A DNA stretch of 39,922 bases, from positions 40,688 to 80,609 of the forward strand of contig DUBU01000017.1 of assembly GCA_012960155.1 (NCBI GenBank). Direction: 5' to 3'. The number at the start of each line of letters is the position of its first letter. Position 1 is the first letter of the stretch. This DNA comes from Micavibrio sp. GTDB taxonomy: Bacteria; Pseudomonadota; Alphaproteobacteria; Micavibrionales; Micavibrionaceae. Below are positions 1 through 39,922 of the stretch, piece after piece. Under the pieces are notes generated by a model that had not been told where the DNA came from, did not search any database, and saw nothing but the letters and a program-made list of their open reading frames with translations. A program made the position numbers and the translations under genes.

Positions 1-1237
1 ACATGGAACATCCAGGCTCGCGCCAGTCAAAGCCTGCCTCTATCAAGATTTTATCAAGACCTTCTTCTTCGGCTTGCTGCTTCACAAGACCTGAACCAGG
101 CACAACCATCGCGTAAATGCCGCTGGCAACTTTACGGCCTTTGGCAATCTCGGCGACAGCGCGTAAATCTTCGATACGGCCATTCGTGCAAGACCCGATA
201 AAGACCTTGTCGATCTTCACATCCTGCAAGCGCATGCCTGCGGTTAGCCCCATATAATCCAGCGCGCGTTCCATGGCGCTGCGCTTGGCGTTATCTTGTT
301 CGCCCGCAGGGTCGGGAACATTGCCTGTGATCGGCAGAACGTCTTGCGGGCTTGTCCCCCATGTGACGCTAGGCTGTATCTCTGCGGCGTCCAGGACCAC
401 TTCCTTGTCATAGGTCGAGCCTTCATCGCTGGATAATGTCTTCCAGTATGCGACGGCCTTGTCCCAGTTTTCGCCTTTCGGCGCCATTGGACGACCTTTG
501 ATATAGCTAAAGGTTGTTTCGTCAGGTGCGACCAGACCTGCGCGCGCGCCGCCTTCGATCGACATGTTACAGATGGTCATGCGGCCTTCCATGGACAGGT
601 TGCGGATGGCTTCGCCCGCATATTCGATGACATAGCCTGTGCCGCCTGCCGTACCGATTTTACCTATAATGGCGAGAATAATGTCTTTGGCTGTTACGCC
701 AACAGGCAAGGTGCCGTTCACTGTAATACGCATGCTCTTGGCAGGCTTTTGAATGAGGGTCTGAGTCGCCAGAACGTGCTCGACTTCAGATGTGCCGATA
801 CCAAAGGCCAAGGCACCGAACGCGCCGTGCGTTGCCGTGTGGCTGTCGCCACACACGATTGTCGTGCCGGGCAGGGTGAAGCCTTGCTCTGGTCCGATAA
901 TGTGAACGATGCCTTGGCGCTTGTCGTTCATATCGAACAGCGTCACGCCGAATTCTTCGCAGTTCTTTGATAATGTCTCAACCTGAATACGGCTATCTTC
1001 TTCTTTAATGCCTTGGGAGCGGTCGCTGGTGGGCACGTTGTGGTCTGCCACGGCGAGTGTGCCAGCCGTGTTACGAACCTTGCGCCCTGACATGCGAAGA
1101 CCTTCAAAGGCCTGCGGCGATGTTACTTCGTGAACCAGATGCCTGTCGATATAGATTAGGCACGTACCATCATCTTGACGGTCAACAACGTGAGCGTCCC
1201 AGATTTTCTGAAAGAGTGTCTTTGGCTGTGTATTCAT
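1..1237 (-). CDS. leuC: 3-isopropylmalate dehydratase large subunit (LeuC), 3' end outside window
   Basis: Large subunit of isopropylmalate isomerase, which interconverts 2- and 3-isopropylmalate in leucine biosynthesis through a [4Fe-4S] cluster and works with LeuD in the cytoplasm. About 412 codons are visible, starting [18 protein letters not shown]. The aconitase-family landmarks are clear: [19 protein letters not shown], the FIGSCTNGR motif with cluster ligand C350, and REPGCSM with C410. The third ligand, expected three residues further on, lies beyond base 1. Spacing matches the E. coli protein. The ATG at 1237 gives the normal family N-terminus, although no strong Shine-Dalgarno precedes it. 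It sits downstream of rplS on the same strand, as in many alphaproteobacteria, but the plus-strand genes between 1444 and 1970 and the terminator at 2005 separate it from rplS transcription. Confidence 0.97.
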
Positions 1238-1255
1238 GTCAGATATTCAACCAGC

Positions 1256-1285
1256 AAAGTTAACATTAGGCAAGATGTTAACTTT
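1256..1285. promoter_or_regulatory. 11-bp perfect inverted repeat upstream of leuC
   Basis: AAAGTTAACAT at 1256-1266 is repeated in inverted form as ATGTTAACTTT at 1275-1285 with an 8-base spacer. It lies 19 to 48 bases upstream of the leuC start. No T-tract follows on the leuC strand, so an operator or leader hairpin is more likely than a terminator. The arms and spacing are seen directly; a regulatory role is inferred. Confidence 0.5.
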
Positions 1286-1396
1286 TATATAGTGCGCAAT
1301 TCCTAAGCGAGTAGGCTGTAAGGCGCAGAAACACTGGCTTTGGATTCTTTTCGATATCTTCTTGCCATATTAACGATTTGGTAAGGATTAACTCCC

Positions 1397-1402
1397 TATA
1401 AT
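1397..1402 (+). promoter_or_regulatory. possible -10 box (TATAAT) for the 1444 gene
   Basis: A perfect TATAAT lies 42 bases upstream of the ATG at 1444. No convincing -35 hexamer is seen at 16-18 bp, so this is only a partial promoter match. Confidence 0.35.
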
Positions 1403-1443
1403 GGCATTAAGCGCAAATGTTGCATTGCACGGGAGGTGCGAAT

Positions 1444-1755
1444 ATGTCAGCTAATGCATTGATTAACAATGATATTTTTACAGAAGATGCGATTAACGCT
1501 GCCTTCATGCGAAATCATCGCGGCGAGGTGTGTATTGCATTTACTGACCCGGCCTACGTGCGTGCGGACGCTGTTTCAGTCAATCCGGACAGTTTGGCGG
1601 TATTCGTAATTGTTTACGAAAATAAATTTTTTGTGGGGCATGTATCCGAAAATATGGTGCAGGCGTTTAAGTCGAATGACAAAGCGCTGTTAACCTCCTT
1701 ACGTCCTGACGGGACAGTAATGGAGCTTATGGCACCGATTCAGGTACAGCGGTAG
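1444..1755 (+). CDS. hypothetical protein, 103 aa
   Basis: I do not recognise this protein. The start ATG at 1444 was chosen over an upstream in-frame ATG at 1417 because GGGAGGTG at 1431-1438 is a strong ribosome binding site at the right distance. The product starts MSANALINNDIFTEDAINAA. It has no signal peptide or membrane segment. The middle (LAVFVIVYENKFFVGHVS) looks like paired beta strands, so a small cytoplasmic alpha/beta domain is plausible. It is followed 53 bases later by another small gene with its own ribosome binding site (1809), and the two probably share one transcript ending at the terminator at 2005-2037. Confidence 0.75.
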   Translation: MSANALINNDIFTEDAINAAFMRNHRGEVCIAFTDPAYVRADAVSVNPDSLAVFVIVYENKFFVGHVSENMVQAFKSNDKALLTSLRPDGTVMELMAPIQVQR

Positions 1756-1808
1756 TAATAGTCAGGGTGTGGCTTTTATTAATGTCTTGGGTTTGGGAGT
1801 GAGTACAA

Positions 1809-1970
1809 ATGGGACACAGATTTAATCAATTCGCCAGTGGCGAAATGGAAATAGAATTATCGGGCGAGAATCCGCCGGATATCAGCGCGCTTAAAGAGGC
1901 TGCTGCCAATACGGCAACACAATCATACAGCGTTTCAGGTGGCGCTGCGATGACGATGGTCATCAAATAA
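1809..1970 (+). CDS. small hypothetical protein, 53 aa
   Basis: A 54-codon reading frame opens with ATG at 1809, seven bases after GGGAGTGAG-like Shine-Dalgarno sequence, and ends at TAA 1968-1970. The product starts MGHRFNQFASGEMEIELSG and ends GGAAMTMVIK. It is acidic at the N-terminal half, Ala/Ser rich in the second, with no membrane segment. It lies directly before a strong bidirectional terminator, which supports it being the last gene of a short plus-strand transcript with the 1444 gene. No family is recognised. Its reality rests on the ribosome binding site and position. Confidence 0.6.
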   Translation: MGHRFNQFASGEMEIELSGENPPDISALKEAAANTATQSYSVSGGAAMTMVIK

Positions 1971-2004
1971 GATTTCAAAAATGTCTTTGGTTGGACATGG
2001 AACA

Positions 2005-2037
2005 AAAAAGAGCAGCTCTCTCCAAGCTGCTCTTTTT
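2005..2037. terminator. bidirectional rho-independent terminator
   Basis: Thirteen-base perfect stem (left arm 2005-2017, right arm 2025-2037, core AGAGCAGCT / AGCTGCTCT) with a 7-base loop. Runs of T follow on both strands (TTTTT at the plus-strand end, TTTTTTG on the minus strand). It can end both the 1444-1970 transcript and rplS. Confidence 0.9.
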
Positions 2038-2059
2038 AATTTTGTTCTGATCGAAAAAC

Positions 2060-2542
2060 TTATTTCTTATCAGCTTTCTTAGCGGCTTTACGTGCCTCTT
2101 TTTCAGCTTTTGTTTTCTTGTTTTTCTGTTTGTTCTTTGCTGCTTCTTTTACTGCTGCTTCGTCCATGACCTCAATGCTGTGGCCTGTTGTACGTTCTGC
2201 AATACGTGCAGACTTACCACGACGATCGCGCAGGTAGTAAAGCTTCGCACGACGGACAGAACCGCGGCGAACAAGTTCGATGCTGTCGATGCGAGGGCTG
2301 AGAAGAGGGAACACACGCTCAACGCCTTCACCGTAGCTGATTTTACGAACTGTAAAGCTAGCGTTTACGCCGCCTGCTTTTTTCGCAATACATACGCCTT
2401 CATATGCCTGGATACGTTCGCGGTTACCTTCAGTAACTTTTACGTTTACGCGCACTGTATCACCAGGTGAGAACGCTGGAATCTTTGTGTTGTTTTCAAG
2501 AGCTTCAAGCTGCTTGTTTTCGAATTTTTTCAATACATTCAT
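2060..2542 (-). CDS. rplS: 50S ribosomal protein L19
   Basis: Ribosomal protein L19, located at the 30S-50S interface of the large subunit. The start at 2542 ([16 protein letters not shown]) matches the family N-terminus and has AAAGGACATAAG upstream. An in-frame ATG at 2620 would add 26 residues that do not look like L19. The core ([58 protein letters not shown]) is typical. The product is 160 aa, longer than the usual 115-130, because of a Lys/Ala/Glu-rich tail from about residue 122. Such tails are common on alphaproteobacterial L19. The gene is separated from trmD by two plus-strand genes and has its own promoter at 2644-2672. Confidence 0.97.
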
Positions 2543-2573
2543 AGTCTTATGTCCTTTTCTTAAGCCCTTATGT

Positions 2574-2605
2574 GATCCCGATATCGTCACTATTGACGGC
2601 GGATC
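2574..2605 (-). promoter_or_regulatory. hairpin in the rplS 5' leader
   Basis: In the leader RNA, GATCC (complement of 2601-2605) pairs with GGATC (complement of 2574-2578). Inside it, GTCA/TGAC (2586-2597) closes a four-base loop. It lies 32 bases upstream of the rplS start. It could be an autoregulatory element for L19; that is inference. Confidence 0.35.
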
Positions 2606-2643
2606 ATTTTTCTTTTTCATGGGTGTTCTTACGAACAGGCGCT

Positions 2644-2672
2644 TTTATAAGGTTTAAAGCCCTATAATGCAA
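2644..2672 (-). promoter_or_regulatory. promoter for rplS
   Basis: On the minus strand, TTGCAT (2672-2667) and TATAAA (2649-2644) are separated by exactly 17 bp. Predicted transcription starts near 2637, giving a leader of about 95 bases. A plus-strand TATAAT (2663-2668) overlaps the -35 and might serve the 2746 gene. Confidence 0.6.
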
Positions 2673-2745
2673 GGAAATAATGCGTAAAAACGCGATTGTT
2701 TTTTAGGCGCTCTTCTCCTAAATTCGGGGCACAGGGAGAATAAAA

Positions 2746-3306
2746 ATGAAAAGAACACTCACCGCCATCGCGCTAACAGCGTTGTTTGCATCATCTGCCG
2801 CCGCAGAGGATATAGAGCTATACAAAGAAATTACCAATAATGCAGGAAAAACCGTGCCTTTGCGCTATTGCTACGATAGTGAGGGGATAGCGGTAAGGCT
2901 GCGGATGAGTAGCCACCCGAACCCGATGGATCCTAATTATTGGGGCGCGTTTTCATCGTTTGTGCCAATCAATGGGCCATTAATCGATTTCAAACCCGAA
3001 ATGCTGGATTTCAGCGCCGAAGTTATTCGTTTCGCGTGGGAGCATGAATGTGGTCATCACGCATTAGGCCACGTCCGTGAGCTGTTTAATAATTATGCGT
3101 TTAATATTCCGCAAGATCATAAGAATATTATGAGCTATGAATTAGCAGCAGACTGTTATGCGACTCGCCAACTTGCCGAGGCAGGGGCTTTAGACGAGGA
3201 TGTTTTACGTCGCATTATGGCGGCATTCCCCGCAAATGATCATTCGACGACGCACCCGCCAACGTCGTTCAGGCTTGAACACGCTTTGCAGTGTTTGGCA
3301 CCATAA
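2746..3306 (+). CDS. exported HExxH putative zinc peptidase, 186 aa
   Basis: A secreted protein with a signal peptide (MKRTLTAIALTALFASSAAA, cleavage expected after residue 20). The core carries a zinc-binding motif HECGHHALGH (H100, E101, H104). About 28 residues later comes a helix YELAADCYATRQ (E132, D136), which resembles the third-ligand helix of gluzincin peptidases. A second His-rich stretch lies at 165-179. The layout suggests a small periplasmic metallopeptidase, but I do not recognise the family, and substrate is unknown. A GGGAG ribosome binding site precedes the ATG. It lies between rplS and trmD on the opposite strand, upstream of another exported protein, and interrupts a normally contiguous translation block. 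Confidence 0.8.
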   Translation: MKRTLTAIALTALFASSAAAEDIELYKEITNNAGKTVPLRYCYDSEGIAVRLRMSSHPNPMDPNYWGAFSSFVPINGPLIDFKPEMLDFSAEVIRFAWEHECGHHALGHVRELFNNYAFNIPQDHKNIMSYELAADCYATRQLAEAGALDEDVLRRIMAAFPANDHSTTHPPTSFRLEHALQCLAP

Positions 3307-3309
3307 TAA

Positions 3310-3339
3310 TTGCCATAATGCGCCACTTCGTGCTATAAC
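3310..3339 (+). promoter_or_regulatory. promoter for the 3369 gene
   Basis: TTGCCA (3310-3315) and TATAAC (3334-3339) with an 18-bp spacer, beginning three bases after the stop of the preceding gene. Expected start near 3346, then AGAGGGTG as ribosome binding site before ATG 3369. Confidence 0.55.
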
Positions 3340-3368
3340 TATGCAGCTTTTTCAAGAGGGTGTAGACC

Positions 3369-3926
3369 ATGAGCTTAAGTAATACATTATCTGCTGCCGC
3401 TATTTTTGCTGCTGTTTCTGCTACAGGTGCGATGGCGCAAGACGCTGCTCCTGCTGAAACACCTGATTATAAAGATTATGAAAGCTGGTGTGAGCGTGGC
3501 TTGGCGGACGATGCCAATGCGCTAGAGTATTTGAAATGTTTCCACGCGGTGTCCCGCACGACATGGGAAGCGATTGTAGAACTGGAAGACCGTAACCGTC
3601 TGGATCCTGCACTGACAAACGAAGAAACACTGGCCAATGACGATTGCCGTCGTGTTTACGCAAATACTGATATCCTTGAAGCGTACATTGTTACCGAGCT
3701 GCGCATTAAGAACGATGAGTTTCTGGACGAAAATCTGGCGCAGGTAAGTGCTGATGAATTGTTTGTGCCTCTACCGGCCTTGCTATACCGCGCTGGCCGC
3801 TGTGCTGCCGGTGTGGTTGAACGCGTAGAGGATTTCTCGCCAAGCCTTGAAATTCAGGAGCAAATAGACATTCTGCAAGATGTGGCTGATTTCGGCGCAC
3901 GTTTCCCGCGCCCGCGTTACTATTAA
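3369..3926 (+). CDS. exported hypothetical protein with four cysteines, 185 aa
   Basis: A periplasmic protein of unknown function. It has a clear signal peptide, with cleavage expected at AMA|QD after residue 23, then an acidic Pro/Ala-rich linker. The mature part is mostly helical and has exactly four Cys (41, 57, 93, 145), which would allow two disulfides in the periplasm. No catalytic motif is visible. A good ribosome binding site (AGAGGGTG) supports the start. Its stop ends one base before the stop codon of the convergent trmD gene, with no terminator between. Confidence 0.8.
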   Translation: MSLSNTLSAAAIFAAVSATGAMAQDAAPAETPDYKDYESWCERGLADDANALEYLKCFHAVSRTTWEAIVELEDRNRLDPALTNEETLANDDCRRVYANTDILEAYIVTELRIKNDEFLDENLAQVSADELFVPLPALLYRAGRCAAGVVERVEDFSPSLEIQEQIDILQDVADFGARFPRPRYY

Positions 3927-3927
3927 T

Positions 3928-4626
3928 CTAGTCTTTTAAAATATCGGGGCGGCGTTCACGGGTCAGGGCTTCTGACTGGTCACGGCGCCACTTTTCTATT
4001 TTCGCATGATCGCCGGAACGTAAGACATCAGGCACGGCATGGGTGTTGCCGTCCGCATCAACCCATTCGGCAGGGCGTGTATAATGCGGGTATTCCAGCA
4101 AGCCACCTGTTTCAGGAGAATGGCTCTCTTCGCCGGCGGTGTCCTTATTGCCCATGACACCGGGCAGCAGACGAATGCAGGCATCCATCATAATAAGTGC
4201 CGCAGGCTCGCCGCCTGACAGCACGTAATCACCAATAGAAATCTCTTCAAATCCATGCGCATCCAGCAGCCGCTGGTCAACACCCTCGTAACGACCGCAG
4301 AGTAGGGTCAGTGTTTCCGTTGCTGCGAGCTCCTGCACAAGGGGCTGCTTAAGTTGTTGTCCACGGGGGGATAGATAAATCTTACGCCCCGGATTTTCAA
4401 TGGACAGCAGCGCCTTCTCGATAATATCAGGCCGCATCACCATGCCCGCACCACCGCCATAAGGTGTGTCATCGACAGTCTTGTGCACGTCTTCGGTAAA
4501 GTCGCGAATATTGATCGCGTTATAAGACCATGCGCCATTCTCCAGCGCTTTGCCCGACAGTGATTGTCCAAGCGATCCCGGGAACATGTCGGGGAATAGT
4601 GTCAGTATGTTGATATGAAATGTCAT
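3928..4626 (-). CDS. trmD: tRNA (guanine37-N1)-methyltransferase
   Basis: Transfers a methyl group from S-adenosylmethionine to N1 of G37 in tRNAs read by CNN codons, which prevents +1 frameshifting. The N-terminal SPOUT knot domain shows the family markers FPDMF (11-15), DDTPYGGGAGMVM (52-64), GRYEGVD (111-117) and IGDYVLSGGE (131-140), followed by PHYTRP. Length (232 aa) is normal. In place of the ED-S-F that carries the catalytic Asp in E. coli there is EESH with a small insertion; from memory, Glu at this position is common in alphaproteobacteria. The ATG overlaps the upstream stop by 4 bp, so it is translationally coupled and the last gene of the ffh-rpsP-rimM series. Confidence 0.97.
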   Translation of the reverse strand: MTFHINILTLFPDMFPGSLGQSLSGKALENGAWSYNAINIRDFTEDVHKTVDDTPYGGGAGMVMRPDIIEKALLSIENPGRKIYLSPRGQQLKQPLVQELAATETLTLLCGRYEGVDQRLLDAHGFEEISIGDYVLSGGEPAALIMMDACIRLLPGVMGNKDTAGEESHSPETGGLLEYPHYTRPAEWVDADGNTHAVPDVLRSGDHAKIEKWRRDQSEALTRERRPDILKD

Positions 4627-4847
4627 GGGTCTGATGTTTCGTCTATTTCAGATAGTAATTCAAGTGCCTGTTGTAAATCTTTTTCCAGAACCATAACGCG
4701 AATGCCGCCCGTAAGGTTGGATGGCAAATAAGACCCGACATTGTGATCGAACACCTCACACGGAATATCATGGGAGTCCATGTAGCTTTTTATGATGTGC
4801 GCTTCACCGGGATAAAAGCAGCTTTTTAGAACAGCGAGCTTACCCAT
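4623..4847 (-). CDS. DUF2007-like small protein, 74 aa
   Basis: A small cytoplasmic protein starting MGKLAVLKSCFYPGEAHI. The pattern, with an N-terminal beta strand followed by a helix reading IIKSYMDSHDIPCEVFDH, then a GGIRVMVLEKDLQQALELL ending, resembles the DUF2007 (putative signal-transducing, PII-like fold) family. An upstream ATG at 4919 would add 24 residues from inside the preceding gene. The ATG at 4847 is preferred because it overlaps the upstream stop by 8 bp, the same arrangement as its neighbours. It overlaps trmD by 4 bp. Its function is unknown; the context only says it is co-translated with tRNA and ribosome maturation genes. Confidence 0.75.
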   Translation of the reverse strand: MGKLAVLKSCFYPGEAHIIKSYMDSHDIPCEVFDHNVGSYLPSNLTGGIRVMVLEKDLQQALELLSEIDETSDP

Positions 4848-5322
4848 TAGAGAGTTTTGGCCAGATTTGTTTGTTGGTGGCGCGGTCAAACACAACCACG
4901 TTGGCTGTTTCAGGCTCAAGGATTTGGGTCATGCCGCCGCCATCGCCACTGATATGGACACTGTCAGGGTTTACGTGGGGAAATTCCTCAAGATAAGGTT
5001 TTCTGATTTTACCTTCTGATCCATAGCCTTTGATGATTTTTATGTCGCGCACATGGCGCACCGAACCGAATATGGTTTTTACGGAATGGTTCACAGGATC
5101 GCTCGTCATCACGACACCATCATGCACGCATGTGTGAATTTCATATGTCTGATATCCGCAAACGATATCATCTGCGCGCATGGCTTCGTGCAATTCCTCG
5201 GGCGTTTTCGCAACATCTTCGAGCTTTGCAACATCATAAGTTGCCGAGTCGAAATCACCATAAGGGTTGGCACGGTTATTAAAAAACTTAGTGAGATATA
5301 CGGTTTTCTTAACTTCAGCCAT
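4840..5322 (-). CDS. hypothetical protein, 160 aa
   Basis: I do not recognise this protein. It starts MAEVKKTVYLTKFFNNRANP at the ATG at 5322, which overlaps the nagB stop by 8 bp. An in-frame ATG at 5376 would lie inside nagB and adds 18 unsupported residues. No signal peptide or membrane segment. It has a His/Cys-containing stretch (VCGYQTYEIHTCVHDGVV, residues about 54-71) and a Gly-rich segment (HISGDGGGMTQIL). The C-terminal part (TANVVVFDRATNKQIWP) looks like a beta hairpin. It is tightly coupled between a glucosamine-6-phosphate deaminase homologue and a DUF2007-like gene. Confidence 0.75.
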   Translation of the reverse strand: MAEVKKTVYLTKFFNNRANPYGDFDSATYDVAKLEDVAKTPEELHEAMRADDIVCGYQTYEIHTCVHDGVVMTSDPVNHSVKTIFGSVRHVRDIKIIKGYGSEGKIRKPYLEEFPHVNPDSVHISGDGGGMTQILEPETANVVVFDRATNKQIWPKLSNG

Positions 5323-6070
5323 GTTTGGGCCCTTTAAATTTAAACAATGCGCTTTTGTCAGCGATGATAGTGACATTCGGATGGTTTTGCAAAATCGATG
5401 CAGGTACGGATTCTGTCACATCACCATTTATCGCTTTATCCAGAATGTCCGCCTTACCTTCACCTGTGACCAGTAGAAAGATTTTCTTGGCCTTCATGAT
5501 ATCACCAAGACCGAGCGTATAGCCTGTGTGAGGCACGCGGCTGATATCTCCGCCCCAATAACGCGCATTACTCTCGATCGTGTCCTGCGCCAGCTCAACA
5601 AGGCGTGTAGGGCTGTCAAAATCACTTCCCGGCTCATTGAATGCCAGATGCCCGTTGCTGCCTATACCTAAGATCATTACATCGACAGAGCCGTTGCTAT
5701 CCAGATAGTCTTGCATTCGTGTTGCTTCGGCTTCTGTGTCAGATGCTGCGCTATTAAACACGATACGGTTTTTGATCTTTAGCGGATCAAGCAGCTGACG
5801 CCCCAGCCAGTTTTTGAACAAACGCTCGTCATTTTCCGGCAGCCCTGCGTAATCATCAAGACAGAGATAGCGCATGTTGTCCCAGACATCGCGGCGATCC
5901 GCATAACGGGCAACCAGTTCTTTGTATGTATCTTGGGGGGTAGAGCCTGTTGGAAAGCTAACTAGTGGATTGGTTGCTTTTTCAAAATGCTCGAACAGAA
6001 TACCCGCTGCCATTGCGGCAAAATCTTCATCATCAGAATAGAAAATTTCGGGTTTGTATATCTTACTCAT
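5315..6070 (-). CDS. nagB: glucosamine-6-phosphate deaminase-type sugar isomerase
   Basis: Member of the NagB/6-phosphogluconolactonase family. NagB converts glucosamine 6-phosphate to fructose 6-phosphate and ammonia. Length (251 aa) fits bacterial NagB. Visible motifs are the phosphate-binding FPTGSTPQDTYKEL (39-52), LCLDDYAGLP with the proton-transfer Asp pair (about 69-78), and GIGSNGHLAFNEPG. The last carries the catalytic His and Glu; Asn replaces the Asp before Gly-His of E. coli NagB, as in several short bacterial members. FNEPG favours deaminase over phosphogluconolactonase. It overlaps rimM by 8 bp upstream and the 160-aa gene by 8 bp downstream. A sugar-phosphate enzyme inside rimM-trmD is unusual. 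Confidence 0.88.
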   Translation of the reverse strand: MSKIYKPEIFYSDDEDFAAMAAGILFEHFEKATNPLVSFPTGSTPQDTYKELVARYADRRDVWDNMRYLCLDDYAGLPENDERLFKNWLGRQLLDPLKIKNRIVFNSAASDTEAEATRMQDYLDSNGSVDVMILGIGSNGHLAFNEPGSDFDSPTRLVELAQDTIESNARYWGGDISRVPHTGYTLGLGDIMKAKKIFLLVTGEGKADILDKAINGDVTESVPASILQNHPNVTIIADKSALFKFKGPKHG

Positions 6071-6572
6071 CGGGCATTTTTGTAATTATTATTTTTCCTG
6101 CATCTAGGAGTATTTCAGGAACCTCGGCCTTTGTAAAAGGAATATAGACGCTATCCCCAACGGGTGGCTTTATTTCCAGCAAGTCACCGGCACCAAAATT
6201 CTCAAGGCCGAGAACCTTGCCGGCTTTTTTACCATCAACGGTTTCAACGGCTAGGCCGATCAAATCCTCGATATAGAAATCATCTTCATCATCGATTTCG
6301 GGCAGGGCATCGCGACCAACCCATAATGTGGTGTTGCGCAGTAGCTCGGCGTCATTGCGGTCTTTAACACCGTCAACTTCCGCCAGCCAGAATTTACCCA
6401 TGGAGTTTTTCATTTTTAGGGTGAGGGTATCGTTTGAACGCTCCCCGATATAGAGAACCCCGCTCAACAAAGCGGGGTCTTCTGCATAAACCAGAACTTT
6501 TACCAGCCCGCGTACGCCATGCGCTGTTGCAATCTTGCCAAGGCACACACGTTTTTCGGGCTGGTTGTTCAT
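6063..6572 (-). CDS. rimM: 16S rRNA processing / ribosome maturation factor RimM
   Basis: Binds ribosomal protein S19 and helps mature the head of the 30S subunit. The N-terminal RimM domain is evident from LGKIATAHGVRGLVKVLVYAE (split around residues 11-31). The C-terminal PRC barrel shows DDFYIEDLIGLAVETVDG, then GAGDLLEIKP and VYIPFTKAEVPEI. Length 169 aa is normal. It starts seven bases after the rpsP stop and overlaps the next gene by 8 bp, so rpsP-rimM-nagB and beyond are one transcript. Confidence 0.96.
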   Translation of the reverse strand: MNNQPEKRVCLGKIATAHGVRGLVKVLVYAEDPALLSGVLYIGERSNDTLTLKMKNSMGKFWLAEVDGVKDRNDAELLRNTTLWVGRDALPEIDDEDDFYIEDLIGLAVETVDGKKAGKVLGLENFGAGDLLEIKPPVGDSVYIPFTKAEVPEILLDAGKIIITKMPDE

Positions 6573-6579
6573 ATAAGGC

Positions 6580-7023
6580 TTAGCCTTCTTTCTTGTCTTC
6601 AGCAGCTTCCTCGGCAGGAGCCTCAGCAGCAGCTTCAGCAGCTTTTGCTTCTTCGGCGGCAGCAGCTTCTGCTTCAGCTTTTGCTTTCAGCTTCTCTGCT
6701 TTGTCAGCCATTTTCATTTTTGTTTTTTCTTTAGGCTCTGATTTCTTCGGTGTTTCACGAACTTCAGGCATATCAGCCAGACCGGCTTTACCCAGAAAAC
6801 GTGCTACACGGTCAGAAGGCTGCGCACCTTGCTCGAGCCAGTACTTAACACGCTCTTCGTTGAAAACAACGCGCTTGTCATCATCATTGGCCAGCAGTGG
6901 GTTGTATGTACCCAGCTTTTCAATGTAACGACCATCACGTGCCATACGCTTGTCAGTTACCACGATGCGGTAAAATGGACGGCCTTTACGTCCGCCTCTT
7001 GCTAGTCTCATTGCTAGTGCCAT
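6580..7023 (-). CDS. rpsP: 30S ribosomal protein S16
   Basis: S16 of the small ribosomal subunit, needed for 30S assembly. The first 80 residues are canonical ([54 protein letters not shown]). The protein is 147 aa against about 80-90 in many bacteria, because of a highly charged Ala/Glu/Lys tail from about residue 90 ([17 protein letters not shown]). Such tails are frequent in alphaproteobacteria. The repetitive GCx/GAx codons of the tail produce long open frames on the opposite strand that are not genes. Good ribosome binding site (AAAGGAG) just upstream. Confidence 0.97.
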
Positions 7024-7079
7024 ATTTACTCTCCTTTAGTTGTATTAATGTTCAGCAATTCGGTTAAATTCAAAAACTC

Positions 7080-8651
7080 TTACTTCTTCTTACCCTTTTT
7101 ACGGTCTTTCTTGGTGCCGCCGCGCAGCCCCATACCGGGCAATCCCATTCCCGGGGGCATACCGCCGCCCATGCCGCCAAGACCACCGCCACCTTGCAAG
7201 AAGGGGTTGGATCCAAGCGGATTATCACTATTTTTTGCACGTACCATATCTTCGGCCAGCGCATCAGGGTCCATAGACTGCGCCAGAAGTTCGGCGTCTT
7301 TTTCACCCATCATATTTTTCATCATGCCCATCATGTTGCCCATGCCCATTTTCTTCATGCGCTTCATAACGGTTTGCATTTGCTCCAGCTGCTTCACCAG
7401 CTTGTTCACATCCTGCACAGTCATGCCTGCACCGGCGGCAATACGCTTGCGGCGAGACGCGTTTAGCAGCTTTGGTTTCTCGCGCTCTTCAGGTGTCATG
7501 GACAGGATCAGGGCTTCTTGATGCTTGAGGATGCTGTCATCCATGCCGGCTTCTTCAATTTGCTTGGCCATTTTGCCAAGACCAGGAAGAAGTTTCATGA
7601 TGCTGCCCGCACCGCCCATTTTTGTGATCTGCTTCATTTGTGACAGCAGGTCATTAAAGTCGAATTGGCCTTTTTTGAATTTCTCGGCCATCTTTTCCGC
7701 TTCTTCGCGGTTCACTGTATCAACGGCTTTTTCCACCAAAGATACAACGTCACCCATGCCTAGAATACGGCTTGCCATACGGTCAGGGTGGAACGGCTCC
7801 AGCGCATCCCATTTTTCGCCCATACCCAGAAGTTTAATCGGGCAGCCTGTTACGGCCTTCATGGACATCGCCGCACCGCCGCGTGAATCACCGTCGACAC
7901 GGGTCAGAACCACACCTGTTACAGGCACGCGTTCGTTAAATTTTTCGGCTGTGACAACCGCATCCTGACCTGTCATCGCGTCAGCAATCAGCAGTGTTTC
8001 AACAGGGTGAGTAGCCGCCTTAACATCGGCAACTTCCTGCATAAGCTCTTCATCGATTGACAGACGGCCAGCCGTATCGAGGATCACCAGATCAAAACCG
8101 CCTTTACGGCCTTCTTCCATCGCGCGCATCGCGATTTGAACAGGGTTCTGGCCTTCGATAATCTCCAGCGTCTCAACGCCTGTTTGCTCACCCAACTGTT
8201 TCAGCTGCAGCTGCGCGGCAGGACGATAAACGTCAAGAGACGCCATCAGGACTTTCTTACGCTGTTTATCTGTCAGGAACTTCGCGATTTTCGCAGTCGT
8301 TGTTGTTTTACCTGAACCTTGCAGGCCAACCATCAGGTAGGCACAAGGAGCAGAGGCGAATTTCAACGCGCGTTCGTCTTCGTTATCGCCGCCCAGCATC
8401 TCAACCATCGCATCATTGACGATCTTGACCACTTGCTGTGCAGGGTTCACGCCCTTGATAACGTCTTGGCCGACGGCTTCCTCTTTTACATTGGCGACAA
8501 ACTGTTTAACAACGGGCAGGGCAACGTCAGCTTCTAAAAGCGCAACGCGGATTTCGCGCATCGCCTCATCAACATCGCTTTCTTTCAGTGCGCCTTTACC
8601 GCGCAGCTTGTCGAAAACACCACCTAATCTGTTGCTCAGATTCTCAAACAT
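7080..8651 (-). CDS. ffh: signal recognition particle protein Ffh
   Basis: GTPase subunit of the signal recognition particle. It binds 4.5S RNA and hydrophobic signal sequences and delivers nascent chains to FtsY at the membrane. The N domain (1-95) is followed by the G domain with P-loop GLQGSGKTT (109-117), the SLDVYRPAAQ motif and DTAGR (192-196). The Met-rich M domain starts near residue 320 (MKQITKMGGAGSIMKLLPG, MKRMKKMGMGNMMGMMKNM). The tail is a Gly/Met/Pro-rich linker and a basic end. Length 523 aa is somewhat long because of this tail. GGAAGA precedes the ATG. It is the first gene of the minus-strand translation block, driven by the promoter at 8772-8800. The SRP RNA gene is not in the window. 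Confidence 0.98.
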   Translation of the reverse strand: MFENLSNRLGGVFDKLRGKGALKESDVDEAMREIRVALLEADVALPVVKQFVANVKEEAVGQDVIKGVNPAQQVVKIVNDAMVEMLGGDNEDERALKFASAPCAYLMVGLQGSGKTTTTAKIAKFLTDKQRKKVLMASLDVYRPAAQLQLKQLGEQTGVETLEIIEGQNPVQIAMRAMEEGRKGGFDLVILDTAGRLSIDEELMQEVADVKAATHPVETLLIADAMTGQDAVVTAEKFNERVPVTGVVLTRVDGDSRGGAAMSMKAVTGCPIKLLGMGEKWDALEPFHPDRMASRILGMGDVVSLVEKAVDTVNREEAEKMAEKFKKGQFDFNDLLSQMKQITKMGGAGSIMKLLPGLGKMAKQIEEAGMDDSILKHQEALILSMTPEEREKPKLLNASRRKRIAAGAGMTVQDVNKLVKQLEQMQTVMKRMKKMGMGNMMGMMKNMMGEKDAELLAQSMDPDALAEDMVRAKNSDNPLGSNPFLQGGGGLGGMGGGMPPGMGLPGMGLRGGTKKDRKKGKKK

Positions 8652-8670
8652 AAAAATCAGTCTTCCATTG

Positions 8671-8755
8671 TGCTTACAAAAGCATTTTCGCCGCAGTGAG
8701 CGATCCTATTCGCCGGCTGCGGTGTACCCTTGGGCACTGCTAACAACTAACAGTG
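8671..8755 (-). promoter_or_regulatory. structured 5' leader of ffh (three hairpins)
   Basis: Three successive inverted repeats lie between the ffh promoter and start codon: CACTG/CAGTG (8735-8755); an 8-bp stem CACCGCAG/CTGCGGCG with an inner GCGA/TCGC pair (8689-8724); and TGCTT/AAGCA (8671-8684) just before the ribosome binding site. The pairings are seen directly. No SRP RNA consensus (GGAAG..AGCAG) is present. Regulation of ffh by this leader is inference. Confidence 0.4.
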
Positions 8756-8771
8756 TCGGGAAATTTGCCGT

Positions 8772-8800
8772 AAATTATGCCGTTTGGCTTGATATGTCAA
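8772..8800 (-). promoter_or_regulatory. promoter for the ffh operon
   Basis: Perfect -35 TTGACA (8800-8795) and -10 TAATTT (8777-8772), 17-bp spacer, on the minus strand. It lies just after the stop of the 8805 gene. Expected start near 8765, leader about 113 bases. Confidence 0.7.
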
Positions 8801-8804
8801 GGAA

Positions 8805-9497
8805 TTAAAGCTTTAAAGTGAGCGTGTAAGGCGTGGAGAAATTCTCAACGTCTATATTAAGTGCTTTCTGAATGCATTGGCGCTCTGAAAAGCCTTCCCC
8901 GTTATAGAGTTGTTCTGCGCATAGGCGTGCAAAATATAGGGCACCTTTCACATTGGCGGTATCAATGGGAACGTCTTCAAGCTTAGTCATGCGATTGGCC
9001 GAATCCATATTCGGCGTTTTCAGCTTCTTGATCGTCAGATTACCTTCGCGATCGTACACACCGTACAGGCCGAACACCATCGTGCGGTACATATATAATT
9101 CTCTTGGTTCATTCACATCACGATGGATAGTCAGGGCAAAGCCACGACGCCCGAAAGCCAGAGTAGTTTCTGTATACGCTATATTGGCTGAAGCGCGAAA
9201 TTCACGTTGTGGCGGCTTTTTGCCTATATCATTGGCATGCGCAACGATTTCAGGGGCACGTTCTTGCAGGAAAATGGTTTTCTTGCGGTCGGTGTAATAT
9301 GACTTTGCCGGGCCGTGATGATTGCCACCCCGTAAGGCATATTCGCCCATGGCATCAATAACAGGTAAATGCACATCCGCATCAGCCACAAAGCGCGGAT
9401 GATCAAGTTCCAGATAAGTGATTAAGTCACCAAAATTAATGCTAACAGGCGGCCTTTTGCCAACCAGTGCAAAGATATCCCTTAGTCTTAATCCCAT
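8805..9497 (-). CDS. hypothetical protein, 230 aa, paralog of the adjacent upstream gene
   Basis: Unknown function. The start at 9497 (MGLRLRDIFALVGKRPPVSI) is set by AAAGGACG upstream. The longer in-frame start at 9674 would run through the neighbouring gene and is rejected. The protein is a diverged copy of the product of 9514-10173. Shared blocks in the same order are HGP (61-63), GRRGF (116-120), MVFGLYGVYD (140-149), a TP followed by acidic residues, VPID, NVKGALYFARLCAEQLY (182-198), ERQC, KALN and a C-terminal STP. No signal peptide, membrane segment or catalytic motif is evident; it looks like a soluble alpha/beta protein. Sixteen bases separate the two genes, so they form a two-gene operon. 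Confidence 0.8.
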   Translation of the reverse strand: MGLRLRDIFALVGKRPPVSINFGDLITYLELDHPRFVADADVHLPVIDAMGEYALRGGNHHGPAKSYYTDRKKTIFLQERAPEIVAHANDIGKKPPQREFRASANIAYTETTLAFGRRGFALTIHRDVNEPRELYMYRTMVFGLYGVYDREGNLTIKKLKTPNMDSANRMTKLEDVPIDTANVKGALYFARLCAEQLYNGEGFSERQCIQKALNIDVENFSTPYTLTLKL

Positions 9498-9513
9498 CAG
9501 CGAACGTCCTTTG

Positions 9514-10173
9514 TTATGGCTCGCGCTTATGTATGACGGGCGTGTCGACTTTGTCGAGCTGCACGTTAAGGGCACGCTCAAAGCACTCGCGCGGCATAAA
9601 TGGTTCATGGCTGTAAATTTTATCAGCACAAAGCATCGCATAATAAATCGCACCCTTGACGTTTTCGGCGTCAATGGGAATAGGGCTTGCTTCGCTCAAG
9701 ACATTGCCGTCGGCAAATTCAGGTGTGTAGAGACGCTCGATACGCATCATCTGGTCTTTCTTATCGTAGGTGCCGTATATGCCGAAAACCATGGAAGTGC
9801 GCAAATCGGCTTTATCTTCGGATGATTTACGAATGACGAGGCCAAAGCCGCGACGTCCATTACCTAAATCCTGCTCTGTGAAAGCTACGCAAGGCGAGCC
9901 AGAAACAGTGACCATGTCCGGATCATCTTCTTCGCTGAGGGCGGGCATGGCAAAAGTGCGGCTGACCTTAAAGGTCTTGTTGGGCTCCGACATATAAACG
10001 CGGGATGGTCCATGCGTTGATTTAAGCGCATTAACGCTTGCTAAAACCACCGTGTGAAACGCGGGGTCTTCTTTGAAATGCTCGTCATGTAGATGAAATC
10101 GTTCGAAAAATTCGTTTATATCAATACGTATATCCGCTTTGTTGGCGAATTCTTTACCAAGTTTGTTTACCAT
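9514..10173 (-). CDS. hypothetical protein, 219 aa, tandem paralog
   Basis: First gene of a tandem duplicated pair of unknown function. The start ATG at 10173 (MVNKLGKEFANKADIRIDIN) has GGAAACGGAA upstream. An in-frame start at 10275 would run into dapF on the other strand and is rejected. Blocks shared with the downstream paralog are THGP (53-56), GNGRRGFGLVIR (104-115), MVFGIYGTYD (128-137), TPEF, PIPIDAENVKGAIYYAMLCADKIY (split across 164-187), PRECFERALN and TPV near the end. The conserved Cys and the NVKGA block hint at a shared fold rather than an obvious active site. It is divergent from dapF across a 72-base spacer. Confidence 0.8.
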   Translation of the reverse strand: MVNKLGKEFANKADIRIDINEFFERFHLHDEHFKEDPAFHTVVLASVNALKSTHGPSRVYMSEPNKTFKVSRTFAMPALSEEDDPDMVTVSGSPCVAFTEQDLGNGRRGFGLVIRKSSEDKADLRTSMVFGIYGTYDKKDQMMRIERLYTPEFADGNVLSEASPIPIDAENVKGAIYYAMLCADKIYSHEPFMPRECFERALNVQLDKVDTPVIHKREP

Positions 10174-10245
10174 TGTTCCGTTTCCCTGTTTTAGGCAAAC
10201 TAGGACAGTTAAATTGTTTCTGCAAGAAATTATACGAGGGGTAAT

Positions 10246-11079
10246 ATGGCGGGTACAAAGTTCAAGAAGATGCATGGCCTTGGCAATGACTTCATCATTT
10301 TCGATGTGCGTGGCGGCGAATCTCTACCTGATAAGGATGTGCTGTCAGGATTAACGGAAAGGCGTACGGGCATCGGCTGTGATCAGATTATCGTTCTGGA
10401 TAAGCCTAAAGATGCTGAAGCTGACATATTCATGAAGATTTTGAACGCCCCTGATATCAGTGAGGCGCAAGCCTGCGGGAATGCAACACGCTGCGTAGCG
10501 TCATTGCTGATGAATGAACTTGATAAGGATCATGTAACAATTCAGACCGTGGCAGGTTTGCTGCCCTGCGAAGCCGTTAATGGCGATCGCAACAAAATCT
10601 GCGCCGATATGGGCGAAGCCAAGCTGGAATGGAATGAAATCCCGCTGGCCGAAAAATGCGATACGCTGCATCTGGGTATAGGCGTTGAAGAGGCGCATGA
10701 CCCTGTGGCGGTGAATATCGGTAACCCGCACGCGGTGTTCTTTATCGATAACGTAGAAATGGCCCCTGTACGTGAGTGGGGGACGAGGATCGAACATGAC
10801 CGCATGTTTCCTGAGCGCACCAATGTGGAATTTGCGCAAATCATCGACCGTAAAACCATCCGTATGCGTGTCTGGGAACGTAGCGCTGGGGAAACCGCAG
10901 CCTGCGGGTCTGCCGCCTGTGCGACGATTGTCGCCGCTGTGCGCCGTGATTTGGCCGACCGCAAGGCGGATGTCTTGCTGAACGGTGGTACGTTAAACCT
11001 TGAATGGCGCGAAAGTGACGGCCATGTCCTTATGACAGGGCCTGTGGCTTATATCTTCGATGGGGAGCTCACGGCGTAG
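10246..11079 (+). CDS. dapF: diaminopimelate epimerase
   Basis: Converts LL- to meso-diaminopimelate for lysine and peptidoglycan synthesis, without cofactor. The two catalytic cysteines are present: C77 in EAQACGNATRC and C220 in ETAACGSAAC. Other family motifs are KMHGLGNDFIIFD (8-20), GIGCDQ (42-47) and NIGNPHAVFF. Length 277 aa is normal. ACGAGGGG precedes the ATG. It converges on the 11083 gene with 3 bp between stops. dapF near mtaB and ftsY is a typical alphaproteobacterial neighbourhood. Confidence 0.97.
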   Translation: MAGTKFKKMHGLGNDFIIFDVRGGESLPDKDVLSGLTERRTGIGCDQIIVLDKPKDAEADIFMKILNAPDISEAQACGNATRCVASLLMNELDKDHVTIQTVAGLLPCEAVNGDRNKICADMGEAKLEWNEIPLAEKCDTLHLGIGVEEAHDPVAVNIGNPHAVFFIDNVEMAPVREWGTRIEHDRMFPERTNVEFAQIIDRKTIRMRVWERSAGETAACGSAACATIVAAVRRDLADRKADVLLNGGTLNLEWRESDGHVLMTGPVAYIFDGELTA

Positions 11080-11082
11080 CCG

Positions 11083-11580
11083 TTACTTCATCTGGAATTG
11101 CGGATTTCTCTGACGGGCATCGAACATGGCCTTCACAAATTCGGCGGCCTTTTTGTCATCCATAAAGTGCAAATGCATATCAATAACGTCATAGGTGCTG
11201 CGTTTTGCGCCGTCTTTTACGCTATCAAATACAGATGTCAGAACACGTTCGCGTGAAACTCTGTCAGGGTTCGTGCCGCCATCTGATACAAACGCTGTGC
11301 CGTAGGCCGCAGGGGCAACGGCCTTGAACATGGAGCTTGTGGCCGCATTCAAAAATTTGCGCCCCAGCTCAATTCTTTCAAAGTTTTCATCGCCTTCGTC
11401 TATCAGCGCTCCGGGCGATTCAACGGGGCCTGCGGGGTCACCGAACATGGCTTTGCCCAAAATCAGAGCGGCATGATTTTTCAGCGCAAGCTCTTCTTTC
11501 AACTCCGTAAAGTCTTGTTTAATTCTATCGGCTTGCTGCTCCAGCTTTTTGGCGCGACGTTCTTTGATCCAGCCCAACAT
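11083..11580 (-). CDS. hypothetical protein, 165 aa
   Basis: Not recognised. It begins MLGWIKERRAKKLEQQADRI, a short amphipathic start leading into a basic then mixed-charge helix (about 5-35) that could form a coiled coil. The rest is soluble and mixed, with a segment DVIDMHLHFMDDKKAAEFVK near the C-terminus. No signal peptide or known motif. It is convergent with dapF and divergent from mtaB, so it is a single-gene transcript. Confidence 0.75.
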   Translation of the reverse strand: MLGWIKERRAKKLEQQADRIKQDFTELKEELALKNHAALILGKAMFGDPAGPVESPGALIDEGDENFERIELGRKFLNAATSSMFKAVAPAAYGTAFVSDGGTNPDRVSRERVLTSVFDSVKDGAKRSTYDVIDMHLHFMDDKKAAEFVKAMFDARQRNPQFQMK

Positions 11581-11598
11581 ATTAACCCTCCCAAAAGT

Positions 11599-11627
11599 TT
11601 GATTTTTTAGCGCATACAGAGTATGAC
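11599..11627 (+). promoter_or_regulatory. promoter for mtaB-ribEBH
   Basis: TTGATT (11599-11604) and TATGAC (11622-11627), 17-bp spacer. Start expected near 11634, about 33 bases before the mtaB ATG. Confidence 0.45.
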
Positions 11628-11666
11628 ATAAGCCCTAAACAACTGCGTGAACTTTGGCAAGTGGAT

Positions 11667-12917
11667 ATGTCTGCAAAAGAACCTGAACTCGTGACCTTCG
11701 GCTGTCGTCTGAATTCCTATGAATCAGAGGTCATGCGCAACCATGCCAAAGACGCTGGGCTGGATGATGCCATTATCTTCAATACATGCGCCGTCACCAA
11801 GGAAGCCGAGCGTCAGGCGCGTCAGGCAATTCGCCGCGCCCGCAGAGATAACCCCAATGCCAAGATCATTGTCACAGGCTGCTCCGCACAGATTGATCCA
11901 CAGCGTTATGCACAGATGGATGAAGTCGATCAGATCATAGGTAATGACCTGAAGCTAAAGGCTGAAACATGGGGCGCGACCGATACTGAAAAGGTGCTGG
12001 TCAACGATATTATGGCGGTAAAAGAAACCGCATCCCATTTGATTGAAGGCTTTGACGGCAGAGCGCGCGCCTTTATTCAGGTGCAGAACGGCTGCGATCA
12101 CCGCTGCACGTTCTGTATTATCCCTTATGGCCGCGGTAATTCACGCTCTGTACCGATGGGCGAGATCGCACAGCAAGTGCGCGCACTGGTCGAGTCTGGC
12201 TTTAACGAGATTGTAATGACGGGCGTTGATGTCACATCGTATGGCGCTGATCTGCCTGGTCAGCCATCGCTGGGGCAGATGATCCGCCGCGTACTGGCCA
12301 TGGTGCCTGAACTGCCGCGCTTGCGCTTGTCTTCGCTTGATCCTGTCGAGATGGATGATAATCTGTGGCGCTTGATTGCTGAAGAGCCGCGCTTGATGCC
12401 GCATCTGCATATGAGCCTGCAAGCTGGCGATGACATGATCCTAAAGCGCATGAAGCGCCGCCACTTGCGCAAAGATGCTATTGAAATGTGTGAACGGGCG
12501 CGTGCATATCGTCCGGATATGGTTTTCGGAGCGGATATTATCGCAGGTTTCCCAACAGAAACCGAAGAAATGTTCGCTAACACATTGAATATAGTAGAAG
12601 ATTGCGATTTAACCTTCTTGCATATCTTCCCGTATTCCGAGCGCCCGGGTACGCCAGCCGCTAAAATGCCGCAAGTGCATGGTCCGCTTAGAAAAGAGCG
12701 CGCAGCAAGGCTTCGTGAGGCGGGTGAGCGCCAGATGGATAAATTCTTAAATCAGCACATTAACAAAGATCGCCAAATCATTGTAGAAAAAGACAATATT
12801 GGTCGCACTGAGCATTTTGCACCCGTGCGTCTGATGCAAGAGTTACCAATCGGATCATTGCAGAATATCCGCACGACAGGCGTATCTGACGGTATGTTGG
12901 ATGCAGAGATTATTTAG
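11667..12917 (+). CDS. mtaB: tRNA methylthiotransferase MtaB (radical SAM)
   Basis: Methylthiolates N6-threonylcarbamoyladenosine at position 37 of tRNAs decoding ANN codons, giving ms2t6A. The N-terminal UPF0004 domain has cluster ligands C13 (TFGCRLN), C41 (NTCAV) and C72 (VTGCSAQ). The radical-SAM triad is C143, C147 and C150 (GCDHRCTFCIIPYGRG). A C-terminal TRAM-like segment follows (RQIIVEKDNIGRTEHFAPV). FGCRLN and the 416-aa length favour MtaB over MiaB or RimO. An in-frame GTG at 11661 is an alternative start; neither has a strong ribosome binding site. ribE begins 37 bases downstream, so the genes are likely co-transcribed. Confidence 0.93.
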   Translation: MSAKEPELVTFGCRLNSYESEVMRNHAKDAGLDDAIIFNTCAVTKEAERQARQAIRRARRDNPNAKIIVTGCSAQIDPQRYAQMDEVDQIIGNDLKLKAETWGATDTEKVLVNDIMAVKETASHLIEGFDGRARAFIQVQNGCDHRCTFCIIPYGRGNSRSVPMGEIAQQVRALVESGFNEIVMTGVDVTSYGADLPGQPSLGQMIRRVLAMVPELPRLRLSSLDPVEMDDNLWRLIAEEPRLMPHLHMSLQAGDDMILKRMKRRHLRKDAIEMCERARAYRPDMVFGADIIAGFPTETEEMFANTLNIVEDCDLTFLHIFPYSERPGTPAAKMPQVHGPLRKERAARLREAGERQMDKFLNQHINKDRQIIVEKDNIGRTEHFAPVRLMQELPIGSLQNIRTTGVSDGMLDAEII

Positions 12918-12954
12918 GTTGGAAATCCGAAATCATTAGTGATAGGTTGCGCCC

Positions 12955-13560
12955 ATGTTTACAGGATTGATCAAAGACCTCGGCGAGGTTGTCAGCGTTG
13001 AAGATAGAAAAGGCTTGAAGCGTTTTCGCATTTCTACGCATCTGGGTGTCGAGAATATGGCGATTGGTGCGTCCATCGCGTGTAACGGCTGCTGTTTGAC
13101 GGTTGTCGATAAATCAGGCGGCGGTTTCGTCGTTGATGTATCCAATGAAACGCTCGAAAAAACAACGCTGGATAGCTGGCAAGAAGGCACGAAAATCAAT
13201 CTGGAGCCGTCATTGCGCCTCGGTGACGAAATGGGTGGCCACATTGTGTCTGGTCACGTTGATTGCACGGCAGTAGTTACGAAAATGGCGCGTGACGGCG
13301 AGTCATGGCGCATTACGATCGAAGTGCCGGAGGCCGTATCACCTTATATCGCGTCTAAAGGCTCTGTCGCATTGAACGGTATCTCGCTGACAGTCAACGA
13401 AGTGTCAGGTAATACATTCGGCGTAAACATCATTCCGCATACTTGGCAGGTCACTGATATCTCAGGCTGGGAAGAGGGTATGAAAATCAACCTTGAAGTC
13501 GATATGCTCGCACGCTATGTCGCTCGTATGACTGAGCGCGAGAAGGAATTGGCCGCATGA
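12955..13560 (+). CDS. ribE: riboflavin synthase alpha subunit
   Basis: Dismutates two 6,7-dimethyl-8-ribityllumazine molecules to riboflavin and the pyrimidine substrate of RibH. The product has the two lumazine-binding repeats: [12 protein letters not shown] with [12 protein letters not shown] in the first, and GHVDCTAVV with [14 protein letters not shown] in the second. 201 aa is the normal length. It overlaps ribB by 4 bp (ATGA). ribD, often first in such operons, is absent here. Confidence 0.95.
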
Positions 13561-14213
13561 CCGTATTAAAACCTGCAAATAGTAATGCTGATGAATCTGT
13601 TTTGGTGGATGTGGATGCCATTATCGCAGAGGCCGCAGCAGGTCGTATGTTCATTCTGGTCGACGACGAAGACCGTGAAAACGAAGGCGATCTAATCATT
13701 CCCGCAGATTGCGTGACCCCTGAAATTATCAATTTTATGGCCACTCATGGTCGTGGTTTGATCTGTCTGGCAATGGACGGTGATCTGATTGATCGTCTGG
13801 AATTGCCACAAATGGTGCGTCGCAATACAGATAAATTCGGCACGGCCTTTACGGTGTCTATTGAAGCACGCGAAGGTGTGACAACAGGTATTTCTGCCGC
13901 TGACCGCGCACATACGGTTAAAGTGGCAATCAGTGACACTGCGCAGGCCGATGATATTTCAACCCCTGGCCATGTATTTCCTATACGCGCGCAGGACGGA
14001 GGCGTACTGACACGTACAGGCCACACCGAAGCGGCTGTTGATATTGCAAAGCTGGCCGGTTTCAAAGGCGCAGCAGTGATTTGCGAAGTGATGAATGATG
14101 ACGGCACGATGGCGCGTTTGCCAGAGTTAATGGAATACGCCTCTAAATTCGGCATGAAAATCGGCAAAATTTGTGAATTAGTAGACTACAGGAAAGACGC
14201 AAAACATGACTAA
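13557..14213 (+). CDS. ribB: 3,4-dihydroxy-2-butanone-4-phosphate synthase
   Basis: Makes the four-carbon precursor of riboflavin from ribulose 5-phosphate. The active-site acidic loop [13 protein letters not shown] is at 35-47. The conserved [21 protein letters not shown] block is at about 138-158, with catalytic His139 and the phosphate-binding RTGHTEA. Length 218 aa matches a stand-alone DHBP synthase, so there is no fused GTP cyclohydrolase II domain, which must be supplied elsewhere. It overlaps ribE by 4 bp and ribH by 8 bp, giving a coupled ribE-ribB-ribH cassette. Confidence 0.96.
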
Positions 14214-14622
14214 GGTATTGGTAGTAGAAGCAAGATATTACAATCATATCAATGACTTCCTGTTGGAAGGCATTAAGGCCGAACTGGATGCCGTTGGCGC
14301 TGAGTTTGATGTTTTGACTGTCCCCGGTGCGTTGGAAATCCCATCCGCGGTCAGTTTTTCTCTGAATAAAGGCTATGACGCATTTGTTGTCGCAGGCTGT
14401 ATCATTCGCGGCGAAACAAGTCATTACGACATCGTGTGTAATGAAAGCGCACGCGGCGTATATGATCTAGTTCTTGCCTATGACCTGCCACTGGGTAATG
14501 CCATTCTGACGGTTGAAAACGAGGCTCAAGCGCTTGCCCGTGCCAAAACAGACCAGAAGAACAAAGGCGGTGAGGCAGCGAAAGCCGCTTTGCGTATGCT
14601 GGAGATCAAAAACGCGGCATAA
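14206..14622 (+). CDS. ribH: 6,7-dimethyl-8-ribityllumazine synthase
   Basis: Condenses the RibB product with the ribitylamino-pyrimidine to form lumazine, the substrate of RibE. Motifs are EARYYNHINDFLLEG (5-19), TVPGALEIPSAV (about 41-52), GCIIRGETSHYD with the catalytic His, and YDLPLGNAILTVEN. 138 aa is slightly short but complete. The ATG lies inside the end of ribB (8-bp overlap). No rho-independent terminator follows; the next structure is the hairpin at 14660-14692. Confidence 0.95.
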   Translation: MTKVLVVEARYYNHINDFLLEGIKAELDAVGAEFDVLTVPGALEIPSAVSFSLNKGYDAFVVAGCIIRGETSHYDIVCNESARGVYDLVLAYDLPLGNAILTVENEAQALARAKTDQKNKGGEAAKAALRMLEIKNAA

Positions 14623-14659
14623 TATTCGTATCTGCGGTTAATCTTTTCTTATCGATTCT

Positions 14660-14692
14660 CCTTCAAAATCAAAAAGTTATAACTTTTGAAGG
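14660..14692 (+). promoter_or_regulatory. alternative hairpins over the ribosome binding site of the 14701 gene
   Basis: CCTTCAAAA (14660-14668) pairs with TTTTGAAGG (14684-14692), which includes the Shine-Dalgarno sequence GAAGGGG of the next gene. A second, mutually exclusive perfect palindrome AAAAGTTATAACTTTT (14672-14687) uses the same TTTT arm and leaves the Shine-Dalgarno free. Both pairings are seen in sequence; switching is inference. Confidence 0.45.
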
Positions 14693-14700
14693 GGCATAAT

Positions 14701-15510
14701 GTGAAATATTCATTTTCAGTAAAATATATGCTGATGCTTGCTTTGGTGGCGGGCTTTATGCTGTTTTCTGCCCCTGTGTCTGCGGGTGATGGAACTTGCG
14801 CTTCAATAAAAGATTTTGAAACCAAGGTGAATGTGAACCTCGTTCTGGCGGATCCTTATATTGATCTCAGCAAAACAAAAAAACAGATTAACCGTGAGCG
14901 TGACGGCGGCACAGAGCAGTGGTTACAGCGAAATAATATGCAAGAGCTCTGGAAGGCAGATGATATGTCTGTTGGTGGTTATGCATCAGGTGCTTCTGCT
15001 TATTCGCTGAGTGTTCGCAGTACATACAGGCCTGTGGATCAGTATTGGGTCTACTACTGTATTTATTTTGCCGAGATCAATGTGGACGTTTTTTACCGTA
15101 CGCAGATTGTTATTCCATCTGATACGCCGCGTGACAGCTGTGAGTTTGAAGTAGTCTATAATCACGAAATGCGCCACCACGAAGCCAATGAGAGCGCGTA
15201 TAAAGAATTTATTGATCGACTTGATAAAGATATTTTAGAGATCGTTTATGTGCTTGAGGATGAATATATATCCAAAGAGGGTGTAGATAAGCATACCGAG
15301 TTCATCAAGAACGGGCTTGAAGATATGCTGGATGTCTATGTTTTCAAATCCACAATGGACAAGATGCGCCTGCTGAACGGCCAAATTGACTCACCTGAAG
15401 AATACGGCTCGCACCATGAACAAGTTGCGGCCTGTGTGGAGCGCCGTAAGCTTGAAGGCCCGCAAGTCCAGCAAGTTAAGAAACAAGACGGTATGGCGCC
15501 GCCTAGATAG
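14701..15510 (+). CDS. exported hypothetical protein with HExxH motif, 269 aa
   Basis: A probable periplasmic protein. The GTG at 14701 is chosen as start because GAAGGGG lies six to seven bases upstream; a TTG at 14686 would sit upstream of that site. The signal peptide is MKYSFSVKYMLMLALVAGFM followed by LFSAPVSA, cleaving near residue 28. The central segment contains VVYNHEMRHHEANES, a zinc-binding type H155-E156-x-x-H159 motif next to a further His-Glu. It recalls secreted peptidases such as DUF922, but I see no other family signature. Cys at 33, 120, 147 and near the C-terminus could form disulfides. The tail is basic and Gln/Pro-rich. It lies between ribH and ftsY, with a possible RNA switch over its start. 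Confidence 0.75.
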   Translation: MKYSFSVKYMLMLALVAGFMLFSAPVSAGDGTCASIKDFETKVNVNLVLADPYIDLSKTKKQINRERDGGTEQWLQRNNMQELWKADDMSVGGYASGASAYSLSVRSTYRPVDQYWVYYCIYFAEINVDVFYRTQIVIPSDTPRDSCEFEVVYNHEMRHHEANESAYKEFIDRLDKDILEIVYVLEDEYISKEGVDKHTEFIKNGLEDMLDVYVFKSTMDKMRLLNGQIDSPEEYGSHHEQVAACVERRKLEGPQVQQVKKQDGMAPPR

Positions 15511-15521
15511 GGCGATAAGCT

Positions 15522-15549
15522 TTGACTTTCAAGACAATAGGGCTAATAT
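15522..15549 (+). promoter_or_regulatory. promoter for ftsY
   Basis: TTGACT (15522-15527) and TAATAT (15544-15549) with a 16-bp spacer, directly after the preceding stop codon. Start near 15556, followed by the near-perfect AAGGAGGTC ribosome binding site of ftsY. Confidence 0.6.
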
Positions 15550-15576
15550 GACCTTCGTTTAAATAAGGAGGTCATA

Positions 15577-16761
15577 ATGGTTTTCTGGCGCAAAAAGAAG
15601 AATGCGACGGAGCAGGAAAAGCAGGAACAGGAAGATAAGGTTATCCATCATCCTGAAGAGCCTGAAATAGAGCCGCCGACTGAATATGAAGCTGAGCTGA
15701 GCGAAGATCAGAAGCACGAAATTTTCGAAGAGACCGAAGAAGAGATTATCGAGGAGCTGGAAGAAACGCCGGTTCCCGAGATGACGCGCGAAATCATCGA
15801 AGAAGATGAAGAGCTGGACGTGCCTGAAGAAAAGCAGGGCTGGTTCTCGCGTATGACAGAAGGGCTGTCCAAGTCCTCGAACAAAATCACGCAAGGCCTG
15901 ACGGATCTCGTCACAAAGAAGAAGCTGGATCAGGATCTGCTGGACGAGTTGGAAGATCTGCTAATCACAGCGGATCTGGGCCCCAAGACAGCTGCCAAAA
16001 TTGTTGAAGAATTTGGTAAAGATCGCTTCGGAAAAGATATTTCCGAAGAAGAAATCAGACTTGCGCTGGCAGAGAGCATTGCCAATATTCTGACGCCAGT
16101 TGCGAAGCCACAAACATTTGAAAAGCGTGAAGACGGTAAGCCGTTTGTGACAATCGTAGTTGGCGTTAACGGCGTCGGAAAGACAACTACAATTGGTAAG
16201 GTCGCTCACGATCTGCAAATGACACAGAAACGCCCGACGATGATTGCGGCTGCCGATACGTTCCGCGCGGCCGCGATTGAACAGCTGGAAGTCTGGGCTA
16301 AGCGCGCTGGCTGCCCGTTTGTAAGTAAAGAGATTGGTTCTGACGCGGCTGCCGTGGCATTCGAAGCCTATGAAAAGGCGAAAGCAGAAGGTACGGAAGT
16401 GCTATTTATCGATACAGCAGGACGCCTTCATAACAAAGCTAACCTTATGGCAGAGCTTGAAAAGATTGTGCGCGTTTTGAAAAAGCAAGACGAAACTCTG
16501 CCGCATGCTGTGTTGTTGGTGCTCGATGCGACAACGGGCCAGAACGCATTTGAACAAGTCCGCATCTTCAAAGAGATGATGAACGTCACGGGTCTGATTG
16601 TCACAAAGCTAGACGGCAGCGCCAAAGGTGGTGTTGTTGTCGGTTTGGCAGATGAGTTCGGTTTGCCAATTCATATGATTGGTGTTGGTGAACAAATCGG
16701 TGACCTTCGTCCGTTCGATGCGCAAGACTTTGCAAACTCGTTAGTCGGGGCGAACAGCTAA
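15577..16761 (+). CDS. ftsY: SRP receptor GTPase FtsY
   Basis: Membrane-associated receptor for the signal recognition particle. It forms a GTPase heterodimer with Ffh and hands ribosomes to SecYEG. The first ~85 residues are a very acidic A domain (EEIIEELEETPVPEMTREII), typical of FtsY. The N domain (about 88-180) and G domain follow, with P-loop GVNGVGKTTT (196-205), AADTFRAAAIEQL (225-237), DTAGR (279-283), TKLDGSAKGG and a final GVGEQIGDLRPF. 394 aa is normal. AAGGAGGTC lies 7 bases from the ATG, among the best ribosome binding sites in the window. Its TAA overlaps the ATG of the ABC transporter by one base (TAATG). Confidence 0.98.
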   Translation: MVFWRKKKNATEQEKQEQEDKVIHHPEEPEIEPPTEYEAELSEDQKHEIFEETEEEIIEELEETPVPEMTREIIEEDEELDVPEEKQGWFSRMTEGLSKSSNKITQGLTDLVTKKKLDQDLLDELEDLLITADLGPKTAAKIVEEFGKDRFGKDISEEEIRLALAESIANILTPVAKPQTFEKREDGKPFVTIVVGVNGVGKTTTIGKVAHDLQMTQKRPTMIAAADTFRAAAIEQLEVWAKRAGCPFVSKEIGSDAAAVAFEAYEKAKAEGTEVLFIDTAGRLHNKANLMAELEKIVRVLKKQDETLPHAVLLVLDATTGQNAFEQVRIFKEMMNVTGLIVTKLDGSAKGGVVVGLADEFGLPIHMIGVGEQIGDLRPFDAQDFANSLVGANS

Positions 16762-18566
16762 TGATGGGCGGCGTGCTATCACAAAGGCCTGACGATCTGA
16801 TCATCAAACCATTTGCCTTTTACTGGAAATCATTCTGGCAGTTTCCGATACGTATGATGGCCATGCTGATCATGGAAATCATGCAGGCTTGTATGCTTGT
16901 GCTGCTGCCTTATGCCGTGAAAGATATTGTGACCGCTGCCGATAGCCATGATCCAGCGTTAGGCTCGGTTTGGAACAGCATTCATGACCCGTTCATGACT
17001 CTTGTCTGGCTGACAATCGGTATGGCAGTGTGTAGCCGTATCAGCGGGACTGTATTGCTGTTTGTTGCTCGCAATATCCGCCGTATGCCGCGTATCTGGC
17101 TGTTTGAACATCTTCTGAAACATAGCATGGAGTATTTCTCCAACCGCCATAGTGGTGCTTTAGGTGCCAAAATTCATGATGTAACGCACGGCATGGCCAT
17201 GGCAACCTGGACGCTGTTATTCGATTTTATCGGCTTGCTGATCTTGTTTGTGGCCAGTTCGGTAACGGTCGGCAGCGTGTATATGCCGCTCGGCGTTATG
17301 ATTTTTATCTGGGGTATGTTGTATGTGATTTTAATTTCGCTGCTGACCGTGCCACGCATTTACTGGATCGAGCGTGTATCTAAAGAGCGCGCCAATATCA
17401 CAGGCCGTATTATCGACTCGGTAGCTAATATCTTTTCGCTAAAAGCTTATGCCCATGCCAATTACGAGCAGAGCTTACTGACAGGGGTTATGAAACAGGA
17501 AGAAAGCGCCGTGCTGCGTTACGGCTTGTGGGGTGAGGCCATTCACTGGACGCACTTCATTCTGACATTTGCTCTGATTACAGGCAGTGTGTATTTCGCC
17601 GTTGAGACTTATGAGGCTGGCAAAATCGAGCTGGCAACAATCAGTTATTTGTTCACGCTAGTTCTGATCCTCAGCACCAATGCGCGCCATCTGACATGGA
17701 GCCTTCAGGCGTTCATGGAATATGTCGGACAAATCCGTGACGGTATTCATACGATTATGCGCGAGCATGAGATCGCCGATGAAAGCGATGCCAAGCCGCT
17801 TGAAATGCGTAAGGGCGAGATTAACTTCGATAGGGTCAGCTTTGGTTACAGCGGGCAGGGCGGCAAGTCCGTCATCGAGAATTTGAACCTGAATGTACCA
17901 TCAGGCCAAAAACTTGGTTTGGTGGGCTCTTCGGGCGCAGGGAAGTCTACACTTGTTAGCCTGCTGCTGCGTTTTTATGAAACGGATACAGGTAATATCA
18001 CTATCGATGGGCAAGATCTCTCGCGGATTACGCAGGACAGCTTGCGCGAAAACATCTCGGTTATCCCGCAGGATACTTCGCTATTTCACCGTTCGCTGGC
18101 AGATAATATTCGTTATGGTTGTCTGGACGCCACGGATGAGGACATTATCGATGCGGCGAAAAAAGCGCACGCCCATGACTTCATCAAGGATCTGCCCAAG
18201 GGGTATGAAACCATGGTTGGCGAGCGCGGCTTGAAACTCTCAGGCGGACAGCGTCAGCGTATTGCCATTGCCCGTGCCATATTGAAAAACGCCCCTATCT
18301 TGATTCTGGATGAGGCAACGTCCGCGCTCGATAGCGAAAGCGAGCAGTTAATTCAGGACAGCCTGTTCGAGCTTATGAAAGGCAAGACAGTGATTGCCAT
18401 TGCACACCGTCTGTCGACGATTGCCAAGCTAGATCGTTTGATTGTCATGGAGCAGGGGCGCATTGTCGAAGATGGGAACCATGAAGCTCTTCTGAAGTCC
18501 AAAGGTCATTACGCAAAGCTATGGGATATGCAGTCAGGCGGTTTCCTTGGTGATGAAACCGTTTAG
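16761..18566 (+). CDS. ABC transporter, fused permease/ATPase (exporter type)
   Basis: A half-transporter with an N-terminal transmembrane domain (hydrophobic segments near 33-52, 83-103, 152-168, 172-195, 266-283 and 294-306) and a C-terminal nucleotide-binding domain. The ATPase motifs are Walker A GSSGAGKST (389-397), Q-loop IPQDTSLFH, signature LSGGQRQRIAIARAI (493-507), Walker B ILILDE (513-518) and H-loop His549. It would act as a homodimer in the inner membrane, like MsbA or Atm1-type exporters; the substrate cannot be told. No Cys-rich or peptidase domain is fused. It is translationally coupled to ftsY. Confidence 0.9.
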   Translation: MMGGVLSQRPDDLIIKPFAFYWKSFWQFPIRMMAMLIMEIMQACMLVLLPYAVKDIVTAADSHDPALGSVWNSIHDPFMTLVWLTIGMAVCSRISGTVLLFVARNIRRMPRIWLFEHLLKHSMEYFSNRHSGALGAKIHDVTHGMAMATWTLLFDFIGLLILFVASSVTVGSVYMPLGVMIFIWGMLYVILISLLTVPRIYWIERVSKERANITGRIIDSVANIFSLKAYAHANYEQSLLTGVMKQEESAVLRYGLWGEAIHWTHFILTFALITGSVYFAVETYEAGKIELATISYLFTLVLILSTNARHLTWSLQAFMEYVGQIRDGIHTIMREHEIADESDAKPLEMRKGEINFDRVSFGYSGQGGKSVIENLNLNVPSGQKLGLVGSSGAGKSTLVSLLLRFYETDTGNITIDGQDLSRITQDSLRENISVIPQDTSLFHRSLADNIRYGCLDATDEDIIDAAKKAHAHDFIKDLPKGYETMVGERGLKLSGGQRQRIAIARAILKNAPILILDEATSALDSESEQLIQDSLFELMKGKTVIAIAHRLSTIAKLDRLIVMEQGRIVEDGNHEALLKSKGHYAKLWDMQSGGFLGDETV

Positions 18567-18591
18567 GTTTTCTTGATATCTTTGCTATAAT
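18563..18591 (+). promoter_or_regulatory. possible promoter for amn
   Basis: A perfect TATAAT (18586-18591) with a weak -35 (TTAGGT, 18563-18568) at 17 bp. The start would be near 18598, only 7 bases before the first ATG (18605), so the mRNA would be leaderless or start at ATG 18620/18623. Confidence 0.4.
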
Positions 18592-18604
18592 ATACTGATA
18601 TATA

Positions 18605-20134
18605 ATGGAAAAAATAAACATGATGAAACCACCAAAACAACAAAAGCCAAAATTATTCGATGACGCCAACGAGGCCTTCGCCTATATCAGTAAGCTTTAT
18701 ACCGAAAACGTAACATTTCTGCGCGAGAGCTTTGAGCAGTTCACAAGCACGGGCGTGATCCCGAAAGAGCGTATCCGCGCCTGCTATCCGTACATAAAAA
18801 TAGAAACCAAAAATGCACGCCGCAAGGACTCGCGCCTTTCATATGGTTTTGTGTCTAAGCCCGGCAGTTACCAGACAACGGTAACGCGCCCGATTGATAT
18901 TTTTGATCAATATCTGAAAGAGCAAATCTCGCAACTGATTATAAACCATGATCAGTCAGTCGAGATTGGAGTCAGTGATACGCCCATTCCAATTCACTTT
19001 GCGTTGGGTGAGAATTATCACCTTGAGGCTGATTTAACACCAGAGCAGCTCGCGGATGTTTCATCGTTCTTTGATCAACCTGATCTGGACTTGATGGATG
19101 ATACAATCGCAAACGGTACGCATGTTTATGCGCCGCATCAGACAGAGCCCCTTGCCTTGTTTACAGCACCGCGTATTGATTTGAGTTTGATGCGTTTGAA
19201 GCACTACACAGCCACAGATGCTGTGCACTTTCAAAACTACGTCATCTTTACGAACTACCAGTTCTATATCGACGAGTTTATCAAGATTTGCCGTGATATT
19301 ATGGCGCCGACAGATAACCCGTCATTAAAGCGTGAGCGTCAGGAATACTCTTCCTTTGTCGAGCCCGGCAATAAAATTACGGTCAATAAGAACGTCGCCG
19401 ATCTGGATGAGAAGGATGCTTTAGGTATTGAGTTAAGCCGTATGCCGCAAATGCCTGCATACCACCTGAAGCGTCCTGACGGTTCAGGCATTACCATGGT
19501 CAATATTGGTGTAGGCCCGTCAAATGCCAAAAATATTACAGACCATATCGCCGTCTTGCGTCCACACGCTTGGCTGATGCTGGGGCATTGCGCGGGCCTT
19601 AGAAACTCGCAAAAGCTCGGTGACTATGTGCTCGCCCATGGTTACTTGCGGGAAGACAACGTGCTGTACCGTGATTTGCATCCCTCCATTCCTGTGCCCG
19701 CACTCGCAGAAATTCAGCAAGCGCTTGAAGAGGCTGTTGCAAGAGTGACAGGCCATGAGGGCTACGATCTTAAGATGATTATGCGTACAGGTACTGTAGC
19801 GACTGTCGATGACCGTAACTGGGAACTGCGTCAGGCTATTCGCCAGAATATCCGTCTATCACAAAGCCGCGCTATTGCACTCGATATGGAATCGGGTACG
19901 GTCGCCGCAAACGGCTTCCGTTTCCGTGTTCCTTATGGGACGCTGCTATGTGTGTCTGATAAGCCGCTGCATGGCCAGTTGAAATTGCCGGGGATGGCGG
20001 AAAGCTTCTATCGTCAGCGCGTTGAACAGCACCTGCAAATTGGTCTTCTGACGATGTCGCTATTACGTGATATTGGCCCTGAAAAACTGCATAGCCGTAA
20101 GCTGCGCAGCTTCAACGAAGCCGCATTCCAGTAA
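18605..20134 (+). CDS. amn: AMP nucleosidase
   Basis: Hydrolyses AMP to adenine and ribose 5-phosphate in the cytoplasm, a purine-salvage and AMP-level control enzyme. The N-terminal AMP nucleosidase domain (FDDANEAFAYISKLYTENV, about 18-36) is followed by a nucleoside-phosphorylase-like domain. That has MVNIGVGPSNAKNITDHIAVLRP, MLGHCAGLR and the substrate-binding ALDMESGTVAANG (from residue 425, with E429), then LCVSDKPLHGQLKLPG. 509 aa is slightly longer than E. coli Amn (484). The start is uncertain: ATGs occur at 18605, 18620 and 18623 with no clear Shine-Dalgarno. It ends exactly where the convergent 20135 gene ends (no gap). Confidence 0.94.
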   Translation: MEKINMMKPPKQQKPKLFDDANEAFAYISKLYTENVTFLRESFEQFTSTGVIPKERIRACYPYIKIETKNARRKDSRLSYGFVSKPGSYQTTVTRPIDIFDQYLKEQISQLIINHDQSVEIGVSDTPIPIHFALGENYHLEADLTPEQLADVSSFFDQPDLDLMDDTIANGTHVYAPHQTEPLALFTAPRIDLSLMRLKHYTATDAVHFQNYVIFTNYQFYIDEFIKICRDIMAPTDNPSLKRERQEYSSFVEPGNKITVNKNVADLDEKDALGIELSRMPQMPAYHLKRPDGSGITMVNIGVGPSNAKNITDHIAVLRPHAWLMLGHCAGLRNSQKLGDYVLAHGYLREDNVLYRDLHPSIPVPALAEIQQALEEAVARVTGHEGYDLKMIMRTGTVATVDDRNWELRQAIRQNIRLSQSRAIALDMESGTVAANGFRFRVPYGTLLCVSDKPLHGQLKLPGMAESFYRQRVEQHLQIGLLTMSLLRDIGPEKLHSRKLRSFNEAAFQ

Positions 20135-20656
20135 TTAGGGCTGAGCTGACAGTGTTAGCGTGACAGCCATACCGTCTGTAAGGGCATGTTTATCGCGAAG
20201 CTTTATATCGGACATAACTTCTACGACGTTATAATAGGCGGAGCCTATGCGGCGTGCCGCCCATGCATCAAAGATCTTTCCACTCTCATCTAACTGTATA
20301 GTCGCAGGCCAAAAATGCATTGTGCCGCGATTAGGCGCATTGCTTGTTGGTCTCAGCATATTGTTGCCAATAGCATCATGGGCAATAGTAAATGATGATT
20401 TTAAAATGCCTCTATCAAGGTCTTGTATGTCCCGTATGCCTTTAGGAAAGCCGTTGCTGGCTATGTTGATATTTAATGATCCTGGGTGAAACTCTGCCGG
20501 TAGAGCATCAGGGGCATTCTTGATACCTGATTTCGGGGGAAAGGTCATGTCACTATAACAGCCCATGCCTGATGCAATCTCTCCTTTAAAGACTAGGGAT
20601 AGATTCTTGCTGCCGCGCAGCCTCGCAATTGTGCTTCCAATACCAAATAGCTTCAT
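20135..20656 (-). CDS. DUF120 / CTP-dependent riboflavin kinase-like protein
   Basis: The 173-residue product resembles the archaeal CTP-dependent riboflavin kinase family (DUF120, e.g. M. jannaschii MJ0056), from memory of that family. Matches in order are FKGEIASGMGCYSDMTFPP (23-41), which fits the archaeal G-E-V-x-S-G-x-G nucleotide loop; HPGSLNINIA (57-66), which fits P-x-x-G-T-L-N, with Ser for the metal-binding Thr and the Asn kept; and a C-terminal block YYNVVEVMSDIKLRDKHALTDG then V-T-L-T-L, matching the archaeal I-E-I-I-A-P-x-K-L-R-E-x-x-x-L-x-D-G. A 10-15 residue insertion lies mid-protein. The ATG at 20656 lacks a ribosome binding site; a TTG at 20692 is the alternative. It is probably co-transcribed with kynA (44-base gap). 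Kinase activity is not assured. Confidence 0.7.
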   Translation of the reverse strand: MKLFGIGSTIARLRGSKNLSLVFKGEIASGMGCYSDMTFPPKSGIKNAPDALPAEFHPGSLNINIASNGFPKGIRDIQDLDRGILKSSFTIAHDAIGNNMLRPTSNAPNRGTMHFWPATIQLDESGKIFDAWAARRIGSAYYNVVEVMSDIKLRDKHALTDGMAVTLTLSAQP

Positions 20657-20700
20657 GTGCTGTAATTTACATAAAGAAAGTGCGCTTTGCAAGGAAATGC

Positions 20701-21762
20701 TCAGGCTGCCTTGGTATAGCCGTAGGTCATAGTATCTTTTAATTGTTGCGGCAGTGCAGGGAGTGCATCACTAGGAATGATGTAGCTGGACAATGAGAAT
20801 AGATCATTGAAGATACGGTGTTTCTGCACAGTATCCATCAAATAATTATAACCTGATGATCCGCCCGTACCAGCACCCATACCAACCATACGCTGAACTA
20901 GTAGAGCATGGCGGTATCGCCATTGCGCAATCAAGGCATCTACATCAATGATATGTTGAAGCAATCTGTAGGGCCCCTGTAGAACGGGCTCTTCACGGTA
21001 AATGGTAATGAACAAAGCGGCTTGCAGAGCAGGGGCGCTCATGCGCCAGAGCCCATCTTTAATAGCCTGATCATGCTTGTCTGCATCAAAGATACTTTCG
21101 AACTTTGCTTTGCCGCGTGTAATGTCATCAGCGCTTACGCCGTGTTGAGCGCTTTGATCTAGCATGTTGTGAACGGCTTGGCGATATTGTTCAGTAAATT
21201 TGTAATCTTGCCAGTCAACGAACGGTGTACGAGACAGCCAAGTATCAATTTGATCGTAAAGGCTGGCTGAACCCTCGGCATCATTAAAGGCCTTACGACT
21301 CTCGGCACGCAAATCTTCGTCAAACTCACCGCCGAATACAGGAATACGATCTTCGCGGCGCAGGCCTAAGCGTAATTCAATGAGACGGAATTGCCAGCTT
21401 TGAAAACCCGAGGCAGTACCAAGATAGCGGCGGAAATCTAAAAAGCTCTGTGGCGGCATGGTTTCCAGCACATCCATCATGCCAACCAGATTGCGGAATA
21501 TTTTCTCGATACGGCCCAGATAGGTCAGGATCGGTTGCATATCACGGTCATCTACAACATTGCTGGAGAAGCGGCGCTGAATATCATCAAGCTCGAACAA
21601 GATTTGTTTGAACCACAGCTCGTAAACCTGGTGAAATATGATGAACAACATCTCGTCATGCACAGGATTACCTTCTTCGGCGCTGCGCATTTTTTGAGCG
21701 GTCAGGATTTTGTCCAGCCCCTCATACTCGTGATATTGATCCCAATTTGTTTTCCCTGTCAT
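20701..21762 (-). CDS. kynA: tryptophan 2,3-dioxygenase
   Basis: Haem enzyme that opens the indole ring of tryptophan to N-formylkynurenine, the first step of the kynurenine route. NWDQYHEYEGLDKIL (6-20) is the family N-terminus. H44 in FHQVYELWFKQ is the distal substrate-binding His. SGFQSWQFRLIEL (118-130) is conserved. H285 (WRYRHALLVQRM) fits the haem-ligating His, followed by GTGGSSGYNYL. The 353-aa length matches the longer form of the family. The start was set at ATG 21762 because the longer frame opens with a TTG (21804) inside a terminator hairpin. No other kyn gene is nearby; the DUF120-like gene follows on the same transcript. Confidence 0.93.
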   Translation of the reverse strand: MTGKTNWDQYHEYEGLDKILTAQKMRSAEEGNPVHDEMLFIIFHQVYELWFKQILFELDDIQRRFSSNVVDDRDMQPILTYLGRIEKIFRNLVGMMDVLETMPPQSFLDFRRYLGTASGFQSWQFRLIELRLGLRREDRIPVFGGEFDEDLRAESRKAFNDAEGSASLYDQIDTWLSRTPFVDWQDYKFTEQYRQAVHNMLDQSAQHGVSADDITRGKAKFESIFDADKHDQAIKDGLWRMSAPALQAALFITIYREEPVLQGPYRLLQHIIDVDALIAQWRYRHALLVQRMVGMGAGTGGSSGYNYLMDTVQKHRIFNDLFSLSSYIIPSDALPALPQQLKDTMTYGYTKAA

Positions 21763-21802
21763 GTCAGGAAGATTATCGGCAGTTAGTAAGGATGTCCATA
21801 AC

Positions 21803-21833
21803 AAAACGGCGCCTTCATTAAAGACGCCGTTTT
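21803..21833 (-). terminator. rho-independent terminator
   Basis: Nine-base perfect stem AAAACGGCG (21803-21811) and CGCCGTTTT (21825-21833), 13-base loop, ending in TTTTG on either strand. It lies between the Gln-rich gene (21862-22173) and kynA and most likely ends the former. Confidence 0.75.
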
Positions 21834-21861
21834 GCTCCTAACGAGAGTAGTAAAGCAAGAG

Positions 21862-22173
21862 TTACACCGATATATCCAGTACACTGCCTCGTTCTTGGCC
21901 GGTGTTACGTGTACTTTCAGCTTGTCCTTGAGAGGAGGCCGCCAATTGTTGTGATTGTCTATTTTGATTCTGTGTGTCAGCAGACTGAGTCTGAACGGTC
22001 GCGGAGGCAGAGTTAGTGGTATTCACACCTGTCTGCTGTTGCTGCTGACCGGTTTGTTGGCTGTCACGCAAGCTCTTGGTGGGATCATTTTGATCCTGAC
22101 GAAACGGGTTCGAAACCTGTTGCGATTGTTGCTGAGCGGCGGCTGCCGTTGAAATATTAAGTGAACTTACCAT
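21862..22173 (-). CDS. Gln/Ser-rich low-complexity protein, 103 aa
   Basis: A disordered-looking protein dominated by Gln, Ser, Thr and Asn (for example QQTGQQQQQTGVNTTNSASA). It is framed by two short conserved-looking ends, MVSSLNISTAAAA and RGSVLDISV. There is no signal peptide, Cys or membrane segment. Small alphaproteobacterial proteins with a similar C-terminal RG-x-x-LDI-x-V tail are remembered only vaguely, so no function is assigned. The ATG at 22173 follows AGGGAAAC. It is followed by the terminator at 21803-21833. Confidence 0.7.
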   Translation of the reverse strand: MVSSLNISTAAAAQQQSQQVSNPFRQDQNDPTKSLRDSQQTGQQQQQTGVNTTNSASATVQTQSADTQNQNRQSQQLAASSQGQAESTRNTGQERGSVLDISV

Positions 22174-22359
22174 CTGTTTCCCTAAACCGTAGTTGGTTCT
22201 CTGAAAGCTAACTATACCAGTTTACTAGCCAAACTTTAACAAAAGCTTTCTTTTTGCGGCGCATATATTTTATTTTTCTAACATAAAAGTAATTACGTAA
22301 ACTAATCGTTAACCTAATTGTAAACAATTGGCGATATTCTGTAGGTAAGTGAGGAGGAA

Positions 22360-22515
22360 ATGCGTATGCCATCGCATACGTATCTCTTTTATAAAAAATA
22401 TAATAAAAACAATTCTTTGGCTGGCTTTTCGTCGGCGCGGTTATCAGGTGTGTATATAAGGGTCTTGCCCATGCAAGGCTGTAACGAGATTTTTTTGGAT
22501 GGAGTCCTGGCGTGA
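22360..22515 (+). CDS. small ORF (51 codons) coupled to the DUF2336 gene
   Basis: The strong Shine-Dalgarno GAGGAGG (22351-22357) precedes ATGs at 22360 and 22366 of one open frame. The better-spaced ATG is 22366, giving 49 aa starting MPSHTYLFYKKYNKNNSLAG and ending NEIFLDGVLA. The frame ends at TGA 22513-22515, overlapping the GTG start of the DUF2336 gene (22512) as GTGA, the classic translational-coupling overlap. The product is basic at the start, with one Cys; no family is recognised. It may be a real small protein or a leader peptide that controls the downstream gene. The rest of the 22174-22511 spacer is AT-rich with nothing else clear. Confidence 0.5.
   Translation: MRMPSHTYLFYKKYNKNNSLAGFSSARLSGVYIRVLPMQGCNEIFLDGVLA
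22361..22380 (+). promoter_or_regulatory. hairpin over the start codons of the small ORF
   Basis: CGTATGC (22363-22369) pairs with GCATACG (22374-22380) around a CATC loop, and can extend outward by two pairs (22361-22382). It covers the ATG at 22366 and abuts the GAGGAGG ribosome binding site, so it could limit initiation. Confidence 0.4.
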
Positions 22516-23642
22516 GTATGCTTGGCTTTGAAAGAAATCCTGAAGTAGGGAAGCTGCTTGTCGATCTTTATGATGCGCATAGGCAGTACGGCCTTATAGA
22601 AGAGGATAAACCAGAGGTGCGTGATGAGTTAACGCGCGCCACAGCGAACTTGTTGTCACATAACCTGACAACAGGTGAGTCAGATATTCTGGCAGAGGTG
22701 GTAATTGCCTTGATGCGTCAGGCCGAAAAGGATCTGCGTCGTGCACTCTCAGAAAAACTGTCAACTATGCCTAACGTGCCATTAAGGCTTGTTCTGCATT
22801 TGGCTAACGATGAAATCACGATTGCATCGCCGATCTTGAAGAAAAGCCCTGTGCTGAATGATCAGGACTTGTTGTACATCATTAAGTCTCAAGGTGCTGA
22901 TTACTGGCAGGCAATTGCCACGCGTGAAATTTTACGAGACGAAGTCATTAATGCTTTGGCCGCGACACAAGATGTTGGCACAGCCGTAGTTTTGTCATCC
23001 AATGAACGTATCGTACTAACGAACTATGCGATGGATCTTTTATCAGAGCTGGGTAAGAAACATGATGCGGTAGCTCGTCCCCTTATCATGCGTGAGGAAG
23101 TGCCTGAAACGTTGGTACGCAGTATGTACGATTACGTAGGGCATGAGCTTAAAGATTATATCAAAGTGTTCTATGGCGATGATGTCGGTGCACAGACGTC
23201 GCATGAGCAAGTTGATGAGCTTATTCTTGAATTTGTCGAACCGAAACTGCCGCCTTATATGCCGTCAGAAGCGCAAATCGAGGATTACAAAGACAAGGCC
23301 AAGTTGGGACACCTAAGTCTAGATATCATGATGGAAGCACTGCAGAAAGACGAGCTGTCTGCTTTCATTGGAATGTTTGCCGTTTATACGGGGCTGTCAG
23401 CCAAGCGTATTCACGGCTTCCTGAGGAAGTCATGCCCGAAGGGGATGGTCATTGCGTGCCGTGCCTTTGGTATACAAAAGAGCGATTTCTCGAAGATATT
23501 CTTAATGACAAATAAAATGCGTTCGCCAAACCGTGTGATTGACCACACAGATCTTATGCGCACGCTGACCTATTTCGACATGGTGCGCCCTGAAGTGGCG
23601 CTACGCATTGTAACGCGAGAAATATCTACGCCTACAGCATAG
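22512..23642 (+). CDS. DUF2336 domain-containing protein, 376 aa
   Basis: A mainly helical cytoplasmic protein of the alphaproteobacterial DUF2336 group (recognised by overall pattern: repeated helical hairpins, VVLSSNERIVLTNYAMDLL, and a C-terminal helical bundle). The GTG at 22512 is preferred over ATG 22518 because GGAG lies 7 bases upstream. Residues 1-90 form an N-terminal helical part; 90-230 contain HEAT-like pairs (LRLVLHLANDEITIASPIL). The rest is well conserved in look, with the Arg-rich ATKMRSPNRV-like helix near 340. Its biochemical role is not established. It follows the small ORF with a GTGA overlap and ends at a terminator shared in space with pgk. Confidence 0.8.
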   Translation: MSMLGFERNPEVGKLLVDLYDAHRQYGLIEEDKPEVRDELTRATANLLSHNLTTGESDILAEVVIALMRQAEKDLRRALSEKLSTMPNVPLRLVLHLANDEITIASPILKKSPVLNDQDLLYIIKSQGADYWQAIATREILRDEVINALAATQDVGTAVVLSSNERIVLTNYAMDLLSELGKKHDAVARPLIMREEVPETLVRSMYDYVGHELKDYIKVFYGDDVGAQTSHEQVDELILEFVEPKLPPYMPSEAQIEDYKDKAKLGHLSLDIMMEALQKDELSAFIGMFAVYTGLSAKRIHGFLRKSCPKGMVIACRAFGIQKSDFSKIFLMTNKMRSPNRVIDHTDLMRTLTYFDMVRPEVALRIVTREISTPTA

Positions 23643-23686
23643 AGAAAATGAACGAGTAAAATTACTATCCAATCACAAGGTAATGG

Positions 23687-23721
23687 AACAGAACTCACAG
23701 AAATGTGGGTTCTGTTTTTTT
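23687..23721 (+). terminator. rho-independent terminator after the DUF2336 gene
   Basis: AACAGAAC-T-CACA (23687-23699) pairs with TGTG-G-GTTCTGTT (23704-23716) around a GAAA loop, followed by T7. It ends two bases before the pgk stop codon, so it lies in the convergent gap. Confidence 0.88.
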
Positions 23722-23722
23722 G

Positions 23723-24928
23723 TTAGGCTGCGTCTTTGCTTTGGAGCAGGGCAGCGACACCAGGAAGTGTTTTGCCTTCCAACCATTCAAGAAACGCACC
23801 GCCTGCAGTTGAGATATAGCTGAAATCATCCGCTACGCCCGCATTGTTAAGTGCAGAAACGGTATCGCCGCCACCCGCAACACTGACTAGCTTGCCTTCC
23901 TTGGTCAGGCGTGCAACTTCTTTGGCAACTTCGTTTGTGCCGTTATCAAAAGGCTTGATCTCGAACACACCCAAAGGACCGTTCCATAGAACTGTATGAC
24001 AGTTTGCTAGCGTATCTTTGATATGGCTGATACTGCGTGAACCGCAGTCAACGGACAGCTTTGTGTCTGGTACGTTACGCTCGTTGACCTCTTTGTACTC
24101 TGCATTGGATACCAGTTCTTCTACAATGATGTGATCCAGTGGCAGAATGATCTCGCAGCCTTTTTCGCGGGCTTTTTTCATGATTGCGCGCGCTTCTTCC
24201 GCCATGTCTTTCTCGTACAGCGACTTGCCGAGCGCCGCACCTTGGGCATACAGAAAAGTATTTGCCATACCGCCGCCAAGGCAAAGGTAATCGACTTTTT
24301 CGATCATGTTGTTCAGAACGCTGAGCTTTGTAGAAATCTTGGCGCCGCCGACAATCGCGAACACGGGGCGTTCGGGGTTTTCCAACGCATCAGCAAGGGC
24401 ATTTAGCTCCGCTGCCATCAAAAAGCCTGTACCTGATGGCAGGATATGGGTAATGGCCTCTGTTGAGGCATGGGCGCGGTGCGCACAGGAAAACGCATCA
24501 TTGATATAGATGTCCGCGTGCGCTGCTAATTGGCGGGCAAACTCGATATCATTGGCTTCTTCGCCTTTATGGAAGCGCAGGTTTTCCAGCAACACAAAGC
24601 CGCCTTCGTTTAAGCCTTCGGCTGCTTCAGCGGCAGGCGTGCCGATACAGTCATCGGCAAAGGCAACACTAACGCCCCATTGTGTTTCTAGATAAGGCGA
24701 CAGGAAGGAAAGTGAAAACTCTTCCTTGCGCTCGCCTTTAGGGCGACCAAAGTGAGAAATAATCATCGTTTTCGCGCCGCGCTCTTGCAGGAAGTCGATC
24801 GTTGGTTTCAGGCGGTCGATACGTGTCGTGTCTGTCACGCGTCCATCTTCTGCGGGAACGTTCAAATCCGCGCGCAGTAAAACGGTTTTTCCTTTCAGGT
24901 CGAAATCTTCGAGGGTTTTAAAGTCCAT
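23723..24928 (-). CDS. pgk: phosphoglycerate kinase
   Basis: Glycolytic enzyme transferring phosphate between 1,3-bisphosphoglycerate and ADP. Family motifs are LLRADLNVPAEDG with the substrate-binding Arg/Asp/Asn (17-29), DTTRIDRLKPTI, ISHFGRPKGERK, FVLLENLRF, NDAFSCAHRAHAS, GGAKISTKLSVL and the nucleotide loop SVAGGGDTVSALN. 401 aa is normal. It is the last gene of a minus-strand run after pip (24-base gap). No gap or pgm gene is adjacent. Confidence 0.97.
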   Translation of the reverse strand: MDFKTLEDFDLKGKTVLLRADLNVPAEDGRVTDTTRIDRLKPTIDFLQERGAKTMIISHFGRPKGERKEEFSLSFLSPYLETQWGVSVAFADDCIGTPAAEAAEGLNEGGFVLLENLRFHKGEEANDIEFARQLAAHADIYINDAFSCAHRAHASTEAITHILPSGTGFLMAAELNALADALENPERPVFAIVGGAKISTKLSVLNNMIEKVDYLCLGGGMANTFLYAQGAALGKSLYEKDMAEEARAIMKKAREKGCEIILPLDHIIVEELVSNAEYKEVNERNVPDTKLSVDCGSRSISHIKDTLANCHTVLWNGPLGVFEIKPFDNGTNEVAKEVARLTKEGKLVSVAGGGDTVSALNNAGVADDFSYISTAGGAFLEWLEGKTLPGVAALLQSKDAA

Positions 24929-24952
24929 GGTTTTTCTCCGTATATGAAATGT

Positions 24953-25924
24953 TTAACGCAGCGTTTTCGCGTTTTCAGTTGCCTCGATCAGGCGGGTGCG
25001 AACACCGTCATCCAGCGATGAATGACCACTGTCAGGCACGACTATATAATCAGCCTCGGGCCAGATTGTGTGCAGGTGATAGGCTGTATGGATGGGGCAG
25101 ATCACGTCATAACGACCATGAATGATCGTCGAGGGAATAGATCTGATTTTATCAATGCCTTTAGTCAGGCTATTTTCTTCGCTGATAACACCGTTCAAAA
25201 AGTAATGTGACTCGATACGGGCTAGAGCCTGAGCCTGTGCTTTCTGATCATCAGTCGTAATGGTTTCGTAATTGGGGTAGAGCGATGAGCACGCTGTTTC
25301 ATATAAGCTCCAGGCAATCGCTGCCTCCATGCGCTTCTTGTCATCAGGGCTAGTCAGAAGCTCATGATAGGCGGATAACAAATCATCCTGACGATCTTCG
25401 GGAATAACAGCGGCGAATTGTTCCCACGCTTCAGGGAAAATCATCTTCATACCGTATAGGAACCAGTCGACCTCGGCTTGCTCCATCAGGAATATGCCGC
25501 GCATAATCAGACTAATGCAGCGCTCAGGATGCGTCTGGGCATATGCAAGGGCGAGCGTACTGCCCCATGAGCCGCCGAATAAATGCCAGCGCTCCACGCC
25601 CATACGTTTGCGCAGGGCTTCAATATCCTGAATAAGGTGTTCTAGCGTATTGTCTTCAAGACAGCCTAGAGGGGCTGAGCGTCCAGCGCCACGCTGATCA
25701 AATATTATGATGCGATAAAAATCAGGGTCAAAGAACCGTCTATGGGCAGGGGTAGAGCCTGCACCAGGACCGCCATGTAACAGAAGAATAGGAACACCGT
25801 CAGGGTTACCGCTTTGTTCCCAGTAAAGGCTGTGAATGTCATCAACTTCCAGAAAGCCCGTGGAATAGGGGCTAATTGGCGGGAATAACTCCAGATAGCT
25901 GTTACTGCGTTTCTTCGGGCTCAC
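24953..25924 (-). CDS. pip: prolyl aminopeptidase (alpha/beta hydrolase, S33)
   Basis: Removes N-terminal proline from peptides in the cytoplasm. The alpha/beta-hydrolase landmarks are the oxyanion HGGPGAGSTP, FDQRGAGRS, the nucleophile elbow GGSWGSTLALAYAQ (catalytic Ser), the Asp in HGRYDVICP and the His in DSGHSS. The N-terminal ELFPPISPYSTGFLEVDDIH is typical of the family, and length (323 aa) fits. GTG at 25924 is preferred over GTG 25933 because AAGGTG lies six bases upstream of it. It sits 32 bases after the thermonuclease-like gene and 24 before pgk, so the three are probably one transcript. Confidence 0.92.
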   Translation of the reverse strand: MSPKKRSNSYLELFPPISPYSTGFLEVDDIHSLYWEQSGNPDGVPILLLHGGPGAGSTPAHRRFFDPDFYRIIIFDQRGAGRSAPLGCLEDNTLEHLIQDIEALRKRMGVERWHLFGGSWGSTLALAYAQTHPERCISLIMRGIFLMEQAEVDWFLYGMKMIFPEAWEQFAAVIPEDRQDDLLSAYHELLTSPDDKKRMEAAIAWSLYETACSSLYPNYETITTDDQKAQAQALARIESHYFLNGVISEENSLTKGIDKIRSIPSTIIHGRYDVICPIHTAYHLHTIWPEADYIVVPDSGHSSLDDGVRTRLIEATENAKTLR

Positions 25925-25956
25925 AAGGATCACCTTGGGTTTGAACGGTTAAGATA

Positions 25957-26850
25957 TTAATTATTCTCTGCGGGAAGAGTAGAACTTTGCGACTCGTCTG
26001 GCAAGACTTCTATCCATGCGGGCGAAAAAAGTTCTATGTAAGGGCCGTTATAGCTTTCAAGCCATCCATGCACACGCACGCGGCGTCCGGTGAATAATGC
26101 CAGATCAATTCCGTGCGCGGACATCGTGCGCCTGATATCTGACGGAATGCCAATCGTGAAATCTGTTTTCCAGTCCGTCCCGAAATTAAGGTAGTAAGTG
26201 TTGCGCACCGATGCTGCTGCCCTCACAGTGCCTTCGACAATGCCCCAGCTGTTCAGGCCTTCGCTTGCTGTTTCAGGGGTGTAGACTGTATAGCCATCAT
26301 CTGCCCACATACCGATTTGGCTCGCGCGGGCTTCTTGCTCTAATGCGGACATCTGGGCGGACATCTCGATATTGTCTTTTGTCGGCATAATCAGGGCGAG
26401 ACCGTTTTTAAGCAGTAAGCCCTGAACCCATAGTTCGCCATTCTTTACTTCGATCTGCGCCAGTAAATGCCCCATGCGGTTCTGGCGCCCTTTATCATCA
26501 CGTTTGGTCTGATATATACGGATTTGCTTATTGGTCAGCATCTCTGTCAGTAGCGCTTGCGCGGCCAAACTGATATCGCCGCCATCATAGGGGGTAAGGT
26601 CAGGAATATGCAGACTGCTAAGCTGGACAATGCGCCCATCGGTCAGACGCAAACGTAAAGGGCCTAAAACTTCCTGCACCTGTCCGTCCCCTGTTAATGC
26701 CAGATCTGAAAAATCCGCCTTTTCAGGAAGGAACATTTCACGTTGTTGCGCGTTAGGCTCTTCGGCCTTTATCGGAAGGTTTGAAAATATTATAGTGATT
26801 GCGCATATAACTGCGCACCAACCAAAACGAATAACTAAGCGAGATATCAT
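25957..26850 (-). CDS. exported thermonuclease-like (SNase fold) protein with degenerate active site
   Basis: The product from ATG 26850 is 297 aa with a signal peptide (basic MISRLVIRFGW then a hydrophobic stretch, cleavage near IKA|EE at residue 29-30). Residues 55-185 follow the staphylococcal nuclease pattern: TDGRIVQLSSLHIPD, DDKGRQNRMGHLLA, LLLKNGLALI, ARASQIGMWAD. The Arg that precedes Leu in the RLxGID motif is Gln (Q76), and the calcium-binding Asp/Glu positions are Pro, His and Asp. The usual nuclease chemistry is therefore doubtful. Residues 203-285 look like an OB-type domain (GIVEGTVRAA, YYLNFGTDWKTDFTIGI, VRVHGWLESYNGPYIEL). Its ATG shares a CATG with the divergent M48 gene. Confidence 0.75.
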   Translation of the reverse strand: MISRLVIRFGWCAVICAITIIFSNLPIKAEEPNAQQREMFLPEKADFSDLALTGDGQVQEVLGPLRLRLTDGRIVQLSSLHIPDLTPYDGGDISLAAQALLTEMLTNKQIRIYQTKRDDKGRQNRMGHLLAQIEVKNGELWVQGLLLKNGLALIMPTKDNIEMSAQMSALEQEARASQIGMWADDGYTVYTPETASEGLNSWGIVEGTVRAAASVRNTYYLNFGTDWKTDFTIGIPSDIRRTMSAHGIDLALFTGRRVRVHGWLESYNGPYIELFSPAWIEVLPDESQSSTLPAENN

Positions 26851-28336
26851 GACTACAGCATTGCGCCATTTCCGCCCGCGTTTCAAGTCTTTTGCAGTGA
26901 TCGGGTTCTGCCTGTTAACAGCCACGAGCCTATCAGCCTGTTCAACAAACCCCGCCACAGGGGAACGACAATTCGCAGGCCTGATGTCGCCGCAACAAGA
27001 ATCCAGTGTCGGTGCGCAAGAACATGCCAAGGTGCTGCAGACATATTCCGCGCTGCCAGCAAATGACCCGCTGCAAGTTTATGTGGATCAGGTTGGGGCC
27101 AAGATCGCCGCGAATACGGAGCGCCCGGATGTTCAATACAAATTCTTCGTTCTGGATGATCCGATGGTAAATGCGTTCGCGCTGCCGGGCGGTTATGTAT
27201 ATGTCACACGTGGTCTTTTGGCACACGCCAACAGCGAAGCCGAGCTTGCCGCCGTGCTGGCACACGAAGTAGGGCACATCACAGGCCGTCACTCGGCAGA
27301 GCGTTACTCACAAGGTGTAGTGACGTCTCTGGGTGCGGCTGTATTGTCTGCCGCCTTGGATAGTAGCACTGCATCACAAGCGCTCGGTTTAGGGTCACAG
27401 CTTTACATTAAGTCATACTCACGCGGTCAGGAACACGAAGCGGATGAGCTGGGCGTGCGCTATCTTGTGCGCGCGGGCTACGATAAATCCGCAATGGCGT
27501 CATTCCTTAGAAATCTGGAGCGTCATGGAGCGCTCGAAAACAAACTTGCAGGCCGCGGTGAGTCCGCTGGGGTGAACTATTTCTCAACGCACCCTCTGAC
27601 AGCAGATCGCGTCGCGCAGACCAAAGCAATCGCCGCGTCATACCAGCAAGGCCAAGCCGTGACGAACCATGACGGATACTTGCGCAAGATTGACGGCATC
27701 GTCTTCGGCGATAGCGCGAAGCAAGGCTTCATCCGTGGCCAGAGTTTTTATCATACACAAATGGATTTTATGTTCACAGTACCTAATGGCTTCGTAATTA
27801 GTAATCAGCCTGATAAAGTAGCCGCGACAAATAATAACGGTACAATCATCCTATTTGACGCAGCACAACGTAGTTCAGGCATGGATGCCATGACCTATGT
27901 CACACAAAGCTGGATGAAGAGCGAGCCTCTGGACGGTGTAGAGAAGATCAGCATTAACGGTAAAAACGCCGCCACAGCATCCTTCAGCGCCACTATCGGC
28001 GGGCAACCGTCATTGGTGCGTGTTGTCGCCGTAGAATGGTCGCCGAATACCTTCTACCGCTTCCAGATGGCAATGCCTGTCAATGCGACAGTCGGCATTG
28101 TAGAGGGCTTGAAACGCACAACATACAGTCTGCGTCCTCTGACAGGACAGGAAAAGGCCAATATCAAGCCGCATATCGTTAAAGTCTTCAACGCCAGCGC
28201 AGGTGACACAGCCGCGTCACTGGGTAACCGTATGCCATTCAGCAACTTCCAGGAAGAACGCTTCCGCGTCCTGAACGGTCTGGATGCCGGCGTCCCTGTT
28301 CAGTCAGGCACACTCTATAAGACGATTACGGAGTAG
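26849..28336 (+). CDS. M48-family metalloprotease lipoprotein (BepA/LoiP-like)
   Basis: A zinc protease of the envelope, probably in outer-membrane protein quality control. From ATG 26849 (495 aa) the signal peptide is basic then hydrophobic and ends in a lipobox, LSAC with C31 as the lipidated residue. The catalytic HEVGH is at 139-143 (VLAHEVGHITGRHSAERY), and the third ligand lies in SRGQEHEADELG (E195). After about residue 290 comes a second domain (GFVISNQPDKVAATNNNGTI) as in related two-domain M48 lipoproteins. In-frame upstream sequence back to 26630 lies antisense to the divergent gene and is rejected as a start. It ends at the terminator at 28362. Confidence 0.92.
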   Translation: MTTALRHFRPRFKSFAVIGFCLLTATSLSACSTNPATGERQFAGLMSPQQESSVGAQEHAKVLQTYSALPANDPLQVYVDQVGAKIAANTERPDVQYKFFVLDDPMVNAFALPGGYVYVTRGLLAHANSEAELAAVLAHEVGHITGRHSAERYSQGVVTSLGAAVLSAALDSSTASQALGLGSQLYIKSYSRGQEHEADELGVRYLVRAGYDKSAMASFLRNLERHGALENKLAGRGESAGVNYFSTHPLTADRVAQTKAIAASYQQGQAVTNHDGYLRKIDGIVFGDSAKQGFIRGQSFYHTQMDFMFTVPNGFVISNQPDKVAATNNNGTIILFDAAQRSSGMDAMTYVTQSWMKSEPLDGVEKISINGKNAATASFSATIGGQPSLVRVVAVEWSPNTFYRFQMAMPVNATVGIVEGLKRTTYSLRPLTGQEKANIKPHIVKVFNASAGDTAASLGNRMPFSNFQEERFRVLNGLDAGVPVQSGTLYKTITE

Positions 28337-28361
28337 GGGTCTAAATATATTCAAGTTTAAA

Positions 28362-28387
28362 GGCGCCGTTTATGCGGCGTCTTTTTT
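28362..28387 (+). terminator. rho-independent terminator after the M48 gene
   Basis: Seven-pair stem GGCGCCG (28362-28368) / CGGCGTC (28375-28381) with one wobble, six-base loop, followed by TTTTTT. Confidence 0.85.
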
Positions 28388-28427
28388 ATTTATGGGCGTG
28401 GTCGAGCTGTGTGCTAGAATAATAACT

Positions 28428-28736
28428 ATGTTACGAAAGTGGTCACAAAAGAAGCGCGATAGGCAGTTTGTTCAGCATGGGAACAAACTGGTTTTTTATC
28501 CATTCGGCAAGTTTGCAAAAGGTTATGTTGTGCCAGAAGGCAAAGAAGCATGGCTCAGGGAGAGAGCTTATCAAACCACGATGCTCTCCGTATTTGTTCT
28601 GGCCTGCATCACAGCGCTGAGCTACCTGTTTCGCCCTGCGCTGGATTACGTTTTCTTAGCCGCGTGCATCGCATACCTGGCCTTTGTCTGGTTTGGCTTA
28701 TTTGCCATCGTCCTGAAATGGAAGAAGTACAGATAA
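28428..28736 (+). CDS. small membrane protein, 102 aa
   Basis: Starts MLRKWSQKKRDRQFVQHGNK at ATG 28428. A longer in-frame start at 28284 would lie inside the M48 gene and cross its terminator, so it is rejected. A basic cytoplasmic N-terminal part (about 45 residues, with FYPFGKFAKGYVVPEGKEAWL) is followed by two hydrophobic helices (about 52-69 and 74-97) and a basic end KWKKYR. This gives a hairpin membrane topology with both ends inside. The Shine-Dalgarno is weak. No family is recognised. Its stop overlaps the poly-A that forms the T-tract of the rpoH terminator on the other strand. Confidence 0.7.
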   Translation: MLRKWSQKKRDRQFVQHGNKLVFYPFGKFAKGYVVPEGKEAWLRERAYQTTMLSVFVLACITALSYLFRPALDYVFLAACIAYLAFVWFGLFAIVLKWKKYR

Positions 28737-28780
28737 AAAAATGTGACCGGCGCTGGGAGGGAGAGAAGCGGGCCGGTCAC
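28735..28780 (-). terminator. rpoH rho-independent terminator with pyrimidine-only loop
   Basis: On the minus strand GTGACCGGC (28780-28772), a CC bulge and GCT pair with AGC and GCCGGTCAC (28751-28743), followed by A then T7. The 12-base loop is TCTCTCCCTCCC, all pyrimidine, containing CCTCC as in the 16S anti-Shine-Dalgarno. It is 60 bases after the rpoH stop. A regulatory RNA role is a possibility, treated in the findings. Confidence 0.8.
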
Positions 28781-28840
28781 ACGGTTTAATGTAAGCGAGT
28801 TAGGGTGCTTATCATTAAATTTCAGTAGATATTTTACTCT

Positions 28841-29719
28841 CTAAATAAAGTCAGTAACGCCGTTACCATGTGAGGACAGGGAGCTCTTCAGCTTGTCCAT
28901 GGCACGCGCTTCGAGCTGTCTTACGCGCTCTTTACTGACGCCCAATTCTTTACCGAGTTCTTCCAGAGTGACAACTTCATCACCTAGATGGCGCTCGCGG
29001 ATAATCATACGTTCACGGTCGCTTAGATCGCCCAAGGCATCGTTCAACCATTGTGAACGTGTTTGTGCGTCTTTCATGCCGATAACCACATCTTCGGGGT
29101 TAGGGCCGTCATCGGACAACAGGGACTGCCAGTCATCGCTACCGTCTTCACCGATTGTGGCGTTCAGGGATTGGTCAATACCTGACAGGCGGCCTTCCAT
29201 GGCATCCACGTCTTTGACCTTTACCTTAAGCTTCTTGGCGATCTTTGTTTTATCGTCTGGGCTTAAACCTTCGCGCTCTTTCTTGCTCTCGATTTTGGCG
29301 CGCAGACGGCGCAGATTGAAGAACAGAGATTTCTGAGCCGCTGTTGTGCCTGTACGAACGATCGACCAGTTACGCAGAATATAGTCCTGCATCGCCGCAC
29401 GGATCCACCATGTCGCATATGTAGAAAAGCGAACATCGCGCTCCGGATCGAAACGGTTTGCGGCCTGCATCAGGCCAATGTTACCTTCTTGAATAAGGTC
29501 ACCCATCGGCAGACCGTAATTGCGGAACTTCGAAGCCATCGCAATCACCAGACGGGCGTATGCCTCGACCAGCTCATGCAATGCTTTCTCGTCTTGATCG
29601 TCCCGCCAGCGGCGCGCCAAATCAAACTCGTGCTCCTTCTCGAGCATCGGCGCGTCCATCGCGGACTGGATATAATTCAAATTCGCTTTTTGTGTGCCTG
29701 TATCGTCGATATGCGCCAT
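28841..29719 (-). CDS. rpoH: RNA polymerase sigma-32 (heat-shock sigma factor)
   Basis: Directs RNA polymerase to heat-shock promoters. Region 2 (LVIAMASKFRNYGLPMGDLI, QEGNIGLMQAANRFDP, RFSTYATWWIRAAMQDYILR) and region 4 (LGKELGVSKERVRQLEARAM) are intact. The RpoH box reads QKSLFFNLRRLR (around residue 129), which separates RpoH from RpoD and RpoS. 292 aa is normal. AGAGGT lies just upstream of the ATG. The 226-base spacer upstream (29720-29945) holds a short CTCT/AGAG inverted repeat and an AT-only palindrome (29912-29928), but no clear promoter for either sigma factor class. Confidence 0.97.
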   Translation of the reverse strand: MAHIDDTGTQKANLNYIQSAMDAPMLEKEHEFDLARRWRDDQDEKALHELVEAYARLVIAMASKFRNYGLPMGDLIQEGNIGLMQAANRFDPERDVRFSTYATWWIRAAMQDYILRNWSIVRTGTTAAQKSLFFNLRRLRAKIESKKEREGLSPDDKTKIAKKLKVKVKDVDAMEGRLSGIDQSLNATIGEDGSDDWQSLLSDDGPNPEDVVIGMKDAQTRSQWLNDALGDLSDRERMIIRERHLGDEVVTLEELGKELGVSKERVRQLEARAMDKLKSSLSSHGNGVTDFI

Positions 29720-29945
29720 AATATACCTCTTTTGACCTATAAATATTGTTACTCTCTATTAGAGCCCCTTTGTGACCGTAATGAGACATTCTTGTGATAT
29801 CTTCATTAAGACCAACGTACTGTTATTCGGACAGTTCCGTTTTTAGTTACACTCTATGTACGTAATTTATACGGGCGCGGATCACTTTCCCTTTCGCAAA
29901 TGCGAAAAAATAATAAAATTATTTTATTTCAAGGGGATAGGGTGC

Positions 29946-30836
29946 TTACGCTTCCAAAACTTCGAAAATATTGCCGTCCTGATTAAATCCGGCACAAACA
30001 AGCGCACCACCGAAGCCGCAGCCGCCGTCAATTGTCGCGGTCACGCAGTTTAAATTCATGCCTCTATGCATCGGGTCAAAGCCACGCACAACTTTCTGGA
30101 ACGGATCATAGGGTAGGTGGATGCTGTTAAAATCATCCTTGCTCCACCAGAAATTATCGCCTTGCTCTTCCAGATCGCGCGCAGGGTTAAGGCCTGCATT
30201 GACAAACAGCATAGGGTAGTCGGATTTTTTATCTGTAAAAGCGGCGCGCTTAAGCTGCGTGGAAAAGATTTCGTGACCCGGTGTCTTCTTGATGGCTTCG
30301 CGAAGGCGGTTGGTCCAGCGTGTCAGGGACATAACACCTTCTTGCGCGGCAATAATACCCTGATGCGGGCTAGCGCCATAGGATTTCATTGTTGTAGACA
30401 GGCCTTTGCTCATCATCCAGAGCAGAACATCAGACGGGTTAGGGGCAAATTGAATTTGCAGCAGTTTCTGCCACATCTCTTCCTGACCACCGCGCAGATA
30501 AACAATATCTTCGGCCTTCATACCCGGGATAGACAGAACAAGGCGGCGGAATGTCAGGATTTCGTCGATAGTCTCGCGCGGCTTCTCGCCATAGCCCAGA
30601 TAATTGCCGTGATAAACAATGCGGTCACCGGGACGCAGGACTTCGTATAAAGCGTCGTGGAGCTGGACTAATCTGTCTGCCTCTGCGTGAATCGCCGACA
30701 CAGCCCAAATGCGCTGTGGGTTTCCTAAAGTGGTAAATCGACAATCTATAGCAGTGCTACACACGTGTATGTCTTTGGAAAAAGGTGAACAATAGAGACG
30801 AATGATAGAGTAGTCAGAACAACTTCCCAGAATCAT
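29946..30836 (-). CDS. metallophosphoesterase-fold protein with lost metal ligands
   Basis: The 296-aa product follows the serine/threonine phosphatase (PPP, calcineurin-like) layout, but the catalytic motifs are altered. GDIHG is SAIHA (47-51), GDxVDRG is GNYLGYG (77-83), GNHE is GGQE (116-119) and the GHT His motif is GFDP. The closing IDTGxxFGG strand survives as IDGGCGFGG. The order and spacing (RIWAVSAIHAEADRLVQL, GDRIVYHGNYLGYGEKPRET, IVYLRGGQEE) make the relationship clear. Only His50 of the usual metal ligands seems kept, so it is probably a pseudo-phosphatase or binding protein. The ATG at 30836 has no clear ribosome binding site and about 40 residues precede the domain, so the start may be further in. 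carD is upstream, across a terminator. Confidence 0.75.
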   Translation of the reverse strand: MILGSCSDYSIIRLYCSPFSKDIHVCSTAIDCRFTTLGNPQRIWAVSAIHAEADRLVQLHDALYEVLRPGDRIVYHGNYLGYGEKPRETIDEILTFRRLVLSIPGMKAEDIVYLRGGQEEMWQKLLQIQFAPNPSDVLLWMMSKGLSTTMKSYGASPHQGIIAAQEGVMSLTRWTNRLREAIKKTPGHEIFSTQLKRAAFTDKKSDYPMLFVNAGLNPARDLEEQGDNFWWSKDDFNSIHLPYDPFQKVVRGFDPMHRGMNLNCVTATIDGGCGFGGALVCAGFNQDGNIFEVLEA

Positions 30837-30889
30837 TACTATTGTACAATAGAATCAGGCCATTACAAATATTATCCACAATTGGGGAT

Positions 30890-30918
30890 AAAAAAACCCT
30901 CCGCAAAGGGAGGGTTTT
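30890..30918 (-). terminator. rho-independent terminator after carD
   Basis: Ten-base perfect stem AAAACCCTCC / GGAGGGTTTT (30893-30902 with 30909-30918), six-base loop, T7 on the minus strand. Confidence 0.92.
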
Positions 30919-30945
30919 AGAAACTGTTACGCTTTTGAAAGCAGA

Positions 30946-31461
30946 TTAAGCAGCAGCTTTGATTGTGCCCAGAATGTCTTCCAGTTGCTCTGTAGCTTTT
31001 GTTTCAGAGATCTTTTCGATCGCAGCAACTTCACGTGCCAGACGCTCGAGTGCAGATTGGTAAATCTGACGTTCGCTGTATGACTGTTCGCTCTCTTCGT
31101 TATCACGCTTAAGGTCGCGCAGCACTTCAGCGATCGCTACTGGGTCGCCTGAATTGATTTTCATTTCATATTCTTGTGCGCGGCGGCTCCACATTGTGCG
31201 GCGGATTTTAGCTTTGCCTTTCAATGTTTTAATCGCGTCTTTCAGGCGATCTTCTGTGCAAAGTTTGCGCAGACCTGCGTTACCGGCTTTCATTACAGGC
31301 ACTTTCAGACGCATACGGTCTTTTTCGAATGAGATGTTGTACAGTTTGATTTCCATGCCTGAGATTGTTTGTGTCTCAATGCCGTCAATCTGACCAACGC
31401 CGTGCGCCGGATATACAACATAGTCACCTGTTGAGAAGTCGATTACATTATCATTTGTCAT
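30946..31461 (-). CDS. CarD-family transcriptional regulator (CdnL/CarD)
   Basis: RNA polymerase-binding regulator of the CarD/CdnL family, which contacts the beta subunit and stabilises open promoter complexes, often at rRNA promoters. The N-terminal Tudor-like RNAP interaction domain is VIDFSTGDYVVYPAHGVGQI (split, residues 6-25), then MEIKLYNISFEKDRMRLKVPV. The C-terminal helical DNA-binding domain includes RRTMWSRRAQEYEMKINSGD, AEVLRDLKRD and SYSERQIYQSALERLAREVA. 171 aa is normal. AAGGTGA precedes the ATG. It has a strong promoter at 31650-31678 and a leader of about 180 bases with marked secondary structure. Confidence 0.95.
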   Translation of the reverse strand: MTNDNVIDFSTGDYVVYPAHGVGQIDGIETQTISGMEIKLYNISFEKDRMRLKVPVMKAGNAGLRKLCTEDRLKDAIKTLKGKAKIRRTMWSRRAQEYEMKINSGDPVAIAEVLRDLKRDNEESEQSYSERQIYQSALERLAREVAAIEKISETKATEQLEDILGTIKAAA

Positions 31462-31647
31462 ATGTGTTCACCTTACTTTTTCTAGTATTTACATTCACAA
31501 AGGTTTTTTAAGTGAAACCTTATCGCTCCCGGTGAATGCCAGCCCCGCTTCATAATCTCCACACACATAAGCATTATCCCTTCGAGAGGGTGGTTGCTCG
31601 GGTGGACTTACCCCATGTCCTAACGCGCTGGTATCAATGCGATCGCA
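31462..31647 (-). promoter_or_regulatory. long structured 5' leader of carD
   Basis: In the leader RNA, ATCGC and CCAGC near the 5' end can pair with GGGCTGG and GCGAT about 95 bases later, closing a multibranch. Inside are GGAC/GTCC, CCCT/AGGG and ATAAT/ATTAT hairpins. Near the start codon AAGGTTT/AAACCTT forms another. A perfect palindrome TGCGATCGCA (31638-31647) spans the predicted transcription start. It matches no riboswitch consensus I know (TPP, cobalamin, SAM, glycine checked by eye). The region up to fdxA (31773) holds no gene. Confidence 0.45.
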
Positions 31648-31649
31648 AC

Positions 31650-31678
31650 AATATACTTAAAAAAGTGTAAAATTTCAA
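31650..31678 (-). promoter_or_regulatory. promoter for carD
   Basis: TTGAAA (31678-31673) and TATATT (31655-31650) with a 17-bp spacer on the minus strand. Start expected near 31643, inside the TGCGATCGCA palindrome. Confidence 0.7.
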
Positions 31679-31716
31679 CTTTTATTTTGACTTTTTTACA
31701 TATTCACCAGAATGGT

Positions 31717-31756
31717 AAAAAGCGTGTTTTGTTTAATTACAAGAACTTAGCTTTTT
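31717..31756 (-). terminator. probable terminator after fdxA
   Basis: AAAAAGC / GCTTTTT arms (31750-31756 with 31717-31723), extended by an imperfect GTTCTTGT / ACAAAAC inner stem. T5 follows on the minus strand. The stem is AT-rich. Confidence 0.5.
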
Positions 31757-31772
31757 ATCTTAATGTAAATCG

Positions 31773-32111
31773 TTAGTCACCTTCGCCAGGGGCTTCGCTG
31801 AATTCAGAAGGGTATTTATCCGCCTTATCCTTATATTCTTCGGCTTCAGGCAGCGGATCTTTCTTGCGGGTAAGGTTCGGCCATTTCTCTGAAAAGTCTC
31901 TATTCATCTCAAGAAACTTGTCGGCGCGTTCGTCTGAGTCAGGAATAATGGCCTCGATCGGACATTCAGGTTCACATACACCGCAGTCGATACATTCGTC
32001 AGGGTGAATAACCAGCATGTTCTCGCCTTCGTAGAAACAGTCTACTGGGCAGACCTCGACACAATCTGTGTACTTACAGCGAATGCAAACATCGGTAACG
32101 ACAAAAGTCAT
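31773..32111 (-). CDS. fdxA: 7Fe ferredoxin FdxA
   Basis: Low-potential electron carrier with one [3Fe-4S] and one [4Fe-4S] cluster. The Cys pattern fits the Azotobacter FdI/FdxA family: C9, C17 and C50 for the 3Fe cluster, C21, C40, C43 and C46 for the 4Fe cluster, with extra Cys at 12 and 25. The sequence [16 protein letters not shown] is diagnostic. The C-terminal 55 residues ([20 protein letters not shown] and an acidic end) are typical of the long FdxA form. GGAGTTCACT precedes the ATG. It lies 33 bases after ldcA on the same strand. Confidence 0.96.
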
Positions 32112-32144
32112 AGTGAACTCCGTAATTTAATCAGACGGGCGAGA

Positions 32145-33071
32145 TTATACTGATACGGCAGGCGCGGTCAATTCAAGAGTCGACTTGCCGCTCTTGGAGA
32201 CAAGCTTAGCCTTGCCGCCAACAGGCATACAGGGCAGATCATCCCCATGGCCGAATGGCGCATCCATAATAATCGGGATATCTAGCCCCTTTGTGTGCTC
32301 TTCGATAATATCGCGCAGGCTATAACCAAAGGCGCGGTCTTCGTCATCCTTGGTGTCGGAAAAGTCACCAACAATCAGACCTGCGATCCCATCAAGCCAG
32401 CCCGCATTTTTAAGATGCGCAAACATACGGTCATAACGGCTGATGTGGTCACCGATATCTTCAATAAACAGCAGCGCGCCGTTTGTGTTTGGTAGATACG
32501 GCGTACCTGACATGGATTGCAGCAAGCTAAGATTGCCGCCAATCAAATGACCCTCTGCCGTACCTTCACGAAGCGCGGTGGCTTGTTTGAAGTCAAGCGT
32601 AGGCGTACCGCCGGCCAGAACGTCCATAACCTGATCAAATTCTTTGCGATTAGGAAGCTCGCGGAATAGAGGGCCGTGGAAGGTTGCTAAACCAACCTCA
32701 TTAAAGATTGCGTTGAGTAATAACGTCACATCACTATAACCCATCAGGATTTTCGGGTGCTTAGCAATGAGTTTGAAATCAAGATGTTCCATCATTGTGT
32801 GGGAACGGTTGCCGCCGCGCGCAGAGATAATCGCTTTCACCTCATCATCGCGCAGTAGATCATGAAAGGCCGCAGCCTTGCTCTTGCCTGTGCCAGCCGA
32901 TTGATGTTCGCGCTCCAAAGACTGCGGATGGATTTTGACTTTATAGCCCTTGCCCTCGATCGACGCCTTGGCTTTCAGCAGATCCTGTTCCTCAATCCAG
33001 CATGAGGTCGCCATCACGCCGATCGTATCTCCCTTTTTAAGCGCAGGGGGCTTAAGTATCTTCGTATTCAT
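32145..33071 (-). CDS. ldcA: LD-carboxypeptidase (muramoyltetrapeptide carboxypeptidase, S66)
   Basis: Cytoplasmic serine peptidase that cuts the terminal D-Ala from recycled tetrapeptides of peptidoglycan. The catalytic triad is visible as S113 in MGYSDVT, E204 in LFIEDIGD and H275 in PFGHGDD. The N-terminal LKKGDTIGVMATSCW and the ISARGGNRSHTMMEHLD region are family-typical. 308 aa is normal. It lies upstream of fdxA with a short gap and is divergent from the ankyrin-type gene. Confidence 0.92.
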   Translation of the reverse strand: MNTKILKPPALKKGDTIGVMATSCWIEEQDLLKAKASIEGKGYKVKIHPQSLEREHQSAGTGKSKAAAFHDLLRDDEVKAIISARGGNRSHTMMEHLDFKLIAKHPKILMGYSDVTLLLNAIFNEVGLATFHGPLFRELPNRKEFDQVMDVLAGGTPTLDFKQATALREGTAEGHLIGGNLSLLQSMSGTPYLPNTNGALLFIEDIGDHISRYDRMFAHLKNAGWLDGIAGLIVGDFSDTKDDEDRAFGYSLRDIIEEHTKGLDIPIIMDAPFGHGDDLPCMPVGGKAKLVSKSGKSTLELTAPAVSV

Positions 33072-33122
33072 TGCTTAGAAATAGCATAGTTATCTCAGTA
33101 GGAAAATCGCTATCACGCAAGT

Positions 33123-33151
33123 TTGCATAATCTGAGGAGGGTTGCTATAAC
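33123..33151 (+). promoter_or_regulatory. promoter for the 33178 gene
   Basis: TTGCAT (33123-33128) and TATAAC (33146-33151), 17-bp spacer. Start near 33158, twenty bases before the ATG, with GAAAGG between. Confidence 0.6.
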
Positions 33152-33177
33152 GCCGTTTTTTAGATGAAAGGCATAGT

Positions 33178-34332
33178 ATGACAATTCCTGCTGAATGGTT
33201 TGAGAGCAATCCCTTCGTTTACGCTAGTGCCACTGGCAATATGGCAGAAATTAAATCGAGATTAGCTGCGGGCGAAGATATCAATCAAATTGCGACTGAA
33301 GCTAAGTATTTAGGCGCTCAGACAAGCGGGCTTGGTGCTGCCATTTCCACACACAGACTAGATGTAATTGATCTACTTATGAGTAATGGCGCTGATATAA
33401 GTGTGTTGCAATGGGATCATATTAATAAGGCACCTTTCAAAGACATTACAGTTTTCGATAAAGCTGTAGGTGCTTATTTTTGGGAAGGTGTGGATCATTT
33501 TATCAAAAAGCATGGCTTGCCATTATCTTCAAGTCGCGAGGACATCAACCAGCTTTTATTTTCAGCTATCCCTAAACCGACCCGTATCCACCATTTTTCA
33601 CCGGGTGCTAACCCTGATGCGATTGCAGAGGCCAGAAGGCTTGATGGCGAAGATCGTGAAAATGCGCTTGCGACCTTTGATTATCTAATTGACGAGCTAG
33701 GTCTGGATGTAGACGTCGAATTAAATGGTATGACTTTACTAACCTACGCTAATGGCGATGCTAATGCGGGTTTTTGGGGTGATCAAGGCATCACTTTGGA
33801 GCATTTATTGAAGCGTGGCTGTAATCCTAATTTAGAGGCCATGGCATCGGAGCCTAAGTTTAGTGTCGGTATTTCCAAACAAGCGAGCGAGAAGATTAAT
33901 GAAGTTTTCGCTGATGTTGTTAAAGGAGAGGTGCCGAGCTCTGAACCTACAAAAAGTGATGCAGATGAAGGCTTGTTAAGCACTTTTATGGAGTGTCCGG
34001 AGCTGGAAGAGAGTGACGAAGAAGGTGATGATATTATTGTCTTAGGCGGGCCTGATACGCTTTACACAACAGGCCTGATTGGCGCATGTTATAACCCTTG
34101 TCCTAAAGCAATTGATATTTATATGCGCGATGAGAGAAGTGACCCTTTACATCGTGATAAACATGGCATGAACGCATTCGACATGCTGAATATGTCATCG
34201 CGCACTGGGTATAAAGAAGCTGACGCAAACATAGAATTGGTCAGATCGAAGCTGACGGCGCAAGTAAAGCGTATACATGGCTATGACTACTTTGATTTGG
34301 CTGCTAAATCAAAGGGCCTTAGACTTAACTAG
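33178..34332 (+). CDS. ankyrin-repeat-like protein, 384 aa
   Basis: Residues 12-75 read as ankyrin-type helical pairs: FVYASATGNMAEIKSRLAAG and GLGAAISTHRLDVIDLLMSN, each followed by a G-x-D-I turn. Further repeat-like segments occur at about 165-215 (NGMTLLTYANGD, ITLEHLLKRGCNPN) and near the C-terminus (KHGMNAFDMLNMSSRTGYKE). A long acidic linker separates them (SSEPTKSDADEGL, ELEESDEEGDDIIVLGG). No signal peptide or enzyme domain. Ankyrin proteins bind other proteins; the partner is unknown. Codon use looks more AT-rich than the neighbouring housekeeping genes, which could mean later acquisition. It converges on phrB with 2 bp between stops. Confidence 0.75.
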   Translation: MTIPAEWFESNPFVYASATGNMAEIKSRLAAGEDINQIATEAKYLGAQTSGLGAAISTHRLDVIDLLMSNGADISVLQWDHINKAPFKDITVFDKAVGAYFWEGVDHFIKKHGLPLSSSREDINQLLFSAIPKPTRIHHFSPGANPDAIAEARRLDGEDRENALATFDYLIDELGLDVDVELNGMTLLTYANGDANAGFWGDQGITLEHLLKRGCNPNLEAMASEPKFSVGISKQASEKINEVFADVVKGEVPSSEPTKSDADEGLLSTFMECPELEESDEEGDDIIVLGGPDTLYTTGLIGACYNPCPKAIDIYMRDERSDPLHRDKHGMNAFDMLNMSSRTGYKEADANIELVRSKLTAQVKRIHGYDYFDLAAKSKGLRLN

Positions 34333-34334
34333 GT

Positions 34335-35735
34335 TTACCCTGAAATAGCTTTGAACAGAGCTAGGGCCTCTTCGCGCGCTTGCTTGTGATCTACAATCGG
34401 GTCTGGGTAGTCACAGTCGTGGTCTGTTTCCCATGGCGCGTGCAGATATTTATCGGGCAGGGATGCGATCTCGGGCACCCAGCGTCGTACATAATTCCCT
34501 TCAGGATCAAATTTTTGCCCCTGTGATACTGGGTTGAATATGCGGAAATAAGGCGCGGCATCGGCGCCGCAGCCTGCAATCCATTGCCAGCTTGCACTGT
34601 TATTGGCAAGATCAGCATCGACAAGTGTATCCCAGAACCAACGCTCGCCATGTTTCCAATGTAGCAGCAAGTCTTTAACCAAGAACGAGCCAACAATCAT
34701 GCGCACACGGTTATGCATGTAGCCTGTCGCCCATAGCTCACGCATACCTGCATCTACAATCGGATAGCCCGTCATGCCTTTTTGCCAGCGTTCCAGCGCC
34801 TCATCGTTTTTATGCCATTCGAAGTTATTGAATTTCTCCTGTAACGGCTCTTCGGGAAGTGTCGGGAAATGGTAGAGCAGATTGTTTGAAAATTCACGCC
34901 AGCCGAGCTCGCTACAGAATGTTTCGCCGTCTGTCTCTGCGTGTTCGGCAATCATGACCTGACGTGCTTTGTGCCAAACTGTGCGCGGTGAAATTTCGCC
35001 GTAATGTAAATGCGGTGATAGACGGGACACGTTTAGTTTGTCAGGGAAGTTGCGACCCTCTTTATAGCCGCGCAAACCTTGGTCCAGAAAATCTTCCAAG
35101 CGCTGCATGGCGCCGTCTTCACCCGGCGTCCATTCCTTATCCATAGTGTCATACCATTTTATTGAGGGCATTAAGCCCAGATCATCAATGCTGACGGCAC
35201 CCTTGGGCGCATCACCATAGGTCAGACGTTCTGGCGCTGAAATAGGGTGGGGTGGTTCACCATTATTGGCAAGGCAGCCCTTTTTATAAAACGGTGTGAA
35301 AACTTTGTAAGGTGTATCATCATCTTTGTGCGTGTCCCACGGCTCCCAGAGAAGCGAGCCGTTAAAGCTTTTAACATCGAGGCCGTCATCTTTCAGGGTT
35401 TGTTTGATGGTTTTGTCGCGTTCTGTGCGCCATGGCTCGTAACAGCGATTCCAGTACACGGCTTGCGCGCCTGCGGATTTGGCAATCTTGGGGATGATAT
35501 CCGCCGCATCGCCTGCAAAGACTGACAGATGACCTGATAGGCTGTCATTCAGCTTGTTCAGGCTTTGATGCAGCCACCAGCGACTGGCACCGCCCATTTT
35601 ATAATCGCCTGAATTCACGTCATCCAGAATATACACGGGAATGACATGGACGCCTTGCTCGTAAGCGGCGTGTAGCGCAGGGTTATCTTCGCGCCTCAGG
35701 TCTTGACGAAACCAAACAATGATAGGTTTGCTCAC
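34335..35735 (-). CDS. phrB: deoxyribodipyrimidine photolyase
   Basis: Light-driven repair of cyclobutane pyrimidine dimers with FAD and an antenna cofactor. The N-terminal alpha/beta domain starts IIVWFRQDLRREDNPALHAA. The C-terminal helical FAD domain carries LSPHLHYGEISPRTVW, GWREFSNNLL, GYPIVDAGMRELWATGYMHN and RMIVGSFLVKDLLLHW, then DADLANNSASWQWIAGCGAD. 466 aa fits class I CPD photolyases. DxADN-type Asn and the Trp-rich C-terminal core favour a true photolyase over cryptochrome, without certainty. Confidence 0.95.
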   Translation of the reverse strand: MSKPIIVWFRQDLRREDNPALHAAYEQGVHVIPVYILDDVNSGDYKMGGASRWWLHQSLNKLNDSLSGHLSVFAGDAADIIPKIAKSAGAQAVYWNRCYEPWRTERDKTIKQTLKDDGLDVKSFNGSLLWEPWDTHKDDDTPYKVFTPFYKKGCLANNGEPPHPISAPERLTYGDAPKGAVSIDDLGLMPSIKWYDTMDKEWTPGEDGAMQRLEDFLDQGLRGYKEGRNFPDKLNVSRLSPHLHYGEISPRTVWHKARQVMIAEHAETDGETFCSELGWREFSNNLLYHFPTLPEEPLQEKFNNFEWHKNDEALERWQKGMTGYPIVDAGMRELWATGYMHNRVRMIVGSFLVKDLLLHWKHGERWFWDTLVDADLANNSASWQWIAGCGADAAPYFRIFNPVSQGQKFDPEGNYVRRWVPEIASLPDKYLHAPWETDHDCDYPDPIVDHKQAREEALALFKAISG

Positions 35736-35777
35736 AATACGATCCTTCTAAAAACTAAACTCTATCTACCATTGTAT

Positions 35778-35806
35778 AAAAAAAGCCGGATCAAAGTGAA
35801 CCGGCT
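35778..35806 (-). terminator. rho-independent terminator after the DHH gene
   Basis: On the minus strand AGCCGG-T-TCA / TGA-T-CCGGCT around a CTT loop, followed by T7 (complement of 35778-35784). Confidence 0.88.
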
Positions 35807-35828
35807 CTTCATTAAGTTTTTGTAATGA

Positions 35829-36794
35829 TTATCCATCGGAGGTAATGGTGCTGATCAAATCATTCAGAGCTTCATCAGCACTCAGGTTATCAACCTGACA
35901 CGTACCGGCCGCATCGTGGCCGCCGCCGCCATGCTGCAGCATCAATTGACCGACATTGGTCTTGCTGGTGCGGTTCAGGATGGATTTACCAACGGCAAAC
36001 ACTGTGTTTTGCTTGTTCTTACCCCATAGGATATGCATGGAGATATTAGTCTGCGGATACAGCGCATAAATAATAAAACGGTTGCCTGCCCAAATCGTAT
36101 CTTCGCGGCGCAAATCCAGTACGACCAAATTATCATGCAGTGTAGAGCAGCGCTGAATTTGTTCTTTGCACTTTTCTTCATGGTCAAAATACAGATCAAC
36201 ACGCTCTTTCACGTCAGGCATTGCCAGCACTTCATCAATCGTGTTGGTTTCGCGGATCGCATCGATCAGCTTCATCATCAAATCATAGTTAGAGATGTTA
36301 AAGTCACGGAAGCGGCCCAAACCCGTACGGGCATCCATAATGAAGCTAAGAAGTTCCCAGCCTTTAGGGGTCAGAATGTCTTCTTTGGAAAAGGCGGCAG
36401 AGTCGGCCTTATCAACGGCAGCCATCATATCGGCAGATACATTTGAAAGCTGTGCGTTGGCGGCACCGTCAAAATAATCATAAACAACGCGTGCCGCTGA
36501 AGGGGCGGAAGCATCAATCACATGGTTATCATGCGCTTCGTTACGTTCTGCCTCACTGGCATGGTGGTCAAAACATAGGTAAACGCCATCAACATAGGGC
36601 AGGTTGGTCGTGATATCATTCTCGGTTACCTCGATAACCCCGTCCTGCATATCTTTCGGGTGAACGAATTTAATGTCATCAATAAGACCAAGTTCCTTGA
36701 GAATAACCGCACAGACAAGTCCATCCATATCACTACGTGTGATAAGGCGGTATTTCTTGTTAGCTTCAGGTTTGATCTTTGCGTGAGTAGCCAT
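35829..36794 (-). CDS. DHH-family phosphoesterase
   Basis: Manganese-dependent phosphoesterase of the DHH/DHHA1 superfamily (RecJ, NrnA and exopolyphosphatase relatives). Motif I is RSDMDGLVCAV (20-30, Asp22 and Asp24), the DHH motif is FDHHAS (D76-H77-H78) and the DHHA1 end is HGGGGHDAAGTC (about 288-299). 321 aa fits NrnA-like or exopolyphosphatase-like members; substrate (nanoRNA, pAp, cyclic dinucleotide breakdown product or polyphosphate) cannot be decided. It stands alone between phrB and clpX with its own terminator. Confidence 0.88.
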   Translation of the reverse strand: MATHAKIKPEANKKYRLITRSDMDGLVCAVILKELGLIDDIKFVHPKDMQDGVIEVTENDITTNLPYVDGVYLCFDHHASEAERNEAHDNHVIDASAPSAARVVYDYFDGAANAQLSNVSADMMAAVDKADSAAFSKEDILTPKGWELLSFIMDARTGLGRFRDFNISNYDLMMKLIDAIRETNTIDEVLAMPDVKERVDLYFDHEEKCKEQIQRCSTLHDNLVVLDLRREDTIWAGNRFIIYALYPQTNISMHILWGKNKQNTVFAVGKSILNRTSKTNVGQLMLQHGGGGHDAAGTCQVDNLSADEALNDLISTITSDG

Positions 36795-36892
36795 GTTTCC
36801 CCTCGTGAATTAAGTACACAAATGTATGCCCGAAATTGAGCTATATGATATCTTAATAATATAACTATAACGCAGGGTTAACAGATCAAGAA

Positions 36893-38197
36893 TTAAGCAG
36901 AAGCTGCTTCGTCTTCCTTATCCTCTTTTTTGGACTTGGATTTCTTTTTCTTGCTGTCTTTATCGGCGTAGACAAATTTCGGATCTTTGTTGTTTTCGAC
37001 AGTTGTCTCTTCAACAACAACCTCTTCCAGATTTTCAATGTCAGGCAGTTCGTACATTGTATCCAGCAGAAGGTTCTCAAGGATTGAGCGTAGTCCGCGA
37101 GCACCAGTCTTACGCTCGATAGCTTTCTTGGCAATCGCCTTCAAAGCACCGTCTGTAAAGCGCAGGTCAACATTTTCCATGCTGAATAGCTGTGCATACT
37201 GTTTCGTCAGCGCGTTCTTTGGTTCTGTCAGGATCTGGATCAAAGCATCCTCGTCCAGCTCTTCCAGAGTAGCGATGATCGGCAGACGACCAATAAATTC
37301 AGGAATAAGACCATAGCGCTGCAGATCTTCCGGCTCGACTTCTCTTAACAGTTCGCCAGTCTTACGCTCGTCAATGTCTTTAACATCGGCGCCAAAACCT
37401 ATTGTTGTACCGCGACCGCGATCGGCAATGATTTTATCCAGCCCCGCAAAAGCACCACCACAAATGAACAGGATGTTCGCTGTATCAACTTGCAGGAATT
37501 CTTGTTGTGGGTGCTTACGGCCACCTTGAGGAGGAACCGCAGCCACTGTGCCTTCCATCAGTTTCAACAATGCCTGCTGAACACCTTCACCAGACACGTC
37601 ACGTGTGATGGATGGGTTGTCTGACTTACGGCTGATCTTATCGATCTCATCGATGTAAACGATACCGCGCTGTGCGCGTTCTACGTTGTAATCAGCACCT
37701 TGCAGCAGTTTTAGAACGATGTTTTCAACGTCTTCACCAACATAACCGGCTTCTGTCAATGTTGTCGCGTCCGCCATAGTGAAGGGAACGTCCAGAATAC
37801 GAGCTAGTGTCTGCGCCAGAAGTGTTTTACCACAACCTGTAGGGCCACAGAGCAGGATATTGGATTTGGCAAGCTCGATATCGCCGCCGTTACCTTGGGC
37901 GTGTTCCATACGCTTGTAGTGGTTGTGAACCGCAACAGACAAGACGCGCTTCGCACGCTTCTGACCAATAACGTAGTCATCAAGAACAGACATGATTTCG
38001 CTAGGAGCAGGAACGCCTTCGCCTGAACGGACGATAGATGTCTTGTCTTCTTCGCGAATGATGTCCATGCAAAGTTCGACACACTCATTACAGATAAACA
38101 CGTTTGGACCTGCAATCAGTTTGCGGACCTCGTGTTGGCTCTTCCCACAGAAGGAACAGTAGAGAGTGTTTTTGCTGTCGCTGTCGGATTTTGACAT
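36893..38197 (-). CDS. clpX: ATP-dependent Clp protease ATP-binding subunit ClpX
   Basis: AAA+ unfoldase that feeds substrates to ClpP. The N-terminal zinc finger uses C14, C17, C36 and C39. Walker A is GPTGCGKT (118-125), Walker B is [10 protein letters not shown], and the pore loop appears as GYVGED, with the ClpP-docking IGF loop as GTTIGFGAD. The sensor and C-terminal [21 protein letters not shown] region is complete. 434 aa is slightly longer than usual because of a Lys/Glu-rich tail ([19 protein letters not shown]). clpP and lon, often neighbours, are not in the window. Confidence 0.98.
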
Positions 38198-38356
38198 AGT
38201 GGAAATACCCTTTGTGTATGTCTAGAAATATGAATCGTCTTTCCAATGTAGCCTTGCTGCATAAAGACTTGCAAGCCCCTTTAGTATTGAAATAGTGTTA
38301 TTCTCCACAAACACCAAGATTTTTTGCCTGAAAAAGGGCTGGAGCGTGCGATTTTT

Positions 38357-38779
38357 ATGTCTGTAGAAACTCTGGAAGAACTGACCGAGAATTTTTCTCT
38401 CTTCGATGATTGGGAAGAGCGTTACCGTTATCTTATCGATATGGGCCAGAATTTGCCACCCATAAGTGATGATTTGAAGACAGATGATAAAATCGTACGT
38501 GGCTGCACGTCACGTGTATGGCTGGTAACGAAAATCGAAACATCCGATGATGGTACCAGGCGCCTGACATTTGTGGCGGATAGCGATGCTATGATCGTGC
38601 GCGGTCTGATCGCTATATTAATGGTGGCATATAATAATAAGTCAAAATCCGATATCGAAGCGGTGAAGATCGATGACTGGTTCGAAAGCCTTGGTTTAAG
38701 TGCTCATTTAAGTCCTAGCCGGCGTAACGGTTTTTTCTCAATGGTAGAGCGGATAAAGGCTGAAAGCTTGCTGCTTTAA
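38357..38779 (+). CDS. sufE: SufE-family sulfur acceptor protein
   Basis: Accepts sulfur from a cysteine desulfurase (SufS) for Fe-S cluster assembly. The active-site loop VRGCTSRVW carries C50, matching the SufE catalytic Cys. EELTENFSLFDDWEERYRYLIDMGQNLPP is the family N-terminus (residues 7-35). The C-terminal FESLGLSAHLSPSRRNGFFSM is also typical. ATG at 38357 (141 aa) is preferred over an in-frame TTG at 38324, since family members start here. No other suf genes are in the window. Divergent from clpX. Confidence 0.93.
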   Translation: MSVETLEELTENFSLFDDWEERYRYLIDMGQNLPPISDDLKTDDKIVRGCTSRVWLVTKIETSDDGTRRLTFVADSDAMIVRGLIAILMVAYNNKSKSDIEAVKIDDWFESLGLSAHLSPSRRNGFFSMVERIKAESLLL

Positions 38780-38872
38780 TTTTATATAATATCTGCCCGA
38801 TACCCCCTTGACCATGATTGCGCGAAGCCTTTATGCTGAGCCCAATTATAAACATAAAGAAAGGGAGCCTCG

Positions 38873-39742
38873 ATGACTAAGATGTCACCATCACTACAAT
38901 CCGCCGTAGAAGAATTAAAAGACAATCTATCAGAAATGGTGGAAGACGCCGCAGTGCAAATCCACAAAGTACAAGAGCGTATGGAGGATTTGCAAAAGCA
39001 GATCGTAGCCGAACAAGCCGTCGTAAGCGGTAAGGTCGAAGATATGGTTAAAGTCGCACAAGAGTGGGATGAGTTGCCGGAAGACATTTCTGACGATGTA
39101 AAGGCGGCATTGATCTACTACATTCAGACAGTAGAAATGGCGGAAAGCCACTTTAAAGGCACTGTTCTGCAAGATTTCATGGAACGTTGGAAGGTTGAGT
39201 CACAGGACGACACAATCGTTGAATCTGTTCAGGCCGCGATGAATGTGTTCCAAAATGATTTAAGAGATCTGGCCGCAAAGCAACAGCAGATTGCGGTGGA
39301 AATGCAATTCAATAATCCGATGCCATTCCCGCCGGGTACACCAATGCTGCGCGCAGTAGCTGTGCCGCCTGAAGCTGGTGAGACAGAATGGCAAGTGGCG
39401 ATTGTACCATTTATGGTTGATGAAAATCTGGATTTCCAGACAGATGACCTGCCGTTTGAATTCTATGTTGGCGCCTACGTGAAAGGCGAAGGTATGTCCG
39501 ATGATTTCAACATGAGTGCAAACGTAACTCGTCTGACAACAAAAGGTGAGCCGGTTGTGTTCTCCTTTGAAGGTGATGCCACTATGGGTGACAAGATGTT
39601 GTTCGTTGTCGGCCACGTTGAGCAAAACGGTAAGCCAGTCAGCCCGATCGCAGCACCGCCATCACTTTTGAAAAATCAGGGCCCAAGTCTGGAACAGCCA
39701 CAAGAGCAGCCAGGTCCAAAAGGTCCACGTCTGTTGAACTAA
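38873..39742 (+). CDS. hypothetical coiled-coil protein, 289 aa
   Basis: Not recognised. Residues 5-60 are a strongly heptad-like acidic coiled coil (VEELKDNLSEMVEDAAVQIH, then EDLQKQIVAEQ). Residues 60-150 are helical. A proline-rich joint (NNPMPFPPGTPMLRAVAVPP) leads to a beta-rich domain (EWQVAIVPFMVDENLDFQ, FEFYVGAYVKGE, EPVVFSFEGDATMGDKMLFV). The end is Gln/Pro-rich. No signal peptide or membrane segment. AAAGGGAG precedes the ATG at good spacing. A strong terminator follows, so it is the end of a transcript that may begin with sufE. Confidence 0.8.
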   Translation: MTKMSPSLQSAVEELKDNLSEMVEDAAVQIHKVQERMEDLQKQIVAEQAVVSGKVEDMVKVAQEWDELPEDISDDVKAALIYYIQTVEMAESHFKGTVLQDFMERWKVESQDDTIVESVQAAMNVFQNDLRDLAAKQQQIAVEMQFNNPMPFPPGTPMLRAVAVPPEAGETEWQVAIVPFMVDENLDFQTDDLPFEFYVGAYVKGEGMSDDFNMSANVTRLTTKGEPVVFSFEGDATMGDKMLFVVGHVEQNGKPVSPIAAPPSLLKNQGPSLEQPQEQPGPKGPRLLN

Positions 39743-39766
39743 GGTTTATAAAGTTTAAAAATAAGC

Positions 39767-39797
39767 AAAGCGCCTTCGAAAGAGGGCGCTTTTTTTT
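39767..39797 (+). terminator. rho-independent terminator
   Basis: Stem AAAGCGCC-TTC / GAG-GGCGCTTT (39767-39777 with 39782-39792) around a GAAA tetraloop, then T-tract to 39797. Confidence 0.95.
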
Positions 39798-39878
39798 GTG
39801 ACTGCGTATAAACGCGCAACATTATTATAGATATTTAGAAGCTATATAGATTAAGAAATATTTAGAAAGGTGACCCAA

Positions 39879-39896
39879 ATGAAATCTCTACATTGA
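39879..39896 (+). other. five-codon minigene with good ribosome binding site
   Basis: AAAGGTGA lies five bases before ATG 39879, but the frame reads only M-K-S-L-H and then TGA. The tail of the window (39798-39922) is otherwise AT-rich with no gene. It may be a leader peptide of a gene beyond the window, or chance. Confidence 0.25.
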
Positions 39897-39922
39897 TAAA
39901 AAAAATTATAAACAGTAGTTAG

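Follow-up and report, generated by a model that had tools for sequence, protein, structure and literature searches.

A small gene of the alphaproteobacterium Micavibrio sp. encodes a protein that is genuinely homologous to the archaeal CTP-dependent riboflavin kinases (PF01982/DUF120) but has diverged from them. These enzymes are usually regarded as the archaeal counterpart of RibF. The gene lies within a stretch of 39,922 nucleotides, the whole of which was analysed and is referred to here as the window. We place its product in a divergent bacterial branch that is sister to the archaeal enzymes, and do not call it a CTP-dependent riboflavin kinase, since hallmarks of that enzyme were looked for and found to be lost. 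Our preferred explanation, to which we give about an even chance, is that this side branch consists of altered kinases whose phosphate donor, acceptor, or both are probably not CTP and riboflavin.

An earlier note made from the sequence alone had proposed an open reading frame at this position and left its strand unstated. The reading frame exists and lies on the minus strand (Table 1). Read on the plus strand, 20135-20656 contains many stops, while the minus strand is open from the ATG through to 20135. An earlier start at TTG 20692 is possible. Inspection by eye revealed no obvious Shine-Dalgarno sequence before either start codon. That the frame is coding is supported by homologues along its full length; 27 columns are invariant across a seven-row alignment of members from the host's order. 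The three motif blocks named in the earlier note are present and run in archaeal order, with the first at residues 25-32 instead of 23-32. The C-terminal block reads K-L-R-D-K-H-A-L-T-D-G (residues 152-162).

Table 1. Positions of the DUF120-like gene, its motifs, and neighboring genes within the window.
Feature	Position	Strand	Details and basis
DUF120-like gene	20135..20656	minus	173 aa, ATG at 20656; translation, homologues, profile, profile-profile and fold matches
Nucleotide loop G-E-I-A-S-G-M-G	residues 25-32, 20561..20584	minus	alignment; GxG kept, following archaeal E-G-R lost
Presumed metal loop P-G-S-L-N	residues 58-62, 20471..20485	minus	archaeal counterpart G-T-L-N
Clade-specific insertion with I-G-N-N motif	within residues 87-110, 20327..20398	minus	alignment; borders approximate
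Arg-Arg	residues 135-136, 20249..20254	minus	site of the P-x-x-T segment in archaeal enzymes
Glu146, Leu153-Arg154 and K-L-R-x4-L-x-D-G block	residues 146-162, 20171..20221	minus	equivalent to MJ0056 Glu107, Leu114-Arg115
kynA, tryptophan 2,3-dioxygenase	20701..21804	minus	PF03301 308 bits; 44 bp upstream of the DUF120-like gene
amn, AMP nucleosidase	18605..20134	plus	NF006142 712.8 bits, PF10423 169 bits; convergent with and abutting the DUF120-like gene
ribE-ribB-ribH	12955-14622		5.5 kb away; named by inspection

Searched as a single sequence, the window protein scored 18 bits against PF01982, below the curated cut-off of 25, with the best stretch confined to residues 140-168. PF01982 was the only profile matched in a Pfam scan at E up to 10. 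The NCBIfam riboflavin kinase models scored far below their cut-offs, and a phmmer search of the PDB did not return the archaeal kinases (best E 0.14, weak matches to beta-2-microglobulins). Comparisons at the level of the family were far clearer. A profile of seven members searched against 177,635 PDB sequences had its best match in 3cta (Thermoplasma RbkR; E 3.3e-7) and also matched 2p3m (MJ0056; E 0.0017). HHalign aligned the seven-member family with two archaeal kinases at E 1.3e-6 (probability 90.5), whereas the control alignment with the RibF kinase domain of three carriers gave E 0.43 (probability 0.1). The PF01982 cut-off was passed by three of nine bacterial members (28.9, 25.6, and 25.5 bits; the others 13.4-20.9). 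All seven members from the host's order matched the profile at E up to 1 (13.4-25.5 bits; one above the cut-off). The profile check proposed in the earlier note thus failed for the single sequence, but the family profile, HHalign, and the three passing members overrule that sub-cut-off score. Together with the predicted fold, the family profile and HHalign support the note's claim of a DUF120 homologue in a bacterium, and the bacterial host was upheld.

An AlphaFold2 model of the window protein, built from the seven-row alignment, had a mean pLDDT of 84.3 and a pTM of 0.79. In a Foldseek search, the first seven PDB chains were archaeal riboflavin kinases (best E 2.9e-5), with the next, unrelated chain at E 0.04. 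Structural alignment with VIA-align was likewise led by seven archaeal riboflavin kinase entries (Z 8.3-11.7; next row 6.2). A relative with 31% identity to the window protein (L014) was modelled at lower confidence (pLDDT 74.1), and archaeal riboflavin kinases again came first by Foldseek (E 6.8e-5 to 0.018) and by structural alignment (Z 6.6-9.6; next row 5.8). The earlier note had expected a RIFT-type barrel and would have given way to any other fold. Both predicted models match the cradle-loop barrel of MJ0056 and RbkR. On these models, the window protein is predicted to be a single-domain cradle-loop (RIFT-type) barrel, preceded by approximately 18 residues.

Residues were counted in an alignment of nine bacterial proteins with MJ0056. 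G14, G16, G42, N45, D64, E107, L114, R115, and L120 of MJ0056 are identical in all nine bacterial sequences. T43 is replaced by Ser in every one of them, which extends the Thr-to-Ser change of the earlier note to 9/9. We take T43 and N45 to be metal ligands, residues 14-19 and 112-115 to be CDP contacts, and T99 and E107 to be FMN contacts, T99 being the flavin contact within P-x-x-T. The presumed phosphoryl-transfer core (GxG, G-S/T-x-N, Glu, and Leu-Arg) is thus kept in 9/9.

Other parts of the archaeal active site are not kept. Within the G-x-G-E-G-R nucleotide loop, GxG is present in 9/9, E17 and G18 in none, and R19 in two. The P-x-x-T segment before the Glu is also lost, with P96 and T99 found in 0/9, in a placement that depends on the alignment. 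E-G-R and P-x-x-T are invariant between MJ0056 and Ta1064, and it is these two sequences that define archaeal conservation here. Arg135-Arg136, at the P-x-x-T site, is invariant across the order members. The mid-protein insertion of the earlier note is real and common to 8/9 bacterial members: it measures approximately 20 aa, has the consensus IPxxxIGNNxLxPxxxNPxRG, and is missing from the protein of the alphaproteobacterium G637. Between N45 and E107 the alignment is uncertain, as two alignments place part of this region differently against the insertion.

The earlier note had suggested looking for ribF in the same genome. The host genome (2.58 Mb, 99.6% complete) carries a canonical RibF (PF01687, 138 bits) as its sole PF01687 match, on another contig (C16). 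Likewise, a PF01687 flavokinase scored above cut-off in all eight carrier genomes searched (134-146 bits). For Ochrobactrum the search covered a megaplasmid record, in which no PF01687 match was found. No PF01687 match was found in the window protein by Pfam scan. As the host has a canonical RibF, the window gene is not a RibF replacement, and the presence of RibF suggests that this relative probably phosphorylates something other than riboflavin.

Carriers are sporadic. Within the host's order, the gene was found in 7 of 142 genomes searched, representing five genera, and the homologues of the six further carrier genomes were found at 35-46% identity. An eighth match in the order (G081; 20.7 bits, profile positions 89-137) was discarded: it is short and local and falls in a small protein of another kind. 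The 1-Mb megaplasmid of Ochrobactrum quorumnocens encodes a relative with 34% identity over 95% (E 3e-16; PF01982 25.6 bits). This plasmid gene (L024:11989-12519) adjoins a PF03407 nucleotide-sugar transferase-like gene (26.7 bits). A second, more archaeal-like DUF120 gene (28.9 bits), the one lacking the insertion, was seen in G637 (L025:9761-10312). Its product bears a basic, aromatic C-terminal extension, and the gene sits beside a uppP-like gene. Among 198 genomes of G637's family there was no carrier besides G637. A 385-genome sample of the class gave no further carrier, and a 398-genome sample of the phylum gave only G637 and the window's genome. PF01982 was found in four of 14 control genomes, all four of them archaea.

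Wider searches added little. A genome contig collection gave no match to a single-sequence scan, and an alignment-based scan returned six loci, apparently those of carriers already found. No relative was found in a viral contig collection. Against a phage collection, tblastn with the window, G637, and G015 proteins and MJ0056 as queries gave no match or E 0.8 only. Five proteins searched against PHROGs gave nothing better than E 0.056. A literature search, thin on subscription papers, found no bacterial version beyond a cyanophage gene list. In a maximum-likelihood tree of 11 rows, two of eight inner branches were well supported; being mostly unresolved, the tree does not show the direction of transfer. 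The GC content of the window gene is 46.4% and its GC3 of 0.43 is the lowest of 11 window genes (the ten others 0.44-0.57). These values are close to those of its neighbors, such that recent transfer is neither supported nor excluded. We infer that the gene is mobile and has spread horizontally.

The earlier note had placed the gene on the same transcript as kynA. No terminator-like site was found on the minus strand between 20000 and 22300, which, with the shared strand and the 44 bp gap, makes co-transcription plausible. We could not support a meaning for this linkage: the arrangement is absent from the same-genus genome G002, and the gene's neighbors differ in other carriers. In G002, kynA and amn are convergent, with 2 bp between their stop codons and no gene between them. 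G003 has a different gene after amn, and the G001 contig comes to an end; a homologue was found in neither genome. Since the kynA-amn slot is empty in G002, we regard the slot as variable and the window gene as an additional ORF within it; the gene's link to kynA is probably incidental. The window's kynA is itself divergent (TIGR03036, an NCBIfam equivalog, 171 bits versus a cut-off of 390.7). In G003 its place beside amn is taken by a 469-aa gene (L034:2584-3990) that resembles tryptophanase/tyrosine phenol-lyase by inspection. Two different tryptophan-degrading genes, kynA and the tryptophanase-like gene, thus occupy one slot.

Nor could we support a meaning for the linkage to ribE-ribB-ribH, which the earlier note had placed 6 kb away, as the gene has other neighbors in other carriers. 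No rib linkage was seen in the flanks of those carriers, and the window held no match to Rfam families, FMN riboswitches among them. The idea of a flavin regulon was dropped on these two grounds. A defence role was likewise rejected: PADLOC returned nothing for the window protein, and among seven members a single one matched, weakly (E 0.019).

Across the carrier flanks examined, there was no shared operon or conserved neighbor pointing to a substrate. The order topA, the gene, and a convergent MsbA-like ABC exporter is shared by three genomes from a single genus (L009, L011, and L014). In G099 (L010), an ABC exporter and then the gene lie on one strand. The gene is next to rpsD and an RNA-methyltransferase-like gene in G015, and has unrelated neighbors in G068. 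These neighbors were named by inspection, the ABC genes also by their similarity to the window's ABC gene. An MsbA-like ABC exporter directly adjoins the kinase-like gene in two arrangements (L009/L011/L014 and L010), and the window's own ABC gene (16761-18566) lies one gene away. Genomes contain 6 to 10 PF00664 matches each, and the adjacency was noticed post hoc; we treat it as a lead only.

In an altered kinase, the GxG loop would hold an NTP, and its phosphate would be passed to a small hydroxyl acceptor. The Ser/Asn metal site would serve this chemistry together with Glu146 and Arg154. Loss of E-G-R and P-x-x-T and gain of Arg-Arg and the IGNN insertion would have remodelled the nucleotide loop and acceptor pocket. 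It is this remodelling that makes CTP and riboflavin improbable as donor and/or acceptor. For the window protein itself, we infer both catalysis and a changed substrate. The alternatives offered in the earlier note, an altered kinase or a flavin/nucleotide-binding relative in a new role, were right in outline.

A genuine second riboflavin kinase that uses CTP or another NTP and works alongside RibF, for instance when conditions differ or to supply FMN but no FAD, is an unlikely though serious alternative. In its favor, every one of the nearest solved relatives is a riboflavin kinase, all nine sequences retain the presumed catalytic core, and riboflavin-synthesis genes (by inspection) are present in the window; against this stand the canonical RibF of every carrier genome searched, the lost E-G-R loop and P-x-x-T, and the missing rib linkage and Rfam match. 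We regard it as improbable that the protein merely binds a nucleotide or flavin, as a sensor or carrier of the same fold. Such a protein would not need the metal-site Asn, the Glu, and the Leu-Arg that persist in 9/9 despite low identity, and Pfam scans revealed no RbkR-like N-terminal winged helix, even though the nucleotide loop keeps only half of its archaeal form, the distribution is sporadic, and the fold relatives include DNA-binding regulators (one of ten members scanned was weakly AbrB-type, E 0.031). A fortuitous resemblance of motifs in an ORF that is unrelated or non-coding could have explained the single-sequence Pfam score (18 versus 25 bits) and the failure of phmmer to find the kinases in the PDB. 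The full-length homologues with their invariant columns, the concordant profile, profile-profile, and fold evidence, and the lack of similarity in the RibF control leave this explanation effectively refuted, with almost no probability. If the altered-kinase explanation is true, a bacterial branch with the presumed phosphoryl-transfer core retained, RibF alongside it, and the pocket remodelled would mean that kinases of further molecules have also arisen from the archaeal riboflavin-kinase fold.

An apparent core swap was seen at the topA locus. Of three pairs compared there, G036 (L014) and G071 (L011) have the most similar flanking DNA (82%, 80%), and 17 of 25 aa are identical in their C-terminal tails. 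Their enzyme cores, in contrast, are only 40% identical, versus 64% between G036 and G068 (L013), which belongs to another genus. The simplest reading of these sequences is that the G036 core was replaced in place, with the resident tail and flanking genes retained. This argument is made on protein figures; the gapped nucleotide figure for the core (L011-L014, 75%) does not show the swap. The genes compared lie at L014:6004-6609, L011:6001-6558, and L013:1197-1781.

Helical-moment tests of the termini gave shuffle p < 0.025 in 3 of 10 cases (0.0016, 0.011, and 0.023; uncorrected), with p 0.35 for the N-terminus of the window protein. The tests are weak overall, and a membrane tether is a lead only. 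The retained tail in G036 and the direct MsbA-like ABC exporter, uppP-like, and glycosyltransferase-like neighbors nevertheless point to a doubtful, more specific reading: a bacterial family of kinases on the archaeal riboflavin-kinase barrel that would use a new acceptor, be tethered to the inner membrane through a short amphipathic tail, and act on a small molecule that is membrane-linked or exported. It is similarly doubtful that this tail would be C-terminal in some members and perhaps N-terminal in others.

Among known systems, a DUF120 gene is listed in five cyanophage genomes, i.e. outside archaea (PMC3037559, 2010). As far as that list goes, the likeness lies in the domain name, and tblastn with our four queries did not recover the sequence. 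RibF, the ATP-dependent flavokinase/FAD synthetase (PF01687), showed no profile similarity to the family in the HHalign control, and the Thermotoga FAD synthetase was among the background fold matches (Z 5.7). MJ0056 (RibK) of Methanocaldococcus jannaschii is much closer. Like the window protein, it consists of a single catalytic domain, and the predicted fold resembles it (2vbv; Z 11.6, rmsd 4.4, 129 aligned, 18% identity). The two share equivalents of GxG, G-(S/T)-x-N, Glu107, and Leu114-Arg115. The window protein differs in having no E-G-R and no P-x-x-T, Ser in place of Thr43, the insertion of about 20 aa, and a bacterial host that also carries RibF. RbkR (Ta1064) of Thermoplasma acidophilum combines the kinase with a DNA-binding domain, whereas the window protein has no winged-helix match in the short segment before its barrel and differs by the same loop and P-x-x-T losses. 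RbkR is nevertheless the closest of these systems in predicted structure, with 5trd the best fold match of the window model (Z 11.7, rmsd 3.3, 131 aligned, 21% identity) and 3cta the best PDB match of the family profile.
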